This document shows, one piece after another, positions 1 through 64,000 of a stretch of 64,000 nucleotides of DNA. Each line of letters begins with the position of its first letter. Within the stretch, counting starts at the first letter, position 1. Location: assembly GCF_024158125.1 (NCBI RefSeq), contig NZ_JAMZFT010000001.1, positions 62,001 through 126,000 on the forward strand, given 5' to 3'. Origin of the DNA: Futiania mangrovi. GTDB taxonomy: Bacteria; Pseudomonadota; Alphaproteobacteria; Futianiales; Futianiaceae. The notes beneath the pieces are model-generated. The model had not been told where the DNA came from. It searched no databases and worked only from the letters and a program-made list of their open reading frames with translations. A program made the translations under genes and the position numbers.

Positions 1-138
1 CGGCTGAAGTGCGCCTTCGATCCGACGCAGCGGCTCAATCCGGGCAAGGTGTTCCCGACGCTGCACCGCTGCGCGGAGCTTGGCCACATGCACGTCCACC
101 GCGGGCAGGTGCCGTTTCCGCACCTGCCGCGCTTCTGA
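1..138 (+). CDS. glcD: Glycolate oxidase subunit GlcD, C-terminal fragment
   Basis: The window opens inside a reading frame whose last 45 residues are visible before a TGA. The segment FDPTQRLNPGKVFPT is the usual tail of the FAD-linked oxidase C-terminal domain of GlcD. The protein is the FAD-binding catalytic subunit that oxidises glycolate to glyoxylate. The glcE gene begins about 15 bases downstream on the same strand and glcF follows, so this is the first gene of a glcDEF operon. The gene is cut only by the window edge. The GlcD call rests on this tail plus the neighbours. Confidence 0.85.
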   Translation, partial: RLKCAFDPTQRLNPGKVFPTLHRCAELGHMHVHRGQVPFPHLPRF

Positions 139-153
139 AGCGGGGACGTGGCC

Positions 154-1371
154 ATGGACCCGGCCGGGCAGACCCTTCATCCGGCGGACGAGGCGCAGCT
201 CGCCGAGGCTGTCGCCGCCGCCGTCGCCAGCGAGACGCCGGTCGCCGTCGCGGGCGGGGGCACGCGCTCGGGCCTCGGCCGGCCCGTGGAGGCAGGCGCC
301 CTGATCGACACGCGCGGCATGTCGGGCGTCCTGTTCTACGAGCCGGGGGAGCTTGTGCTGTCCGCGCGCGCGGGCACGCCGCTTGCCGAGATCGTCGCCA
401 TGCTCGACGCGGAGGGGCAGGAGCTTGCCTGCGAGCCCATGGACTTCGCCGCGCTCTCCGGCCTCGACCCGGCGGAGGCATCGGGCACGCTGGGCGGCAT
501 GGTCGCGGCGGGCGTCGCGGGCCCGCGCCGCATCCGGGCGGGTGCCGTGCGTGACCATGTGCTGGGCTTCCGCTGCGTCACCGGACGGGCCGAACCGATC
601 AAGTCCGGCGGCCGCGTGATGAAGAACGTGACGGGCTACGACCTCTCCAAGCTCGTGACCGCCTCGCACGGAACCTTGTGCGTGCTGACCGAGGTGACCG
701 TGAAGGTGCTGCCGAAGCCGGAAACGCAGGCGACGCTCGTCCTGCATGGCCTCGACGACGCCGCCGCCGTCGCCGCGCTGACGAGGGCGAGCGGCACGCC
801 GCACGAGGGCTCCTCCTTCGCCCATGTGCCGGAAGGGACGAGCCCAGACGGCATCGCGCGCACGGCGATCCGGCTGGAAGGGCCCGAGGTGTCGGTGAGC
901 GCGCGCGTCGCCGACATGATCCGCGACGTGGCCGGCAGCGCGGAGACGAGCACACTCGACGCCGGTGCCTCCGCCACGTTCTGGAACGACCTGCGCGACG
1001 GTCTGCCCGTCGTGGCGGGCGAGGGCCAGGTCTGGCGCATCTCGGTCGCCCCGACGGCGGGGCCGGTCGTCATGACCGCGATCCGCGCGGCGGGCGTGCC
1101 GGTGCTGGCGCACGCCTACGACTGGGCGGGCGGCCTGATCTGGCTGCGCGTCGAAGCAGCAGGCGACGCCCACGCCGATGCGATCCGGGCGGCGGTGGCC
1201 GCGGCAGGCGGCGGGCACGCGACGCTCTTTCGCGCAGACGACGACGTGCGCCGCGCGGTTCCCGTGTTCCAGCCGCAGCCGTCCGCGCTCGCCGCGCTGA
1301 CGGCGCGTGTGAAGCATGCCTTCGACCCGGTCCGCGTGCTCAACCGCGGCCGCATGCGCGAGGACCTGTAG
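154..1371 (+). CDS. glcE: Glycolate oxidase FAD-binding subunit GlcE
   Basis: This 405-residue protein is the second flavin-binding subunit of the glycolate oxidase complex, which passes electrons from glycolate to the quinone pool. The N-terminal half is a PCMH-type FAD domain with the glycine-rich stretch VAVAGGGTRSGLGRP near residues 30-44. The segment GGRVMKNVTGYDLSKL near residue 150 is typical of GlcE. The length matches the alphaproteobacterial family. I chose the ATG at 154 because a GGGGA ribosome site sits about 7 bases upstream; a GTG at 148 would add two residues. The gene lies between glcD and glcF, and its TAG is three bases before the glcF start. Confidence 0.93.
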   Translation: MDPAGQTLHPADEAQLAEAVAAAVASETPVAVAGGGTRSGLGRPVEAGALIDTRGMSGVLFYEPGELVLSARAGTPLAEIVAMLDAEGQELACEPMDFAALSGLDPAEASGTLGGMVAAGVAGPRRIRAGAVRDHVLGFRCVTGRAEPIKSGGRVMKNVTGYDLSKLVTASHGTLCVLTEVTVKVLPKPETQATLVLHGLDDAAAVAALTRASGTPHEGSSFAHVPEGTSPDGIARTAIRLEGPEVSVSARVADMIRDVAGSAETSTLDAGASATFWNDLRDGLPVVAGEGQVWRISVAPTAGPVVMTAIRAAGVPVLAHAYDWAGGLIWLRVEAAGDAHADAIRAAVAAAGGGHATLFRADDDVRRAVPVFQPQPSALAALTARVKHAFDPVRVLNRGRMREDL

Positions 1372-1374
1372 CCC

Positions 1375-2682
1375 ATGCAGACCCATTTCACCCTCGCCCA
1401 GCTTGCCGATCCGCAGGTCGCCCGGTCGGAGCAGATCCTGCGCAACTGCGTGCATTGCGGCTTCTGCACGGCGACATGCCCGACGTTTGCGTTGCTCGGC
1501 GACGAACTCGACAGCCCGCGCGGGCGCATCTACCTCATCAAGGAGATGCTGGAGAACGACCGCCCCGCGGACGAGAAGACGGTCACGCACATCGACCGCT
1601 GCCTCTCCTGCCTCTCCTGCATGACCACGTGCCCGTCCGGCGTGCACTACATGCACCTGGTCGACCATGCCCGCGCGCATATCGAGAAGACCTACCGCCG
1701 CCCGCTGATGGACCGGCTGGTGCGCGCGATGCTCGCCGCCGTGCTGCCGCGCACCGTACCGTTCCGGCTGGCGCTGTTCGGCGCGCGTCTCGCCCGGCCC
1801 TTCGCGGGGCTGATGCCTGCGCGGCTGAGGCCGATGCTGGCCATGGCGCCTGCGCACATCCCGTCGCCATCCCATGTCGACCGGCCGCAGGTCTTCCGGG
1901 CGGAGGGAGAACGGCGGATGCGCGTCGCCCTGCTCAACGGTTGCGCGCAGAAGACGCTCGATCCCACGATCAACGAGGCGACGGTGCGCCTTCTGACCCG
2001 CCACGGGGTCGAGGTGGTGGTGGCCCGGGGCGCGGGCTGCTGCGGGGCGCTGACCCACCACATGGGCAAGGAAGAGGCCTCGCACGCCTCGGCCGTCGCC
2101 AATATCGCGGCCTGGTGGCGCGAGGTCGAAGGTGAGGGGCTCGACCACATCGTCATCAATACCAGCGGCTGCGGCACGACCGTGAAGGACTACGGTCACA
2201 TGCTGCGCACCGACGCCGAATGGGCGGAGAAGGCAAAGCGCATCTCCGAGATGGCGCTCGACATCACCGAACTGATGGCGCGCGTCGGGCTCGCGCCGAA
2301 GGCGGGCGCGGTGCCAAGGCTGCGCGTCGCCTATCATTCCGCCTGCTCGATGCAGCACGGCCAGAAGATCACGCGCGCGCCGATGGAGCTGCTGGAAAAG
2401 GCGGGGTTCGAGGTGACGGGCGTGCCCGAAAGCCATCTCTGTTGCGGCTCGGCCGGCACCTACAACCTCCTGCAGCCGGAACTCGCGGGGCAATTGCGCG
2501 CGCGCAAGGTGGCGAACATCGAGAGCGTGTCGCCCGATGTGATCTCCGCCGGCAACATCGGCTGCATGGTGCAGATCGCGGGCGGCACTGGGCTTCCCGT
2601 GGTGCACACGGTCCACCTGCTCGACTGGGCGAGCGGCGGTCCGGCGCCGGATGGGCTGGACGGTCTGACGCAACGCGCCTGA
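1375..2682 (+). CDS. glcF: Glycolate oxidase iron-sulfur subunit GlcF
   Basis: This 435-residue protein is the electron-transfer subunit of glycolate oxidase. Two ferredoxin-type 4Fe-4S motifs are visible: C25-x2-C28-x2-C31-x3-C35-P and C76-x2-C79-x2-C82-x3-C86-P. They are followed by two CCG (DUF3400-type) domains, marked by GAGCCGAL around residue 220 and LCCGSAGTYN around residue 360, as expected for GlcF and heterodisulfide-reductase-like proteins. The start lies three bases after glcE, so translation is probably coupled. No regulator gene such as glcC is next to it. Confidence 0.95.
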   Translation: MQTHFTLAQLADPQVARSEQILRNCVHCGFCTATCPTFALLGDELDSPRGRIYLIKEMLENDRPADEKTVTHIDRCLSCLSCMTTCPSGVHYMHLVDHARAHIEKTYRRPLMDRLVRAMLAAVLPRTVPFRLALFGARLARPFAGLMPARLRPMLAMAPAHIPSPSHVDRPQVFRAEGERRMRVALLNGCAQKTLDPTINEATVRLLTRHGVEVVVARGAGCCGALTHHMGKEEASHASAVANIAAWWREVEGEGLDHIVINTSGCGTTVKDYGHMLRTDAEWAEKAKRISEMALDITELMARVGLAPKAGAVPRLRVAYHSACSMQHGQKITRAPMELLEKAGFEVTGVPESHLCCGSAGTYNLLQPELAGQLRARKVANIESVSPDVISAGNIGCMVQIAGGTGLPVVHTVHLLDWASGGPAPDGLDGLTQRA

Positions 2683-2746
2683 GCCCGCGCACGCTGCGAC
2701 ACGTCTGCCCTTGGCGCGCCACGATTCCTGCCTATCCTCATATCTC

Positions 2747-3298
2747 ATGAGAGGGTGGCTGGCGATTTTGGCGGTTCTTGTCCTGGCGCTGTCGGCGCCG
2801 GCGCACGCGCGCCAGACCGATCCGCGTCTCGACAGCCTGTTCGGCCGCCTGCAGGTCGCCGAGGACGGGCCGCCTGTCGAACGGCTGACCCGCGAGATAT
2901 GGACCGTCTGGACCGAGAGCGGCAGCCCGACGCTCGACCTCCTGATGAAGCGGGCGCAGATGGCCGTGAACGCGAAGAAGTTCGAAACGGCCATCGCCAT
3001 CCTCGACACGGTCGTGGAGATCGACCCCGATTATGCCGAGGGATGGAACCGGCGCGCGACCGTGCATTTCCTCGCCGGCGACTATGCCCGCTCCGCCCTC
3101 GACATCGAGAAGGTGCTGGACCTCGAACCCCGCCACTTCGGGGCGCTTTCGGGTCTTGGCCAGATCATGGAGCGGATCGGACGGCCCGAGGCAGCACTCG
3201 ACGCCTATCGCCGCGCGCTGATGGTCAATCCCCACATGCCGCAGGTCAGGTCGCGCGTCGACGACCTGACTCCAGAGGTCGAGGGGCGCGGCATATGA
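2747..3298 (+). CDS. Secreted tetratricopeptide repeat protein
   Basis: This 183-residue protein has a clear signal peptide at residues 1-21, ending APAHA, so it is probably periplasmic. The mature part carries about three tetratricopeptide repeats between roughly residues 60 and 165, including the segments AIAILDTVVEIDPDYAEGWN and ALDAYRRALMVNPHMPQV. It is a likely protein-protein interaction scaffold. I start it at the ATG at 2747 because that gives a clean signal peptide; a TTG at 2711 would bury it. The hydrolase gene begins 10 bases downstream and may be co-transcribed. No specific function can be assigned. Confidence 0.8.
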   Translation: MRGWLAILAVLVLALSAPAHARQTDPRLDSLFGRLQVAEDGPPVERLTREIWTVWTESGSPTLDLLMKRAQMAVNAKKFETAIAILDTVVEIDPDYAEGWNRRATVHFLAGDYARSALDIEKVLDLEPRHFGALSGLGQIMERIGRPEAALDAYRRALMVNPHMPQVRSRVDDLTPEVEGRGI

Positions 3299-3308
3299 AG
3301 CGCCTGCC

Positions 3309-4244
3309 ATGCTGGTAACCCTGTTCGCCGCGCTGGCCATGGTGGGCGGCGGTCTGCTGGCGTGGACGGACCACAGCGCGCGCAAGGCGGTGGAGCAATA
3401 TCCGCCGCTCGGCCGTTTCGTGGAGGCGGGCGGCGTGCGCCTGCACTATCTCGACCGCGGGGAAGGCCGGCCGGTCGTTCTCCTGCACGGGGCAAGCGGG
3501 AACCTGCGGGACTGGACCCAGTCCATTTTCGATGCCGTGGCCGCGAGTCATCGTGCCATCGCCTTCGACCGCCCCGGTCACGGCCACAGCGCCCGGCCGG
3601 ACGAGGCAGGATGGGATCCCCGCGTACAGGCCCGCCTCGTCCGTGCGGCGCTCGCGTCCATTGGCGTGGAGAAACCGATCCTCGTCGGCCATTCCTGGGC
3701 GGGCACCGTTGCGCTCGCCTATGCGCTCGACTACCCGGACGAGGTGGGGGGCGTGCTCTTTCTCGCGGGCGTCTCGCACCCGTGGCCGGGTGGGGTGGGG
3801 GCCGACCGCGCCATCGCCACCACGCCGGTTCTGGGGGCGCTCTTTACCAACACGCTCGTCATGCCCGTGGGGCGCGCTGTCGCCGGACGTGCGATCGAGG
3901 GTGTGTTCGCGCCGAACCCCGTTCCGCCGGGCTATGCCGAGGGGCTCGGGCTGCCGCTCGTGCTCAGGCCCGAAAGCTACCGCGCCAACGCCGAGGATCT
4001 GACGAACCTCAAGCCCATCGTGGCGGAGATGAGCGAACGCTATGGAGAGATCCGCGTGCCCGTCACCCTGCTCGCGGGCGCGGAGGACAAGGTGATCTGG
4101 AACAGCCTGCATGCGGACGCGCTGGCCCGCGAGATCGAGGGCGCGCGTCACGTGGTGCTGGACGGCATCGGCCACATGCCGCACCACGCCGCACCCGCGG
4201 CCGTGCTGGCGGAGATCGACGCGCTGGCTGCCCGCGTGCGCTAG
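3309..4244 (+). CDS. Alpha/beta hydrolase, membrane-anchored N terminus
   Basis: This 311-residue alpha/beta-fold hydrolase has the whole catalytic triad: Ser129 in GHSWAG, Asp260 in AGAEDK and His289 in GIGHM. The oxyanion segment LLHGASGN lies at residues 58-65. Residues 1-20 are hydrophobic and probably form a membrane anchor. The substrate cannot be inferred; esterase, haloperoxidase-like or epoxide-hydrolase-like activity are all possible. The gene follows the TPR protein closely. Its TAG stop lies inside the first unit of a 14-bp tandem repeat shared with the end of the convergent pyruvate kinase gene. Confidence 0.85.
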   Translation: MLVTLFAALAMVGGGLLAWTDHSARKAVEQYPPLGRFVEAGGVRLHYLDRGEGRPVVLLHGASGNLRDWTQSIFDAVAASHRAIAFDRPGHGHSARPDEAGWDPRVQARLVRAALASIGVEKPILVGHSWAGTVALAYALDYPDEVGGVLFLAGVSHPWPGGVGADRAIATTPVLGALFTNTLVMPVGRAVAGRAIEGVFAPNPVPPGYAEGLGLPLVLRPESYRANAEDLTNLKPIVAEMSERYGEIRVPVTLLAGAEDKVIWNSLHADALAREIEGARHVVLDGIGHMPHHAAPAAVLAEIDALAARVR

Positions 4245-4277
4245 CCCCAGTGCGCTAGCTCCTGTGCGCTAGTCCGT
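4236..4277. repeat. Three tandem 14-bp units at convergent gene ends
   Basis: The nine-base core GTGCGCTAG occurs at 4236, 4250 and 4264, exactly 14 bases apart; the five remaining bases of each unit are C- or T-rich and diverge slightly. The first unit holds the TAG stop of the forward hydrolase gene. The third unit holds, on the reverse strand, the TAG stop of pyruvate kinase. The array therefore fills the gap between the two convergent genes. It looks like a short tandem duplication of one gene end rather than a binding-site cluster. Confidence 0.85.
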
Positions 4278-5708
4278 CACGATCCCGCGGGGGGAACCGA
4301 CCTGCGCGATCCGCAGGATGTTCGTCGCGCCTGGCGTCCCGAAGGGCACGCCCGCCGTGATGACGATACGCTGGCGCTTCTCCGCAAAGCCCTGGTCCTG
4401 CACGATGCGCGAGGCGCGCACCACCATGTCGCGGAAGTTCTCCGCATCGTCGGTCAGCACGCAATGCAGCCCCCAGACAAGGGCGAGGCGGCGCGCCGTC
4501 TCCATCAGCGGCGTCAGGCAGACGATGGGCACCGCGGGGCGTTCCCGCGCGGCGCGCAGGCCGGTGGAGCCCGACTTGGTGTAGCAGACGATGGCGGCTG
4601 CCCCGATCGTCTCGGCAACCTGGCGGGCTGCGGCGGTGATCGCGTCGGCGCTCGTCGCCTCGGGCGCGGTTTCCAGGCTGTGGATGGCCGAGCGGTAGGC
4701 GCTGTCGCCCTCGACCGAGCGTGCGACCCGGTCCATGGTCGACACGGCCTCCACCGGATAGGCTCCGACAGCCGATTCCGCCGACAGCATGACCGCGTCC
4801 GCCCCGTCGTAGACCGCGCCCGCGACGTCGGAGACCTCGGCCCGCGTCGGCACCGGGTTCTCGATCATGGATTCGAGCATCTGGGTCGCCACGACCACGG
4901 GCTTGCCGGCATGGCGCGCCAGGCGGATCAGCGACTTCTGGATGCCCGGCACCTTTTCGAGCGGCATCTCGACGCCCAGGTCGCCGCGCGCCACCATCAG
5001 CCCGTCCGCGACCTCGAGGATCTCGTCGATCCGGGCGACGGCGGCCGGCTTCTCGATCTTCGCCATCAGCGCGGCGCGGCCCGCCGTCAGCTTCTTGGCT
5101 TCCGCCACGTCCTCGGGCCGTTGCACGAAGGAGAGCGCGATCCAGTCGACGCCCAGGTTCGCGGCGAAGTCGAGGTCGCGCCGGTCCTTGTCCGACAGCG
5201 CGGCCACCGGAAGCACGGCGTCGGGCACGTTCACGCCCTTGTTGTTGGAAATGGGGCCGCCGACGACGATCTCGGTCTCGGCGAAGCCGTCGCCCGCCTC
5301 GATCACGCGCAGCCGGATCTTGCCGTCATTGAGCAGCAGGGTGGCGCCTGCTTCCAGCGCCTTGAAGATTTCCGGGTGGGGCAGGGGGAGGCGCCGTGCG
5401 TCGCCCGGCGCGGTATCGAGATCGAGGCGCAGGTGCGCGCCTTCCTCCAGCATCGCCTCGCCGGACGCGACCTTGCCGATACGCAGCTTCGGCCCCTGCA
5501 GGTCGGCCAGGATGCCGATGGGGTGGCCCTTCTCCGCCTCCACCTGCCGGATCGCGGCGTGCAGCTTCGCCACGCCCTCGTGCGTGCCGTGGCTCATGTT
5601 CAGCCGGAAGGCGTCGGCGCCTGCCTCCACCAGCGCGGCGATGGCCTCCGGCGTCGAGGTTGCGGGACCCAGCGTTGCGAGGATCTTCAGGCTACGGCGC
5701 CGGTACAT
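4269..5708 (-). CDS. pyk: Pyruvate kinase
   Basis: Pyruvate kinase transfers the phosphate of phosphoenolpyruvate to ADP, the last step of glycolysis. This 479-residue protein shows the N-terminal barrel start RRSLKILATLGPATSTPEAI, the substrate- and metal-binding segment VARGDLGVEMPLEKVPGIQK around residues 240-260, and TRAEVSDVAGAVYDGADAVM in the second half of the barrel. Length is typical. I start at the ATG at 5708, which has GGAGGGG about 6 bases upstream; a TTG two codons earlier is less likely. It lies 25 bases behind the glycerate kinase gene on the same strand and probably shares its transcript. Confidence 0.97.
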   Translation of the reverse strand: MYRRRSLKILATLGPATSTPEAIAALVEAGADAFRLNMSHGTHEGVAKLHAAIRQVEAEKGHPIGILADLQGPKLRIGKVASGEAMLEEGAHLRLDLDTAPGDARRLPLPHPEIFKALEAGATLLLNDGKIRLRVIEAGDGFAETEIVVGGPISNNKGVNVPDAVLPVAALSDKDRRDLDFAANLGVDWIALSFVQRPEDVAEAKKLTAGRAALMAKIEKPAAVARIDEILEVADGLMVARGDLGVEMPLEKVPGIQKSLIRLARHAGKPVVVATQMLESMIENPVPTRAEVSDVAGAVYDGADAVMLSAESAVGAYPVEAVSTMDRVARSVEGDSAYRSAIHSLETAPEATSADAITAAARQVAETIGAAAIVCYTKSGSTGLRAARERPAVPIVCLTPLMETARRLALVWGLHCVLTDDAENFRDMVVRASRIVQDQGFAEKRQRIVITAGVPFGTPGATNILRIAQVGSPRGIVTD

Positions 5709-5733
5709 GAACAAGCCCCTCCCCGGGCGCGAA

Positions 5734-7047
5734 TCAGTCGATCAGGATCACGCGGACATCATTCACATTCGTCTGCGTCGGTCCCGTGATAACCGCGTCG
5801 CCCAGCCGATGAAAGAAGCCGCCGGAATCATTTGCGGTGAGTGCCGCCTTCGCATCGAGCCCCCGCACCTGCGACCGCGCCAGCGTGTCGGGCGTGACGG
5901 TGGCACCGGCCACGTCCACGCCATCGGGGCCGGGCGCGCCGTCCGCGCCGTCGCTGTCGCCCGCAAGCGCCCAGATGCCTGCCGCGCCGTCGAGCGCGAG
6001 CGCGAGCGCCAGCGCATATTCCCGGTTGGGTCCGCCCGTGCCCTTGCCGCGGATCGTCACGGTCAGCTCACCCCCCGACAGGATCGCACGCCGTGCACCC
6101 TTCGCGCGCGCCTCGATTGCCAGGCGTGCGTGCGCGCGCGCCACCTCGCGCGCCTCGCCCTCGATGGCATCGCCCAGCATCTCCACGGCGTAGCCGCTGC
6201 GACGCAGGACCTCCGCCGCCGCTTCGAGCGCATCGCCGGGCGTCGCGATCAGCCGGTACTGCGTCCGCGCAAAGGCCGGATCGCCGGGCTTGGCCGTCTC
6301 GTTCGCGGGGTCGGCGAGCGCTGCCGTGACGCGCGCTGGCGCATCGATGCCGTGGCGGGCGAGCACCGCGCGCGCGTCCGCGAGCGTCGTGGGGTCGGGC
6401 ACCGTCGGCCCGGACGCGATGGCCGCCGGATCGTCGCCCGGCACGTCGGAGATCGCGAGCGTCAGCAGCCGCCCCCGGCAGGCCTGCGCCAGCCGCCCGC
6501 CCTTGATGCGGGAGAGATGGCGGCGCACCGTGTTGATCTCGGAAATCGTTGCGCCCGACCGCAGCAGCGCGCGCGTTACTGCCTGCTTGTCGGCAAGGCC
6601 CAGGCCCCGCGCGGGCGCGGCCAGCAGGGCGGACGCGCCGCCCGACAGCAGGAAGACGATCATGTCTCCGGGGGCAGCGCCCGCGGCTTCCGCCAGCAGG
6701 CGGTCAGCGGCGGCCATGCTGGTCGCGTCGGGGACCGGGTGGGCGGCTTCCAGCACCTCGATCCGTTGCGTGGGCAGGCTGTAGCCCGTGCGCGTCACAA
6801 CGACGCCGCGCGCCTCATCGCCCAGCGCGGCTTCCGCGGCTTGTGCCATCGCCGCCGCCGCCTTGCCCGCGCCGAGGATCAGCAGCCGCCCGTCCTGGGG
6901 CGGCGCGGGCAGGTGCGGTGGCAGGCAGGTGCCCGGGTGCGCGCGGCTGACCGCCGCGCGGAACGCGGCTTCGAGGACGGCGCGGGGATCCGTAGGCCCG
7001 GGGTCTTTCTGCGCGCGGTCTTGAAGCACGCGGGCGTCTCCGTACAT
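5734..7047 (-). CDS. Glycerate 2-kinase, MOFRL family (GckA/TtuD type)
   Basis: This 437-residue protein belongs to the DUF4147/MOFRL glycerate kinase family, which phosphorylates D-glycerate, in most characterised members to 2-phosphoglycerate. Visible family segments are GRLLILGAGKAAAAMAQAAE near residue 50, VFLLSGGASALL near residue 130, and the C-terminal MOFRL region with ILSGGELTVT and GTGGPNREYAL, ending NDSGGFFHRLGDAV. An ATG at 7047 gives normal length; an upstream extension of the frame to 7332 would overlap the divergent gene at 7113. It sits directly upstream of pyruvate kinase, a sensible neighbour because 2-phosphoglycerate becomes PEP through enolase. Confidence 0.92.
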   Translation of the reverse strand: MYGDARVLQDRAQKDPGPTDPRAVLEAAFRAAVSRAHPGTCLPPHLPAPPQDGRLLILGAGKAAAAMAQAAEAALGDEARGVVVTRTGYSLPTQRIEVLEAAHPVPDATSMAAADRLLAEAAGAAPGDMIVFLLSGGASALLAAPARGLGLADKQAVTRALLRSGATISEINTVRRHLSRIKGGRLAQACRGRLLTLAISDVPGDDPAAIASGPTVPDPTTLADARAVLARHGIDAPARVTAALADPANETAKPGDPAFARTQYRLIATPGDALEAAAEVLRRSGYAVEMLGDAIEGEAREVARAHARLAIEARAKGARRAILSGGELTVTIRGKGTGGPNREYALALALALDGAAGIWALAGDSDGADGAPGPDGVDVAGATVTPDTLARSQVRGLDAKAALTANDSGGFFHRLGDAVITGPTQTNVNDVRVILID

Positions 7048-7112
7048 TGCGGGGCAGTGCAGGCGCACCGGTGCGCCCGCCGCCAGTTCCTTGATGCGAG
7101 CCCCGCCGCGCG

Positions 7113-7895
7113 ATGTCCAGTACCCACGACGCCCCGACCGCCGAACACGGCCCCGAAATCCTGCGCCCGGACGGGGAGGTGCGGCTGCTGTTCGTCTGCG
7201 ACCATGCCTCCAACCACATTCCGGAGGATTATGCCCGCCTCGGCCTCGACCCGGCCACGCTGGAGCGGCACGTCGCCTGGGACATCGGCGCGGCGGACGT
7301 CGTGCGCGCACTGTCGGCCGCGTTCGGCGCACCGGCCGTGCTCACGCGCTTCTCGCGCCTGCTGATCGACCCGAACCGGGGCGAGGACGACCCGACGCTG
7401 GTGATGAAGCTTTCGGACGGCGCGATCGTCCCCGGCAACCGCCACGCGGACGCGGCGGAGGTGGAACGCAGGCTCGCCCGCTTCTACCGGCCCTACGACC
7501 GTGCGGTGCGGGCGGCGATCGACCGGGCGCTGGGCGAAGGCGTCCTGCCCGTCATCGTTTCCATCCACTCCTTCACGCCCTGGTGGCGCGGACGCCAGCG
7601 GCCCTGGCACTACGGTATCCTGTGGCACGAGGACAGGCGGCTTGCAGGGCCGATGCTCGACCGGCTGCGGCGCGAGCCCATGCTCGTCGTCGGCGAGAAC
7701 GAGCCCTATGCCGGCCAGTACGAGGGCGACAGCATGGACCGGCACGCGCTGAAACGCAGCCTGCCGCACCTGCTTGTGGAGATCCGGCAGGACCTGATCG
7801 GCAATCCCGATGACGCGGCCCGCGTGGCGCACCTGCTGAAACGTGCGCTGAAGGACGTGTTCGCCCAGACGGGCCTCGGGCCCCAGGCGGCCTAG
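7113..7895 (+). CDS. N-formylglutamate amidohydrolase family protein
   Basis: This 260-residue protein belongs to the FGase (HutG-like) family of metal-dependent amidohydrolases. Visible family hallmarks are LLFVCDHASNHIPEDY near residue 30, HVAWDIGAADV near residue 52, a tract with LLIDPNRGEDDPTL near residue 90, and SIHSFTPWWRG near residue 150. In characterised members the enzyme cleaves N-formylglutamate in histidine breakdown. No hut genes are nearby, so the true substrate may be another N-acylated or formylated amino acid. It is transcribed divergently from glycerate kinase across a 65-base gap. Confidence 0.85.
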   Translation: MSSTHDAPTAEHGPEILRPDGEVRLLFVCDHASNHIPEDYARLGLDPATLERHVAWDIGAADVVRALSAAFGAPAVLTRFSRLLIDPNRGEDDPTLVMKLSDGAIVPGNRHADAAEVERRLARFYRPYDRAVRAAIDRALGEGVLPVIVSIHSFTPWWRGRQRPWHYGILWHEDRRLAGPMLDRLRREPMLVVGENEPYAGQYEGDSMDRHALKRSLPHLLVEIRQDLIGNPDDAARVAHLLKRALKDVFAQTGLGPQAA

Positions 7896-7986
7896 GCGCG
7901 CCAACGCCGGGCCTTGGCAGCGTGCCTGCCTTGGGTTACCTCAGACCCCCGAGGGATGCATCTTCCGCGACAGGGAGGACGGAGCG

Positions 7987-8280
7987 ATGGACAAGACCAA
8001 CCAGACCGAACTGGAGGCGGCAGCCTTCCGCCGGCTCGTCGAGCATCTGCAGGGCCGCACGGACGTGCAGAACATCGACCTGATGAACCTTGCAGGTTTC
8101 TGCCGCAACTGCCTGTCGAACTGGTACCAGGAAGCGGCGGCCGACCGCGGCCTCGACGTCAGCAAGGACGCCGCGCGCGAAATGGTCTATGGCATGCCCT
8201 ACGCGGCGTGGAAGGAGAAGTACCAGACCCCCGCGACGCCGGAGCAGCAGAAGGCCTTCGAGGCCACCCACAAGCATTGA
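7987..8280 (+). CDS. DUF1244 family protein
   Basis: This 97-residue protein is a clear DUF1244 member, recognised by MNLAGFCRNCLSNWYQEAA at residues 36-54 and the later GMPYAAWKEKYQ. The family is common in proteobacteria and has no settled biochemical role. The two cysteines in FCRNC are conserved in the family and could bind metal or be redox-active; that is inference. No signal peptide or membrane segment is present, so it is cytosolic. It is followed 51 bases later by gapR in the same orientation. Confidence 0.9.
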   Translation: MDKTNQTELEAAAFRRLVEHLQGRTDVQNIDLMNLAGFCRNCLSNWYQEAAADRGLDVSKDAAREMVYGMPYAAWKEKYQTPATPEQQKAFEATHKH

Positions 8281-8331
8281 TGTGAGGGCGGGGCGTCGCC
8301 TGGCCGCCCGCCCGTCCAATGGAGAGTAACG

Positions 8332-8613
8332 ATGGACGACAGCATGATCGCGGCGGGCCAGTTGCGCGCCTTCATCGAGCGGATCGAGCGGCTGGAAGAG
8401 GAGAAGGCCGCGATCGCCGCCGACATCAAGGAGGTGTTTGCGGAGGCCAAGGGCAACGGCTTCGACGTGAAGACCATGCGCCAGGTCATCAAGATCCGGA
8501 AGATGGACCGCTCGGAAGTGCAGGAGCAGGAGGCGATGCTCGACCTCTATCTCGCCGCGCTCGGCATGGACCGTACGCCGTCGACCCGCGACGCGGACGT
8601 GGACGCGGCCTGA
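8332..8613 (+). CDS. gapR: Nucleoid-associated protein GapR (DUF2312)
   Basis: GapR clamps overtwisted DNA ahead of replication and transcription complexes in Caulobacter and supports topoisomerase action. This 93-residue protein shows the defining DUF2312 pattern: a long N-terminal helix with [19 protein letters not shown], then [20 protein letters not shown], then IKIRKMD and a short helical end. The size matches the family. The start has GGAGAG 7 bases upstream. The gene ends just before a strong bidirectional hairpin terminator. Confidence 0.93.
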
Positions 8614-8643
8614 CGCACCGTCAGCCAGCGGCCTGAAACGGAA

Positions 8644-8668
8644 AAGGGCGGCCCTGGAGGCCGCCCTT
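8644..8668. terminator. Bidirectional intrinsic terminator
   Basis: A perfect 10-bp stem (AAGGGCGGCC with GGCCGCCCTT) encloses a five-base loop. It lies between the end of forward gapR and the end of the reverse-strand response regulator gene, so it can serve both. The U tracts are short. Confidence 0.8.
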
Positions 8669-8691
8669 GCCGTGTCCCGGGCGTGCCGGGG

Positions 8692-10146
8692 TCAGGCGCT
8701 CTCGCGGCTTTCGAGCCCGTAGTCGCGGACCTTGCGGTAAAGCGTCGAGCGGCCGATGCCGAGGCGGCGCGCCACCTCCGACATGTGACCGCCATAGCGC
8801 CGGATCGCATAGTCGATCATGTCCGCCTCGACCTGGTCGAGCTGGCGCACATGGCCCTCGTTGTCCACGGCCATCACCGTGTCCGACGGGCGCACGGTCA
8901 CCACGCGCTCCGCCACCGGACCGTCGCCGGACAACTCGGCAGCGCCGGAGGGGACGCTGGTGCGCTGGGCCGACGCGATCTGCGGGAAATCGTCGACGCC
9001 GAGCATCGTGCTCTCGGACAGGACGACCGCGCGGAACACCGCGTTTTCGAGCTGACGGACGTTGCCCGGCCAGCGGAAGGCCGTCAGCATCTCCATCGCC
9101 TCCGGCGTGATGCCGCGAACCTTCTTGCCTTCCTCGACCGCGAAACGGCTTATGAAGTGCTCGATCAGGTCAGGAATGTCCTCCGCCCGCTCCCGCAGCG
9201 GCGGGATGGTCAGCGGGAACACGTTGAGGCGGTAATAGAGATCCTCGCGGAACTTGCCCTCGGCCACCAGTTGCGCGAGGTCCCGATTCGTTGCCGAGAT
9301 GATCCGTACGTCCACCTTGATCGGCTTGGTGCCGCCGACGCGGTCGATCTCGCTTTCCTGCAGGGCGCGCAGCAGCTTGACCTGCATGTCGAGGCGCAGT
9401 TCCCCGATCTCGTCGAGGAACAGCGTGCCGCCGTTTGCTTCCTCGAACTTTCCGGTGTGCCGGTCGGTGGCGCCGGTGAAGGCGCCCTTCTCGTGACCGA
9501 ACAGGATCGATTCGACGAGGTTTTCGGGGATCGCCCCGCAATTGACGGTGACGAACGGCTTGCCCGCGCGGTCGGAGGAGCCCTGGATGGCGCGTGCGAT
9601 CACCTCCTTGCCGACACCGGATTCGCCGTCGATCAGCACGGGGATGGACGACTTTGCCGCCCGCTCCGCCAGCTTCAGCACCTGGCGCATCGGCAGCGAG
9701 CGCGCGATGAGATCGTTGAAGCCCAGCGTGTTCGACGCCCGGCGCTTCAGCCGCTCCACCTCGCCGCTCAACCGGTTCAGCTTGAGGCAGTTCTCGATGG
9801 AAACCTGCAGCCGTTCCGGACTCGCGGGCTTCACGATGAAATCGTTTGCGCCCGCGCGCATCGCCTCGACCACGGTCGTGACGCTTCCATGCGCGGTCAG
9901 GACAATCACGGGCAGACCGGGCCGTTCCGGCTTGATCTCCGCCAGCACGGCCATGCCGTTCATGCCGGGCATCACGAGGTCCAGCAGCACAAGATCGACG
10001 TCGGCTCCCTTCGGCCCACGCAGATAGTCGAGCGCAGCACGCCCGTCCTGCGCCGTTTCCGTCACGTAGCCCTGCGTGCCCACAACCGATTCCAGCAGGC
10101 GCCGCTGTGCCGGATCATCGTCGACGATCAGTATCTTCTGAACCAT
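8692..10146 (-). CDS. Sigma-54-dependent response regulator (NtrC/DctD family)
   Basis: This 484-residue three-domain regulator has an N-terminal receiver domain with acidic pocket DDD at 9-11 and phospho-acceptor Asp56 in LLDLVMPG. A central AAA+ domain carries Walker A GESGVGKE near residue 175 and the sigma-54 contact loop GAFTGA near residue 240. A C-terminal Fis-type helix-turn-helix ends the protein (SEVARRLGIGRSTLYRKVRD). It should activate sigma-54 promoters after phosphorylation. No histidine kinase lies nearby, so it is an orphan. An upstream ATG at 10170 would add 8 residues and has a good ribosome site; I prefer 10146 because MVQKILIVDDD is the canonical receiver start. Confidence 0.93.
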   Translation of the reverse strand: MVQKILIVDDDPAQRRLLESVVGTQGYVTETAQDGRAALDYLRGPKGADVDLVLLDLVMPGMNGMAVLAEIKPERPGLPVIVLTAHGSVTTVVEAMRAGANDFIVKPASPERLQVSIENCLKLNRLSGEVERLKRRASNTLGFNDLIARSLPMRQVLKLAERAAKSSIPVLIDGESGVGKEVIARAIQGSSDRAGKPFVTVNCGAIPENLVESILFGHEKGAFTGATDRHTGKFEEANGGTLFLDEIGELRLDMQVKLLRALQESEIDRVGGTKPIKVDVRIISATNRDLAQLVAEGKFREDLYYRLNVFPLTIPPLRERAEDIPDLIEHFISRFAVEEGKKVRGITPEAMEMLTAFRWPGNVRQLENAVFRAVVLSESTMLGVDDFPQIASAQRTSVPSGAAELSGDGPVAERVVTVRPSDTVMAVDNEGHVRQLDQVEADMIDYAIRRYGGHMSEVARRLGIGRSTLYRKVRDYGLESRESA

Positions 10147-10608
10147 TGCCAATCCCGCTTCGGCTTGCATGCCCCCCTCGCCCCTTGCGGGCAAGCACGC
10201 AACTTCTATTAACCCTACACGCGACCCCGCGTCATCCGCAATACGGAGTCCCAAAATCACACAATCGACGCCGATGCTTAAGGCCACGTTAAGGGCGCGG
10301 CAAGAAGGGCTTGCCGCGGTTCGCTTGAAAAAAACACGCGGTGGCGGGGAACCCGGTGTCACGGGAGAGCGTTACACTGTTGCCGGTCGTGACTGTCATG
10401 GCTGGCGTGCAGTGTGTCTTTATCGAGACGTTCGCCATCACAGTGTTGCGCCTATGCAACGTCGGCGAGCTTAATGCCTTAAGGGGAGGTCCGCGGTTGC
10501 CCTTCGTGCAAGGGCTGTGCGAAGAATGGCGATGCGGGGTTTTATCGGTTCGAAGCCCTGACTTGGTCATGCACACCGGACCTGTGCGGAAATTTACGGA
10601 GACGAGGG
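10147..10608. other. Long intergenic region, divergent promoters expected
   Basis: This 462-base non-coding stretch separates the reverse-strand response regulator from the forward OmpA lipoprotein gene, so it should hold both promoters. It is noticeably more AT-rich than its surroundings around 10200-10480. Small inverted repeats are visible: GCCCTT/AAGGGC at 10499-10515, GTTGC/GCAAC at 10445-10460, and GCACA/TGTGC at 10571-10587 just before the ompA ribosome site. I find no confident -35/-10 pair, sigma-54 -24/-12 element or known RNA. Confidence 0.5.
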
Positions 10609-11433
10609 ATGAGGGCAATCTCCCGAGCGATGATGATGGGTGCTTTTCTGGGCCTGGCCGGTTGCGCGGGCCTCGGCGGCACCTTCCATGCAGAAGATTT
10701 CATCGGCCAGAACATTCAGGGTTCTGACTTCAACGCCCACCTTGCGCGCGAGTATCAGAGCGTTGCGCGCCTGGAGGCGAAGGAGCACGTGAACTGGTAC
10801 CAGTCCGGCCTCTACACCAACAAGGGTCTCGCGGCGATGGGCGGCGAGACGGTTCTTCCGTGGGAGCCGGCCGACTTCGGTGTCGGCGGTGACGCGGACG
10901 CATGGCGCAACGACCTGCTCGCGGCGCTCGATGCCAACCGGTCCGCGCGTCCGGAGGCTTGCGCCCGCGCCCAGGTGATGTACGACGCCTACCTGCACGC
11001 CAGCGACAGCGTCTATCCGCCCACGCCGGCGGAGCGTGCGGAGCAGTTCAAGGACGCGCTCGCGGCCTGCAAGGGCGGTGCACCGGTTGCGGCTCCCGCC
11101 GCTCCGAACGCGTTCACCATCTACTTCGGCTTCGACAAGTACAATCTGACGGCGGAAGCCCAGCGCGTCGTGGACAGCATCGTGTCGGCTCTGCGCGGCA
11201 TGGCTGCGCCGCGCGTCACGGTTGACGGCCACACCGACACAGCCGGCCCGTCGGCTTACAACCTCGGCCTCGGCGACCGCCGTGCCAAGGCTGTGCAGAA
11301 GGCCCTGACGGACCGCGGCGTGGGTGCGGGCGCGATCTCGACCGACACGCTCGGCGAGTCGCAGCTGGCCGTTCCGACTGCGGACGGCACGCCTGAGCCG
11401 CTCAACCGCCGCGCGGTCATCACGATCAAGTAA
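10609..11433 (+). CDS. OmpA-family outer-membrane lipoprotein
   Basis: This 274-residue protein starts with a lipoprotein signal ending in the lipobox LAGC, with Cys19 as the acylated residue. Residues 20-165 form a domain I do not recognise, rich in aromatic and alanine residues. The last 110 residues are an OmpA-type peptidoglycan-binding domain: FTIYFGFDKYNLTAEAQ, then VDGHTDTAGPSAYNLGLGDR and LNRRAVITIK. It probably tethers the outer membrane to peptidoglycan. It is monocistronic, with a long upstream region and a strong terminator behind it, suggesting high expression. It is distinct from pal at 52711, whose N-terminal region is shorter. Confidence 0.88.
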   Translation: MRAISRAMMMGAFLGLAGCAGLGGTFHAEDFIGQNIQGSDFNAHLAREYQSVARLEAKEHVNWYQSGLYTNKGLAAMGGETVLPWEPADFGVGGDADAWRNDLLAALDANRSARPEACARAQVMYDAYLHASDSVYPPTPAERAEQFKDALAACKGGAPVAAPAAPNAFTIYFGFDKYNLTAEAQRVVDSIVSALRGMAAPRVTVDGHTDTAGPSAYNLGLGDRRAKAVQKALTDRGVGAGAISTDTLGESQLAVPTADGTPEPLNRRAVITIK

Positions 11434-11481
11434 GATCGCGGACCGGTTTCGGACCCCCGCACGGGATCCGGAGTGAGATGG

Positions 11482-11516
11482 AAGGCCCCGCCACCTCGGC
11501 GGGGCCTTTCTCTTTT
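11482..11516 (+). terminator. Strong intrinsic terminator after ompA-like gene
   Basis: An 11-bp perfect GC-rich stem (AAGGCCCCGCC with GGCGGGGCCTT) has a five-base loop and is followed by a T-rich tail to 11516. It lies 49 bases after the OmpA-family stop codon and is the strongest forward terminator seen in the window. Confidence 0.92.
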
Positions 11517-11569
11517 CGCCCCGCGGGCCATATCCCCGGGCAGGGCCTGCCGGGGCCCTCGATGGCAGA

Positions 11570-12964
11570 ATGGCGGAGCGGACAGGCCTCACGATGGAGC
11601 AGGACGAGGAGCGCAACAGGCTGGGCGGCAGGGTGCGCCGGTACGCGCGGGTCTCCACCAATGTGGGCGGGCTTGCTGCGCGCTTCGCCGGCAGCCGCCT
11701 GCTCGGGATGGACCTCGACCGCGGCCGGCATGCCAGCGAGTTGACGGCAGCTCTGGGCGGGCTGAAGGGCCCCCTGATGAAGGTGGCGCAGCTTCTCGCG
11801 ACGATTCCCGAGGCCTTGCCGGACGAATATGCGCAGGAGCTTGCCACGCTCCAGTCGAACGCGCCGCCCATGGGCTGGCCGTTCGTGCGCCGCAGGATGT
11901 CCGCGGAACTCGGCCCGGACTGGCAGGCGAGATTCGCGCAGTTTGGCCGCGATGCCGTGGCGGCCGCCTCGCTGGGGCAGGTACACAGGGCAACGGCGCA
12001 CGATGGGCGCCTGCTCGCGGTCAAGCTCCAGTATCCCGAGATGGCCTCTGCGGTAGAGGCCGACCTGCGCCAGCTTTCGGTCATTCTCGCGATCTTCCGC
12101 CGCATGGACGGCGCCATCGACCCCTCGCAGATCGGCGAGGAGATCGGGATGCGGCTGCGCGAGGAGCTGGATTACGGCCTGGAACGCCGGCACATGCGGC
12201 TCTATCGCAGGATGCTGGCGGACGTGCCGGAGGTGACCGTTCCGGAGCCGGTGGAGAGCCTGTCGACGGGCCGCCTGCTGACCATGGAGTGGCTGGACGG
12301 AAAGCCCGTTCTGGACTTCACGGACGCGCCCCAGGAGGCCCGCAATCGCATTGCCGAGGCCATGTTCAAGGCATGGTGGCGGCCCTTCTCGGGGTTCGGC
12401 GCGATCCACGGCGACCCGCATCTCGGAAATTACACGGTGCGCGAAGACGGCGGCCTGAACCTTCTGGATTTCGGCTGCATCCGTACCTTCCCGCCGGAGT
12501 TCGTCCGCGGCGTCGTGGATCTCTACCGGGCAATCCGCGACGGTGACCGGGCGCTCGCCGTGCACGCCTACGAAACCTGGGGCTTCCGCAACCTCACAGC
12601 GGAGATGGTCGACGCGCTGAACATCTGGGCGCGTTTCATCTACGGGCCGATGCTCGAGGACCGGGTGCGAACCATTGCCGACGGTGTGAGCCCCGGGCAA
12701 TACGGGCGCGCGGAGGCGCAGGAGGTGCATGGCCGCTTGCGCAGGCTGGGCAAGATCACCCCGCCGCGCGAGTTCGTGTTCATGGACCGGGCCGCCATCG
12801 GGCTGGGCGCGGTGTTTCTGCGCCTGGGCGCCGAATTGAACTGGCACCGGCTCTTCAACGCGATGATCGGCGATTTCGACACCGGCGGGCTTCGGGACGC
12901 GCAGGGGCGTGCGTTCTGCGATGCGGACGTGCCCCTGCCTGCAGCCGCGCACGCCTCGGCCTAG
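11570..12964 (+). CDS. ABC1/UbiB-family atypical kinase
   Basis: This 464-residue protein belongs to the ABC1 (ADCK3/UbiB) family, whose members support ubiquinone synthesis through ATPase-type activity. Visible landmarks are a KxGQ-like helix LKGPLMKVAQLLATIPEAL near residue 70, the alanine-rich nucleotide loop AAASLGQVHRA near residue 140, the lysine in LLAVKLQYP, the catalytic-type GDPHLGNY near residue 285 and metal-binding LLDFGCIR. The KxGQ motif reads KVAQ, an Ala for Gly change. There is no obvious C-terminal membrane pair as in E. coli UbiB. An internal ATG at 11594 is an alternative start. COQ9 and ubiX lie elsewhere in the window. Confidence 0.88.
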   Translation: MAERTGLTMEQDEERNRLGGRVRRYARVSTNVGGLAARFAGSRLLGMDLDRGRHASELTAALGGLKGPLMKVAQLLATIPEALPDEYAQELATLQSNAPPMGWPFVRRRMSAELGPDWQARFAQFGRDAVAAASLGQVHRATAHDGRLLAVKLQYPEMASAVEADLRQLSVILAIFRRMDGAIDPSQIGEEIGMRLREELDYGLERRHMRLYRRMLADVPEVTVPEPVESLSTGRLLTMEWLDGKPVLDFTDAPQEARNRIAEAMFKAWWRPFSGFGAIHGDPHLGNYTVREDGGLNLLDFGCIRTFPPEFVRGVVDLYRAIRDGDRALAVHAYETWGFRNLTAEMVDALNIWARFIYGPMLEDRVRTIADGVSPGQYGRAEAQEVHGRLRRLGKITPPREFVFMDRAAIGLGAVFLRLGAELNWHRLFNAMIGDFDTGGLRDAQGRAFCDADVPLPAAAHASA

Positions 12965-13068
12965 CAGACCGAATTCCTCAGCTGTCCGTACCAGTTCGCT
13001 TGCGGGGCGGCGCGGGTTTCGGTATTCCGAGTGTCATTATCGGGGTAATCGTTCGGGACAGGACCGGT

Positions 13069-13209
13069 ATGGCTAAGAAGACCGAGGAGGGGGCGCGCAT
13101 GGACATTGCAGAGCACGAGCGGACATGGGCCGGATTCGTGACGTTCACGAAATGGGGAACCATTTCGGTCGCGCTCGTGTTGATCCTGATGGCACTGTTC
13201 CTTCTCTGA
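13069..13209 (+). CDS. aa3-type cytochrome c oxidase subunit IV
   Basis: This 46-residue protein matches the bacterial aa3 oxidase subunit IV family, a single-helix accessory subunit. The hallmark is a short soluble N terminus with MDIAEHERTWAGFVTFTKWG, then one transmembrane helix to the C terminus (VALVLILMALFLL). A GGACAGGA ribosome site precedes the ATG at 13069; ATG 13099 would give a 36-residue form. The other oxidase subunits are not in the window. It lies 67 bases upstream of the transhydrogenase operon. Confidence 0.85.
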   Translation: MAKKTEEGARMDIAEHERTWAGFVTFTKWGTISVALVLILMALFLL

Positions 13210-13276
13210 GGGAACGGCGCCGCACTGCCGTGTGCGCTATCGCGGCGGAGATCCATCCGCCGGCCGGGGAGGGGCC

Positions 13277-14413
13277 ATGAAAATCGCAATCCCGAAGGAG
13301 ACACGGGACAAGGAGCCCCGTGTCGCCGCAACGCCTGAGACCGTGAAGAAATTCATCGGCCTCGGTGCCGAGGTGACGGTCGAGAAGGGCGCCGGAGCGG
13401 GCTCGTACATCGCCGACGCGCTCTTCGAGGAAGCGGGTGCGAAGATCGCGGGCACGCACAAGACGTGCGTCTCCGGTGCGGACGTGGTGCTGAAGGTGCG
13501 CCGCCCGCAGGAGAAGGAGCTGAAGGACTACAAGTCCGGCACGGTGGTCGCCTGCCTCCTCAATCCCTACAACGATCCGGACACGATGAAGGCCTGCGCG
13601 GACGCGGGCCTTACCGTCTTCGCCATGGAATTCATTCCGCGCATCACGCGCGCGCAGTCGATGGATGTGCTGTCGAGCCAGGCGAACCTCGCGGGCTACC
13701 GCGCGGTGGTCGAGGCGGCGGCGCTGTTCGAGAAGGCCATGCCGATGATGATGACCGCCGCGGGCACCGTCGCCCCCGCCAAGGCCTTCGTGATGGGCGC
13801 GGGCGTCGCGGGCCTGCAGGCGATCGCCACGGCAAGGCGTCTCGGCGCGGTCGTGACCGCGACCGACGTGCGCCCAGCCGCGAAGGAGCAGGTCGAATCG
13901 CTGGGCGCCAAGTTCATCGCGGTCGAGGACGAGGAATTCAAGCAGGCCGAGACCGCGGGCGGCTACGCCAAGGAGATGTCGGAAGAGTACCGCAAGAAGC
14001 AGGCGGAGCTTGTGGCAAGCCATGTCGCCAAGCAGGACATGGTCATCACCACGGCGCTCATTCCCGGCCGCCCGGCACCGGTCCTCGTGACCGAGGAGAT
14101 GGTGAAGGCGATGCGCCCCGGCTCCGTCATCGTCGACCTGGCGGTCGAGCAGGGCGGCAATTGCCCGCTGTCGAAGCCCGACGAGGTTGTCGAGGCGCAT
14201 GGCGTGCGCATCGTCGGCTATCCCAACATGGCGGGCCGCATCGCGGTCGATGCCTCGGCGCTCTATGCGCGCAACCTTCTGAACTTCCTGACGCCGATGA
14301 TCGACAAGGAGAAGGGCGCGCTCGCCATCGACTGGGATGACGACATCGTGAAAGGCACGCTGATCGCCCGCGACGGTGCGGTCGTGCATCCGAACTTCGC
14401 GAAATCCGGCTGA
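13277..14413 (+). CDS. pntAA: NAD(P) transhydrogenase subunit alpha part 1 (PntAA)
   Basis: This 378-residue soluble subunit is the NAD(H)-binding domain I of the proton-translocating transhydrogenase, which reduces NADP+ with NADH at the expense of the proton gradient. It starts with [20 protein letters not shown], typical of the AlaDH/PNT family. A Rossmann segment [20 protein letters not shown] lies near residue 175, and MARKER-type text [20 protein letters not shown] appears near residue 318. The start has GGGGAGGGG just upstream. Domain I is a separate chain, as is usual in alphaproteobacteria. It forms an operon with the next two genes. Confidence 0.95.
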
Positions 14414-14430
14414 GGCCAGGGGGGACAACC

Positions 14431-14883
14431 ATGGCGCAGGACCTGAACGCAGCACTGGAGACGGCCCGGGCGGCGCGCGACGCGCTCGACGCTGCCATCG
14501 CGCAGGCCGCCGAGACGGCACAGGCGATGGAAGGCACGGCGGGCGCGGTCGCAGATGCCGCCGGCCACGCGACAGGCATCGACCCGTTCATCTTCCGCAT
14601 CGCGATCTTCGTGCTGGCGATCTTCGTCGGCTACTACGTGGTGTGGAGCGTGACGCCCGCACTGCACACGCCGCTGATGTCGGTGACCAACGCGATCTCC
14701 TCGGTGATCGTGGTCGGTGCACTTCTGGCCGTGGGCGTGTCGCTCGGCGACGTGACGAGCGAGAGCGCCGGCTGGGGCGCGAAGATCCTGGGGTTCCTCG
14801 CGCTCGTCATGGCGAGCGTGAATATCTTCGGGGGCTTCCTCGTCACCCAGCGGATGCTGGCCATGTACAAGAAGAAGACCTGA
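14431..14883 (+). CDS. pntAB: NAD(P) transhydrogenase subunit alpha part 2 (PntAB)
   Basis: This 150-residue subunit supplies the first membrane helices of transhydrogenase domain II. Three to four transmembrane segments run from about residue 52 to 140, including [20 protein letters not shown] and [20 protein letters not shown]. The first 50 residues are an alanine- and glutamate-rich helix, longer than the shortest family members. It lies 17 bases after pntAA and 16 bases before pntB, so the three genes are one operon. Confidence 0.94.
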
Positions 14884-14899
14884 AGGGGGCTAGAGAGAC

Positions 14900-16297
14900 A
14901 TGTCAGCCAATCTCGCGGCCCTTCTCTACCTGGTTTCCGGGGTCCTGTTCATCCTTGCGCTGCGCGGCCTGTCGCATCCGACGACCTCGCAGCGGGGCAA
15001 CCGCATGGGCATGGTCGGCATGGCCATTGCCGTCGTCACGACGCTGTTCGTGGCGGCGCCATCGGACCTGACCTCCTGGGTGCTGATTCTCGCCGGCATC
15101 GCCATCGGCGGCGGCATCGGCGCGAAGATCGCGCGCGACGTGCCGATGACGAGCATGCCGCAGCTCGTCGCGGCCTTCCACTCCCTGGTCGGCATGGCCG
15201 CGGTGTTCGTGGCGGCGGCCGCGCTCTATGCGCCGGAAGCGTTCGGCATCGGCACGCTCGGCAACATCAAGACGGCGAGCCTGATCGAGATGGCCCTCGG
15301 GGCCGCGATCGGCGCGATCACCTTCTCCGGCTCGATCATCGCGTTTCTGAAGCTCGACGGGCGCATGTCGGGAAAGCCGATCACCTTCCCGAACCAGCAC
15401 CTGGTGAACCTCGCGCTCGGCATTGCGCTGGTCGTGCTCATCATCTGGTTCACGGCGACGGACAGCGCGCTTGCGTTCTGGCTGCTGGCGCTGCTCGCCT
15501 TCGCCATCGGCGTGCTGATCATCATCCCGATCGGCGGCGCGGACATGCCGGTCGTCGTGTCGATGCTCAACTCCTACTCGGGCTGGGCCGCGGCGGGCAT
15601 CGGCTTCACGCTGGAAAACACGGCGCTGATCATCACGGGCGCGCTGGTGGGCTCGTCGGGCGCGATTCTCAGCTACATCATGTGCAAGGGCATGAACCGC
15701 TCCTTCTTCTCCGTCATCCTCGGCGGCTTCGGCGGGGAGACTGTGGCGGCTGCAGCCGGCGAGGTTGAGCAGCGCCCGGTGAAGCAGGGCTCGGCGGAAG
15801 ACGCGGCCTTCGTGATGAAGAACGCCTCCAAGGTCATCATCGTGCCGGGCTATGGCATGGCGGTGGCGCAGGCCCAGCACGCGGTGCGCGAGATGGCCGA
15901 CCTGCTGAAGGAGGCGGGCGTCGAGGTGAAGTACGCCATCCATCCCGTCGCGGGCCGCATGCCCGGCCACATGAACGTTCTGCTGGCCGAGGCGCAGGTG
16001 CCCTATGACGAGGTGTTCGAGCTGGAGGACATCAATTCGGAGTTCTCCGACGCCGACGTTGCCTTCGTGATAGGTGCCAACGACGTGACCAACCCGGCGG
16101 CCAAGACCGACAAGTCCTCGCCGATCTACGGCATGCCGGTGCTCGACGTGGAGAAGGCGCGCACCGTCCTCTTCGTGAAGCGCGGTATGGGCTCGGGCTA
16201 TGCAGGCGTGGAGAACGAGCTGTTCTTCCGCGACAACACGATGATGCTGTTTGCCGACGCCAAGAAGATGGTGGAGGCGATCGTCCGCGACCTCTGA
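14900..16297 (+). CDS. pntB: NAD(P) transhydrogenase subunit beta (PntB)
   Basis: This 465-residue subunit has about nine transmembrane helices over residues 1-260, forming the rest of the proton channel. A soluble NADP(H)-binding domain III follows, with VIIVPGYGMAVAQAQH near residue 312, HPVAGRMPGHMNVLLAEA near residue 350 and VIGANDVTNPAA near residue 390, all standard for PntB. It completes the pntAA-pntAB-pntB operon and is followed by a hairpin terminator. Confidence 0.96.
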   Translation: MSANLAALLYLVSGVLFILALRGLSHPTTSQRGNRMGMVGMAIAVVTTLFVAAPSDLTSWVLILAGIAIGGGIGAKIARDVPMTSMPQLVAAFHSLVGMAAVFVAAAALYAPEAFGIGTLGNIKTASLIEMALGAAIGAITFSGSIIAFLKLDGRMSGKPITFPNQHLVNLALGIALVVLIIWFTATDSALAFWLLALLAFAIGVLIIIPIGGADMPVVVSMLNSYSGWAAAGIGFTLENTALIITGALVGSSGAILSYIMCKGMNRSFFSVILGGFGGETVAAAAGEVEQRPVKQGSAEDAAFVMKNASKVIIVPGYGMAVAQAQHAVREMADLLKEAGVEVKYAIHPVAGRMPGHMNVLLAEAQVPYDEVFELEDINSEFSDADVAFVIGANDVTNPAAKTDKSSPIYGMPVLDVEKARTVLFVKRGMGSGYAGVENELFFRDNTMMLFADAKKMVEAIVRDL

Positions 16298-16325
16298 CCC
16301 GCGGCGAAAGCGCACAGCCACGCGA

Positions 16326-16361
16326 AACGCCGGGCCTGGGAGCGATCCAGGGCCCGGCGTT
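16326..16361 (+). terminator. Hairpin terminator after pntB
   Basis: A 14-bp stem with one bulged base pairs AACGCCGGGCCTGG (16326-16339) with CCAGGGCCCGGCGTT (16347-16361), starting 28 bases after the pntB stop. The U tract is very short, so termination may be partial. Confidence 0.65.
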
Positions 16362-16410
16362 CTGCGTAGGAACCTTCCGAACGAGAACACAACGAACGGG
16401 AGTGGATGCA

Positions 16411-16608
16411 ATGTTTCTCACCGGATGGGCCGGATCGGCCGCGGGTGCATGGGCCGCCGTGGGCCTCGTGGTCACGGGCCTTCTCAGCGCCGCTGTCGTC
16501 GGGCTGGTGCTCACCGGCCCGCTCGAAGCGGCACATGGGGGGGTGGAGCAGGACGCGGCGGGGGTGCCTGCTGCCGCGTCCTCCGATCCCTGGAGCCATT
16601 TCGAGTGA
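16411..16608 (+). CDS. Small hypothetical membrane protein
   Basis: This 65-residue reading frame starts with MFLTGWAGSAAGAWAAVGLV and contains one long hydrophobic stretch over about residues 10-40, so one or two membrane helices are expected. A polar alanine-rich tail ending DPWSHFE follows. A ribosome-site-like ACGGGAG lies about 10 bases before the ATG, and a strong terminator follows 29 bases after the stop. Those signals support a real gene, but I recognise no family. A GTG at 16402 is an alternative start. Confidence 0.55.
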   Translation: MFLTGWAGSAAGAWAAVGLVVTGLLSAAVVGLVLTGPLEAAHGGVEQDAAGVPAAASSDPWSHFE

Positions 16609-16636
16609 CCCGATGGGCACAAGGGGCGGAAATGAA

Positions 16637-16660
16637 AAAGGCCAGCGCAAGCTGGCCTTT
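16637..16660. terminator. Bidirectional intrinsic terminator with GCAA loop
   Basis: A perfect 10-bp stem (AAAGGCCAGC with GCTGGCCTTT) is capped by a GCAA tetraloop on the plus strand. On the minus strand it is followed by a T-rich run, so it should end rpsU transcripts; on the plus strand it can end the small membrane gene. Confidence 0.9.
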
Positions 16661-16707
16661 GACGTTTTCAGTGAAGGAGCGTTCCGGCGCGCGCGCCGGG
16701 CCCGGCC

Positions 16708-16914
16708 TTAGAGCAGACCTTCGCGCTGCGCCCGCTTCCGCGCCAGCTTCCGCGCCCGGCGGACAGCCTCGGCCTTTTCACGGGCCCGCTTTTCCGACGG
16801 CTTCTCGTAATGATTGCGGAGCTTCATCTCGCGGAAGATGCCCTCACGCTGCATTTTCTTCTTCAGCGCCTTGAGAGCCTGGTCGACGTTGTTGTCGCGA
16901 ACGATGACTTGCAC
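16708..16914 (-). CDS. rpsU: 30S ribosomal protein S21
   Basis: This 68-residue basic protein is bS21, a small-subunit protein needed for initiation. The N terminus [20 protein letters not shown] and the segment [20 protein letters not shown] are standard, and the C terminus is a lysine/arginine-rich helix. It stands alone on the reverse strand with a good promoter at 16953-16981 and a strong terminator at 16637-16660. Confidence 0.97.
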
Positions 16915-16952
16915 GTTGTTTCCTTCACCCGCCTTTCTGTACGTGGGCGCGG

Positions 16953-16981
16953 CTTATAGCAAAGGCGGAACGGCCTGTCCA
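16953..16981 (-). promoter_or_regulatory. Sigma-70-type promoter of rpsU
   Basis: Reading the minus strand, TGGACA (-35, 16976-16981) is separated by 17 bases from TATAAG (-10, 16953-16958). Both boxes are close to consensus and lie 39 bases or more upstream of the rpsU start. Confidence 0.7.
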
Positions 16982-17088
16982 CATGCTGCGTGCGGAGCGG
17001 GAGAGGCAATCCGCCGCTTTTCCTCGCGCTCCCGGCGGCCTAGTGTTCACCCCATCGAGTGTCCCCGGCGCCCGGGGGAGGAGAGACG

Positions 17089-17784
17089 ATGACCGACCCG
17101 CACCTCGACGTGAAGCGCGCGATTCTCGCCGCCGCCGTGGCCCACGCAGGCTTCGACGGCTGGACCGATGCGACCTTGTGCGCCGCGGCCGCAGAAGCCG
17201 GCGTGAGCGCTGGCCGGGCGCGGCTCGCCTTTCCGGCGGGTGCGCCCGATCTCGTGGCCTTCTATGTCGCGGAGGCCGACCGGCGCATGGTCGAGGCGTT
17301 GCGGGAAAAGGACTTGCCCACGATGAAGATCCGGGAGCGGATCACGACCGCCATCCGGACGCGGCTGGAGCAGGCGGAGGGAGAACGGGACGCGGTGCGC
17401 CGGGCGGCCGCGCTCTTGGCCCTGCCGCAGAACGCGGGGCTGTCGCTGCGCTCGCTCTATGGCACCGTGGACGCCATGTGGCGCGCGGCGGGCGACGCCT
17501 CCACCGACCACAATTTCTACACCAAGCGCCTGACGCTGGCGGCCGTCTATTCGTCCGTGCTGCTCTACTGGCTGGGCGACGACAGCGAGGGGCGGCAGGC
17601 GACCTGGGCCTTCCTCGACCGGCGCATCCAGAACGTCATGGACTTCGAGAAGTTCAAGGCGCGCCTGCCCGATCTCGGCGGCGTGGCCGAGGCGCCGCTG
17701 CGCCTCCTGGGCGCGCTGCGCTATGCCGGGGCCGCGCGCCGTCCCGTGCGGTCGGTCGTACCCCGGCCCGGCGCGCGTCGCTGA
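17089..17784 (+). CDS. COQ9 family protein
   Basis: This 231-residue protein belongs to the COQ9 family, lipid-binding TetR-fold proteins that assist ubiquinone hydroxylation by COQ7. The N-terminal helix-turn-helix-like region includes AAAEAGVSAGRARLAFPAGA. The central segment with TDHNFYTKRLTLAAVYSSVL and YWLGDDSEG is the COQ9 hallmark. The ATG at 17089 has a GGAGGAGAG ribosome site about 6 bases away. It converges on the MAPEG gene. Confidence 0.9.
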   Translation: MTDPHLDVKRAILAAAVAHAGFDGWTDATLCAAAAEAGVSAGRARLAFPAGAPDLVAFYVAEADRRMVEALREKDLPTMKIRERITTAIRTRLEQAEGERDAVRRAAALLALPQNAGLSLRSLYGTVDAMWRAAGDASTDHNFYTKRLTLAAVYSSVLLYWLGDDSEGRQATWAFLDRRIQNVMDFEKFKARLPDLGGVAEAPLRLLGALRYAGAARRPVRSVVPRPGARR

Positions 17785-17800
17785 CCGGAGCGCTTGCGCG

Positions 17801-18268
17801 CTACCAGCCCAGCGCGGCGAGCAGCACGGCGACCGTCATGTAGATCAGGATCAGCACGCCGACGGTCCAGAAGGTCGCGCGCACGTCATGGGTCTGCGCC
17901 GTCGCATAGGCGGCGAAGTGCAGCAGCCGCGAGGCCACATAGCCATAGAGCACCACCTGCGCCATCAGCAGCGACGGCCCGGTCAGCACGTAGAGAAATC
18001 CCGCCACGAGGAAGAACGGCACGTTCTCGAGGTCGTTCATGTGGATGCGCCGCATACGCTCCACCCGCTCGTCCGGGGCAAGCTGCTTCGGGTCCGGTGC
18101 CGGGTTCAGCGGGGTCTTGCGCAGATCCTCCGGCGCCCGGTAGCCGCCCTTCACCTGCATCATGCGCAGGACAGTCAGCCAGGCCATCGCAAGCGTCTTG
18201 AGAATCATCAGCGCCGCGGCGATCGCATAGGTCGCGAACACCGGGTCGTCCAGGCTGAACTGTGTCAT
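17801..18268 (-). CDS. MAPEG family membrane protein
   Basis: This 155-residue protein has four predicted membrane helices and matches the MAPEG superfamily (membrane-associated proteins in eicosanoid and glutathione metabolism). The segment RMRRIHMNDLENVPFFLVAG around residues 76-95 carries the family's ERxxRxHxND-like core, and SRLLHFAAYATAQTHDVRAT follows. Bacterial members are often microsomal glutathione transferase-like, but the substrate here is unknown. It lies 57 bases downstream of purK on the same strand and may be read through from purEK. Confidence 0.87.
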   Translation of the reverse strand: MTQFSLDDPVFATYAIAAALMILKTLAMAWLTVLRMMQVKGGYRAPEDLRKTPLNPAPDPKQLAPDERVERMRRIHMNDLENVPFFLVAGFLYVLTGPSLLMAQVVLYGYVASRLLHFAAYATAQTHDVRATFWTVGVLILIYMTVAVLLAALGW

Positions 18269-18325
18269 CGCGGTATACCCCCCTCGCCCCCTGATGGAGC
18301 CGGGGCAGGATAGCACCTTTCGGCT

Positions 18326-19432
18326 CTAGCCTTGTCGCGCTCCGGACGAGGGTCCCGTCAGGCGCGTGACATGCCCCATCTTGCGGCCCGCACGCGCCTC
18401 CGCCTTGCCATAGAGGTGCAGCGCCGCGCCGGGTTCCGCCACGATCTCGCGCCAGGCGTGCGCCTCGTTCCCGATCAGGTTGGTCATCACCGCGCCCGAA
18501 TGGCGGGCGGGCGACCCCAGCGGCCAGCCGCAGACGGCGCGGACATGCTGCTCGAACTGGCTGACGGCGCAAGCCTCCAGCGTCCAGTGGCCGGAGTTGT
18601 GGACGCGCGGCGCGATCTCGTTGACCAGCAGGCCGCCGTCGCGGGCCACGAACATCTCCACGCCCATGACGCCCACATAGTCGAGCGCGGTTGCGATGGC
18701 CTCCGCCATGCGCACCGCCTCCGCCGCCTGCGCGGTCGTCAGCGCCGACGGCACGGTCGAGGTGTGTAGGATGTGGTTGCGGTGGACGTTCTCCACGGGG
18801 TCATAGGCCGCCACCGCGCCGTCCACGCCCCGCGCGACGATCACGGAGACCTCGCGCGCGAAGTCGACGAAGCCCTCGAGGATTGCGGGCGCGGACCCGA
18901 TCTCCCGCATCGCGGCGTCGAATGCAGCCGGATCGCTTGCGCTGAGCTTCGCCTGCCCCTTGCCGTCGTAGCCGAACTGCCGGGTCTTCAGGATCGCCGG
19001 CGTGCCGATCAGCGCGGCTGCCCGCGCCAGGTCCATCGGCTTGTCGACGGCCTGAAAGGGGGCCGTCCCGATGCCGAGACCGTTGACGAAGGTCTTTTCG
19101 TTCAACCGGTCGCGGGCGATGGCGAAGGCACGCGCGCCAGGCCGTACCGGGACGATGGGCGCGAGCGCATCGAGCGCGGCGTCGGGCACGTTCTCGAACT
19201 CGACCGTCACCACGTCGGCGGCATCGGCCAATGCGTCGAGCGCCTCGCGGTCGGTGTAGTCCCCGCGGATATGGCGGCATACCTGGCCTGCGGGGGGATC
19301 GGCCTCGGGCGCCAGCACGACCGCGCGGATGCCGAGGCGGGCGGCCGCCAGTGCGATCATGCGGCCCAGCTGTCCGCCGCCGAGGATCCCGAGGGTGCCG
19401 CCGGGCGGGACCGGCGCCGTATCATGCCTCAT
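18326..19432 (-). CDS. purK: 5-(carboxyamino)imidazole ribonucleotide synthase PurK
   Basis: PurK carboxylates aminoimidazole ribonucleotide with ATP and bicarbonate in purine synthesis. This 368-residue ATP-grasp protein opens with [20 protein letters not shown], has [15 protein letters not shown] near residue 150, and the metal- and substrate-binding [15 protein letters not shown] near residue 275. Length and motifs are standard. Its ATG overlaps the end of purE by 11 bases, so the two are translationally coupled. Confidence 0.97.
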
Positions 19433-19919
19433 CGCTGGGCGCCTCCGCGACCGCCGCCGTCCGCTCCGCCCGCCATTGCGCGAGCCGGGCCCCGACCTCC
19501 GCGTTGCCGAGCGCGACGATGGAGGCCGCCATCAGCCCCGCATTGGTCGCGCCCGCAGCCCCGATGGCCAGCGTGCCGACCGGCACGCCCGCGGGCATCT
19601 GGACGATGGAGAGCAGGCTGTCGAGACCGGAGAGCGTCCGGCTCTGCACCGGCACGCCGAGGACGGGGAGCGTGGTCAGGCTCGCCACCATGCCGGGCAG
19701 GTGGGCGGCGCCACCCGCGCCCGCTACGATCACCTTGAGGCCGCGCGCCTGTGCCGATTTCGCGTAGTCATAGAGCCGTTCGGGCGTGCGGTGTGCGGAG
19801 ACGATGCGGATCTCGTGCGCGACGCCCAGTTCGGCGAGCACGTCGGAAGCCGCCTTCATCGTCGTCCAGTCGGACTGCGAGCCCATGATGACGCCGACGT
19901 CGATGCTGGCCGCGGTCAT
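19422..19919 (-). CDS. purE: N5-carboxyaminoimidazole ribonucleotide mutase PurE
   Basis: PurE moves the carboxylate of N5-CAIR to give CAIR, the step after PurK. This 165-residue class I protein shows [20 protein letters not shown] at the N terminus, [14 protein letters not shown] with the catalytic His near residue 45, and [16 protein letters not shown] near residue 75. It is the first gene of a purE-purK operon with its own promoter at 19987-20014. Confidence 0.97.
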
Positions 19920-19986
19920 GGCGTGTTCCCCTCTGGCACCGGCGTGTGCAGGCCCGCCACGGCCCCGATCGCCCGGAAAGCGCGGG

Positions 19987-20014
19987 AGTATAGGGGCAGA
20001 GGCGCGGTGTGCAA
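19987..20014 (-). promoter_or_regulatory. Sigma-70-type promoter of purEK
   Basis: On the minus strand TTGCAC (20009-20014) and TATACT (19987-19992) are separated by 16 bases, 68 bases or more before the purE start. No PurR-like operator is evident. Confidence 0.6.
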
Positions 20015-20049
20015 GGGGCTGGCGGATGCGCGGGCCGTGCGGGGAGTGC

Positions 20050-20250
20050 TCAGGCGATGATGTCCGGCGTGATCTGGTCCTCGATGCGCACGATCTCGTC
20101 GCGCAGCATCAGCTTGCGCTTCTTCAGGCGCCGGATCTGAAGCTCGTCGCGCAGGCTTGCCGTCTCCAGCGCACGGATCGCATCGTCGAGGTCGCGGTGC
20201 TCCTGTTTCACGATTTCGAGGCGGGCCCTCAGCACGTCCTGTTCGTCCAT
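20050..20250 (-). CDS. DUF465 (YdcH-type) small protein
   Basis: This 66-residue protein is an all-helical DUF465 member, with [20 protein letters not shown] and the typical basic core [20 protein letters not shown]. The family has no settled role; the sequence suggests a short antiparallel coiled coil. The ATG at 20250 gives normal family length; the open frame upstream of it is not family-like. It sits between purE and a divergent TIGR02444 gene. A second DUF465 gene lies at 21561. Confidence 0.85.
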
Positions 20251-20365
20251 GATTCTTCCCGCAAAAGCCTCCACCCCACGCGCCCTTAGTGCTAGCCCGG
20301 AACGCTCCGCGCGTCCATCATCTCCCGCGTGCATCAGGGTTTTCCGGCACGGGGGAGGAGGCAGC

Positions 20366-20854
20366 ATGGAGATACCGGAAGGGACGCTGTGGCGCTTTGC
20401 GGTGGCGCTCTACGGCCAGCCGGGCGTAGCCGACGATTGCCTTGCCCTGCAGGACCGGTACGGGGCCGCGGTCACGGTGATCCTCTGGCTCGCGTGGGCG
20501 TGGGCGGAAGCGCGCCCGGTGCCGGTGGGGGAGGCGCGGGGCGATCTGCTCGCGCGAATTGGCGCCTGGCGGGCCGTCGCGACGGACCCCTTGCGCGCTG
20601 TGCGCCGCGCGATGAAACCGCACGAGGACGACCTGCCCCTTGGGGCCGAGGCGCGCGCGGCGGTCAAGGCGGCGGAGCTTGCCTGCGAGCGGGCCGAGCT
20701 TGCGCTGCTCGAAGCCGGGACGGGCAGCAGCGGGCGGACCTTCGCGACACTGGAGGAGGCTGTGGCCGCGGCGCGCGCCACCCTGCCGCAGGACGGCGGT
20801 GGTGCGGAAGACCTCCTGCGGCGGATCTTCGTCGCGGCCGCCCATGCCCGATAG
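20366..20854 (+). CDS. TIGR02444/DUF2390 family protein
   Basis: This 162-residue protein resembles the TIGR02444 (DUF2390) family, seen in the N-terminal LWRFAVALYGQPGVADDCLALQ segment split as LWRFAVALYG and CLALQDRYGAAV, followed by LWLAWAWAEARP. The remainder is an alanine- and glutamate-rich helical region. It is cytosolic with no catalytic motif, and its role is unknown. A strong GGGGGAGGAGG ribosome site precedes the ATG. It converges on ubiX with only 6 bases between stop codons. Confidence 0.8.
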   Translation: MEIPEGTLWRFAVALYGQPGVADDCLALQDRYGAAVTVILWLAWAWAEARPVPVGEARGDLLARIGAWRAVATDPLRAVRRAMKPHEDDLPLGAEARAAVKAAELACERAELALLEAGTGSSGRTFATLEEAVAAARATLPQDGGGAEDLLRRIFVAAAHAR

Positions 20855-20860
20855 CGGCGG

Positions 20861-21463
20861 TCAGTCCTTCCGCGGCCCCTTGCGCCTGCCCTTGGTCAGG
20901 TCCTCGCCCCACCGCTTCACGTCCGGCACGGCGATGCCGAAGAGGTCGAGCGCGCGTCCGGCAGCCTGCGTCACGACCTCGTCCATCGTCTCGAGCCCCG
21001 CATAGAAGGCCGGCACGGGGGGCGCCACCACGGCGCCCATCTCGGTTACCGCGACCATGTTGCGCAGGTGGCCGAGATGCAGCGGCGTCTCCCGCGCCAC
21101 GAGGACGAGGCGGCGGCGCTCCTTCAGCGTCACGTCGGCGGCGCGGGTCAGCAGGTTCGAGGTCACGCCGGTGGCGATCTCCGCCAGCGTGCGCATGGAG
21201 CAGGGGGCGACGATCATGCCCATGGTCGCAAACGAACCCGAGGCGAGCGCCGCACCCACGTCCTCCACCTTGTAGACGGTGTGGGCAAGCGCATGAACGT
21301 CCGCCGGCTTGCGGCCGGTCTCGTACCCGATGGTCATGTCGGCTGCATGGGTCGTGACGAGGTGCGCCTCGACCCCTGCGTGGGCCAGCATTTCAAGCAC
21401 CCGCACGCCGATCGCCACGCCCGATGCGCCAGAGATACCGACGATCAATCTTTTGCCGTTCAT
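20861..21463 (-). CDS. ubiX: Flavin prenyltransferase UbiX
   Basis: UbiX attaches a dimethylallyl group to FMN, making the prenylated cofactor used by UbiD-type decarboxylases in ubiquinone synthesis. This 200-residue protein has the FMN-binding start RLIVGISGASGVAIGVRVLE, the segment MGMIVAPCSMRTLAEIATG near residue 85, and TRAADVTLKERRRLVLVARE near residue 110, all standard. I start at the ATG at 21463; the upstream in-frame extension lacks family similarity. UbiD is not in this window. Confidence 0.95.
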   Translation of the reverse strand: MNGKRLIVGISGASGVAIGVRVLEMLAHAGVEAHLVTTHAADMTIGYETGRKPADVHALAHTVYKVEDVGAALASGSFATMGMIVAPCSMRTLAEIATGVTSNLLTRAADVTLKERRRLVLVARETPLHLGHLRNMVAVTEMGAVVAPPVPAFYAGLETMDEVVTQAAGRALDLFGIAVPDVKRWGEDLTKGRRKGPRKD

Positions 21464-21560
21464 GATGGGCAACCTCACTGGCGGGAGTCCGTATCCATGC
21501 CCATTTCCAATCGAGGGCATGTGGTGCTCTACTGGTTACATCAGCAATGGGAGGCATATC

Positions 21561-21728
21561 ATGAGCCTGGAGTCGCACATCCATCAGCTTTCCCGCAAGC
21601 ACGCCGAACTGGAGCGTTGCCTCGCCGAGGAGGAGAACCGCCCGGCGGCCGATACCCGGCGCATTGCGGAGATCAAGCGTGAGAAGCTGCGGCTGAAGGA
21701 CGAGATTGCCCGCCTGACGCATCACTGA
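21561..21728 (+). CDS. Short DUF465 (YdcH-type) protein
   Basis: This 55-residue helical protein begins MSLESHIHQLSRKHAELERC and ends with the DUF465-like basic pattern EIKREKLRLKDEIARL. It is divergent from ubiX. The ATG is preceded by GGGAGG about 8 bases upstream. It is the second DUF465 member within 1.5 kb and shares the KLRLKDEI-type core with the first. Function is unknown. Confidence 0.85.
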   Translation: MSLESHIHQLSRKHAELERCLAEEENRPAADTRRIAEIKREKLRLKDEIARLTHH

Positions 21729-21837
21729 GGCTTTCGGGCGCAATGCCGGGCCCCACAGATTGGGGCTCGGCAAGCCCGCCTGCGATCGCGTAGCATCCCC
21801 CCGCTGACGGCTAACCGGACACGGGGAAAACAGCATC

Positions 21838-22644
21838 ATGTCGCTCAAGGATCATGCCGCGATCGTCACCGGCGGCGCGAAGGGGATAGGCCGCGCCATC
21901 GTCGAGCGATTCGCCCGCGACGGCGCACGGCTCGTCATCGCGGACACGGACGAGGGCGCAGGCGAAAAGCTGCGCGAGGAAATCGTCGAGGCGGGCGGAG
22001 AGGCGATTTTCATCGATTGCGACGTTTCGGACCGGCTGGATGTCCACAATCTCGTGGCGGCCGCGATCGACGCCTATGGCCGCATCGACACGCTCGTGAA
22101 CAACGCCGGGATCATCGCCGGGGCCGACTTCCTCGACTACAAGGAAGATGATTTCGACCGGGTGCTGGCGGTCAACCTGAAGGGCCCCTTCCTCGTCGGC
22201 CAGGCGGTCGCCCGCCAGATGGTCAAGCAGATCGCGGAGGAGGAAACGAAGCCCCGCGACGTACGCGCGGCCATCGTCAACATGTCCTCGGTCAACGCGG
22301 TTCTGGCGATCCCGAACCAGCTCGCCTATGTGACTTCGAAGGGCGGGCTGAACCAGATGACCAAGGTCATGGCGCTGTCGCTCGCGCCGCATGGCATCCG
22401 GGTCAACGCGATCGGGCCGGGCTCGATCCAGACCGACGTGCTGAAGGCGGTGATGGGGGACGAGGCCGCCAAGCGGAAGATCCTGTCGCGCACGCCCATC
22501 GGGCGCATCGGCCAGCCGGAGGAGATCGCGGAACTGGCGGCCTTCCTCGCATCGCCGGCGGCAAGTTATCTCACGGGCACCTGCATCTATGCCGACGGCG
22601 GACGGATGGGCCTCAATTATCTCATGCCGACCGACGAGGAGTAG
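21838..22644 (+). CDS. Short-chain dehydrogenase/reductase
   Basis: This 268-residue SDR has the nucleotide-binding TGGAKGIG at residues 11-18, the NNAG motif near residue 90, the catalytic Ser in NMSSVNAV near residue 152, and Tyr-x3-Lys in YVTSKGG near residue 166. An acidic Asp after the second strand (VIADTD) favours NAD(H) over NADP(H). The C-terminal SYLTGTCIYADGG is classic. The substrate cannot be told; family members reduce 3-oxoacyl groups, sugars or alcohols. It ends 6 bases before the EamA transporter gene. Confidence 0.9.
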   Translation: MSLKDHAAIVTGGAKGIGRAIVERFARDGARLVIADTDEGAGEKLREEIVEAGGEAIFIDCDVSDRLDVHNLVAAAIDAYGRIDTLVNNAGIIAGADFLDYKEDDFDRVLAVNLKGPFLVGQAVARQMVKQIAEEETKPRDVRAAIVNMSSVNAVLAIPNQLAYVTSKGGLNQMTKVMALSLAPHGIRVNAIGPGSIQTDVLKAVMGDEAAKRKILSRTPIGRIGQPEEIAELAAFLASPAASYLTGTCIYADGGRMGLNYLMPTDEE

Positions 22645-22650
22645 GCGCGC

Positions 22651-23562
22651 TTGCGCGACGGACGTGGCGGGCGGGAGCCATCTCCCCTCTGGCTGAAGGC
22701 GAGCCCGGTCATCTTCCTGCTGATCTGGTCGGGCGGCTTCGGCTTTGCGAAGATGGGGCTGGAACATGCAGAGCCCCTGACCCTTCTGGCGCTGCGCTAC
22801 GCGCTGGTGCTGGCGGTGCTGGCGCCCGCTGCCCTGCTGTTGCGCCCCCCGCTGCCGCCGAGCAGGGCAGTGTGGGGGCACCTCGCCGTGGTCGGCGTGC
22901 TCTTCCAGACCGTCTACTTCGGCCTGTGCTATGTCGCCATGAAATCCGGACTGTCGGCGGGCGGCATCGCGATGATCGTCTCCATGCAGCCGATCCTCGT
23001 TGCCATCCTCGCGCCACGGCTGACTGGCGAGGTGGTGACGCTGCGGCGGTGGGCGGGCCTCGGCCTCGGCCTTGCCGGCGCGGCGCTGGTCATCGGCGTG
23101 CGCAACGAGCTTTCGGCCGAATCGCTCCTCGGTCCTGCGCTGGCTGGCATCGCGGTCTTCGCAATCGCGGGCGCGACGCTCTATGAGCGCCGGTTCGGCG
23201 TCACCTGCCACCCGGTCACCTCCAACGCGGTGCAGTACGCCGCAGGCTTCGCCACGACGCTGCCGCTCGCGCTTGCCATGGAGAACCTGCACGTCGACTG
23301 GACGTGGGAGCTTGGCATCGCGCTCGTCTATCTCGTGGTCGGCAATTCGCTGGTGGCGCTGACGCTGCTGCTGGCGATGATCCGGCGCGGCGAGGCGGCG
23401 CAGGTCTCCAGCCTGTTCTTCATGGTGCCGCCGGTCAGCGCGCTGATCGCCTGGCTCGTGATCGGCGAGGTCATGCCGCCGGTTGCCTGGGCGGGGCTGG
23501 CGCTTGCAGCGGCGGGCGTCGCCATCGCGGGGCCGGCGGGGAGCCGTATGCGCCGTTCGTGA
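22651..23562 (+). CDS. EamA (DMT superfamily) transporter
   Basis: This 303-residue membrane protein has about ten hydrophobic segments in two EamA repeats and fits the drug/metabolite transporter superfamily (RhaT/YdcZ-like). The first repeat holds FLLIWSGGFGFAKMG and LALRYALVLAVLAPAALLL. The second contains SLFFMVPPVSALIAWLVIGE, a common DMT signature. The likely start is TTG at 22651, because the first in-frame ATG lies inside helix 1. It is 6 bases after the SDR gene and probably co-transcribed. Substrate unknown. Confidence 0.85.
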   Translation: MRDGRGGREPSPLWLKASPVIFLLIWSGGFGFAKMGLEHAEPLTLLALRYALVLAVLAPAALLLRPPLPPSRAVWGHLAVVGVLFQTVYFGLCYVAMKSGLSAGGIAMIVSMQPILVAILAPRLTGEVVTLRRWAGLGLGLAGAALVIGVRNELSAESLLGPALAGIAVFAIAGATLYERRFGVTCHPVTSNAVQYAAGFATTLPLALAMENLHVDWTWELGIALVYLVVGNSLVALTLLLAMIRRGEAAQVSSLFFMVPPVSALIAWLVIGEVMPPVAWAGLALAAAGVAIAGPAGSRMRRS

Positions 23563-23576
23563 TGGCCTGAAATGCG

Positions 23577-23606
23577 AAAGGGGCGCAGCTTTCGCCGCGC
23601 CCCCTG
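23577..23606 (-). terminator. Intrinsic terminator after trcR
   Basis: On the minus strand a GGGGCGC/GCGCCCC stem is extended by three inner pairs, including one wobble, to a GAAA tetraloop, then TTTC. It lies 24 bases past the trcR stop. The same hairpin follows the forward EamA gene but has no U tract in that direction. Confidence 0.75.
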
Positions 23607-23629
23607 GCAGCAACGCGACGCCTTGCCCG

Positions 23630-24304
23630 TTATTCCGATTTCGGCAGGTTGAAGAGGCTGTCTGCGTCGATCTCTTCCTCACGCCCGTCCGCGCGCAGGT
23701 CGTCGGGGTGGGTATCCTCCGCGAGGCTGTCCGCCGCCGGCATGAGCGTCGCGCCCTCTGCCGCCTGGGGATTGTCCTTGGCGAGCTTGGCCTGCGCCTT
23801 CTGCACGGCCTGGTCCAGCTCCACCTGCGTGCAAAGGCCGATCGACACGGGGTCGATGAACTTGAGGTTGGCGGCATTCCAGTGCGTCTTCTCGCGGATC
23901 GCCTGGATCGTCGTCTTCGTCGTGCCGATCAGCTTCGAGATCTGCGCGTCCGAAAGCTCCGGATGGTAGCGCACCAGCCAGTTGATCGCGTCCGGCTTCT
24001 CCTGCCGCTTGGAGACGGGCGTGTAGCGCGGCCCCTTCTGCTTGATCTTCGGCAGGGCGAGGTCGCGCGCGCGCATCTTCAGGCTGGCGGCGGGATCGGC
24101 CTCGCAGCGGGCGATCTCCTCGCGCGTCAGTTCACCCGCCGTGACCGGGTCGCGCCCCTTGATGCCCTGCGCCACGTCGCCGTCGGCGATGCCCTGCACC
24201 TCCAGCACGTGCAGGCCGCAGAAGTCCGCGATCTGGTCGAAGGACAGGGTGGTGTTGTCGATGAGCCAGACGGCCGTCGCCTTGGGCATGAGCGGCGTGG
24301 ACAT
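23630..24304 (-). CDS. trcR: Cell cycle transcriptional regulator TrcR (DUF1013)
   Basis: This 224-residue protein is a DUF1013 member, annotated in alphaproteobacteria as TrcR, a putative cell-cycle transcription factor. Visible marks are MPKATAVWLIDNTTLSFDQI at the N terminus, DFCGLHVLEVQGIADGDVA, and a helix-turn-helix-like segment LSDAQISKLIGTTKTTIQAI around residues 120-139. The C terminus is acidic and probably disordered. An AT-rich stretch with TATATA on the minus strand at 24422-24427 may be its -10 box. The order with the quinone oxidoreductase and DUF1192 behind it recurs in alphaproteobacteria. Confidence 0.9.
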   Translation of the reverse strand: MSTPLMPKATAVWLIDNTTLSFDQIADFCGLHVLEVQGIADGDVAQGIKGRDPVTAGELTREEIARCEADPAASLKMRARDLALPKIKQKGPRYTPVSKRQEKPDAINWLVRYHPELSDAQISKLIGTTKTTIQAIREKTHWNAANLKFIDPVSIGLCTQVELDQAVQKAQAKLAKDNPQAAEGATLMPAADSLAEDTHPDDLRADGREEEIDADSLFNLPKSE

Positions 24305-24470
24305 GGCGCCTCCGCAAACGATGTTGATCGGGTCTCGTTACAGCTTCTCTCCGGGCCGCGCCGGGGCTTTTCCGGTGCGCCGTCACCACGTATTCTCGCG
24401 ATGGACGGGAAATTCGCCCCGTATATAGGCAATTTCCCCTGCAATGAAAAGCGCCTTGGCGGCTGCGTAC

Positions 24471-25469
24471 TCAGTCCATCGTCAGGATGACCTTGCCCAC
24501 GTGCCCGGAGGCCTCGAGATAGGCATGCGCCTCGGCGCCTTGCGGGAAGGAAAAGGTCTTGTCGATGACCGGCCCGACGCGCCCGCTCTCCAGCAGCGGC
24601 CACACCTCGCGCTCCAGGGCTTCCGCGATCTCGGCCTTCTGCTCGACCGTGCGCGGCCGCAGGGTGGAGCCGGTGATGGTCAGCCGCTTCACCATCATCT
24701 TCACGAAATCGACCTCGGCCTTCGAACCCTGCAGGAACGCGATCTGCACCAGGCGGCCCTCCAGTGCCAGCGTGTCGATGTTCTTCTGGATGTAGGGACC
24801 GCCCACCATGTCGAGGATCAGGTCCACCCCCCGCCCGTCGGTCAGCGTCTTCGCTTCCGCCACGAAGTCCTGCGTGCGGTAGTTGATCGCCTTCTCCGCC
24901 CCCAGCTTCTCGCACGCCCGGCACTTCTCGTCCGTCCCGGCGGTGGCGAACACGCGCGCCCCGCGCGCCGCGGCCAGCTGGATCGCGGTCGTGCCGATGC
25001 CGCTCGACCCGCCGTGGACGAGGAAGGTTTCCCCCGCCTGCAGGCGCCCGCGGTCGAAGACGTTGGTCCAGACGGTGAAATAGGTCTCCGGCACGCCGGC
25101 CGCACTGACCATGTCCATGCCCGCCGGGATCGGCAGGGTCTGGGCGGCGGGCGCGGTCACATATTCGGCGTAGCCGCCGCCCGCGACCAGCGCCATGACC
25201 TTGTCGCCCGCCTTCCAGCGGTCGACGCCGGCGCCTGCCGCCACCACTTCGCCCGCGACCTCGAGCCCGGGCCACTCCGGCGCGCCCTTCGGCGGCGGAT
25301 AGCCGCCCTTGCGCTGCGCGATGTCGGGGCGGTTCACGCCCGCGGCGGCAACCTTGATCAGCACCTCGTCATGTGCCGGTTGCGGCACTGGCCGCGTGGC
25401 CGGCTTCAGCACCTCCGGCCCGCCCGGCTCGGTGATCTCGACGACGGTCATGGTTTCGGGAAGCGGCAT
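24471..25469 (-). CDS. NAD(P)H quinone oxidoreductase, PIG3/QOR family
   Basis: This 332-residue protein is a zinc-free medium-chain dehydrogenase of the PIG3-type quinone oxidoreductase group. It shows HDEVLIKVAAAGVNRPDIAQ near residue 32, FLVHGGSSGIGTTAIQLAAA as the nucleotide-binding loop near residue 145, and FATAGTDEKCRACEKLGAEK after it. It probably reduces quinones or reactive enones with NADPH. An ATG at 25451 (MTVVEI) is an alternative start six codons in. It is divergent from the DUF1192 gene. Confidence 0.9.
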   Translation of the reverse strand: MPLPETMTVVEITEPGGPEVLKPATRPVPQPAHDEVLIKVAAAGVNRPDIAQRKGGYPPPKGAPEWPGLEVAGEVVAAGAGVDRWKAGDKVMALVAGGGYAEYVTAPAAQTLPIPAGMDMVSAAGVPETYFTVWTNVFDRGRLQAGETFLVHGGSSGIGTTAIQLAAARGARVFATAGTDEKCRACEKLGAEKAINYRTQDFVAEAKTLTDGRGVDLILDMVGGPYIQKNIDTLALEGRLVQIAFLQGSKAEVDFVKMMVKRLTITGSTLRPRTVEQKAEIAEALEREVWPLLESGRVGPVIDKTFSFPQGAEAHAYLEASGHVGKVILTMD

Positions 25470-25581
25470 GGCGGACGGCCTCTTGTCTTGATTGATGGGT
25501 GTCGCCCCGGGACAATAGCCCGTCGGGCCTGGCGGTCCAACCGGGGCCGGACGCATGCGCCAATGCAGGGAGGGAAAGGCG

Positions 25582-25776
25582 ATGATCTGGGACGAGGTGC
25601 CGCCGCCGAAGCCTGAGGGGATCGTACCGGGCGCGGATCTGTCGCGCCTGTCGATCGGGGAGCTTGAGGAGCGCATAGCGACGCTCAAGGCGGAGATCGC
25701 ACGGGCCGAGCAGGCCATCTCGGCCAAGCGCGCGAGCAAGGATGCCGCCGATTCCGTCTTCGGCGGGCCGCGTTAA
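25582..25776 (+). CDS. DUF1192 family small protein
   Basis: This 64-residue protein matches DUF1192, recognised by MIWDEVPPPKPEGIVPGADL and the following helix LSRLSIGELEERIATLKAEI. The rest is a short coiled coil. The family is alphaproteobacterial and of unknown role. The ATG at 25582 has a GGGAGGGAAAGG ribosome site. It lies divergently beside the quinone oxidoreductase gene. Confidence 0.88.
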   Translation: MIWDEVPPPKPEGIVPGADLSRLSIGELEERIATLKAEIARAEQAISAKRASKDAADSVFGGPR

Positions 25777-25965
25777 CCGGGCCTTAAGGCTTCCCGTGCT
25801 TTAACCATGAGGCGTGCCGCGATCCGGCACGGCCTGGTGGACGATCCTCCACCTTTTTCGATGCCTCCCTGTTAGACTTGAGCCGTGCCTGTCACGGCTC
25901 TTTCTTTTTGCGCCCGCCGCCCGCATCGTGGGCCATGATCGGGGCCGGACAGGGGGGCGAGGCCA

Positions 25966-26871
25966 ATGCTTTCGATCCCGCGCGTGCCGTCCCGGCGGAC
26001 AGCCGTCGTCGTGGCGCTGCTCGGCCTTCTGGCGGTTAGCCATTCGGTCCTCTTCATCCGCCTCGCCGACGCGCCGGCGGTCACCATCGCCTTCATGCGG
26101 GTTCTCGTGGGCACGCTCGTGTTCGCGCCGTTCGGCGCCGCGGCGCTGCGCGCTCTCGAGGGGGTCGATCCGGGCATCATGCGGCGCGCGGTGCTGTTGT
26201 CGCTGGGCAGCGGGGCGTTCCTCGCGGCGCATTTCGCAAGCTGGATCGCCTCCATGCAACGGGTGAGCATCGCGGAATCCATGGTGCTGGTCAGCCTGAC
26301 ACCGATCTGGATCGTGCTGATCGACGCGGCGCTGGGCCGCGGTGCGCCGGGCCGTTTGCTTGCCGGCGCCATCGCGCTCTGCCTTGCGGGCACGGCGGTG
26401 CTGGGCTTTCAGGGCGCGCAGCGTGTGGACGGCGACCTGCTCGGCCTTGGCCTTGCGACGGCGGGGGGCGTGTGCATGGCGGTCTACCTCACGGCCGGGC
26501 GCACCGCGCGTCAGCACCTGCCGGTCACGGCCTATGTGACGCTGTGCTATGGCTCCGCAGCGGCCTGGCTCCTTGCGGGCGCTTTGCTGGGCGGAGTTCC
26601 GCTGGGCGGTTTCGGCGAACAGACATGGGCGGCGATGATCGCGCTCGGCCTCGTGAGCCAGGTAATCGGACATACGAGCTACAACTGGACGCTGGGCACC
26701 CTGCCGCCGGTCTTCGTCGCGGTCTGTCTCCTGGGGGAGCCGATTCTCGGTGCGCTGCTCGGCCTCCTCTACCTGCAGGAGGCGATTCCGCCGGGCGCCG
26801 CCGCGGGTGGGGTCCTGATCCTCGCCGGCCTCGGACTGGCGCTGGCAGCAGAACTGCGGAAGGCGGGCTGA
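25966..26871 (+). CDS. EamA (DMT superfamily) transporter
   Basis: This 301-residue protein has ten predicted membrane helices in two EamA repeats. Typical segments are FIRLADAPAVTIAFMRVLVG near residue 30, ESMVLVSLTPIWIVLIDAAL near residue 105 and a second-repeat LLGEPILGALLGLLYLQEAI near residue 255. It is only distantly similar to the EamA gene at 22651, so the two are not a recent duplication. It stands alone. Substrate unknown. Confidence 0.88.
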   Translation: MLSIPRVPSRRTAVVVALLGLLAVSHSVLFIRLADAPAVTIAFMRVLVGTLVFAPFGAAALRALEGVDPGIMRRAVLLSLGSGAFLAAHFASWIASMQRVSIAESMVLVSLTPIWIVLIDAALGRGAPGRLLAGAIALCLAGTAVLGFQGAQRVDGDLLGLGLATAGGVCMAVYLTAGRTARQHLPVTAYVTLCYGSAAAWLLAGALLGGVPLGGFGEQTWAAMIALGLVSQVIGHTSYNWTLGTLPPVFVAVCLLGEPILGALLGLLYLQEAIPPGAAAGGVLILAGLGLALAAELRKAG

Positions 26872-26947
26872 GGCGGCCCGCGCGCCGACCGCAGCCTGGC
26901 CAGGGGCGAAAATTTGACGGATCTGTCATCGGCCTGACGCATGGCGC

Positions 26948-26977
26948 TTGACGAAGATCGACAGCCACGGCTACGAT
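26948..26977 (+). promoter_or_regulatory. Sigma-70-type promoter of the candidate RNA
   Basis: TTGACG (26948-26953) and TACGAT (26972-26977) are separated by 18 bases. A transcript would start near 26984 and run into a strong terminator at 27093-27128. Confidence 0.55.
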
Positions 26978-26983
26978 CCTTCT

Positions 26984-27132
26984 CGACAGGCAAGTCTGAC
27001 AGGGATGCGTCAAAAAGAATTGGGGGGCTGGCGGTTTTCAGGAACCGGCAGCCCTTTTCAAAAGGACGCAGAAGATAAGCCAGGGGAGACCGAACGGGGC
27101 TGCCGCGCGACCGCGCGGCGGCCCCGTTTGCT
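26984..27132 (+). ncRNA. Candidate structured small RNA or leader
   Basis: This roughly 150-base non-coding stretch lies between the EamA gene and DUF1465. It begins 7 bases after a good promoter and ends in a strong terminator. An outer helix TGCGTC (27006-27011) / GACGCA (27065-27070) encloses a 12-bp hairpin GGGCTGGCGGTT (27025-27036) / AACCGGCAGCCC (27043-27054) with one mismatch. It could be a free small RNA or an attenuating leader of DUF1465, whose start is 170 bases past the terminator. I cannot match it to a known family. The rest of the 429-base gap (26872-27300) holds only a GGACGT/ACGTCC inverted repeat near 27230. Confidence 0.45.
27093..27131 (+). terminator. Strong intrinsic terminator
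   Basis: A 16-bp stem with one G-U pair (left arm 27093-27108, right arm 27113-27128) has a four-base loop GACC and ends in TTT. It lies upstream of DUF1465, not behind a protein gene, since the preceding EamA stop is more than 200 bases away. Confidence 0.85.
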
Positions 27133-27300
27133 TGCGCGTCCGCCCTGCGTTCGCCGCCGTTCTCTTTTTCCACAGGCCGCCTCCCGAAGCGTCACGATGC
27201 GGCACGGACTGTGCATTACCGGAGCAATGGACGTTCCAGGACGTCCCCGAATGATCCAGCCGGGGCACAATCGGCGGATGAGCACAGGCGGCGGGGCACA

Positions 27301-27909
27301 ATGATGAGCAGCGTGGGTGAGCAGTTGCACACGGCAGGAAGGCAACAGGACAGGGCGGACATGGTCGCGCAGATCGGCGCGCGCCAGTTCGCGAGTTCGG
27401 CGGTTTTCTACAAGACCTTCGACGAGGCCATGGCGCTGGTGCAGGAAACGGCGGCCTATCTCGATGGGCAGGGACGCTTTGAAAGTCAGGATCTTGGCCG
27501 GGATTGCGCCCTTGTGTACGCCGCCGAAAGCATGCGTCTGACGACCCGGCTGATGCAGGTGTCGTCGTGGCTGCTGGCGCAGCGCGCGCTGCAGAAGGGG
27601 CAGATCGCATACGCCGAGGCTGCGGGGCCGAAATACCGGCTGTCCATGCCTGAGCCGTCGGTTGCACCGAACCCGCGTGTCCTGTCGCAGCTTCCGGACC
27701 GGTTCGTCACACTCATATCGCGTAGCCGCAGACTTTACGCCCGTGTCAAAAGGATTGACACGCAGCTGTACGGCGAGGGCGATCGAACGCAGCTTGCGGA
27801 GCCGCCGTTTGCCCATCACATCCGCCGTATCGAGGCTGCTTTCGCACCGGCGTTGCGCATGGACACCGCGCAGGCCGAGCCGCGGCATTCGCGTGGCGGC
27901 CGCGCCTGA
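27301..27909 (+). CDS. DUF1465 family protein
   Basis: This 202-residue protein is a DUF1465 member, a family restricted largely to alphaproteobacteria. Landmarks are FASSAVFYKTFDEAMALVQE near residue 33, AAESMRLTTRLMQVSSWLLA near residue 80 and ALQKGQIAYAEAAGPKYRLS after it. It is cytosolic and mostly helical. Function is unproven; the conserved place next to rpmE and an ABC exporter is typical of the class. A second ATG one codon later is equally possible. A strong terminator follows. Confidence 0.85.
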   Translation: MMSSVGEQLHTAGRQQDRADMVAQIGARQFASSAVFYKTFDEAMALVQETAAYLDGQGRFESQDLGRDCALVYAAESMRLTTRLMQVSSWLLAQRALQKGQIAYAEAAGPKYRLSMPEPSVAPNPRVLSQLPDRFVTLISRSRRLYARVKRIDTQLYGEGDRTQLAEPPFAHHIRRIEAAFAPALRMDTAQAEPRHSRGGRA

Positions 27910-27952
27910 CCGGCGCGGCCAGCCCGGCATCGTTCAAGGGGGGCAGGCGCGC

Positions 27953-27988
27953 AAAGGGCGCGGAGGGGGAAACCCGTCCGCGCCCTTT
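27953..27988. terminator. Intrinsic terminator between DUF1465 and rpmE
   Basis: A perfect 12-bp stem (AAAGGGCGCGGA with TCCGCGCCCTTT) continues into an inner GGG-GAAA-CCC hairpin, giving a very stable structure. It lies between two convergent genes and can serve both. Confidence 0.88.
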
Positions 27989-28056
27989 CCGTCTTGAGGT
28001 GCGCCGCTCGAGGGCAGAACAGGGGCGCGTTACACCGCGCCCATGCGTTCGGCCGC

Positions 28057-28287
28057 TCAGCTCTTGATGACGCCGAAGCCTTCGAACCGCTTCTTGAAGC
28101 GGCTGATGCGGCCGCCCGTGTCCATCAGGCGCTGGGTGCCGCCCGTCCACGCCGGGTGGGACCTGGAGTCGATGTCGAGGGTGAGCGTGTCGCCCTCTTT
28201 CCCATAGGTCGAACGGGTCTGATAGGTCGTGCCATCGGTCATGGCGACGGTGATCATGTGGTAGTCGGGATGTCCGTCTTTCTTCAT
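28057..28287 (-). CDS. rpmE: 50S ribosomal protein L31
   Basis: This 76-residue protein is bL31, a component of the large subunit that bridges to the small subunit. It begins [20 protein letters not shown], with [20 protein letters not shown] in the middle and a basic tail. It has no cysteine at all, so it is the zinc-independent form, as is usual in alphaproteobacteria. ATG 28287 gives the canonical start. It is divergent from the ABC exporter. Confidence 0.95.
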
Positions 28288-28502
28288 GACGCTCACTCCG
28301 CGGATGCTGCCGGTGATGCCTTGCGCGCCAGCGTGCGGGCCCGTGGCATAGGTTCAAGCGGCGCTCTATAGACGAGGAACGGGCGGCCTGCAAGGGGCGG
28401 CGGCGCTCTGCGCGCCGGATGGGAGCGTTGCGGCCTGCCCCGGCGCTTGGTAAGCACGGTTCGGCGTTGTCTTGAGACACGAGTTTGCCGAGCAGGGACA
28501 GC

Positions 28503-30356
28503 ATGAGCCAGACGTCCGAGCCGCATTCCGCCACAACGTCGGCGCCGTCCGCCGCCGAGGAGGGCGTCCGCCCCTCGTCGCGCTCGCTGGGGCCCCTGGC
28601 CGGTCTCTGGCCTTTCGTGCGGCCGCATCGCGGTCTCGTGACCGGGGCCGTCATCGCGCTGATCGTGGCGGCGCTCGTGACCCTGACGGTCCCGATGGCA
28701 TTCCGGCGGATGATCGACAACGGGTTCGCCGCATCGAACGCGGCGTTCATCGACAAGTACTTCCTCATGCTGATCGCGGTTGCGGGCCTGCTGGCCATGG
28801 CGACGGCGGTGCGCTTCTACCTGGTCACGCGACTGGGAGAGCGGGTGATCGCGGACCTGCGCGAAGCGGTCTACGCCCATGTGCTGAAACTCTCGCCGGA
28901 GTTCTTCGCGGTCCAGCGGACGGGAGAGGTTTTGTCGCGGCTCACGACCGACACCACGGTCATCCAGGGCGTCGTGGGGTCGAGCGCGTCCATCGCGCTG
29001 CGCAACATGCTGCTGCTTGTGGGAGGGCTCGCCATGCTGATCGTGACGAGCCCGAAGCTGACCGCGCTCGTCTTCGTGCTGGTGCCCGTGGTCGTCGGGC
29101 CGATCATCGTGCTGGGGCGCAAGGTGCGACGGCTGTCGCGCCTGTCGCAGGACAAGGTGGCCGCCTCCAGCGCCTTCGCGGGCGAAAGTCTCTCGGCGAT
29201 CCAGACGGTCCAGGCCTTCACGCACGAGGGGGCGGACGCACGCACCTTCCGCGGCCTGGTGGAGGAGGCTTTCGATGCGGCGCTGGGCCGCGTGCGGGCC
29301 CGCTCGGCGCTGACCGTCATCGTGATCTTCCTGATTTTCTCCGGAATCGTCGGCATCCTGTGGCTCGGCGCGCAGGACGTGCTGACGGGTGCGATGACCG
29401 GCGGGGAGCTTGCGCAGTTCGTCCTCTACGCGGTGTTCGTCGCGGGTGCGGTAGGGGCCCTGTCGGAGGTTTGGGGCGAGGTGCAGCGGGCGGCCGGCGC
29501 GACCGAGCGGCTGATGGAACTGCTCGACGCCAAGCCCGCGATCCGCGCGCCCGAAAGCCCCGTGGCGCTGCCCGTACCGGCGCGTGGCGAAGTGGCCTTC
29601 GATGCCGTGAGCTTCCGTTACCCGATGCGGCCCGACCGGTCGGCGCTCGACGAGGTGAGTTTCACGGTTGCGCCAGGGGAGACGGTGGCGCTGGTGGGGC
29701 CCAGCGGTGCGGGAAAGAGCACGGTCTTTCAGCTTCTTCTGCGCTTCTACGACCCGCAGACGGGCCGCGTGCGCATCGACGGGGCCGACCTGCGCAAGGC
29801 GGACCCGGCGGACGTGCGCGCGCGCATCGCCATCGTGCCGCAGGACACGGCGATCTTCGGCACCGACGCGCTGGAGAACATCCGTTACGGCCGCCCGGCC
29901 GCCACCGAGGAGGAGGTGATCGCCGCCGCGAAGGCCGCCGCCGCGCACGACTTCATCGAGATGCTGCCCGACGGCTACCACACCTTCCTGGGCGAGCGGG
30001 GCGTTACGCTCTCCGGCGGCCAGCGGCAGCGGCTCGCCATTGCCCGTGCGCTGCTGAAGGACGCGCCGATCCTGCTGCTCGACGAGGCGACGAGCGCGCT
30101 CGACGCGGAGAGCGAGCGGCTGGTGCAGACCGCGCTCGAACGGCTGATGGAGGGGCGCACGACGCTCGTCATCGCGCACCGGCTCGCGACCGTGCGGCGC
30201 GCCGACCGCATCCTCGTGATGGAGGACGGCCGCATCGTCGAGACCGGCACGCACGAGGAATTGTCGGCCCGCTCCGGCCTCTATGCGCGGCTCGCGCGTT
30301 TGCAGTTCGGGGCCGAGGTGGCGCCGTTGCGGGCCGTTACCGCTCCGTCAGCTTGA
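28503..30356 (+). CDS. ABC transporter, fused permease and ATPase
   Basis: This 617-residue half-transporter has six membrane helices over residues 45-330 and a C-terminal ATPase with Walker A GPSGAGKS near residue 405, signature [15 protein letters not shown] near residue 508 and Walker [13 protein letters not shown]. The layout is that of MsbA/ABCB-type exporters acting as homodimers; the substrate may be a lipid or hydrophobic compound. ATG 28503 has AGGGAC 8 bases upstream; a TTG at 28485 is unlikely. Its 3' end overlaps the convergent OmpA/MotB-like gene by 20 bases. Confidence 0.92.
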
Positions 30357-31797
30357 ACTCGATCCGGCGGTTGCGGGCGTAGGCCTCCGCCGTCCGGCGG
30401 TCGTCGATGGGCTGGAAGGAGCCGAAGCCGGCGGCCGCGAGGCGTTCCTCCGGGATACCGCGGCTGCTGAGGAACTTCACGACCGAGACGGCGCGCGCCG
30501 TCGACAGCTCCCAGTTCGACGGGAACTCCGGCGTGCTGATCGGGCGGGCGTCGGTATGCCCGTCGACGCGGACGATCCAGTCGATGTCGGGCGGGATCTC
30601 CGGGATGATGCGCAGCAGGACGTCCGCCAGCCGCTCAAGCTCCCCGCGCCCGTCCGCGCCGATCTCGGCGGAGGCGACCTCGAACAGCACCTCGGACTGG
30701 AAGACGAAGCGGTCGCCGCGGATCTCGATGCCCGCCGTGTCGCCGAGGATCTGGCGCAGGCGTCCGAAGAATTCCGACCGGTAGCGCTGCAGTTCGCTGA
30801 CTTTCTCGGCGAGCGCGGCGTTCAGCCGCTGGCCGAGGTCGGCGATCACCACCTGCTGCTCCTGCGTGCGCGCCTCGGACGCATCGAGCGCCTCCTGTAG
30901 CGACGCAAGCTGCTGGCGCAACACGGCGACCTGCTGGTTGAGGAGGAGGAGGGCGGCCTCGGCCTCGTTCGCCCGGCCCGTCTGTTCCTTCAGCGTCTCG
31001 CGTGCCGCGGCGATTTCTTCCTGCGTGGCGGCGGCCTGCTCGCGGGCCCGGTCGGCGCTGTCGCGCGCGGTCTTGAGATCCGCCGAGAGCGAGGACAGAG
31101 CCGTCTCGCGCTGGGCCAGCAATTGTTCGAGCCGCCTGCGCGCCTCCGCGGCGAGCAGTGCGCGCTGTTCGGCGTTGCTCAGTTCGCCGGTGAGGCCTTT
31201 CTTCTCGGCCTCCAGAAGCTCCGCGCGGGCGCGCGCCTCCTCCAGCTTGCGGGCGAGGTCGGCGCGCTGTTGTTCCGATAGCGCCTCAAGCTCGGCCATC
31301 GCGCTTTCGAGCCGTGCCGCCTCCGCCTCCGACGCGGTCGCGCGCGAGGACAGGCTGTCGGCAAGGGCTGCAAGCCGGTCGCGCTCCGCCGTCAGCGCGC
31401 CGACCTCGGTGCGGGCCTGGTCGAGATCGCCCCGCGTCTGCGCAAGCAGCCGGGAGAGGCGGTCGCGCTCGTCCTGCGCATCCGAGAGGCGGGCGAGCGC
31501 GCGGTCGCGCTCCACCCCCAGGGTGGCGAGCGAGGCTGTCGCCTCGCTCAGGCGGGAGGAAAGCGTCTCAGTCGTCTCCTGCTCGATGGCGAGCAGGCTC
31601 GACAGGTCCGCCACCTCGCGCGTCAGGCGGTCGAGCTGTGCGTCGCGCCCGCTGATCGCCTCCGACAGGAAGAATTGCGCCAGCATGAACACCGACAGCA
31701 GGAACATGACCACGAGGACGAGCGCGGTCAGCGCATCGACGAAGCCGGGCCAGTAGTCGCCCTGCAGCCGCCGTCCGCGTGCCGACCGGATGGCCAT
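30337..31797 (-). CDS. MotB/OmpA-like protein with long coiled coil
   Basis: This 486-residue protein has one N-terminal membrane helix, [20 protein letters not shown], with Asp21 placed like the proton-binding Asp of MotB. A coiled coil of about 300 residues, rich in Glu, Ala, Leu and Arg, follows from residue 50 to 350. A C-terminal OmpA peptidoglycan-binding domain has [20 protein letters not shown] and [10 protein letters not shown]. It is probably the stator-like partner of the MotA-like protein encoded 3 bases upstream in the operon. It is far longer than flagellar MotB and no flagellar genes are nearby. Its role is inferred as a proton-driven envelope motor. Confidence 0.85.
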
Positions 31798-31800
31798 CGC

Positions 31801-32967
31801 CTACCCCCGCTTCTCCGCGCTGGCAGCCACGGTGCGGGCGAGCATGCGGATCTCCGCGCGCAGCTCGTCGATCATGTCGGCGCGTCCGGCGGCGTTTTCC
31901 TCCAGCAGGCGCTTCACATAGACGTCGACGTTGCGGATGTGCCCGCGCGTCACCTCGTCGATGGTAAGCTCCCGTGTCTCGGCTATGTTCGCGATACGGT
32001 CGAGCGCGGGCTTCAGCTCGTCCTGGCGGTCGGCGAGCGCCTGCAACTTGCCCTGCTCGGCCTGCAGGGCCTCGGTCAGCGCCATCAGCCGCTCCGCAAG
32101 CTTGGCAACCGCATCGCCGGAGCGGACGCGCGCGGCCTCCGCCTTCTCCAGCGTGCGCTCCATCCGCTCCAGGCTCTCCGCCGTGCGTTCCAGCAGCGCG
32201 CCCATGTAGGCGGGCATCGCGTGGTCGCCCTCGACCGCCGCGCCGGCGCCGATCTTCGTCTGACCGGAGAGCCACTCCTCCAGGTCGTTGTAGAAGGCGT
32301 TCTGCGCCTGCCCGAGCTGCAGGTCGAGAAAGCCCAGCACCAGCGAACCCGACAGGCCCAGCAACGAGGAGGCGAACGCCGTGCCCATGCCGTCGAGCGG
32401 CGCTTCCAGCCCGCGTTTCAGGTCGTCGAAGATGCTCGTGATGTCGCCCGAGCCGACATTGAGCGAGCGGATCGTGTCGACGATCGCGCCGATGGTCGAC
32501 AGAAGCCCCCAGAAGGTGCCGAGCAGGCCGAGGAAGATCAGCAGGCCGATCAGGTAGCGCGCGATCTCCCGGCTTTCCTCGAGCCGCGCGCCTAGCGAAT
32601 CGAGGATCGAGCGCATCGACAGTGCAGAGAACGCGCCGCGGCTGCGGTTCTGCCGCAGCATGGCGGCGATCGGGGCGAGCATTGAGGGCGGCACGATCAC
32701 GTCGACGCCGCTGCGCCCTTCCATGTAGGCCTCGATCCAGTTTGTGGACCGGCCGAGCAGGAAGACCTGCCGCAGGATGTAGACGATGCCGAGAAGGGCT
32801 GTGGCGATGATCAGCCCGTTGAGCACCGGGTTGGTGGAGAAGATGTTGATGATCTCGCGGTGAAGCGCGGCCGTGACCAGCGTCACCAGCGCGAGAAAGA
32901 TGCCCATGCGCACGAGAAAGCGTGTCGGCCGTGTCACATCCGACGGGCGTGCGTCCAATGTCGCCAT
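31801..32967 (-). CDS. MotA/TolQ/ExbB-like proton channel protein
   Basis: This 388-residue protein has membrane helices near residues 18-36, 48-66, 136-158 and 195-215. It contains the family segment FLGLLGTFWGLLSTIGAIVD and GMGTAFASSLLGLSGSLVLG. A cytoplasmic C-terminal coiled coil of about 150 residues follows, longer than in TolQ or ExbB. It is the partner of the downstream MotB/OmpA-like gene. The pair recurs as a two-gene unit in alphaproteobacteria without an accepted name. It is distinct from TolQ at 48733. Confidence 0.87.
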   Translation of the reverse strand: MATLDARPSDVTRPTRFLVRMGIFLALVTLVTAALHREIINIFSTNPVLNGLIIATALLGIVYILRQVFLLGRSTNWIEAYMEGRSGVDVIVPPSMLAPIAAMLRQNRSRGAFSALSMRSILDSLGARLEESREIARYLIGLLIFLGLLGTFWGLLSTIGAIVDTIRSLNVGSGDITSIFDDLKRGLEAPLDGMGTAFASSLLGLSGSLVLGFLDLQLGQAQNAFYNDLEEWLSGQTKIGAGAAVEGDHAMPAYMGALLERTAESLERMERTLEKAEAARVRSGDAVAKLAERLMALTEALQAEQGKLQALADRQDELKPALDRIANIAETRELTIDEVTRGHIRNVDVYVKRLLEENAAGRADMIDELRAEIRMLARTVAASAEKRG

Positions 32968-33117
32968 GCGCCAGATCGCTCCGTCTCAAGATGGCGGGAC
33001 CCGACGGCACGGGACCCGCGGGCCACCCGGACTCCCGAGGTGATTCGGGATGTCACAGACTGTACCGGTTCGGGGCGGCGATGGCGAGACGGCGTCCGGA
33101 CGGGGCCGGGCCGCGGC

Positions 33118-34011
33118 TCAGGCGCTGCCGTCCCCGTCGCCGGAGATGCCGGCTTCGGGCGCCTCCGCGGGCGCTTCCGCAGCGGCCTTGCGGGCGGCCT
33201 CCCCGCCGCGTGCCGCGCTGCGCAACAGCTTGCGGACGGGGTCGTGCAGGTCGGCGTTCGCGGCGAGCACGCTGCCGGTCTCGAGAATGTCGGGGCCGCC
33301 CAGGACGTCGGTCACGGTGCCGCCGGCCTCGCGCACCATCAGGATGCCCGCGGCCATGTCCCACGGCGACAGCCCCCGCTCCCAGAAGCCGTCGTACCGC
33401 CCGGCCGCCACATAGGCGAGGTCGAGCGCCGCCGACCCGAAGCGGCGGATGCCGGCGACGCGGTTGGTGATCTTGACGAGGTCGCGCATCAGGGCGTCGT
33501 GGCCGGGCTTGCCCGCATAGGGGATGCCGGTCGCAAGCAGGGCCTGCGTCAGGTCGCGGCGGGCCGACACGCGCAGACGCCGGTCGTTGAGGTACGCGCC
33601 CTTGCCCTTCTCGGCCCAGAACAGCTCGTTCTTGACGGGATCGAAGATCACGCCCGCGGCGATCCGCCCCTTCTGCTCATAGGCGATGGAGATCGCCCAG
33701 TGCGGCAGGCCGTGGAGGAAGTTCGTCGTGCCGTCCAGCGGGTCGACGATGAAGCGGTGCTCGTCGGCAAGGCCGCCGCCGGTCACCCCCGTCTCCTCCA
33801 TCAGCAGGCCGAACTCGGGCCGGGCGCGCTTCAGCTCCTCGCCGATCACCTTCTCGGCCTTGCGGTCGGCGGCGCTGACGAAGTCGGCCGGGCCCTTCTT
33901 CGAGACCTGCAGGTGCTCGACTTCGTTGAAGTCGCGCAGGAGACCACGCGCCGCCTTGCGGGCGGCGCCGATCATGACGGTGACGACGGCGGAGTGGCGG
34001 GGGGCGTCCAT
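33118..34011 (-). CDS. Inositol monophosphatase family protein (SuhB-like)
   Basis: This 297-residue protein is a magnesium-dependent, lithium-sensitive-type phosphatase of the IMPase fold. Metal-binding motifs are MEETG near residue 71, IVDPLDGTTNFLHGLPHWAI near residue 88 and LSPWDMAAGILMVREAGG near residue 210. It probably hydrolyses inositol-1-phosphate or a related sugar phosphate; SuhB in E. coli also has an RNA-polymerase role. A 30-residue alanine- and glutamate-rich tail is added at the C terminus. It lies directly behind efp on the same strand. Confidence 0.92.
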   Translation of the reverse strand: MDAPRHSAVVTVMIGAARKAARGLLRDFNEVEHLQVSKKGPADFVSAADRKAEKVIGEELKRARPEFGLLMEETGVTGGGLADEHRFIVDPLDGTTNFLHGLPHWAISIAYEQKGRIAAGVIFDPVKNELFWAEKGKGAYLNDRRLRVSARRDLTQALLATGIPYAGKPGHDALMRDLVKITNRVAGIRRFGSAALDLAYVAAGRYDGFWERGLSPWDMAAGILMVREAGGTVTDVLGGPDILETGSVLAANADLHDPVRKLLRSAARGGEAARKAAAEAPAEAPEAGISGDGDGSA

Positions 34012-34018
34012 CGCGGGC

Positions 34019-34582
34019 TCAGTCCGCCCGCCGGACGTATTCGCTGGTCTCGGTCGCGACGATGACCTTCTCGCCCGTCGACATGAAGGGCGGCACCATA
34101 ACGCGCACGCCGTTCGACAGGATCGCCGGCTTGTAGGAGGCGGCTGCCGTCTGGCCCTTCACGGTCGGCTCGGTCTCGACCACTTCGAGCGTCACGTATT
34201 CGGGAAGCTGGCAGGAGATGTAGGTGCCCTCGTGGCTCTCCAGCATGACCTTCATGCCTTCCTGGAGGTAGACGGCGCGGTCGCCGACGAAGTCGCGGGG
34301 CAGTTCCACCTGCTCGAACGATTCCTGGTCCATGAAGACCAGCATGTCACCGTTCTCGTAGAGGTACTGGAAATCGCGCTGCTCCAGACGGACGCGCTCC
34401 ACCGTCTCGGAGGCGCGGAACCGCTCGTTGAGCTTGCGGCCGTCGAACAGGTTCTTCAGCTCGACCTGGTTGTACGCGCCGCCCTTGCCGGGCTTCACCG
34501 CCTGCGTCTTGACCGCGACCCAGAGCGTGTCCTGGTGCCGGATCACGTTGCCGGGGCGGATTTCATTGCCGTCGATCTTCAT
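34019..34582 (-). CDS. efp: Elongation factor P
   Basis: EF-P relieves ribosome stalling at polyproline stretches. This 187-residue protein begins [20 protein letters not shown] and has the tip-loop sequence [16 protein letters not shown] with the modifiable lysine near residue 33; later segments [17 protein letters not shown] and [20 protein letters not shown] are typical. ATG 34582 matches family starts; ATG 34588 would add two residues. No epmA or epmB gene is in the window. TolA at 49947 is very proline-rich and would be a plausible client. Confidence 0.95.
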
Positions 34583-34757
34583 CGGCATCACCGTCCATCT
34601 GAAAAGAGCGCGCCGCTCGGGGAACCCGGAACCGTCTTGCCCGTTCCAGCGAAGCGGGCATGGACAGGCGGGACCCTTGCGGCGAATGTGGGCAGCTATC
34701 TAGCAGGGCGCGCACGGGCTTTCAACGGCGGCGGACAGGCGGGGCCGGGACGGACAC

Positions 34758-36119
34758 ATGCGGGTGCTGGTCATCCTCAACGCGGACAGCGGACAGGGCG
34801 AAGCGCGCGAGGCTGCATTGGTCGCACTGCGCAGGGCGGGAATCGAGATCGCGGACGCGCCGGACACCCGCTCCGCGCGGGAGGCCCGCCAGCTTGTCCG
34901 CGCCGCCGCGCACTGGCGCAAACGTGCCGACGCCGTGGTCGTGGGCGGCGGGGACGGCACGATTTCGGGCCTGGTGAGCGCGCTGCTGCTGACGGACCTG
35001 CCGCTTGCCATCCTGCCGCTCGGCACGGCCAACGACTTCGCGCGCGGGCTTGGCATTCCGGACGATGTCGACGAGGCGGCACAGGTGATCGCGGCAGGCT
35101 GCGTGCGCCGCGTCGACGTTGGAGAGATTTCGACCGCGCGCCGCCGCAAGGTTCATTATTTTCTGAACGCTGCCGGCATCGGGCTCGCGAGTGTGGCAGC
35201 GCGCGCGAGCGGGGGGTGGGCAAAGCGCGTGCTGCGCAGCCTCGCCTATCCGCTGGCGGTGGCCCGGGCCGCCGTCCGCCTGCGGCCCTTCTCCGTCCGG
35301 ATGACCCTCGATGGGACGGAGCGGGAGATGCGCGTCCTCCAGGTCTCCATCGGCAACGGCCGCCATTTCGGCGGCGGCGCGTTGCTCTCCCGTGGGGCCA
35401 GCGTGCGCGACGGGCTGGCGGAGGTTGTCGCCATTCCGAAACCCCGCCTGTGGGAGGCCGCCCGGATCGCGCTCAGCGCCCGGCGGGGCGGACTGGGCCG
35501 GACGCGGACCGTGCATCTGGGCCGCGCCCGTGACATCCTGATCGAGACGCGCGGGCCGCGGCGGATCATGGCCGATGGCGATCCTGCCGGGCGTACCCCG
35601 GCGCGGATCCGGATCCGGGCCGGGGCGCTATCGGTAATCGTGCCGGCGCATCCTGCGGCGGTAACCGGCATCCCGGCGCAGCAGAGGAATGAGGACGGCA
35701 TGGAGCCCATCGTTCGCGATCCGCAGGAAGAGGCGCTGGCAGCGCTGGTCCGTGCCCTGATGTTCGCGGCTTCCGGCTACGCGGCGGGTGCCGAGCATGG
35801 TGGGGAGAACGCCGACGCCGCGGAACGGCTGTCGCGCGAGCGGGCCGAGGATGTCGCGCGGTTCGAGGGGCATATTCGTGCGCTTGGCGCATTGCCGCCG
35901 GATCGGGAAGCCGACCGGCAAGCGGTGCGCGACATGATCGCCGCCGCCCGGACGGCATTGGTGCAGGACGCCTTCTCGGGACGCGCGGCGGAGGAGGAGG
36001 CCGTGCTCGACGCGACCGTCGCCGCTCTCGACGTGGCGGACGGAGAGGTTCTGAGGCGCGACCTCGTCGACCTGCGCGACCGGGTGGAAGCGCAGCTTCA
36101 GCGGCTGGCGCCGGGCTGA
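34758..36119 (+). CDS. Diacylglycerol/lipid kinase fused to helical-bundle domain
   Basis: This 453-residue protein has two parts. Residues 1-300 form a YegS/DagK-type lipid kinase: MRVLVILNADSGQGEA, the nucleotide loop VVGGGDGTISGLVSAL near residue 62 and LPLGTANDFARGLGIP near residue 92. Residues 315-453 form an unrelated four-helix region resembling DUF2383/ferritin-like modules. The join is at about residue 310. An internal ATG at 35701 with AGGA and GAGGAC upstream could start the C-terminal part separately, so this may be two genes whose stop codon was lost. The fold assignment of the tail is inference. Confidence 0.78.
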   Translation: MRVLVILNADSGQGEAREAALVALRRAGIEIADAPDTRSAREARQLVRAAAHWRKRADAVVVGGGDGTISGLVSALLLTDLPLAILPLGTANDFARGLGIPDDVDEAAQVIAAGCVRRVDVGEISTARRRKVHYFLNAAGIGLASVAARASGGWAKRVLRSLAYPLAVARAAVRLRPFSVRMTLDGTEREMRVLQVSIGNGRHFGGGALLSRGASVRDGLAEVVAIPKPRLWEAARIALSARRGGLGRTRTVHLGRARDILIETRGPRRIMADGDPAGRTPARIRIRAGALSVIVPAHPAAVTGIPAQQRNEDGMEPIVRDPQEEALAALVRALMFAASGYAAGAEHGGENADAAERLSRERAEDVARFEGHIRALGALPPDREADRQAVRDMIAAARTALVQDAFSGRAAEEEAVLDATVAALDVADGEVLRRDLVDLRDRVEAQLQRLAPG

Positions 36120-36143
36120 CGCCGGAACGGGACCGCGCGGCCC

Positions 36144-36827
36144 TCAGGACCCCGCGGCTTCGTCGAGCAGCCTGTTGAACGCGGCCACAGCCGCTGCAGG
36201 GCCGTCGGGATGGTTCCAGATGCCACCCGAAACCGCGATGAAGTCGGCACCCGCCTCGACCAGGCTTGCAGCGTTCTCCAGCGTGATGCCACCGATGGCG
36301 ACGCAGGGCACCTCCGCGATCTCCGACCAATTGCGCAAGAGGTCGAGATCGGCGGCGGTCTTCGGCGTCTTGGTTGCCGTCGGGAAGAAGGCGCCGAACG
36401 CGACATAGTCGGCGCCGGCCTCCGCCGCCTCATAGGCGAGGTGCCGGGAATCGTGGCAGGTCACGCCGACGATGGCGTCGGCGCCGAGAAGGGCGCGCGC
36501 CTCCGCATAGGGCGTGTCCTCCTGCCCGATGTGCACGCCGTCGCAGCCAAGTTCCTTCGCAAGGTCCGGCCGGTCGTTGAGAAGCACCGCGACGTCCGCG
36601 CCCTGCGCGACGGGCAGGATGGCGCGCGTGACGGCGCGGATGTGGTCGTCAGTGGCCGGGGTGCCGCCGGCGTCCTTCAGCCGGATCTGCAGGCAGGCGA
36701 CGTCGCCCGCGGCAAGCGTCTTCATCAGCAGCGCGGCAAACGCCTGCGGATCGTCGATCCGCGGCGGCGTGATGAGGTAGAGACGGCAGCGGTCTTCCGG
36801 CGCGATCTTCTGGGTGGGCTCTGTCAT
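36144..36827 (-). CDS. thiE: Thiamine-phosphate synthase ThiE
   Basis: ThiE joins HMP pyrophosphate and thiazole phosphate to give thiamine phosphate. This 227-residue TIM-barrel protein has [20 protein letters not shown] at the N terminus, [20 protein letters not shown] near residue 80, [20 protein letters not shown] near residue 118 and [20 protein letters not shown] near residue 172. It is the last gene of the tkt-gap-pgk-fba series, separated from fba by a terminator. I see no TPP riboswitch ahead of it. Confidence 0.93.
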
Positions 36828-36885
36828 GGAGCGTCTCTCATGTCCCCGGCGTGTCCATTGGGGGGAGGCGCGCTCCCCGAAACGC

Positions 36886-36911
36886 GGCGGGGCCCCCGAA
36901 GGGACCCCGCC
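36886..36911 (-). terminator. Terminator after fba with UUCG loop
   Basis: On the minus strand an 11-bp stem including one G-U pair (arms 36901-36911 and 36886-36896) is capped by a TTCG tetraloop, a very stable RNA cap. The downstream bases contain only a short TTT. It lies 34 bases after the fba stop and 59 bases or more before thiE, so it may cut thiE expression relative to the glycolytic genes. Confidence 0.8.
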
Positions 36912-36944
36912 AGCCTTGTCCTTCCGTGCCTGATAAAGGGGCGC

Positions 36945-37964
36945 TTACGCGGCCTTTTCAAGCCCCTCCGACCACTCGCCCTTGGCGGCGAGGCCGTTCA
37001 TGCGGGCGCGGTGCGCGAAGGCGCGCTGGGCGGCGGACCAGTTCTCGTCCTTGCCGCCCCAGGCCTTCAGCGCCGCCTGCTGCAGCGCGCGGCCATAGGA
37101 GAAGGAGAGCGCCCAAGGCAGGTTGCCGATCTTGTTCATGGCGTCGAGGTGGGCCGTCGCCTCCTCCTCCGACTGGCCGCCGGAAAGGAACACGATGCCC
37201 GGCACCGCCGCCGGGACCGTGCGCTTCAGGCAGGCCACGGTCTTTTCCGCGACCTCGGCCACGGAGGCCTGCTTCGCAGACTTCTTGCCGGCGATCACCA
37301 TGTTCGGCTTCAGCAGCGTGCCTTCCAGCCGGACGTTGGCGAGGTAAAGCTGGTCGTAGACCTCGTTCAGGACGGCTTCCGTCACCTCGAAGCAGCGGTC
37401 GATGTCGTGGCCGCCGTCCATCAGGACCTCCGGCTCGACGATCGGAACCACGCCATGCTCCTGGCAGATCGCGGCATAGCGGGCGAGTGCGTGCGCGTTG
37501 GCGACGATGTTGCCGCGCGTCGGCACGCCGTCGGCGATGTCGATCACCGCGCGCCACTTGGCAAAGCCCGCGCCCAGCGCGGCATATTCGGCCATGCGCT
37601 TCGACAGGCCGTCGAGGCCTTCCGTTACCTTCTCGCCGGGGAACAGCGCCTGGTCCTTGGCGCCCGCGTCGACCTTGATGCCGGGCACGGAGTCTGCGTC
37701 CGCGATCAGGGAGATCAGCGGGCTGCCGTCGCGGGCCTTTGCGCGGAACTGCTCGTCATAAAGGATCACGCCGGAGATGTGGTCGCCGAAGCCCGGCGTG
37801 CGGAACAGCATCTCGCGGTAGCCGTTGCGGTTCGCCTCGGTCGACTCCACGCCGATCTGGTCGAAGCGCTTCTTGATGGTGCCGGTCGATTCGTCGGCGG
37901 CGAGGATGCCGCGGCCCGGGGAAACGATCTTGTGAGCGGTGGTTTCAAGCTTCTCGATGTTCAT
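36945..37964 (-). CDS. Fructose-bisphosphate aldolase class I
   Basis: This 339-residue enzyme interconverts fructose 1,6-bisphosphate with dihydroxyacetone phosphate and glyceraldehyde 3-phosphate by a Schiff-base mechanism. It belongs to the eukaryote-like class I family: GRGILAADESTGTIKKRFDQ near residue 18, AKWRAVIDI near residue 135, and the Schiff-base lysine in EGTLLKPNMVIAGKK near residue 220. No class II metal-binding histidine pattern is present. It follows pgk with a 48-base gap. Confidence 0.95.
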   Translation of the reverse strand: MNIEKLETTAHKIVSPGRGILAADESTGTIKKRFDQIGVESTEANRNGYREMLFRTPGFGDHISGVILYDEQFRAKARDGSPLISLIADADSVPGIKVDAGAKDQALFPGEKVTEGLDGLSKRMAEYAALGAGFAKWRAVIDIADGVPTRGNIVANAHALARYAAICQEHGVVPIVEPEVLMDGGHDIDRCFEVTEAVLNEVYDQLYLANVRLEGTLLKPNMVIAGKKSAKQASVAEVAEKTVACLKRTVPAAVPGIVFLSGGQSEEEATAHLDAMNKIGNLPWALSFSYGRALQQAALKAWGGKDENWSAAQRAFAHRARMNGLAAKGEWSEGLEKAA

Positions 37965-38012
37965 CTGTCCTGGCCCATCTCGATTTGAGGCGGTCTGAGT
38001 TGCGGGAGTGTG

Positions 38013-39206
38013 TCATTTGCGGAGGGCAGCGACGCCCGGAAGCGTCTTGCCCTCCAGCCACTCAAGAAACGCGCCACCCGCGGTGGAAATATAGCTGAAA
38101 TCCTGCGCCACGCCTGCATGTGCCAGCGCCGCGACCGTGTCGCCGCCGCCCGCGACCGTGACGAGGCCGTTCTCGCGCGTGAACCTGGCCGCCAGTTGCG
38201 CCGCTGACGTGGTGCCCTTGTCGAAGGGCGCGATCTCGAATGCGCCGAGCGGGCCGTTCCAGACGAGCGTCTTCGCGGTGCGGAACGCAGTCTCGATCAG
38301 CGCCAGCGTGTCGGGGCCCACGTCGAGGATCATCTCGTCGGCCGCGATGTCCGACAGCGCGACGGTACGCGAGGCCGCGCCCGCCTTGAACTCGGTCGCG
38401 ACGGCGGCGTCGACCGGAAGCAGGACCTGGCAGCCGGCCTTTTCCGCCGCCGCGAGGATCGTGCGCGCGGTGCCGGCGAGGTCGTGCTCGCACAGCGACT
38501 TCGCCACGTCCACGCCCTGCGCGGCGAGGAAGGTGTTCGCCATCCCCCCGCCGATCACCAGCATGTCGACGCGGGAGACGAGGTTTTCCAGAAGCGCGAT
38601 CTTGGTGGAAACCTTGGCGCCGCCGACAACGGCCGCGACCGGCCGCTCCGGCTTCTCCAGCGCGCGGGTCAGCGCGTCGAGTTCCTTCTCCATGCAGCGC
38701 CCGGCATAGGCGGGCAGGAGACGGGCCACCCCCTCGGTCGAGGCGTGCGCGCGGTGTGCCGCCGAGAAGGCGTCGTTCACGAACGCGTCGCCGAGATCGG
38801 CGAACGCCTGCGCCATGGCCGGGTCGTTCTTTTCCTCGCCCGCGTGGAAGCGCGTGTTCTCAAGCAGAAGGACCCCGCCCGCGGGCAGCGCCGCGATGGC
38901 ATCGGCTGCCGCCGCGCCCACGCAATCCTCGGCGAAGGCCACCTCGCGGCCCAGGTGCTGCGCCAGCGGCGCGCGCACCTGCGCAAGCGACATCTCCGGC
39001 ACGCGCTTGCCCTTGGGCCGGTCGAAATGGGCGAGCAGGATCACCTTCGCGCCCTTGTCCGCCAGTTCCGCGACGGTCGGCACGACGGCGTCGATGCGGG
39101 TGAAGTCGGTGACCTTACCGTCCTGCATGGGCACGTTCAGGTCGACGCGGACGAGCACGCGCTTGCCCGCCGGGTCGAGACTGTCGAGGGTACGGAAATC
39201 GCTCAT
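38013..39206 (-). CDS. pgk: Phosphoglycerate kinase
   Basis: This 397-residue enzyme transfers phosphate between 1,3-bisphosphoglycerate and ADP. The N-terminal domain has [20 protein letters not shown] near residue 16 and [20 protein letters not shown] near residue 53. The C-terminal nucleotide domain has [20 protein letters not shown] near residue 190 and [15 protein letters not shown] near residue 355. ATG 39206 gives standard length. A strong hairpin lies between gap and pgk. Confidence 0.97.
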
Positions 39207-39251
39207 GGGTGTCGGGGAATCCGCTGACTGGGAAGGGGGGCGGAACGCGGA

Positions 39252-39280
39252 CGGGGCGGCGCCTTGCCAGCGCCGCCCCG
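39252..39280 (-). other. Intercistronic hairpin between gap and pgk
   Basis: An 11-bp perfect GC stem (39252-39262 with 39270-39280) and seven-base loop stands between the gap stop and the pgk start. No U tract follows on the minus strand, so it is more likely an mRNA-stability or processing element than an intrinsic terminator. Confidence 0.7.
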
Positions 39281-39292
39281 GTCTCTCGCGTC

Positions 39293-40300
39293 TCAGATCG
39301 TGGCGGCGAAGGCCACCGCCGTGTCCGACATGCGGTTGGAGAAGCCCCACTCGTTGTCGTACCAGGTCAGGATGCGCACCAGCGTGCCTTCCATCACCTT
39401 GGTCTGGTCCATGTGGAACACCGAGGAGCGGCTGTCATGGTTGAAGTCCATGGAGACCAGCGGCTCGTCCGTGTAGCCGAGGATGCCCTTCAACTCACCG
39501 TCGGCGGCCTCGCGGATCGCGGCGTTGATCTCCTCGACCGTGGTGGCGCGCTTGGCAATGAACTTCAGGTCGACCACCGAGACGTTCGGCGTCGGCACGC
39601 GGATCGCGACGCCGTCGAGCTTGCCCTTCAGCTCCGGCAGGACGAGGCCCACCGCCTTGGCCGCGCCGGTCGAGGTCGGGATCATCGACATCGCCGCCGC
39701 ACGTGCCCGGTAGAGGTCCTTGTGCATGGTGTCGAGCGTCGGCTGGTCGCCCGTGTAGGAATGGATCGTGGTCATGAACCCCTTCTCGATCCCGACCGCC
39801 TTGTTCAGCACATAGGCGACGGGCGAGAGGCAGTTCGTCGTGCACGACGCGTTGGAGATGACGCGGTCGTCCTTCGTCAGCGTGCCGTGGTTGACGCCGT
39901 AGACGATGGTCTTGTCCGCGCCGTCGGCGGGGGCGGAGACGATCACCCGCTTGGCGCCGGCCTTCAGGTGCGCCGCCGCCTTGTCCTTCGACGCGAAGAT
40001 GCCCGTGCATTCCATGGCGATGTCCACGCCGAGGTCGCCCCAGGGCAGCTCCTCCGGGTTGCGGATGGCGGTCACCCTGATTGTGCCGCGGCCCACGTCG
40101 ATCGTGTCGCCGTCGACCGTGACGGTCGCGGGGAAGCGGCCGTGCACGCTGTCGTAGCGCAGCAGGTGCGCGTTGGTTTCGACCGGGCCCAGGTCATTGA
40201 TGCCCACCACCTCGATGTCCGTGCGCCCCGATTCCACGATGGCGCGCAGAACGTTGCGCCCGATCCGGCCGAAGCCGTTGATCGCAACACGAACTGCCAT
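39293..40300 (-). CDS. gap: Glyceraldehyde-3-phosphate dehydrogenase, type I
   Basis: This 335-residue enzyme oxidises glyceraldehyde 3-phosphate to 1,3-bisphosphoglycerate. It has [19 protein letters not shown]-type Rossmann start (residues 3-20), the catalytic cysteine in [20 protein letters not shown] near residue 155 and [12 protein letters not shown] near the C terminus. Asp at the end of the second strand region is replaced by a neutral stretch ([16 protein letters not shown]), so coenzyme choice cannot be stated. It lies 26 bases behind tkt. Confidence 0.96.
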
Positions 40301-40326
40301 GCTGATATCCTCCGTCCGCTTGTCTG

Positions 40327-42309
40327 TCAGAGCCGCGCCCGGGCGGCGTCGGCCACGTTCTCCGCTGTAATGCCGAAGTGCTCGTAAAGAACCTTATAAG
40401 GCGCGCTCGCTCCGAAGCCTTCCATGCCGATAAAGGCGCCGTTCTCGCCGGTCCAGCGCGCCCAGCCGAGGGGGCAGGCCGCCTCGACCGCGATGCGCAC
40501 GGTCGCGGGGTCGACGGTCGCGGTGCGGTAGGCTTCGTCCTGCTGCGCGAACAGCTCCCACGACGGCATGGAGACGACGCGCGTCGGCACGCCGTCGGCC
40601 TGCAGCATGTCGCGCGCGGCGACCGCGATCTCGACCTCCGACCCGGTGGCGAGGAGGGTGACGCGCGCCGCGCCGCCCTCGGCCTCCCGCAGGACATAGG
40701 CGCCCTTCGCGCTGAGGTTCTCGTCGGTGTGCTCGGTGCGCAGCGTCGGCAGGTTCTGCCGGGTCAGCGCCAGCGCCGACGGCGTGGAGGTCGCCTGCAG
40801 CGCGAGCTCCCAGCACTCCGCTGTCTCGACCGCGTCGGCCGGGCGGAAGACCAGCAGGTTCGGGATCGCCCGCAGCGCGGCCATGTGCTCGACCGGCTGG
40901 TGCGTCGGACCGTCCTCGCCGAGGCCGATGGAATCGTGGGTCAGCACGTGCACGACCCGCAGGCCCATCAGCGCCGCGAGCCGGATCGCCGGGCGGCTGT
41001 AGTCGGAGAAGACGAGGAAGGTGCCGCCATAGGGGATGAACCCGCCGTGCAGGGCGAGGCCGTTCATGCAGGCGGCCATGCCATGCTCGCGCACGCCGTA
41101 GTGGATGTAGCGGCCGCCATAGTTCTCCGGCGAGACGATCTCCATGCCCTTGGTGAGCGTGTTGTTGGAGCCCGTCAGATCCGCCGAGCCGCCCACCGTC
41201 GCGGTCACGATGGGGTTGATGACCTCCAGCGCCTTCTGCGAGGCGACGCGCGTCGCCATCGCGGGGGCGGTCTCCGACAGGGCCTTCTTGTGCGCGGCGA
41301 TGGCGGTGGAAAGCTCCGCCGGCAGCGCGCCCGACAGAAGCGCCTCGAACGCGGCGCGCGCGCCGGAGGCGGCGAGCCGGTCTTCCCATGCCTTGCGCAC
41401 GGCCGCGCCCTTCGCGCCGATGGCGGTCCAGGTGGCGCGGATCTCCTCCGGGATCTCGAAGGGCGGATAGGGCCAGTTCAGCTCCTTGCGGGCGGCCGCG
41501 ATCTCGTCAGCGCCGAGCGGCGAGCCGTGCACGCCTGCCGTCCCCTTCTTGTTCGGCGCGCCATATCCGATCACCGTCTTGCAGGCGATGAGCGAGGGCA
41601 GCGGCGAGGTGCGCGCCCGCGCGATCGCCGCGGCGACCGCCTCGGGATCGTGGCCGTCGACCTCGTCCGTTTCCCAGCCCGCCGCCTCGAACCGCGCCAG
41701 CATGTCGCCCGTGACCGCGAGCTTGGTCGGCCCGTCGATGGAGATCTGGTTGTCGTCGAACAGCACGATCAGCTTGCCGAGCTTCAGGTGGCCGGCGAGG
41801 CCGATCGCCTCATGGCTCACGCCCTCCATCAGGTCGCCGTCGCCCGCGATGACATAGGTGTGATGGTCGACCAGCGCGTCGCCGAAGCGGGCGTTCATCA
41901 TCCGCTCGCCCAGCGCCATGCCGACCGCCGTCGCGATGCCCTGGCCGAGCGGGCCGGTCGTCGTCTCGATCCCCGCGCCATGGCCGTACTCAGGGTGGCC
42001 CGCCGTCCGGGAGCCGAGCTGGCGGAAGTTCTTCAGCTGCTCCAGCGGGAAATCCTCGTACCCCGTCAGGTGCAGCAGAGAATAGAGCAGCATGGAGCCA
42101 TGGCCCGCCGACAGCACGAAGCGGTCCCGGTCGGCCCAGTCGGGCCGCTTCGGGTCGAACTTCAGGAACTGGCGGAACAGGACCGTCGCCACGTCGGCCA
42201 TGCCCATCGGCATGCCGGGGTGGCCCGACTTCGCGGCTTCGACGGCATCCATCGACAGCGCGCGCAGGGCGTTGGCGAGGGGGGTGTGGTCTGTCGTGGG
42301 TGTCGTCAT
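40327..42309 (-). CDS. tkt: Transketolase
   Basis: This 660-residue thiamine-diphosphate enzyme transfers two-carbon units between sugar phosphates. It shows [20 protein letters not shown] near residue 26, the cofactor motif [20 protein letters not shown] near residue 155, and the pyrimidine-domain segment [20 protein letters not shown] followed by [20 protein letters not shown] near residue 455. It is first in the tkt-gap-pgk-fba-thiE series, an order common in alphaproteobacteria. No RuBisCO, phosphoribulokinase or cbbR is present here. Confidence 0.97.
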
Positions 42310-42727
42310 CGGTTCCGGTACACTCGCGTTCTGTCAAGATGGCTGGGCCGGGATCCGGAAACGCGGAATCGGGCGCGTCTCGCCCCGGCTGCTCCAGCGG
42401 CGGGCGGCACCGGCCGTGCCCTTGTAGGAAACGCAAGGCATCCCGTGCCGGGACCGCGAAACTCGTCGCGCGGGAAAGGCCGGTCCCGAACGTATCCGGG
42501 TGAGGTCCGCGCCCGCGGCGCGCGCAACATGGCGAGGCTTCCGGGGGGCGTCAAGCCTTAAGCGCCCGCGTGCCGCACGGTTTCCTCGTGGCCATGCAGG
42601 GGCGGGATTCCGGCAGGTGCCAATCCCGCCCCACCTGTGCTAAGGCAGGCGGTGAGGTGCGGGCTGCAGGCGGGTGTCAGGTCCGCAGATGCGGCCGCAT
42701 CGGCGGGGGGCTGATCGGAGGTGAGAC
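42310..42727. other. Intergenic region between divergent tkt and DUF4164
   Basis: This 418-base gap must hold the promoter of the tkt-gap-pgk-fba series (reverse) and of DUF4164-zapA (forward). A perfect 11-bp inverted repeat GGGGCGGGATT (42599-42609) / AATCCCGCCCC (42622-42632) with a 12-base spacer is the clearest feature. It has no U tract. I see no convincing consensus promoter, no gene and no match to a known RNA. Confidence 0.5.
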
Positions 42728-42994
42728 ATGAGCGATCTTGAGACGGCCCTGTCACGGCTCGAACAGGCCTTTTCGGCGCTGGACGGCGCTGTCGAGGAGG
42801 CGGCCCGGCGCCGGGGCGACGTGGGCCGGCTGCTGGAAGAGATGGAGACGCTGCGCGGCGAGCGCGAGGAGCTTGCCGCCGAGGTCGCGCGCCTGCGCGA
42901 CGCGCGCAGCGTGGCGGACGAGGTGGATGCGCGGCTCGAGGCGGCGATCGGCCAGGTCGAGGGCATCCTCGCGCTTGACCGCGCGGGCGGCTGA
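42728..42994 (+). CDS. DUF4164 family coiled-coil protein
   Basis: This 88-residue protein is almost wholly coiled coil, starting MSDLETALSRLEQAFSALDG, with EEMETLRGEREELAAEVARL in the centre. It matches DUF4164, found upstream of zapA in many alphaproteobacteria. A GGAGGTGAG ribosome site precedes the ATG. It lies 15 bases before zapA, so a link to cell division is a reasonable inference from context. Confidence 0.85.
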   Translation: MSDLETALSRLEQAFSALDGAVEEAARRRGDVGRLLEEMETLRGEREELAAEVARLRDARSVADEVDARLEAAIGQVEGILALDRAGG

Positions 42995-43009
42995 CGGAGG
43001 ACGGTTCCG

Positions 43010-43336
43010 ATGGCCAATGTTTCGGTGGAGATCAATGGGCGCGGCTATCTGGTCACCTGCGATCCGGGGCAGGAAGACCGGATCCGGGCGCTGGGACGCC
43101 ACATCGACGGTCATGTGCGCACCCTGGTCGAAGGGGGGGTGCGCACGTCCGACATCAACCTGCTGCTGCTCGCGGCCCTGACGGTCGCCGACGAATATTT
43201 CGAGGCGCGCGCGGCCGCCAACCCGGATCAGGCGCGCGCCAACGGCAGCGGCGTGCCGGAGGAGGAGCTTGCGCGCATCCTCGACGGCATGGCCGACCGC
43301 GTGGAGGGCATTGCGGCACGGCTTCGCGAGGCTTAA
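43010..43336 (+). CDS. zapA: Cell division protein ZapA
   Basis: ZapA binds FtsZ and promotes protofilament bundling at the division ring. This 108-residue protein starts MANVSVEINGRGYLVTCDPG, followed by EDRIRALGRHIDGHVRTLVE and the helix LLLLAALTVADEYFEARAAA. That is the ZapA N-terminal globular domain plus dimerising helix. The 6S RNA gene starts within about 10 bases of its stop codon. Confidence 0.92.
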   Translation: MANVSVEINGRGYLVTCDPGQEDRIRALGRHIDGHVRTLVEGGVRTSDINLLLLAALTVADEYFEARAAANPDQARANGSGVPEEELARILDGMADRVEGIAARLREA

Positions 43337-43344
43337 GTTCACCG

Positions 43345-43510
43345 GCGCGGGAACTGCCCGGTTCGTCAGACGCGTAAATCCCGGGAGCCGATATCGACCT
43401 CCAGGGAGCTGTCCCTGCTCCGGGCCGTGGCCTGGAACACACGGCGCCCACCTGTCTATGACGGGCTCACGGAGGATTTCAGACCGTCAACGGCCAGGGT
43501 GGTCCCGCAC
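43345..43510 (+). ncRNA. ssrS: 6S RNA
   Basis: 6S RNA binds sigma-70 RNA polymerase by mimicking an open promoter and lowers transcription in slow growth. The hallmark GAGCCGATAT is at 43385-43394. The terminal stem forms from GCGGGA (43347-43352) with TCCCGC (43503-43508), and the bubble-flanking helix from AAATCC (43376-43381) with GGATTT (43474-43479). The location between zapA and the 5-formyltetrahydrofolate cyclo-ligase gene is the classic one. Ends are approximate. Confidence 0.88.
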
Positions 43511-43564
43511 GCTTTTCCCTGTCGCCCGCGTCCGCGCGGCGCCCCTTGCCGGGAGAGCCGACCA

Positions 43565-44179
43565 TTGACGGACCGGTCTCGCGTTTCCGACGACATCTCT
43601 GCGACCAAGGCGGCCGCCCGGGCCGAGGCGAAGGCTGCGCGCCGGGCAGCGCAGGCCGCGGCAGGGCCTGACGCCGGGGGGCGGGCCGCGCGCAACTGGA
43701 TGGCGCTCGCGGGCGATGTTGCCGGGCGCACCGTCGCCGTCTATTACGCCATGGGCGAGGAGATGCCGACCTTGCCGCTGATCGCGGCGCTGGTGCGCGC
43801 AGGCGCATCGACGGCGCTGCCGGTGGTGGCGGGGCGGGACCGCCCGCTCGTCTTCCGGGCGTGGGCGCCGGGCGATCCGCTGGTTTCCGGCGGCTTCGGA
43901 ACCTCCGTTCCGGCGGCGGACGCGGCGGTGGTGGTGCCGGAGATCCTCGCCGTGCCATTGCTGGCCTGGGACGGGCAGGGGTATCGTCTGGGCTATGGCG
44001 GCGGGTTCTACGACCGGACGCTGGCGGCACTGAGGGCGGCAGCCCCGGGGGTTCGGGCCATCGGGCTCGCCTTCGCGGGGCAACGGGTGGCAGGCGTCCC
44101 GCGCGAGGCGACGGACATCGCGCTCGACGCGCTCGCCCACGAGGCGGGCATCGTGAGGTTTGGAGAGGAGACGGCATGA
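43565..44179 (+). CDS. 5-formyltetrahydrofolate cyclo-ligase
   Basis: This 204-residue enzyme uses ATP to convert 5-formyl-tetrahydrofolate to 5,10-methenyl-tetrahydrofolate. The C-terminal motif GQGYRLGYGGGFYDRTLAAL is the family signature, and VVVPEILAVPLLAWD precedes it. No ATG fits; a TTG at 43565 with GGGAG 9 bases upstream is the likely start, as the only start codon with a ribosome site. It follows the 6S gene and its stop overlaps the next ATG (ATGA). Confidence 0.9.
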   Translation: MTDRSRVSDDISATKAAARAEAKAARRAAQAAAGPDAGGRAARNWMALAGDVAGRTVAVYYAMGEEMPTLPLIAALVRAGASTALPVVAGRDRPLVFRAWAPGDPLVSGGFGTSVPAADAAVVVPEILAVPLLAWDGQGYRLGYGGGFYDRTLAALRAAAPGVRAIGLAFAGQRVAGVPREATDIALDALAHEAGIVRFGEETA

Positions 44180-45018
44180 GGCTCGTCTATCTGGGTGACA
44201 TCGTGGGCCGCGCCGGGCGCGACGCGGTGGTGGAGCGCGCGGGCGAGATCCGCCGCAGGCTCGACGCCGACCTGCTGATCGTGAACGGGGAGAACGCCGC
44301 CGGCGGGTTCGGCATCACGCAGAAGATCTGCGAGGATCTCTACGCGGCCGGCGTCGACGTGATTTCGACCGGCAACCATGTCTGGGACCAGCGCGAACTG
44401 CTCGACTACATCGACAGCGATCCGCGGCTGATCCGCCCGATCAACTTCCCGGCCGGCACGCCGGGGCGGGGCGCGACCATGGTGGAGAGCGCGCGCGGCC
44501 ACCAGGTGCTGGTGATCAACGCCATGGGCCGCATCTTCATGGACCCGCTCGACGACCCCTTCGCCGGGGTCGAGGAGCAGCTGGCGCTTTGCCGTCTGCG
44601 CGAGAGCGTGGATGCCATCGTCGTCGACATCCATGCCGAGGCGTCGAGCGAGAAGATGGCGATGGGGCATTTCTGCGACGGGCGGGCGAGCTTCGTCGTC
44701 GGCAGCCATTCCCACGTACCGACGGCGGACGCGCAGATCCTGCCGGGCGGCACGGCCTACCAGACCGACGCGGGGATGTGCGGCGACTATGATTCCGTGA
44801 TCGGGATGGAGAAGACCGAGCCGCTCAACCGCTTTACGCGCAAGATCGCGCAAGGACGCTTCGCGCCCGCCATGGGCGAGGCGACGGTGTGCGGCGTGGC
44901 GGTCGAGACCGACCCCGCGACGGGGCTCGCGGTGCGCGTCGCGCCGATCCGCCTGGGCGGGCGGCTGGCGGAGACCTTCCCCGACTGGGCCGCGCAGGGC
45001 CGGGCGGCGGCGGAGTAG
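44176..45018 (+). CDS. YmdB family metallophosphoesterase (TIGR00282)
   Basis: This 280-residue protein is a TIGR00282/YmdB-type dinuclear metal phosphodiesterase. Metal ligands are visible in [14 protein letters not shown] near residue 5, [13 protein letters not shown] near residue 36, STGNHVWDQ near residue 63, [14 protein letters not shown] near residue 152 and [14 protein letters not shown] near residue 175. Bacillus YmdB hydrolyses cyclic nucleotides and affects biofilm genes; the role here is unproven. Its ATG overlaps the stop of the 5-FCL gene by four bases, so the two are coupled. Confidence 0.92.
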
Positions 45019-45137
45019 GCGGGCGCGCTTTCGGCGGAAATGGACAAGCGCTGGCGGGATCGGCTAAAACCCCGCGCGCTGGAACGAGGACATCGCGGGC
45101 TTGCGGAACACGCGCCCGCGCGGCACGGAGAGCGAGC

Positions 45138-45887
45138 ATGGCTGGGCATTCGCAGTTCAAGAACATCATGTACCGGAAGGGTGCGCAGGACGCCAAGCGC
45201 GCCAAGGTGTTCGCCAAGCTGAGCCGCGAGATCACGGTCGCCGCGAAGCTCGGCGGCTCCGACCCGGCGATGAACCCGCGCCTGCGCCTTGCCGTGCAGA
45301 ACGCGCGTGCCGAGAACATGCCCAAGGACAATATCGAGCGGGCGGTCAAGAAGGCCGAGGGCGGCGATGCCGACACCTATGAGGCGATCCGCTACGAAGG
45401 GTACGGCCCCGGCGGCGTCGCGATCCTCGTCGAGGCGCTGACCGACAACCGTAACCGCACGGCGGGCAGCGTGCGCGCGGCCTTCTCCAAGAACGGCGGC
45501 GCGATGGGCGAGACGGGCTCGGTCTCCTTCATGTTCGACCGGGTGGGCGAGATCGGCTTCAAGAAGGATGCGGGCGACGCGGAAGCCGTGCTGGAGGCCG
45601 CGATCGAGGCGGGCGCCGACGACGTGGTGACGGACGATGCAGGCCACACCGTCGTCTGCGCGTTCGAGGCGATCGGCGAGGTGTCTTCCGCGCTCGAGGA
45701 GGCGCTGGGCGAGCCCGAGACCGTCAAGGTCGTCTGGAAGCCGCAGAACACGACGCCCGTCGACGCGGAGAAGGCCGAGACGCTGATGAAGCTGATCGGC
45801 ACGCTGGAAGACGACGACGACGTGCAAGCCGTCTTCTCGAACTTCGAGGTCGACGAGGAAACGCTGGCCAAGCTGACGGCGGCGTGA
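45138..45887 (+). CDS. YebC/PmpR family protein
   Basis: This 249-residue protein starts [20 protein letters not shown], the fixed YebC start, followed by [20 protein letters not shown] near residue 50 and [20 protein letters not shown] near residue 90. YebC proteins are known as DNA-binding regulators or, in recent work, as translation factors resolving polyproline stalls (TACO1-like). The gene lies upstream of ruvCAB, a common arrangement. Confidence 0.95.
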
Positions 45888-45971
45888 GCGGCCGGTCTCC
45901 ATCGCCCCGCGTTCCCCTTTTCTTCCCGGCCTCGCTTTCGCGCGGAGGCGTTTCGCGCTAACGCTTGAGCC

Positions 45972-46481
45972 ATGGCGGCACAGGCGATTCGCATCCTCGG
46001 ACTCGATCCCGGACTCCGGCGGACCGGCTGGGGCGTCGTGGAGATCATGGGCTCGCGCCTGCGCCACGTCGCGAACGGGGTGGTGGGGTCCGACGGGACC
46101 GACGATCTCGCCCGGCGCCTGCTCGCCCTGCACGACGGACTGGGCGAGGTAATCGCGGGGTTTTCACCCGACGAGGCCGCGGTCGAGAAGACCTTCGTGA
46201 ACAAGGACCCGGTGGCCACGCTGAAGCTCGGCCAGGCGCGCGCGATCTCGCTGCTCGTCCCGGCGCGCGCAGGGCTTCGGGTTGCCGAATACGCGCCGAA
46301 TCTCGTCAAGAAATCCGTGGTCGGCGTCGGCCTCGCGGGGAAGGAGCAGGTGCAGCACATGGTCCGCCTGCTGCTGCCGGGCGTGACGCTCGAAGGCCCC
46401 GATTCGGCCGATGCGCTGGCAGTCGCGATCTGCCACGCCCATCACCGCGGCCAGCGCACGCTTGCGGAGGCGGTGCGATGA
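45972..46481 (+). CDS. ruvC: Holliday junction resolvase RuvC
   Basis: RuvC cuts Holliday junctions symmetrically during recombination. This 169-residue protein has the first catalytic Asp in [19 protein letters not shown], Glu in [12 protein letters not shown] near residue 72 and the C-terminal Asp pair in [18 protein letters not shown] near residue 145. Its stop overlaps the ruvA start (ATGA). Confidence 0.96.
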
Positions 46482-47113
46482 TCGGCCTGCTGCGCGGCGC
46501 GATCGAGGCGGTGGACGGCGACAGCGTGCTGATCGACGTGAACGGCGTCGGCTATATCGTCCATGTCTCGGCCCGCACGCTGCAGGCGCTGCCGCGCACC
46601 GGCGCGCCGGCCACGCTTTTCGTCGAGACGCAGGTGCGCGAGGACGCGATCACGCTCTACGGTTTTGCGACGCAAGCGGAGAAGGCGTGGTTCCGCAAGC
46701 TGACGAGCGTTCAGGGCGTGGGCGCACGGGTCGCGCTTGCGGTTCTGGGCACGCTCAGGCCGGACGAGCTGACGGCGGCCATCGCGCTGCAGGACAAGAC
46801 GGCGGTCGTGCGCGCGCCAGGCGTCGGGCCGAAGCTCGCCCAGCGGATCGTCAACGAGCTGAAGGACAAGGCGCTGCCGGAAAGCCTCGCCGCGCTGACG
46901 CGGGCTCCCGTGCCGGAGGGGGCGGGCGCACCCGCCCCGAACGCGGGCGACCTCGACACGGAGGAGACGGCGCGCCGCGATGCGATGTCCGCGCTGGTCA
47001 ATCTCGGATACGCGCTGGCCGACGCGAACCGCGCGGTGCTGGCCGCCTGGGGCACGGGCGCGCGGGAGGTTGACGGGCTGATCCGCGGCGCGCTGAAGGA
47101 GCTGGCGCGATGA
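46478..47113 (+). CDS. ruvA: Holliday junction branch migration protein RuvA
   Basis: RuvA binds four-way junctions and recruits the RuvB motor. This 211-residue protein begins [20 protein letters not shown]. It contains the helix-hairpin-helix region [20 protein letters not shown] near residue 72 and [19 protein letters not shown] near residue 108. A flexible linker and a small C-terminal domain ([19 protein letters not shown]) follow. The stop overlaps the ruvB start by four bases. Confidence 0.96.
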
Positions 47114-48144
47114 GCGGGCGTCTCGTGCACCCCGACGCGCAGGGCGAGGACATAGGCGAGGGGAGCCTGCGCCCCCTCTCGCTTGACGACTTCACCGGCC
47201 AGAAGAAGGCGAGGGAGAACCTGCGCATCTTCATCGAGGCGGCGCGCACGCGCGGCGACGCGCTTGACCATGTGCTGCTGTCTGGGCCGCCGGGCCTCGG
47301 CAAGACGACGCTGGCGCAGATCGTGGCGCGGGAGCTTGGCGTGAATTTCCGCGCGACCGCCGGCCCGGTAATTGCCAAGGCGGGCGACCTCGCCGCCATC
47401 CTGACCAACCTCGAGGCGCGCGATGTCCTGTTCATCGACGAGATCCACCGGCTGAACCCGGCGGTCGAGGAAATCCTCTACCCGGCGATGGAGGATTTCG
47501 TGCTCGACCTCGTGATAGGGGAGGGGCCCGCGGCGCGCACCGTGCGCATCGACCTGCAGCCGTTCACGCTGGTGGGCGCGACTACGCGCTCCGGCCTCAT
47601 CTCGACGCCCTTGCGCGACCGGTTCGGCATCCCGGTCCGGCTCGACTACTACACCGACGAGGAACTGCTCTCCATCGTGCGGCGCGGTGCGCGGCTTCTG
47701 GGCGCGGAGATGGCGGAGGACGGCGCGGCCGAGATCGCGCGGCGCGCGCGCGGCACCCCGCGGATCGCGGGCCGCCTGCTGCGCCGCGTACGCGATATCG
47801 CGGCGGTCCAGGGCTCGGGCGTCATCGACCGCGGTGTGGCCGACCGCGCGCTGAACCGGCTGGAGGTGGACGCGCGCGGGCTCGACGCGCTCGACCGGCG
47901 CTATCTGAACACGCTCGCCAACGGGTTCGGCGGCGGGCCGGTGGGCGTGGAGACCATCGCCGCCGCCCTGTCGGAGGCACGCGACGCGCTTGAGGAGGTG
48001 ATCGAGCCCTTCCTGATCCAGCAGGGACTGCTGCAGCGCACGCCGCGCGGGCGGATGCTCACCGGCAATGCGTGGGAGCACCTGGGCCTGCCGCGTCCCG
48101 AGGGCAGCGCATCGCCCGCAACCGATCTCTTCGGGAAGGGCTGA
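47110..48144 (+). CDS. ruvB: Holliday junction branch migration helicase RuvB
   Basis: RuvB is the hexameric AAA+ motor that drives branch migration. This 344-residue protein has [20 protein letters not shown] near residue 18, Walker [15 protein letters not shown] near residue 57, Walker [14 protein letters not shown] near residue 107 and [20 protein letters not shown] near residue 155. A winged-helix C terminus has [18 protein letters not shown]. Its TGA shares one base with the ybgC start. Confidence 0.97.
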
Positions 48145-48608
48145 TGGGCGGGCGGCATCCGGAAACAGGCGTGTTCGAGGGCAGCGTGCACCGCCTGCCG
48201 GTGCGTGTCTATTACGAGGACACCGACACCGCGGGCATCGTCTATTACGCGAACTGGCTGCGCTTCCTCGAGCGTGGCCGGACGGAATACATCCGCGCGC
48301 TGGGCGTCCGTCAAAGCGACTTGTTGACCGGCGACGACTGGCGCGCCTTCGCGGTGCGCCGGGTCGAGGTGGACTATCTGGTTCCCGCCCGGCTCGACGA
48401 TGCGCTCGTCGTGGAGACCTGGGTGGAGGAGGCGCGCGGGGCGAGCCTCGTCATGGGGCAGCAGGTCACGCGCGACGGGCGCACGCTGATCGGGGCGCGG
48501 GTGCGCGTCGCCTGCATCGATGCGGCGGGCAAGCCGCGGCGGATCGATCCGGAGGTGCGCGCGGCGCTTGTCGCGCAGGGCGGTTCGGCACCGGGTCCGG
48601 GTGAATGA
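48144..48608 (+). CDS. ybgC: Tol-Pal-associated acyl-CoA thioesterase YbgC
   Basis: This 154-residue hotdog-fold protein carries the catalytic pattern VYYEDTDTAGIVYYANWLRF with the essential Asp, followed by LERGRTEYIRALG. YbgC proteins hydrolyse acyl-CoA and are linked to the Tol-Pal system by gene order. The gene is coupled to ruvB through a one-base TGATG overlap and stands 124 bases before tolQ. Confidence 0.93.
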   Translation: MGGRHPETGVFEGSVHRLPVRVYYEDTDTAGIVYYANWLRFLERGRTEYIRALGVRQSDLLTGDDWRAFAVRRVEVDYLVPARLDDALVVETWVEEARGASLVMGQQVTRDGRTLIGARVRVACIDAAGKPRRIDPEVRAALVAQGGSAPGPGE

Positions 48609-48613
48609 AACGC

Positions 48614-48633
48614 CCAAATTTGGACCAAATGGT
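48614..48633. promoter_or_regulatory. Overlapping palindromes upstream of tolQ
   Basis: The perfect palindrome CCAAATTTGG (48614-48623) overlaps a TTTGG-A-CCAAA inverted repeat (48619-48629) and a near-palindrome ending 48633. This AT-rich cluster lies in the 124-base ybgC-tolQ gap and may be an operator for the tol operon. No known regulator is implied by the sequence. Confidence 0.3.
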
Positions 48634-48732
48634 CGGGCCCTCTGCCCACGTCGCGGCGGGGGCGTGAGTCGCTGCGGCGCGCCGGGGCCGAAGGGACCGT
48701 AACAGAGGCCTGAGAAGGGGAATGAGGGACTG

Positions 48733-49436
<704 letters not shown>

Positions 49437-49437
<1 letters not shown>

Positions 49438-49913
49438 TGGGTGCGAGCCTCGGAACGGGCGCGGGCGGCAATGGTCCGCGCAAGCTCTTCGGCGGCGGCC
49501 GGCGGCGGATGTCCTACCGCCCCATGGCGGAGATCAACGTCACGCCCTTCGTCGACGTCATGCTGGTTCTGCTCATCGTGTTCATGGTGGCGGCCCCGCT
49601 GCTGACGGTGGGCGTGCCCGTGGAGTTGCCGAAGACGCAGGCGCGCGCGCTTCCCTTCGACCAGGAGGAGCCGCTGACCATCACGGTCGATGCGGACGGC
49701 CGGGTGTTCATCCAGGAGACCGAAGTGCCGCTCGACGGCCTTGTCGCAAAGATCGCGGCGATCCGTGCCGCGCGCGACAATGACCGCCTCTACATCAAGG
49801 CGGACCGCGACGTCGACTACGGCAAGGTGATGGTGGTCATGGGCCGACTGAACTCCGGTGGCTTCACGAAGATCGGCCTGGTGACCGAGCCGGAGCCCGA
49901 GGCCGGGCGCTGA
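49437..49913 (+). CDS. tolR: Tol-Pal protein TolR
   Basis: TolR is the single-helix, peptidoglycan-facing partner of TolQ. This 158-residue protein has MAEINVTPFVDVMLVLLIVF as its membrane helix, with the proton-binding Asp in FVDVML. A periplasmic domain includes ITVDADGRVFIQETEVPLDG and LYIKADRDVDYGKVMVVMGR. Its ATG overlaps the tolQ TGA by one base. Confidence 0.96.
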
Positions 49914-49946
49914 GCCCCGAGTAGGTGAGGGAGGAACCGTTCCCGC

Positions 49947-51086
49947 ATGCGCCGTTCGATTGCCCTGTCGCTTGGTCTGCACGCCGCCGTCGCCACGGCC
50001 GCGGTCGTGACCTGGCCGCATGCGGCGCGCACGCCGATGGTGGATGCGGGCGCGATCGGCGTCGAGGTGGTGCTGCCGGGCGCGGCGGAACTCCAGGGGC
50101 CGGCGCAGATGGAGGAGGTGACGGCGCCCGCCGCCGAGGCGACCGCCGATCCGATTGCCGACGCGATCGCCAGCCTGCCGCCCGAGCAGGCCGTGCAGCC
50201 CGACACGCCTCCCGCCCCGCCGCCTCCGCCGCAGACGCCCGCCGCAGAGGCGCCCCCGCCCCAGGAGCCCGCGCCAGATCCCGACGCCGCCACACTGGTG
50301 CCGGCCCTGACGGAGGCGCCGCCGGTCAAGGCGGCGGAGCCCGCGCCGGAACAGGTGCCGCCGCCCCCGCCGCGCCCGGCCGAGACGGTGCAGGCGGCCG
50401 AGCCTGTGCCGGAAACCGCGAAGGCCGAACCGGTCGAGGCACCCGACCCCGCGCCCGAACCCGTCAAGGAACCGGTGAAGGAGCCCGAGACGGCGAAGGC
50501 GGAACCCGTGCCGGCGGAACCGCAAAAGGCCGAAACGGTCGAGCCGGAACCGAAGGCCGAGCCGAAAACCGAAATCGCCGCCGCGCCTGTACCCAAGCGC
50601 AAGCCGACGCCGCCGCCTGCGCCGAAGCAGGAGAGGGCCGAGGCCCCGAAGCCGAAGACGCCCGCGCCCACCGCGACGTCCTTCCTTGATCGGGTTGCCG
50701 CGGCGGTGGACAATGCGCGGACGGCGCCTCCTGCCGCGGCACGCAGCGCCGGGCAGGCGCGCGCCGGGATCGGGTCCGGGCTGACGGATACGGAGCGTGA
50801 CCGTCTGCGCCGCCAGGTGTCCCGTTGCTGGCGCGAGCCCGTGGGCGCGCCGCGGCCGGAGGAGCTGGTCGTGACCCTGTCGGTCGAGCTGACCCGGGAT
50901 GGCAAGGTTTCGGGCCGGCCGCGCGCCATCGAGGTGCGGCGCGACGACAGCCATTACCGTGCCGCCATCGATGCGGCTGTGCGGGCGGTGCTGCGCTGCC
51001 AGCCCTACGACATGCCCGCGGACAAGTACGACAGCTGGCGGACCGTCGAGCTTGTCTTCGACCCCGCCGATCCGTCATTCCGATAG
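49947..51086 (+). CDS. tolA: Cell envelope protein TolA
   Basis: TolA spans from the inner membrane to Pal in the outer membrane. This 379-residue protein has an N-terminal anchor (residues 4-24), then a low-complexity proline-, alanine- and glutamate-rich linker over about residues 50-240 with repeated KAEPV and PEPAK-type words. The C-terminal domain begins near [20 protein letters not shown] and has two cysteines, at about residues 292 and 351, as a likely disulfide. The linker composition is high in proline compared with the alanine/lysine type of E. coli. Identity rests on gene order plus architecture. Confidence 0.88.
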
Positions 51087-51135
51087 GAGGGCGCCGATCT
51101 TGCCCGCGTGCCCCATGAGAAGGAGGCCAAGCCCC

Positions 51136-52527
51136 GTGACCCGACCCACCGAGAAGGCGATTTTCCCGCTGTGTGCCCGGTCCGTGCGTGCCGCCCGTCT
51201 GCAGATGGCGGCGGCTCTCATGGCGGTCGCGGCAGCCCTTGTCCTGACAATCCCCGGCAGCCCTGCCCACGCTCAGGCACCCTTGCGGATCGAGATCACC
51301 GAGGGCGTGGCCGAGCCGCTGAAGATCGCCATCGTCGATTTCCGCGGTGCAGGCGATCCGCGCGCGGCGGAGTTCGGCCGCGACGTGGCGAACGTCGTCT
51401 CCGCGGACCTGGAAAGCTCGGGCCTGTTCGCGCCCGTCGATCCGGCGGCCTTCATCCAGGCCGACGTGGGCTTCGACCAGGTTCCCCGCTTCGCCGACTG
51501 GCGCGTGATCGACGCACAGGCGCTCGTCGTCGGCCGGTCTGTGGTCGAGCCGGACGGCAGGCTGCGCGTCGACTTCCGCCTCTGGGACGTGTTCGGCGAG
51601 GAGCAGATGGTCGCGCTGCAGTTCTACACGCGCCCCGAAAACTGGCGCCGCATCGCGCACCTGGTCGCCGACGCGATCTACGAACAGCTGACCGGCGAGA
51701 AGGGCTATTTCGACACGCGCATCGTCTATGTCGCTGAGACGGGCCCGAAGAACGCCCGCGTGAAGCGGCTCGCCATGATGGACCGGGACGGCGCGAACCA
51801 CCGGTTCCTCACGGGCGGGGAGAGCCTCGTGCTGACGCCGCGCTTCAGCCCGACGACGCAGGAGATCACCTATCTCTCGTACCGCGACGGGCGCCCGCTG
51901 GTTTACCTCTTCAACATCGAGACCGGCCGGCAGGAGGTGCTGGGGAATTTCCCCGGCATGTCCTTCGCCCCCGCCTTTTCGCCCGACGGCGACGGCGTTG
52001 TGATGAGCCTCGCGCGCGACGGCAATTCCGACATCTATCTGATGGACCTGCGCACGCGCGCGCAACGCCGCCTGACGAACCATCCCGCCATCGATACGTC
52101 GCCGTCGTTCTCGCCGGATGGCCGCAGGGTCGTCTTCAACTCCGACCGGGGCGGGTCGCAGCAGCTCTACGTGATGAACGCCGACGGCTCGGATCCGCAG
52201 CGGATCAGCTTCGGGGAGGGGCGCTACGCGACGCCCGTGTGGAGCCCGCGCGGCGACCTGATCGCCTTCACGCGGATCGCCGGCGGGCGATTCGGCATCG
52301 GCGTGATGCGGCCGGACGGATCGGGAGAGCGCATCCTGACGGAGAGCTTCCTCGACGAGGCGCCAACCTGGGCGCCGAACGGGCGCGTGCTCATGTTCTT
52401 CCGCCAGACCCCGGGGGAACGCGGTGCGACGCGGCTCTATTCCGTTGATCTGACAGGGCGAAACCTGCGGCTTGTGCCGACGCCGCAGGACGCATCCGAC
52501 CCGGCGTGGTCGCCGCTGTTGCGGTGA
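51136..52527 (+). CDS. tolB: Tol-Pal periplasmic protein TolB
   Basis: TolB is a periplasmic beta-propeller that exchanges between Pal and TolA. This 463-residue protein has a long signal region ending GSPAHAQA near residue 47. An N-terminal domain with [20 protein letters not shown] follows, and then propeller blades from about residue 225, including [40 protein letters not shown] and [20 protein letters not shown]. The GTG at 51136 has a near-perfect AGGAGG 9 bases upstream, which decides the start over ATG 51115. Confidence 0.95.
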
Positions 52528-52710
52528 GGCGCCTCGACGGGGAGGTCCAAGGGGTCTTGCAAATCAGTTGCCTTTGGCGCAGTTCTCCCCCCGGAGTATC
52601 AGGGGGCAGTCTGAACCGGTTCCGCCCGCGGCGTCTAGCGCCGGGTCCGCGCGCGGAACAGCACATGGAACACCCGGACACGACCGTTGGCCGGACATAT
52701 GGAGGTTGAG

Positions 52711-53238
52711 ATGGGCCTATCCGCCGCACCGAAGCTTGCACTTCTCGTTTCGCTGATGATGGGCCTCGCGGCCTGTTCGTCGACTGACAGCGCCGCCCCG
52801 GTCGCCACCGGGGCAGGTGCCGGCGGCACCGGGGTGTCGACGGGCCGCGTGCAGGCCGGGCCTGCGCCGGGCACGGTCGAGGAATTCCAGGTCGAGGTTG
52901 GCGACCGCGTCTTCTTCGGCACCGACGAATATGCCCTGTCGCCGGACGCTCAGAACACGTTGCGCGCGCAGGCGGCGTGGCTGATGCAGTACCCGCAGGC
53001 CGCCATCGTGATCGAGGGCCACGCCGACGAGCGCGGCACGCGCGAATACAACCTTGCGCTCGGCGACCGCCGTGCGTCCTCGGTGCGCAACTATCTCGTC
53101 GCGCTGGGCGTGCCGGGCGACCGCATCCGCACGGTCAGCTACGGCAAGGAACGGCCGGTTGCGCTCTGCTCCAACGAATCGTGCTGGAGCGAGAACCGCC
53201 GTGCGGTGACCGTGGTCACCGGCGTTCCGAGCGCCTGA
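52711..53238 (+). CDS. pal: Peptidoglycan-associated lipoprotein Pal
   Basis: Pal is the outer-membrane lipoprotein that binds peptidoglycan and the Tol complex. This 175-residue protein has a lipobox LAAC, acylated Cys near residue 21, a glycine/alanine linker and an OmpA domain with DRVFFGTDEYALSPDAQ, VIEGHADERGTREYNLALGD and [14 protein letters not shown] lies 5 bases before ATG 52711. The gap after tolB is 183 bases, so pal may also have its own promoter. Confidence 0.95.
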   Translation: MGLSAAPKLALLVSLMMGLAACSSTDSAAPVATGAGAGGTGVSTGRVQAGPAPGTVEEFQVEVGDRVFFGTDEYALSPDAQNTLRAQAAWLMQYPQAAIVIEGHADERGTREYNLALGDRRASSVRNYLVALGVPGDRIRTVSYGKERPVALCSNESCWSENRRAVTVVTGVPSA

Positions 53239-53244
53239 GGCAGG

Positions 53245-53267
53245 AGCGCCGGCGCACGGCCGGCGCT
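53245..53267 (+). terminator. Hairpin terminator after pal
   Basis: An 8-bp stem AGCGCCGG / CCGGCGCT with seven-base loop is followed by TTT only. It lies 7 bases after the pal stop and may reduce read-through into cpoB. Confidence 0.55.
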
Positions 53268-53340
53268 TTGCGGCCTCATTCTCGCCGCTCCCGCGGGCGA
53301 GGGATGAGGGCGTGATGCCATCTGCGATGGGAGGCGAGGC

Positions 53341-54333
53341 ATGATCGCGCGCAAGGGACTATCCGCAATGCTCGCCGGCGTCCTGCTGCTCGCGGCGGGC
53401 AGCGGGGCCGCGCTGGCGCAGGCCGGCGACCCCGCCTTGCAGAATCGTCTGGATCAGCTGGAGCGCCAGGTGATCAGCCTCCAGCGCGACTTCTACTCCA
53501 GCGCGGGCCGTGCGCAGACGCCGTCGGCGGGGGGCGGGGCACCGCTCGATGCTTCGGCGACGGTCCGGCTCGATCAGCTGGAGACGGAACTGCGCCGGCT
53601 GACAGGCCAGATCGAGGAGTTGCGCTTCGCGATCCGGCAGAACGAGGACCGGCTGACCCGCTTCGTCGAGGATGCGGAGTTCCGCCTGCGCGCGCTCGAG
53701 GGCGACGGACCGGCGACCGGCGAGGCCGGGGGCACTGCCGGTCCGGGTGCCGCGGCTTCCGCCGGGGCTGCTGGCGCGGCAGGCGCTGCAGGTGCGGCCG
53801 TCGCGAACGGCGGCCGCGCGGCGCTTCCCTCTTCCGGCCAGTCGCCGCAGCGGGTGCTCGGCACCGTGAGCCCCGACCGAATCCCGCCCGCGCCGCGCGA
53901 GGTGCCCGATGCCGGAGGCCAGCAGACGGCCGCACTCGCTCCCACGGGCGATGCGCGCGCCGATTACGAGCGGGCGTTCGCGCTGCTCCAGCGCAAGGAT
54001 TTCGAGGCGGCGGAAGGGGCGTTCATGCAGTTTCTCGGTGCCTATGGCGACCATGGGCTTGCCGGGAACGCCCAGTACTGGCTGGGCGAGACACATTACG
54101 TCCGCGGCGCCTACGAGGACGCGGCGGCGGCTTTCCTCGACGGGTTCCGCAAGTATCCCGCCAGCCCCAAGGCCCCCGACAGCCTCCTGAAGCTCGGCAT
54201 GACGCTTGCCGCGCTGAACCAGCCGCAGGAGGCCTGCCTGACCTTCGACGAGGTAGCCACGCGCTATCCGGACGCCAGCGCGGCGATCAAGCGGCGCACC
54301 GCGATCGAGAAGGCGCGTAACGGCTGCCGCTGA
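53341..54333 (+). CDS. cpoB: Cell division coordinator CpoB (YbgF)
   Basis: CpoB couples outer-membrane constriction to peptidoglycan synthesis through the Tol system. This 330-residue protein has a signal peptide ending ALAQA near residue 27. A coiled coil with LQNRLDQLERQVISLQRDFY and a second with RLDQLETELRRLTGQIEEL come next, followed by an alanine/glycine-rich linker and then three C-terminal TPRs including YERAFALLQRKDFEAAEGAF. The order tolQRAB-pal-cpoB is conserved. Confidence 0.93.
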   Translation: MIARKGLSAMLAGVLLLAAGSGAALAQAGDPALQNRLDQLERQVISLQRDFYSSAGRAQTPSAGGGAPLDASATVRLDQLETELRRLTGQIEELRFAIRQNEDRLTRFVEDAEFRLRALEGDGPATGEAGGTAGPGAAASAGAAGAAGAAGAAVANGGRAALPSSGQSPQRVLGTVSPDRIPPAPREVPDAGGQQTAALAPTGDARADYERAFALLQRKDFEAAEGAFMQFLGAYGDHGLAGNAQYWLGETHYVRGAYEDAAAAFLDGFRKYPASPKAPDSLLKLGMTLAALNQPQEACLTFDEVATRYPDASAAIKRRTAIEKARNGCR

Positions 54334-54358
54334 GCGATCCTTGCGGAAGGGGCGCGCC

Positions 54359-55738
54359 ATGACCCGCCCGTCCGGTTCCCGCCTTCCCGGCGCGGACGGG
54401 GCCGATGCCCCGCCGTCGCCCGAGACGCTGTCTGCGGCGCTTCGCTCCCTGCTCGGGACCGCGCCGGAAGGGCTGGCACTCGCCGTGTCCGGCGGATCCG
54501 ACAGCCGCGCGCTGATGGAGATGGCGGCCCGGCTGCCGGTGCGCCCAGCACGGCTTCTCGTCCTTACCGTCGACCATGGCGTCCGCCCCGAGGCTGCGGC
54601 GGAAGCCGCTACCGTCGCCGCGCGCGCCCAGGCGTTGGGCGTGGCCGCGCAGGTGTTGCGCTGGGAGGGCGCTCCAGCCGACGGGAACTTCCAGGCTGCC
54701 GCCCGTGCCGCGCGCTATCGCCTGATGGCGGAGGCCTGCCGGGCTGCCGGGATTGCTGTGCTGGCAACCGCCCATACGCGCGACGACCAGGCCGAAACCG
54801 TGCTCGCCCGCCTGGCCCGCGGCGCGGGCGTGGACGGCTTGTGCGGCATTTCCCCCGTGCTGGACGCGGGCGCCGGCGTGCGGATCGTGCGGCCCTTGCT
54901 GGGCGCGGGCCGGCAGGAACTCAGGGACTGGCTCCGCGGCGAGGGAATTGCGGACTGGGTCGACGATCCCTCCAACGAGGCTAGGCGGTTCGACCGGGTG
55001 CGGCATCGGCGCCTGCTTGCGCTGCTGGCGGAGGAGGGGCTCGATGCCGGGGCGCTTGCGGGGCTGGCGGGGCGCATGCGCGATGCGCGCGACGCCCTCG
55101 ATAGTGCCGCGTCGTCACTGGCCGGCACGGCAGCGCGGTTCGATCCGCTGGGCTTCGCGGTTCTCGACCGCGAGATCTATGCCGCGGCTCCGGCGGAGGT
55201 GCGGCGGCGGGCACTGCTGGGCCTGTTGCGCGCGGTCTCCGGCCGGACTGGCCATCCGCCCAGGTTCGACCGGCTCGGCCGGCTCGACCGCCTGCTCGCC
55301 GGTACGGGCTGTGTCCGCGCGACGCTGAACGGCGCCGTGGTGCGGACAGACGGGCGGGAGGTCCTCATGCTGCGCGAGGGGCGTGGTGCCATGACGGCAT
55401 CGCCGGTTGCGGTGTCCGGCGGCGCGGTCTGGGATGGGCGGTTCCGCCTGGAGGGCGATGCGGCGGCGCCCTTGTCCGCGTCCGCGCTGGGCGTGGAGGG
55501 GATCGCCATCCTGCGCAGTCAGGGGGTGCTGCCGAAGAAGGGGGGGCTCCCCGTGCCGCACGCGGTGTTTGCGGCGACCCTCGCCTTGTGGCGCGGCGGG
55601 ACGCTGGCCGGGGTGCCTGCCTTGGGCTGGGCAGCGGCTGACGCGCGCGGCATTTCGGCGCGCTTTCCTGCCTTTCCGCCATTCGCGCAGGGGAAAGATG
55701 CGCAACCCGTTGTCGCCGATCCGTTGTCTCTCTGGTAA
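54359..55738 (+). CDS. tilS: tRNA(Ile)-lysidine synthetase TilS
   Basis: TilS converts the wobble cytidine of tRNA-Ile(CAU) to lysidine so that AUA is read as isoleucine. This 459-residue protein has the P-loop LAVSGGSDSRALMEMAARL near residue 42, VLTVDHGVRPEAA near residue 70, TAHTRDDQAETVLARLARGA near residue 142 and WVDDPSNEARRFDRVRHRRL near residue 205. ATG 54359 has GGAAGGGG 7 bases upstream. It stands between cpoB and ftsH, a common position. Confidence 0.95.
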   Translation: MTRPSGSRLPGADGADAPPSPETLSAALRSLLGTAPEGLALAVSGGSDSRALMEMAARLPVRPARLLVLTVDHGVRPEAAAEAATVAARAQALGVAAQVLRWEGAPADGNFQAAARAARYRLMAEACRAAGIAVLATAHTRDDQAETVLARLARGAGVDGLCGISPVLDAGAGVRIVRPLLGAGRQELRDWLRGEGIADWVDDPSNEARRFDRVRHRRLLALLAEEGLDAGALAGLAGRMRDARDALDSAASSLAGTAARFDPLGFAVLDREIYAAAPAEVRRRALLGLLRAVSGRTGHPPRFDRLGRLDRLLAGTGCVRATLNGAVVRTDGREVLMLREGRGAMTASPVAVSGGAVWDGRFRLEGDAAAPLSASALGVEGIAILRSQGVLPKKGGLPVPHAVFAATLALWRGGTLAGVPALGWAAADARGISARFPAFPPFAQGKDAQPVVADPLSLW

Positions 55739-55834
55739 GTTTGCCTATCTCAGTATGGTAACGCCGCGCGGCGGGCGGCGTGGGATGTGCCCGCCATTGC
55801 CGGGACGACGCGGCGAGAAGGAGATGTAACTCTC

Positions 55835-57754
55835 GTGACGAATTTCCGTAACTTCGCGCTTTGGGTGATCATCGCGCTTCTGCTGGTGGCCCTGTTCAAC
55901 CTGTTCCAGGGGCCGGCGGGGCGCGGCACGAACGCGAAGGTCAGCTTTTCGCAGTTCATGTCGGACGTGCAGGATGGCCGCGTCGCCGACGTGCGCATCC
56001 AGGGCGAGACCCTGTCGGGACACTACAAAAACAACCAGCCCTTCATGACCTATGCGCCGGACAACCAGAGCTACGTGGACCGGCTCATGGAAAACGGGGT
56101 GCGCGTGGATGTCGTGCCGCAGGACGACGACGCGCTGTTCTCGATTTTCGTGTCCTGGTTCCCCATGCTGCTGCTGATCGCCGTGTGGATCTTCTTCATG
56201 CGCCAGATGCAGTCTGGCGGGCGCGGCGCCATGGGCTTCGGCAAATCCAAGGCGAAGCTGCTGACCGAGAAGCAGGGCCGCGTTACCTTCGACGACGTCG
56301 CCGGCATCGACGAGGCGAAGGACGAGTTGCAGGAGATCGTGGAGTTCCTGCGCGACCCGCAGAAGTTCCAGCGCCTGGGTGGCCGCATTCCCAAGGGCGC
56401 GCTGCTCGTCGGTCCTCCCGGCACCGGCAAGACGCTGCTGGCGCGTGCCATCGCGGGCGAGGCGCGGGTGCCGTTCTTCACCATCTCGGGCTCCGATTTC
56501 GTGGAGATGTTCGTGGGCGTCGGCGCAAGCCGCGTGCGCGACATGTTCGAGCAGGCCAAGAAGAACGCCCCCTGCATCATCTTCATCGACGAGATCGACG
56601 CGGTCGGCCGCCATCGCGGTGCGGGCCTCGGCGGCGGCAACGACGAGCGGGAGCAGACGCTGAACCAGCTCCTCGTCGAGATGGACGGGTTCGAGGCGAA
56701 CGAGGGCATCATCCTGATCGCCGCCACGAACCGCCCGGACGTGCTCGACCCGGCGCTGCTGCGCCCGGGCCGCTTCGACCGCCAGGTCGTGGTGCCGAAC
56801 CCGGACATCACGGGCCGCGAACAGATCCTGAAGGTGCACGTGCGCAAGGTGCCGCTGGCGCCCGACGTGGACCTGAAGGTCATCGCGCGCGGCACCCCGG
56901 GCTTCTCCGGCGCGGACCTCGCCAACCTCGTGAACGAGGCGGCGCTGCTGGCGGCGCGCGGCGGCAAGCGGCTCGTCACCATGCACGAGTTCGAGAACGC
57001 AAAGGACCGCGTCCTCATGGGGGCGGAGCGCCGCTCGATGGCCATGACGGAGGAGGAAAAGCGTCTCACGGCCTATCACGAGGCGGGGCACGCGCTGGTC
57101 GGCCTGTTCGTGCCGGGCAACGATCCCTTGCACAAGGTCACGATCATACCGCGCGGCCGGGCGCTCGGCGTCACCATGAACCTGCCGGAGCGGGACCGCT
57201 ACGGCATGAAGAAGATGGAGATGGAGGCGCGCCTCGCCATGATGTTCGGCGGGCGCGTGGCGGAGGAGTTGATCTTCGGGCCGGAGAACGTGACGACCGG
57301 CGCCTCCAACGACATCATGCAGGCGACCAACATGGCCCGCGCGATGGTCATGGAGTACGGCATGAGCGACAAGCTCGGCCGGCTGCGCTACCGCGACAAC
57401 CAGGAAGAGGTGTTCCTCGGCCATTCCGTCGCGCAGAGCCAGAACATGTCGGAGGAGACGGCCCGCCTCATCGACGAGGAGGTGCGCCGCATCATCGACG
57501 AGGCTGAGACGCTCGCCCGCAAGGTGCTGAACGAGCACATGGACGACCTGCACGCCGTCACCAATGCGCTGCTGGAGTACGAGACGCTCTCCGGCGCGGA
57601 GGTGAAGCAGGTGCTGAAAGGCGAAGCGCTGCACCGGCCTTCGGATCACGAGCCGCCGAAGGAGACGGGCTCTGCCGTCCCGACTTCGGGCAAGGGCGCG
57701 CGCAAGCCGAAGCCCGACCCGGATGTCGGCGGGATGGAGCCGCAGCCGACCTGA
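55835..57754 (+). CDS. ftsH: ATP-dependent zinc metalloprotease FtsH
   Basis: FtsH is the membrane-anchored AAA+ protease that removes damaged membrane proteins and short-lived regulators. This 639-residue protein has two membrane helices (residues 8-22 and about 105-125), Walker [21 protein letters not shown] near residue 193, Walker [19 protein letters not shown] near residue 247 and the zinc site [14 protein letters not shown] near residue 413. A short disordered C-terminal tail follows. The GTG at 55835 has AAGGAGAT about 9 bases upstream. Confidence 0.97.
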
Positions 57755-57786
57755 CGGGCCGCGCCGTCCGCAAGCCCAGGAAACAG

Positions 57787-57818
57787 GCAAGGCCCGGTCC
57801 CCGCGGATCGGGCCTTGC
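57787..57818 (+). terminator. Weak hairpin after ftsH
   Basis: A 10-bp stem GCAAGGCCCG / CGGGCCTTGC with a 12-base loop lies 32 bases past the ftsH stop. No U tract follows, so it may be only a partial terminator before folP. Confidence 0.45.
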
Positions 57819-57860
57819 GCGTCCGGGCCACCAGCGCTGCACAGGAGGAGTGTTGTTTCC

Positions 57861-58919
57861 GTGACCCCGCCGTCCGTCTATCTGCGTCCATTCGGCCTGC
57901 TGTCAGGCGCCGATGCGCACGCCCGCATCGCGGCGGGCGACGCGCTGCCGCTCGCGGGTGGCTGGCTGGCCTTCACGGGACTGGAGCGTATCCGGCGGAC
58001 CCCGGGGGCGGCGATCCACCGCGAGGTGCTGCACGTTGCGGGGCTTGCGAATCTCGACGGCGAGAGCGCCGGAACCCTTGCCCGCCTCACTGCCCCGCGC
58101 GGCGATTTCGCCGGGCTTTCCTTGGACCGGCCGCATGTCATGGGCATCCTGAACGCGACGCCCGACAGCTTCTCAGACGGCGGCGTGCATTTCGAGGCCG
58201 ACGCGGCGGTCGCTTCCGGGCGCCGCATGGCGGAGGCGGGCGCCACCGTCCTCGACGTGGGCGGGGAATCGACGCGGCCGGGGGCGGACCCGGTAAGCGA
58301 GGCTGAGGAACTCGCCCGTGTGCTGCCGGTGCTGGAGGGGCTGCAGGGCGTGGCCTGTCTCTCGCTCGACAGCCGCAACGCGCCCGTCATGGCGGCGGGG
58401 CTGGAGGCCGGCGCGCGCATCCTGAACGACGTCTCGGCGCTGACGCACGATCCCCGCGCGCTCGAGGTCGCCGCGCGGGCGGGGGCTCCCGTTGTGCTGA
58501 TGCACGCGTCCGGCGACCCGAAGGTGATGCAGAGCCGCACGGACTATGCCGACGTCGTGCTCGACGTCTACGATTATCTCAACGAACGCATTGCCGTGTG
58601 CGAGGCGGCTGGCCTGCCGCGCGCCTCGATCTGCGTCGATCCGGGTATCGGCTTCGGCAAGACACGGGCGCAGAACCATGCGCTGCTGCGCGACCTCGCG
58701 CTTTTCCACGGGCTCGGCTGCCCGATCCTGCTGGGCGCCTCGCGCAAGAGCTTCCTTGCCGACCTGCCGGGGGCCGAGGCGCCAACCGGACGCCTGGGCG
58801 GGTCGCTGGCGGCGGCGTTGCAGGGGCTTTCGTGCGGCGTGCAGATGCTGCGCGTGCACGACGTGGCGGAAACGGCGCAGGCGGCGGCGCTCCACATGCG
58901 CTTGCACGGTGCGGCGTAA
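57861..58919 (+). CDS. folP: Dihydropteroate synthase FolP
   Basis: FolP joins the pterin pyrophosphate to p-aminobenzoate in folate synthesis and is the sulfonamide target. This 352-residue protein has an N-terminal extension of about 85 residues, then the TIM-barrel core: VMGILNATPDSFSDGGVHFE near residue 93, LDVGGESTRPGADPVSEAEE near residue 132, and a C-terminal GASRKSFLADL near residue 293. The GTG at 57861 has AGGAGGAG about 10 bases upstream. It is about 70 residues longer than E. coli FolP, as in many alphaproteobacteria. Confidence 0.93.
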   Translation: MTPPSVYLRPFGLLSGADAHARIAAGDALPLAGGWLAFTGLERIRRTPGAAIHREVLHVAGLANLDGESAGTLARLTAPRGDFAGLSLDRPHVMGILNATPDSFSDGGVHFEADAAVASGRRMAEAGATVLDVGGESTRPGADPVSEAEELARVLPVLEGLQGVACLSLDSRNAPVMAAGLEAGARILNDVSALTHDPRALEVAARAGAPVVLMHASGDPKVMQSRTDYADVVLDVYDYLNERIAVCEAAGLPRASICVDPGIGFGKTRAQNHALLRDLALFHGLGCPILLGASRKSFLADLPGAEAPTGRLGGSLAAALQGLSCGVQMLRVHDVAETAQAAALHMRLHGAA

Positions 58920-58991
58920 AGCGGCATTAACCGAGATCGTGCGACCGTCCGCCGCGACAGTCATGTGTGCGAAAGGGGATCGCGAGCGACC

Positions 58992-60335
58992 ATGAGCAGA
59001 CGCTATTTCGGGACCGACGGCATCCGCGGCACGGCGAACAAGGCGCCGATGACGGCGGAGATCGCGCTCCGCGTCGGTCTCGCCGCCGGCAAGATGTTCA
59101 CCACGGGCGCGCACCGTCACCGGGTCGTGATCGGCAAGGACACGCGGCTTTCCGGCTACATGGTGGAGGCGGCGCTGATGGCCGGTTTCGTCTCGGTCGG
59201 CATGGACGTGATGCTGCTCGGCCCCGTGCCGACGCCCGCCGTGGGCATGCTCACGCGCTCGCTGCGCGCCGACCTCGGCGTGATGATCTCGGCCTCGCAC
59301 AATGCGTTCCAGGACAATGGCATCAAGCTCTTCGGTCCGGACGGCTACAAGCTCTCCGACGAGATCGAGGCGCAGATCGAGCACATGATGGAGAACGGCC
59401 TCGACGAGGGGCTGGCGAAGCCCGACCGGCTCGGCCGTGCGCGGCGGCTGGAGGACGCGCAGTCCCGCTATGTCGAGATCGTGAAGGCGAGCTTTCCGCG
59501 CGAACTGACCCTCGACGGCATCCGTGTCGTGATCGACTGCGCGAACGGCGCCGCCTACAAGGTCGCGCCCGACGTGCTGTGGGAACTGGGGGCGGAGATC
59601 GTGAAGATCGGCGTTTCGCCCGACGGCTTCAACATCAACCGGGAATGCGGGTCGACCGCGACGGGCGCACTCAAGACCAAGGTGGTCGAGACGCGCGCGG
59701 ACATCGGGATCGCGCTCGACGGCGACGCCGACCGCGTCATCATCGTCGACGAGAAGGGCCGCGAGGTCGACGGCGACCAGTTGATGGCGCTGATCGGCAA
59801 GGCCTATCACGAGCGCGGGCGCCTGACCGGCGGCGGCATCGTGGCGACGGTCATGTCGAACCTGGGGCTCGAGCGGTTCCTCGAAGGCCAGGGGCTGACG
59901 CTCGCCCGCACCAAGGTCGGCGACCGCTACGTGGTGGAGCACATGCGCGCCCACGGCTTCAACGTGGGCGGCGAGCAGTCGGGCCATATCGTGCTTTCCG
60001 ACTATGCGCGCACCGGCGACGGGCTTCTGGCGGCGCTTCAGGTGCTCGCCGTCTGCCGCGAGGCGGACAAGCCCGTGAGCGAGGTTTGCCACCTCTTCGA
60101 TCCCGTTCCGCAGGTGTTGAAGTCAGTGCGCTACGCCGGTGGCGAGCCGCTGGAGACCGCGAAGGTCAAGGCAGCGATCAAGGCAGGCGAGGAGCGTCTG
60201 AACGGCGCGGGCCGCCTCGTCATCCGCAAGTCCGGGACGGAGCCCGTGATCCGCGTGATGGCGGAAGGCGACGACGAGGGTGTCGTCAGCGCCGTCGTGG
60301 ACGACATCTGCGGCGCGGTGACCGGCGCGGCATGA
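58992..60335 (+). CDS. glmM: Phosphoglucosamine mutase GlmM
   Basis: GlmM converts glucosamine 6-phosphate to glucosamine 1-phosphate for cell-wall precursors. This 447-residue protein starts [20 protein letters not shown], has the phosphoserine loop [20 protein letters not shown] near residue 97, the metal loop [17 protein letters not shown] near residue 240, GGEQSGHIV near residue 328 and [14 protein letters not shown] near the C terminus. Its stop overlaps thiD (ATGA). Confidence 0.97.
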
Positions 60336-61177
60336 CGGACGGGGCGGGGACGCATCGCGGGCGCGTGCTGATCGTCGCCGGCTCCGATTCCGGCGGCGGC
60401 GCGGGTATCCAGGCCGACATCAAGGCCGTAACCGCGCTCGGCGGCTACGCCATGACCGCCGTGACGGCCATCACCGTTCAGGATACGATGGGGGTCCATG
60501 GTGTCCACCCGATCCCCCTCGACATCGTACGCGGCCAGATCGCGGTGACGATGGACGACATCGGTGCGGATGCGGTCAAGACCGGGATGCTCGGCACCGT
60601 CGAGACGATCGAGGCCGTGGCCGCCGCGCTCGACGCGCACAGGCCCGACGCGGCTACCTGTCCGCTGGTCGCCGATCCCGTGATGGTGGCGAAGGGCGGC
60701 GCGTCCCTGCTCGAAGACCGCGCCGTCGGCGCGGTGCTTGATCTCATTCTGCCTCGCGCAGCCCTCGTCACGCCCAACGCGCCGGAGGCGCAGCGCCTGA
60801 CGGGAATCGAAGTGGAATCGCTCGACGGACAGCGGCGTGCGGCGGAGGCTCTCCTGAAGGCAGGGGCTGCGGCAGCGCTCGTCAAGGGCGGGCACGTCGC
60901 GGGCCATATGGTGCGCGACCTGTTGATGACGGTGGACGGCGAGCATGTGTTCGAGGCCCCGCGGATCGACAGCCGCAGCACTCATGGCACGGGCTGCACG
61001 ACGGCCTCGGCGATTGCCTGCGGGCTTGCACTCGGCCAGCCGCTCGACCTCGCGGTGGGCCGGGCGATCGCCTATGTGCGGCGCGCCATCGAACTGGCGC
61101 CCGGCTTCGGGAAGGGGCATGGGCCGCTGTGGCACGGCTGGACGGTCGATCCGGCGCGCGTTCCGGACAAGCCCTGA
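60332..61177 (+). CDS. thiD: Hydroxymethylpyrimidine phosphate kinase ThiD
   Basis: ThiD phosphorylates HMP and HMP phosphate for thiamine synthesis. This 281-residue ribokinase-fold protein has [20 protein letters not shown] near residue 12, [20 protein letters not shown] near residue 35, [14 protein letters not shown] near residue 148 and [20 protein letters not shown] near residue 213 as the catalytic-site motif. It is translationally coupled to glmM. ThiE is 24 kb away on the other strand. Confidence 0.95.
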
Positions 61178-61192
61178 CGCGCGTCGGCCCGG

Positions 61193-61360
61193 TCAGTTGG
61201 TGAGGCCGTCCGACACGTCGGTGAATGGCTGCGCCAGGTCCGTGCCCAGAGTCTGCACGGAGACGACAATGGCGAGACAGATCCCGACCGCGATCAGACC
61301 ATACTCGATCGCGGTGGCGCCGCTGTCGTCAGCCAGGAACCGGCGAAGGTGACTACGCAT
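61193..61360 (-). CDS. Flp family type IVb pilin
   Basis: This 55-residue protein is a Flp/Fap-type pilin: a short basic leader MRSHLRRFLADDSGATAIEY, then the hydrophobic helix GLIAVGICLAIVVSVQTLG and a short tail. The GATAIEY motif marks the pilin start. Prepilin cleavage normally occurs before the Ala-Thr segment, after Gly. No tad/cpa assembly genes lie in the window. It is convergent with thiD and divergent from serC. Expression on its own promoter is likely. Confidence 0.88.
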   Translation of the reverse strand: MRSHLRRFLADDSGATAIEYGLIAVGICLAIVVSVQTLGTDLAQPFTDVSDGLTN

Positions 61361-61503
61361 GGCATTGGCCCTCCCGCGAGGGGTTGGAATGGTTGCATCC
61401 TGCCCGACAAAGATTTCGTGGGTCTTAAGGAAGGTTACTAACACTTCGTTGAGCTTCAGGCTTACTGCCCGTTGACCATGCCGGCACGTGCGCAAAATCT
61501 CCG

Positions 61504-61532
61504 TTGACGGCGCTGCGGCTTCGGCGTAACAG
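61504..61532 (+). promoter_or_regulatory. Sigma-70-type promoter of serC-serA
   Basis: TTGACG (61504-61509) and TAACAG (61527-61532) are separated by 17 bases. A transcript would start near 61539, right at the beginning of the two-hairpin serC leader. Confidence 0.7.
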
Positions 61533-61540
61533 GCTCGCGG

Positions 61541-61586
61541 GCCACGCCTCCCCAACGAGGCGCGACCCATCTGTGAGGATGGGAGA
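61541..61586 (+). promoter_or_regulatory. serC-type 5' leader RNA
   Basis: Two hairpins precede serC. The first pairs CGCCTC (61545-61550) with GAGGCG (61557-61562). The second pairs CCCATC (61566-61571) with GATGGG (61578-61583) and covers part of the GGGAG ribosome site. The position and two-hairpin form match the serC motif described for alphaproteobacteria. Whether it senses a ligand, protein or nothing is unknown. Confidence 0.65.
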
Positions 61587-61591
61587 AATCC

Positions 61592-62758
<1,167 letters not shown>

Positions 62759-62866
62759 GCCGCCCGGTACGGACGCACTCCCGCGACTTGATCCCGCCCC
62801 CGCCTGCCCTTGCGTGCAGGTCAGGGGGCGGACAGACCTTCCTTATCTCAGAGGATACCCGGATCC

Positions 62867-64000
62867 ATGCCCAAGGTACTCGTTTCCGATGCGCTGTCCG
62901 AGCGTGCTGTCGAAATCTTCCGCGAGCGCGGCATCGACGTCGATTTCCAGCCCGATCTCGGTAAGGACAAGGACAAGCTGGCCGAGGTGATCGGCCAGTA
63001 CGACGGCCTCGCCATCCGCTCCGCCACCAAGGTCACCGACAAGATCATCGCGGCGGCCGCCAACCTCAGGGTAATCGGCCGTGCCGGCATCGGCGTCGAC
63101 AATGTCGACATCCCCAAGGCCACCGCGCGCGGCATCGTGGTGATGAACACGCCGTTCGGCAACTCGACCACCACGGCCGAGCACGCGATCGCCATGATGC
63201 TCTCGCTCGCCCGCCAGATCCCGCAGGCGAACGCTTCCACCCACGCCGGCAAGTGGGAGAAGTCGCGCTTCATGGGGATCGAGCTGACCGGCAAGACGCT
63301 GGGCGTCATCGGCTGCGGCAACATCGGCTCCATCGTGGCCACGCGCGGCGTCGGGCTGAAGATGCGCGTCATCGCCTTCGACCCCTATCTCTCGCCGGAA
63401 CGGGCGCAGCAGCTTGGCGTCGAGAAGGTCGACCTCGACACGCTGCTCGCGCGCGCCGACATCATCACGCTGCACACGCCGCTGACCGACAAGACCCGCA
63501 ACATCCTGTCGCGGGAGGCGCTGGCCAAGACCCGCAAGGGCGTGCGCATCGTCAATTGCGCGCGCGGCGGCCTTATCGACGAGGAGGCGCTGAAGGACGC
63601 CATCGACGCCGGCCACGTGGCGGGCGCGGCGCTCGACGTCTTCGCGGTGGAGCCCGCCAAGGAGCATCCGCTCTTCGGCAACGAGAACGTGATCTGCACG
63701 CCGCACCTCGGCGCCTCCACCGAGGAAGCGCAGGAGACGGTCGCCCTGCAGGTTGCCGAGCAGATGGCCGACTACCTGCTGACCGGGGCCGTGACCAATG
63801 CGGTGAACATGCCCTCGATCTCGGCGGAGGAAGCCCCGCGCCTGAAGCCGTGGGTGCGGCTGGCGGAGATGCTGGGCTCGTTCGCCGGCCAGGTGACCGA
63901 GAGCGCGATCAAGGAGGTCGAGATCCTGTTCGAGGGCGTCGCCTCAGAGATGAACGTGAAGGCCATGACGTCCGCCGCGCTCGCGGGCCTGCTGCGCCCG
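62867..64000 (+). CDS. serA: D-3-phosphoglycerate dehydrogenase SerA, truncated by window
   Basis: SerA oxidises 3-phosphoglycerate to 3-phosphohydroxypyruvate, the first step of serine synthesis. The 378 residues present cover the substrate and NAD domains: IRSATKVTDKIIAAAANLRV near residue 51, LGVIGCGNIGSIVATRGVGL near residue 145, NCARGGLIDEEALKDAIDAG near residue 230 and the catalytic His in CTPHLGASTEEAQ near residue 283. The start of the ASB-type regulatory domain follows. The frame is open to the last base, so the C terminus lies outside. Confidence 0.97.
   Translation, partial: MPKVLVSDALSERAVEIFRERGIDVDFQPDLGKDKDKLAEVIGQYDGLAIRSATKVTDKIIAAAANLRVIGRAGIGVDNVDIPKATARGIVVMNTPFGNSTTTAEHAIAMMLSLARQIPQANASTHAGKWEKSRFMGIELTGKTLGVIGCGNIGSIVATRGVGLKMRVIAFDPYLSPERAQQLGVEKVDLDTLLARADIITLHTPLTDKTRNILSREALAKTRKGVRIVNCARGGLIDEEALKDAIDAGHVAGAALDVFAVEPAKEHPLFGNENVICTPHLGASTEEAQETVALQVAEQMADYLLTGAVTNAVNMPSISAEEAPRLKPWVRLAEMLGSFAGQVTESAIKEVEILFEGVASEMNVKAMTSAALAGLLRP

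Follow-up and report, generated by a model that had tools for sequence, protein, structure and literature searches.

The closest described counterparts of the RNA reported here are CrfA of Caulobacter crescentus, QrrX of Vibrio, and a pair consisting of a trans-acting small RNA (sRNA) and its cis-encoded antagonist, which we take to be CJnc190/CJnc180 of Campylobacter. According to PMC12559287, the Caulobacter sRNA SisA has an anti-Shine-Dalgarno type core and represses many mRNAs, and CrfA sponges the alphaR8 sRNAs SisA-D via their UUUCCUCCCU core. QrrX, as described there, is a sponge of the Qrr sRNAs that covers several siblings (PMC12559287), and the account of the trans-acting sRNA and its antagonist places both at one locus (PMC8687705).

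Here, we analysed a window of Futiania mangrovi DNA (the whole stretch studied, 64,000 nucleotides) and consider it likely, judging from sequence, that a predicted RNA within it (the window RNA) is a sponge, or anti-sRNA, for the neighbouring sRNA BjrC1505 (RF02356) and probably also for a sibling sRNA on contig C3. Like CrfA, it appears to be a small RNA dedicated to a conserved family of alphaproteobacterial sRNAs, to whose CCUCCC core it is complementary, and as with CrfA and QrrX, one sponge could serve several siblings. Unlike CrfA, which was compared by its published description, the window RNA has BjrC1505 and the C3 sibling as its presumed targets, with pairing to alphaR8/mmgR at chance, and it would pair through its predicted 5′ end rather than through the second stem loop; its gene lies downstream of that of its target. 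QrrX, as described, belongs to a different bacterial class and has a different target. An antagonist RNA at the same locus is also what PMC8687705 describes, but there it is cis-encoded, whereas in the window the two genes follow each other on one strand. With BjrC1505 itself, the window RNA has the core in common only in complement, and it is no member of that family.

The RNA locus and its genomic neighbours

The gene order is trcR (PF06242), a zinc-type dehydrogenase, DUF1192, EamA, the RNA, rcdA/DUF1465 and, on the opposite strand, rpmE (Table 1). Between the end of EamA at 26871 and the start of rcdA at 27301 only mechanical ORFs occur, and six of those that overlap the RNA region matched no Pfam family at E ≤ 0.01, in line with the initial annotation, which had described the space as free of protein genes. 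The promoter that it had reported, TTGACG-18-TACGAT, can be read directly, with the −35 at 26948–26953, the −10 at 26972–26977 and a spacer of 18 nt, and is the sole sigma70-like site on either strand of 26000–28200 (shuffle mean 0.2). A TTGAC −35 is found in 12 of 12 relatives when alignment A9 is read together with the flanking sequence: ten of its 12 rows display TTGAC, and the other two start at TGAC from the cutting of the rows, the flanks restoring TTGAC. From the distance to the −10, we infer that transcription starts at 26985.

Table 1. Positions of the features discussed, with strand and basis of assignment (window coordinates unless a contig is given)
Feature	Position	Strand	Basis
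BjrC1505 (RF02356) homolog, presumed target sRNA	25768..25907	+	38.2 bits, E 6e-6, gathering 50
EamA transporter gene, between BjrC1505 and the window RNA	25966..26871	+	ORF list, Pfam
Sigma70-type promoter of the window RNA, TTGACG-18-TACGAT	26948..26977	+	Sequence reading, site scan
Predicted RNA 5′ end, BjrC1505-complementary segment	26985..27017	+	Pairing computations
First hairpin and UUUUC, aligned to the terminator of relatives' partner RNAs	27023..27059	+	Folding, alignment
18-bp GC hairpin followed by a poor U-tract; may act as a second stop	27091..27132	+	Folding, hairpin scan
Sigma54-like −24/−12 element, presumed rcdA/DUF1465 promoter	27200..27215	+	Loose match, CGGCACGGACTGTGCA
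rcdA (DUF1465 family), outside the RNA unit	27301..27909	+	Pfam PF07323; start is our own call
Sibling sRNA (L182)	C3:141461-141537	-	RF00519-like, 35.1 bits, cut-off 41

The helices proposed for this locus proved real, as the predicted RNA (26985–27132) folds at −81.2 kcal/mol (z −8.1), a value that none of 200 shuffles reached. Hairpin 1 spans about 27023–27057, with UUUUC at 27055–27059. The second hairpin (27091–27130) has 18 contiguous pairs with G-U allowed and is the longest uninterrupted one with a loop of 3–8 in the 64-kb window, where the runner-up has 14 pairs. What had been called a 16-bp terminator therefore exists as a hairpin, but with 18 pairs instead of 16 and with a poor U-tract behind it (GUUUGCUUG), and the terminator rule of the scanning tool called no terminator in the RNA region. 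Since this U-tract is weak, some read-through is possible, and because hairpin 1 aligns with the terminator of the relatives' RNAs, a product of about 75 nt ending near 27059 may be as likely as one of about 145–148 nt ending at the second, stronger hairpin.

An Rfam search of the window RNA gave no family at cut-off, the best scores (sodF 21.3, mir-572 19.9 and BTH_s1 18.7 bits) staying far short of gathering, and the BjrC1505 covariance model was absent from the 15 Rfam matches to it up to E 10 on both strands. BLAST with the RNA DNA against 385 genomes of the class, none of them another member of the window's order, returned no homolog beyond itself at E ≤ 1e-4, and an earlier search of 58 class genomes at the same threshold likewise returned only itself. 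The best of the weak matches, in L002 (E 0.0017) and located by eye in an AraC-type regulator-like gene, was judged a chance hit. Elsewhere in the window, 6S RNA (43348–43509) and a serC leader (61535–61587) score above their Rfam cut-offs.

Downstream, a DUF1465 profile built from 16 family members matches RcdA 3ctw (E 4e-62). With the single DUF1465 protein as query, neither viral nor genome contigs yielded a relative; a scan with the alignment confirmed 589 stretches, and among the best 80 of these identity to the window protein is at most 55%. The last hairpin ends about 170 nt upstream of the rcdA start codon. Of 110 distinct loci, 30 carry the sigma54-like element (TGGCAC-N5-TTGCA) upstream of rcdA in its strict form and 40 in its loose form, compared with 0 and 13, respectively, of 1717 background windows. 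rcdA is probably driven by its own promoter past the hairpin, and the −24/−12 enrichment suggests control by RpoN. The transcriptional cell cycle regulator gene trcR (PF06242) lies at 23630–24304, a few genes from rcdA; rcdA is a cell-cycle gene as well, so that two such genes flank the RNA pair.

Complementarity to BjrC1505 and the C3 sibling

With 38.2 against 50 bits, the element at 25768–25907 misses the gathering cut-off of RF02356; its core, its terminator and its place after DUF1192, also seen in relatives such as L205, match the family, and we call it a BjrC1505 homolog and nothing stronger. It stands about 1 kb upstream of the RNA; its core reads CTTTTTCGATGCCTCCCTGTTAGACTTG, the pairing core lies at about 25851–25881, and the conserved core of BjrC1505-type sRNAs is CCUCCCUG. 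Among the 13 relatives' loci scanned, BjrC1505 is upstream of rcdA in 12, ten of them at ≥50 bits and two at 48–49. The C3 sibling has a CCTCCCTG core, eight T after the terminator and a second TTCCTCCCTGTTGG motif upstream, and the same genome also encodes a true mmgR/alphaR8 copy (C1:57911-57988, 63.6 bits). Tandem BjrC1505 cores 200 nt apart were seen in L164 and L165 (genomes G209 and G377). No functional paper on BjrC1505 was found among the open-licence PubMed Central papers.

The segment CAAGTCTGACAGGGATGCGTCAAAAAG at 26991–27017 pairs with the BjrC1505 core in a duplex that contains a single mismatch, a single bulge and two G-U pairs, GACAGGC (26985–26991) pairs with the loop of the BjrC1505 terminator, and the C3 sibling pairs with the window RNA across 17 contiguous bases. 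The duplex of the RNA 5′ segment with the BjrC1505 core reaches −39.6 kcal/mol, and none of 5000 dinucleotide shuffles was as low. For the full-length duplex, 6 of 1000 shuffles were as low. The signal is weaker once the self-folding of the full RNAs is counted: for the dimer gain, 6 of 300 (BjrC1505) and 2 of 300 (C3 sibling) shuffles were as low. Pairing with the true mmgR/alphaR8 copy was no better than chance (139 of 300 shuffles as low). We also scored 18,212 36-nt segments drawn from the window and from 15 further loci of this genome, excluding the antisense of BjrC1505 itself; duplexes below −35 kcal/mol with both BjrC1505 and its sibling on C3 were confined to segments of the window RNA. 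A 21-nt core pattern searched with ≤3 mismatches had three hits in 3.39 Mb, namely BjrC1505, its C3 sibling and the window RNA in complement (reversed control, 0). The window RNA is thus complementary to the sRNA core beyond chance.

Partner RNAs in other genomes

Outside the window, complement ranking within BjrC1505 loci combined with reading of the flanks located partner RNAs in seven genomes (G028, G256, G112, G041, G167, G264 and G280), all of them encoded behind BjrC1505 in the same orientation. Each combines a hairpin with a −35 of TTGAC and a core related to CAAGTCTGACAGG; the partners in L155, L175 and L177 were picked out by eye and not by energy ranking. Non-partner stretches elsewhere ranked equally strong (e.g., L158, −46.6, z −4.9), and energy alone therefore cannot single out partners. 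What recurs is a layout in which BjrC1505 is followed by a same-strand short RNA with a core like CAAGUCUGACAGG, typically composed of a pairing region, an A-rich linker and a GC hairpin. The window RNA lies 1.1 kb downstream of BjrC1505 on the same strand, with the EamA gene in between. The genes behind partners elsewhere include a Cys/Met metabolism PLP enzyme (L176, L162) and a 6-phosphogluconate-dehydrogenase-type gene (L204), and Rfam assigned the partners to no family at cut-off, with weak overlaps to RefA9 (28.8 bits, L163) and rli56 (29.9 bits, L204).

Three models were used, none of which includes the G028 copy. Model R1, built from seven members with the window included, had matches in 10 of the 385 class genomes (E ≤ 0.01), of which G341, G358 and G186 had not seeded it. 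The BjrC1505 core lies upstream of the match by 98 nt in G341 and 153 nt in G358; in G186, the partner is near the end of one contig and a BjrC1505 motif near the end of another, so that their adjacency stays unproven. Model R2 (ten members) gave one match in each of 24 of the 25 genomes in the order of G041, all 24 located 138–158 nt core-to-core downstream of BjrC1505, and matched 13 of 15 genomes in the order of G280, where 11 of the 13 matches lie 161–234 nt downstream of BjrC1505; seven of these 37 matches (four and three, respectively) are in genomes that seeded the model. The two matches without an adjacent BjrC1505 are those in G416 and G186. At the G416 locus (L243), where a partner RNA occurs with no BjrC1505 detected, an integrase-core (transposase) gene ends directly before the partner promoter. 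R2 found a partner in none of 80 named rcdA loci and R1 matched 7 of the 34 sources given to it; many genomes with BjrC1505 thus have no detected partner, and the partner is limited to some lineages.

Alignments across lineages show that promoter, BjrC1505-complementary core and terminator are kept, with variable linkers. In alignment A8 (the window plus 13 partners, all from one order, with L228 left out), the terminator stem is conserved and 4 of the 11 pairs in the alignment's structure are changed on both sides, but the covariation term, at −0.36, is small, and 5 of the 14 rows have a break or gap in one of these four pairs. Model R3, for which 12 partners but not the window were used, found no match to the window RNA when 118,850 bases were searched with default settings, and it missed the G028 copy as well; with filters off it gave a 12-bit local match at 26982–27003 (E 0.00015 for 501 bases, about 1 when scaled to the genome). 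Because a model without the window detects the window RNA so weakly, its common descent with the other partners is plausible but unproven, and an RNA of the same function could also have arisen independently, for instance from a BjrC1505 core copied in inverted orientation.

In each of 30 own pairs of partner and BjrC1505, the duplex beats at least 199 of 200 mononucleotide shuffles. Over all 30, the mean energy of own pairs is only slightly lower than that of swapped pairs (−29.7 vs −28.2), as expected given the shared core. With eight lineage representatives, 588 of 40,320 assignments were as low as the own pairing, and 216 of 40,320 when helix 1 was taken alone. Matching changes between target and partner comprise GACUUG/CAAGUC, GACUCG/CGAGUC, CUUGCC/GGCAAG and UUAAACUUUC/GAAGGUUUAA; L238, with the target GCCTCG beside CGAGTC, is a mismatched exception, and helix 2 varies in the order of G041 without strict covariation. 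These comparisons argue, with moderate force, for a pairing preserved across lineages by matching changes that represent few independent events.

Alternative readings and proposed function

The initial annotation had offered a small RNA or an attenuator. As promoter, helices and hairpin are present, the small-RNA half of this proposal holds, and the presumed partner and the relatives speak for it as well. A transcription attenuator or riboswitch in the rcdA/DUF1465 leader would suit the position of all three elements 5′ of the gene, and the poor U-tract of the last hairpin would let some transcripts pass; however, the sigma54-like element of rcdA lies downstream of that hairpin, which makes attenuation unlikely, no Rfam family reaches cut-off on the RNA, and in other genomes the partner RNAs lie in front of other genes, so that we give this explanation hardly any credence. 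We also regard it as very unlikely that the locus is the decayed remnant of an inverted BjrC1505-like sRNA gene copy encoded by the minus strand, the plus strand being functionless. Its minus strand does read TTTTTGACGCATCCCTGTCAGACTTG, with a GACGC nearer to the family consensus than that of the window's own BjrC1505, and has the lineage's AGACTTG, yet it lacks the GC hairpin and T-run that stand behind the core in five other aligned copies, whereas hairpins and a well-positioned promoter are found on the plus strand, and partners of other orders have a similar core on the plus strand. A BjrC1505 core on the strand opposite rcdA occurs in one of 123 oriented loci (some of them overlapping), namely in the window itself.

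Complementarity has no direction, and the window RNA might instead be a target or co-acting partner of BjrC1505 with another job, through mRNA targets of its own or a small ORF. The further large hairpins of the window RNA would fit such a role, as would the report in PMC12559287 that in Caulobacter both RNAs lower each other. A start codon 2–21 nt past a GAGG-like element is present in 11 of 41 partners, but the peptides are dissimilar, differing in length and sequence, and the other 30 have no start codon in this range; no small ORF is thus conserved, and what the lineages retain is the promoter, the BjrC1505-complementary core and the terminator rather than the linkers. Such a role therefore seems improbable to us, while still deserving consideration. 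Promoter, helices, complementarity, the tandem order in other lineages and a pairing kept through some matching changes all favour the reading of the window RNA as a sponge.

For the action of such a sponge, we infer transcription, the 5′ and 3′ ends, any need for Hfq, the role of BjrC1505, the direction of regulation and the inducing signal. The CCUCCCUG stretch of BjrC1505-type sRNAs could mask the Shine-Dalgarno sites of mRNAs. Because the window RNA presents the complement at its predicted 5′ end, it would occupy this stretch and, following the precedent of CrfA, would mask both BjrC1505 and its sibling; the occupied BjrC1505 would let its mRNAs go free, and the paired RNAs would perhaps both be sent to decay. 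On balance, we lean towards a two-gene RNA module in several alphaproteobacterial orders, in which an anti-Shine-Dalgarno sRNA of the BjrC1505 family is followed on the same strand by a co-evolving sponge. No printed account of a BjrC1505 sponge pair was found in open-licence PubMed Central papers, which is no proof of novelty.

If this is true, it would be a second sponge system, besides CrfA, for alphaproteobacterial sRNAs with a CCUCCC core, and it would show that a sponge and its target can be inherited together as a fixed pair. The pair would form an RNA-only switch whose layout is kept whether it lies next to rcdA, a Cys/Met metabolism enzyme gene or a dehydrogenase gene. A direct, testable handle on BjrC1505 function would come from a neighbour that co-evolves with it and masks its core, and the module would explain how this conserved sRNA family gets turned off.
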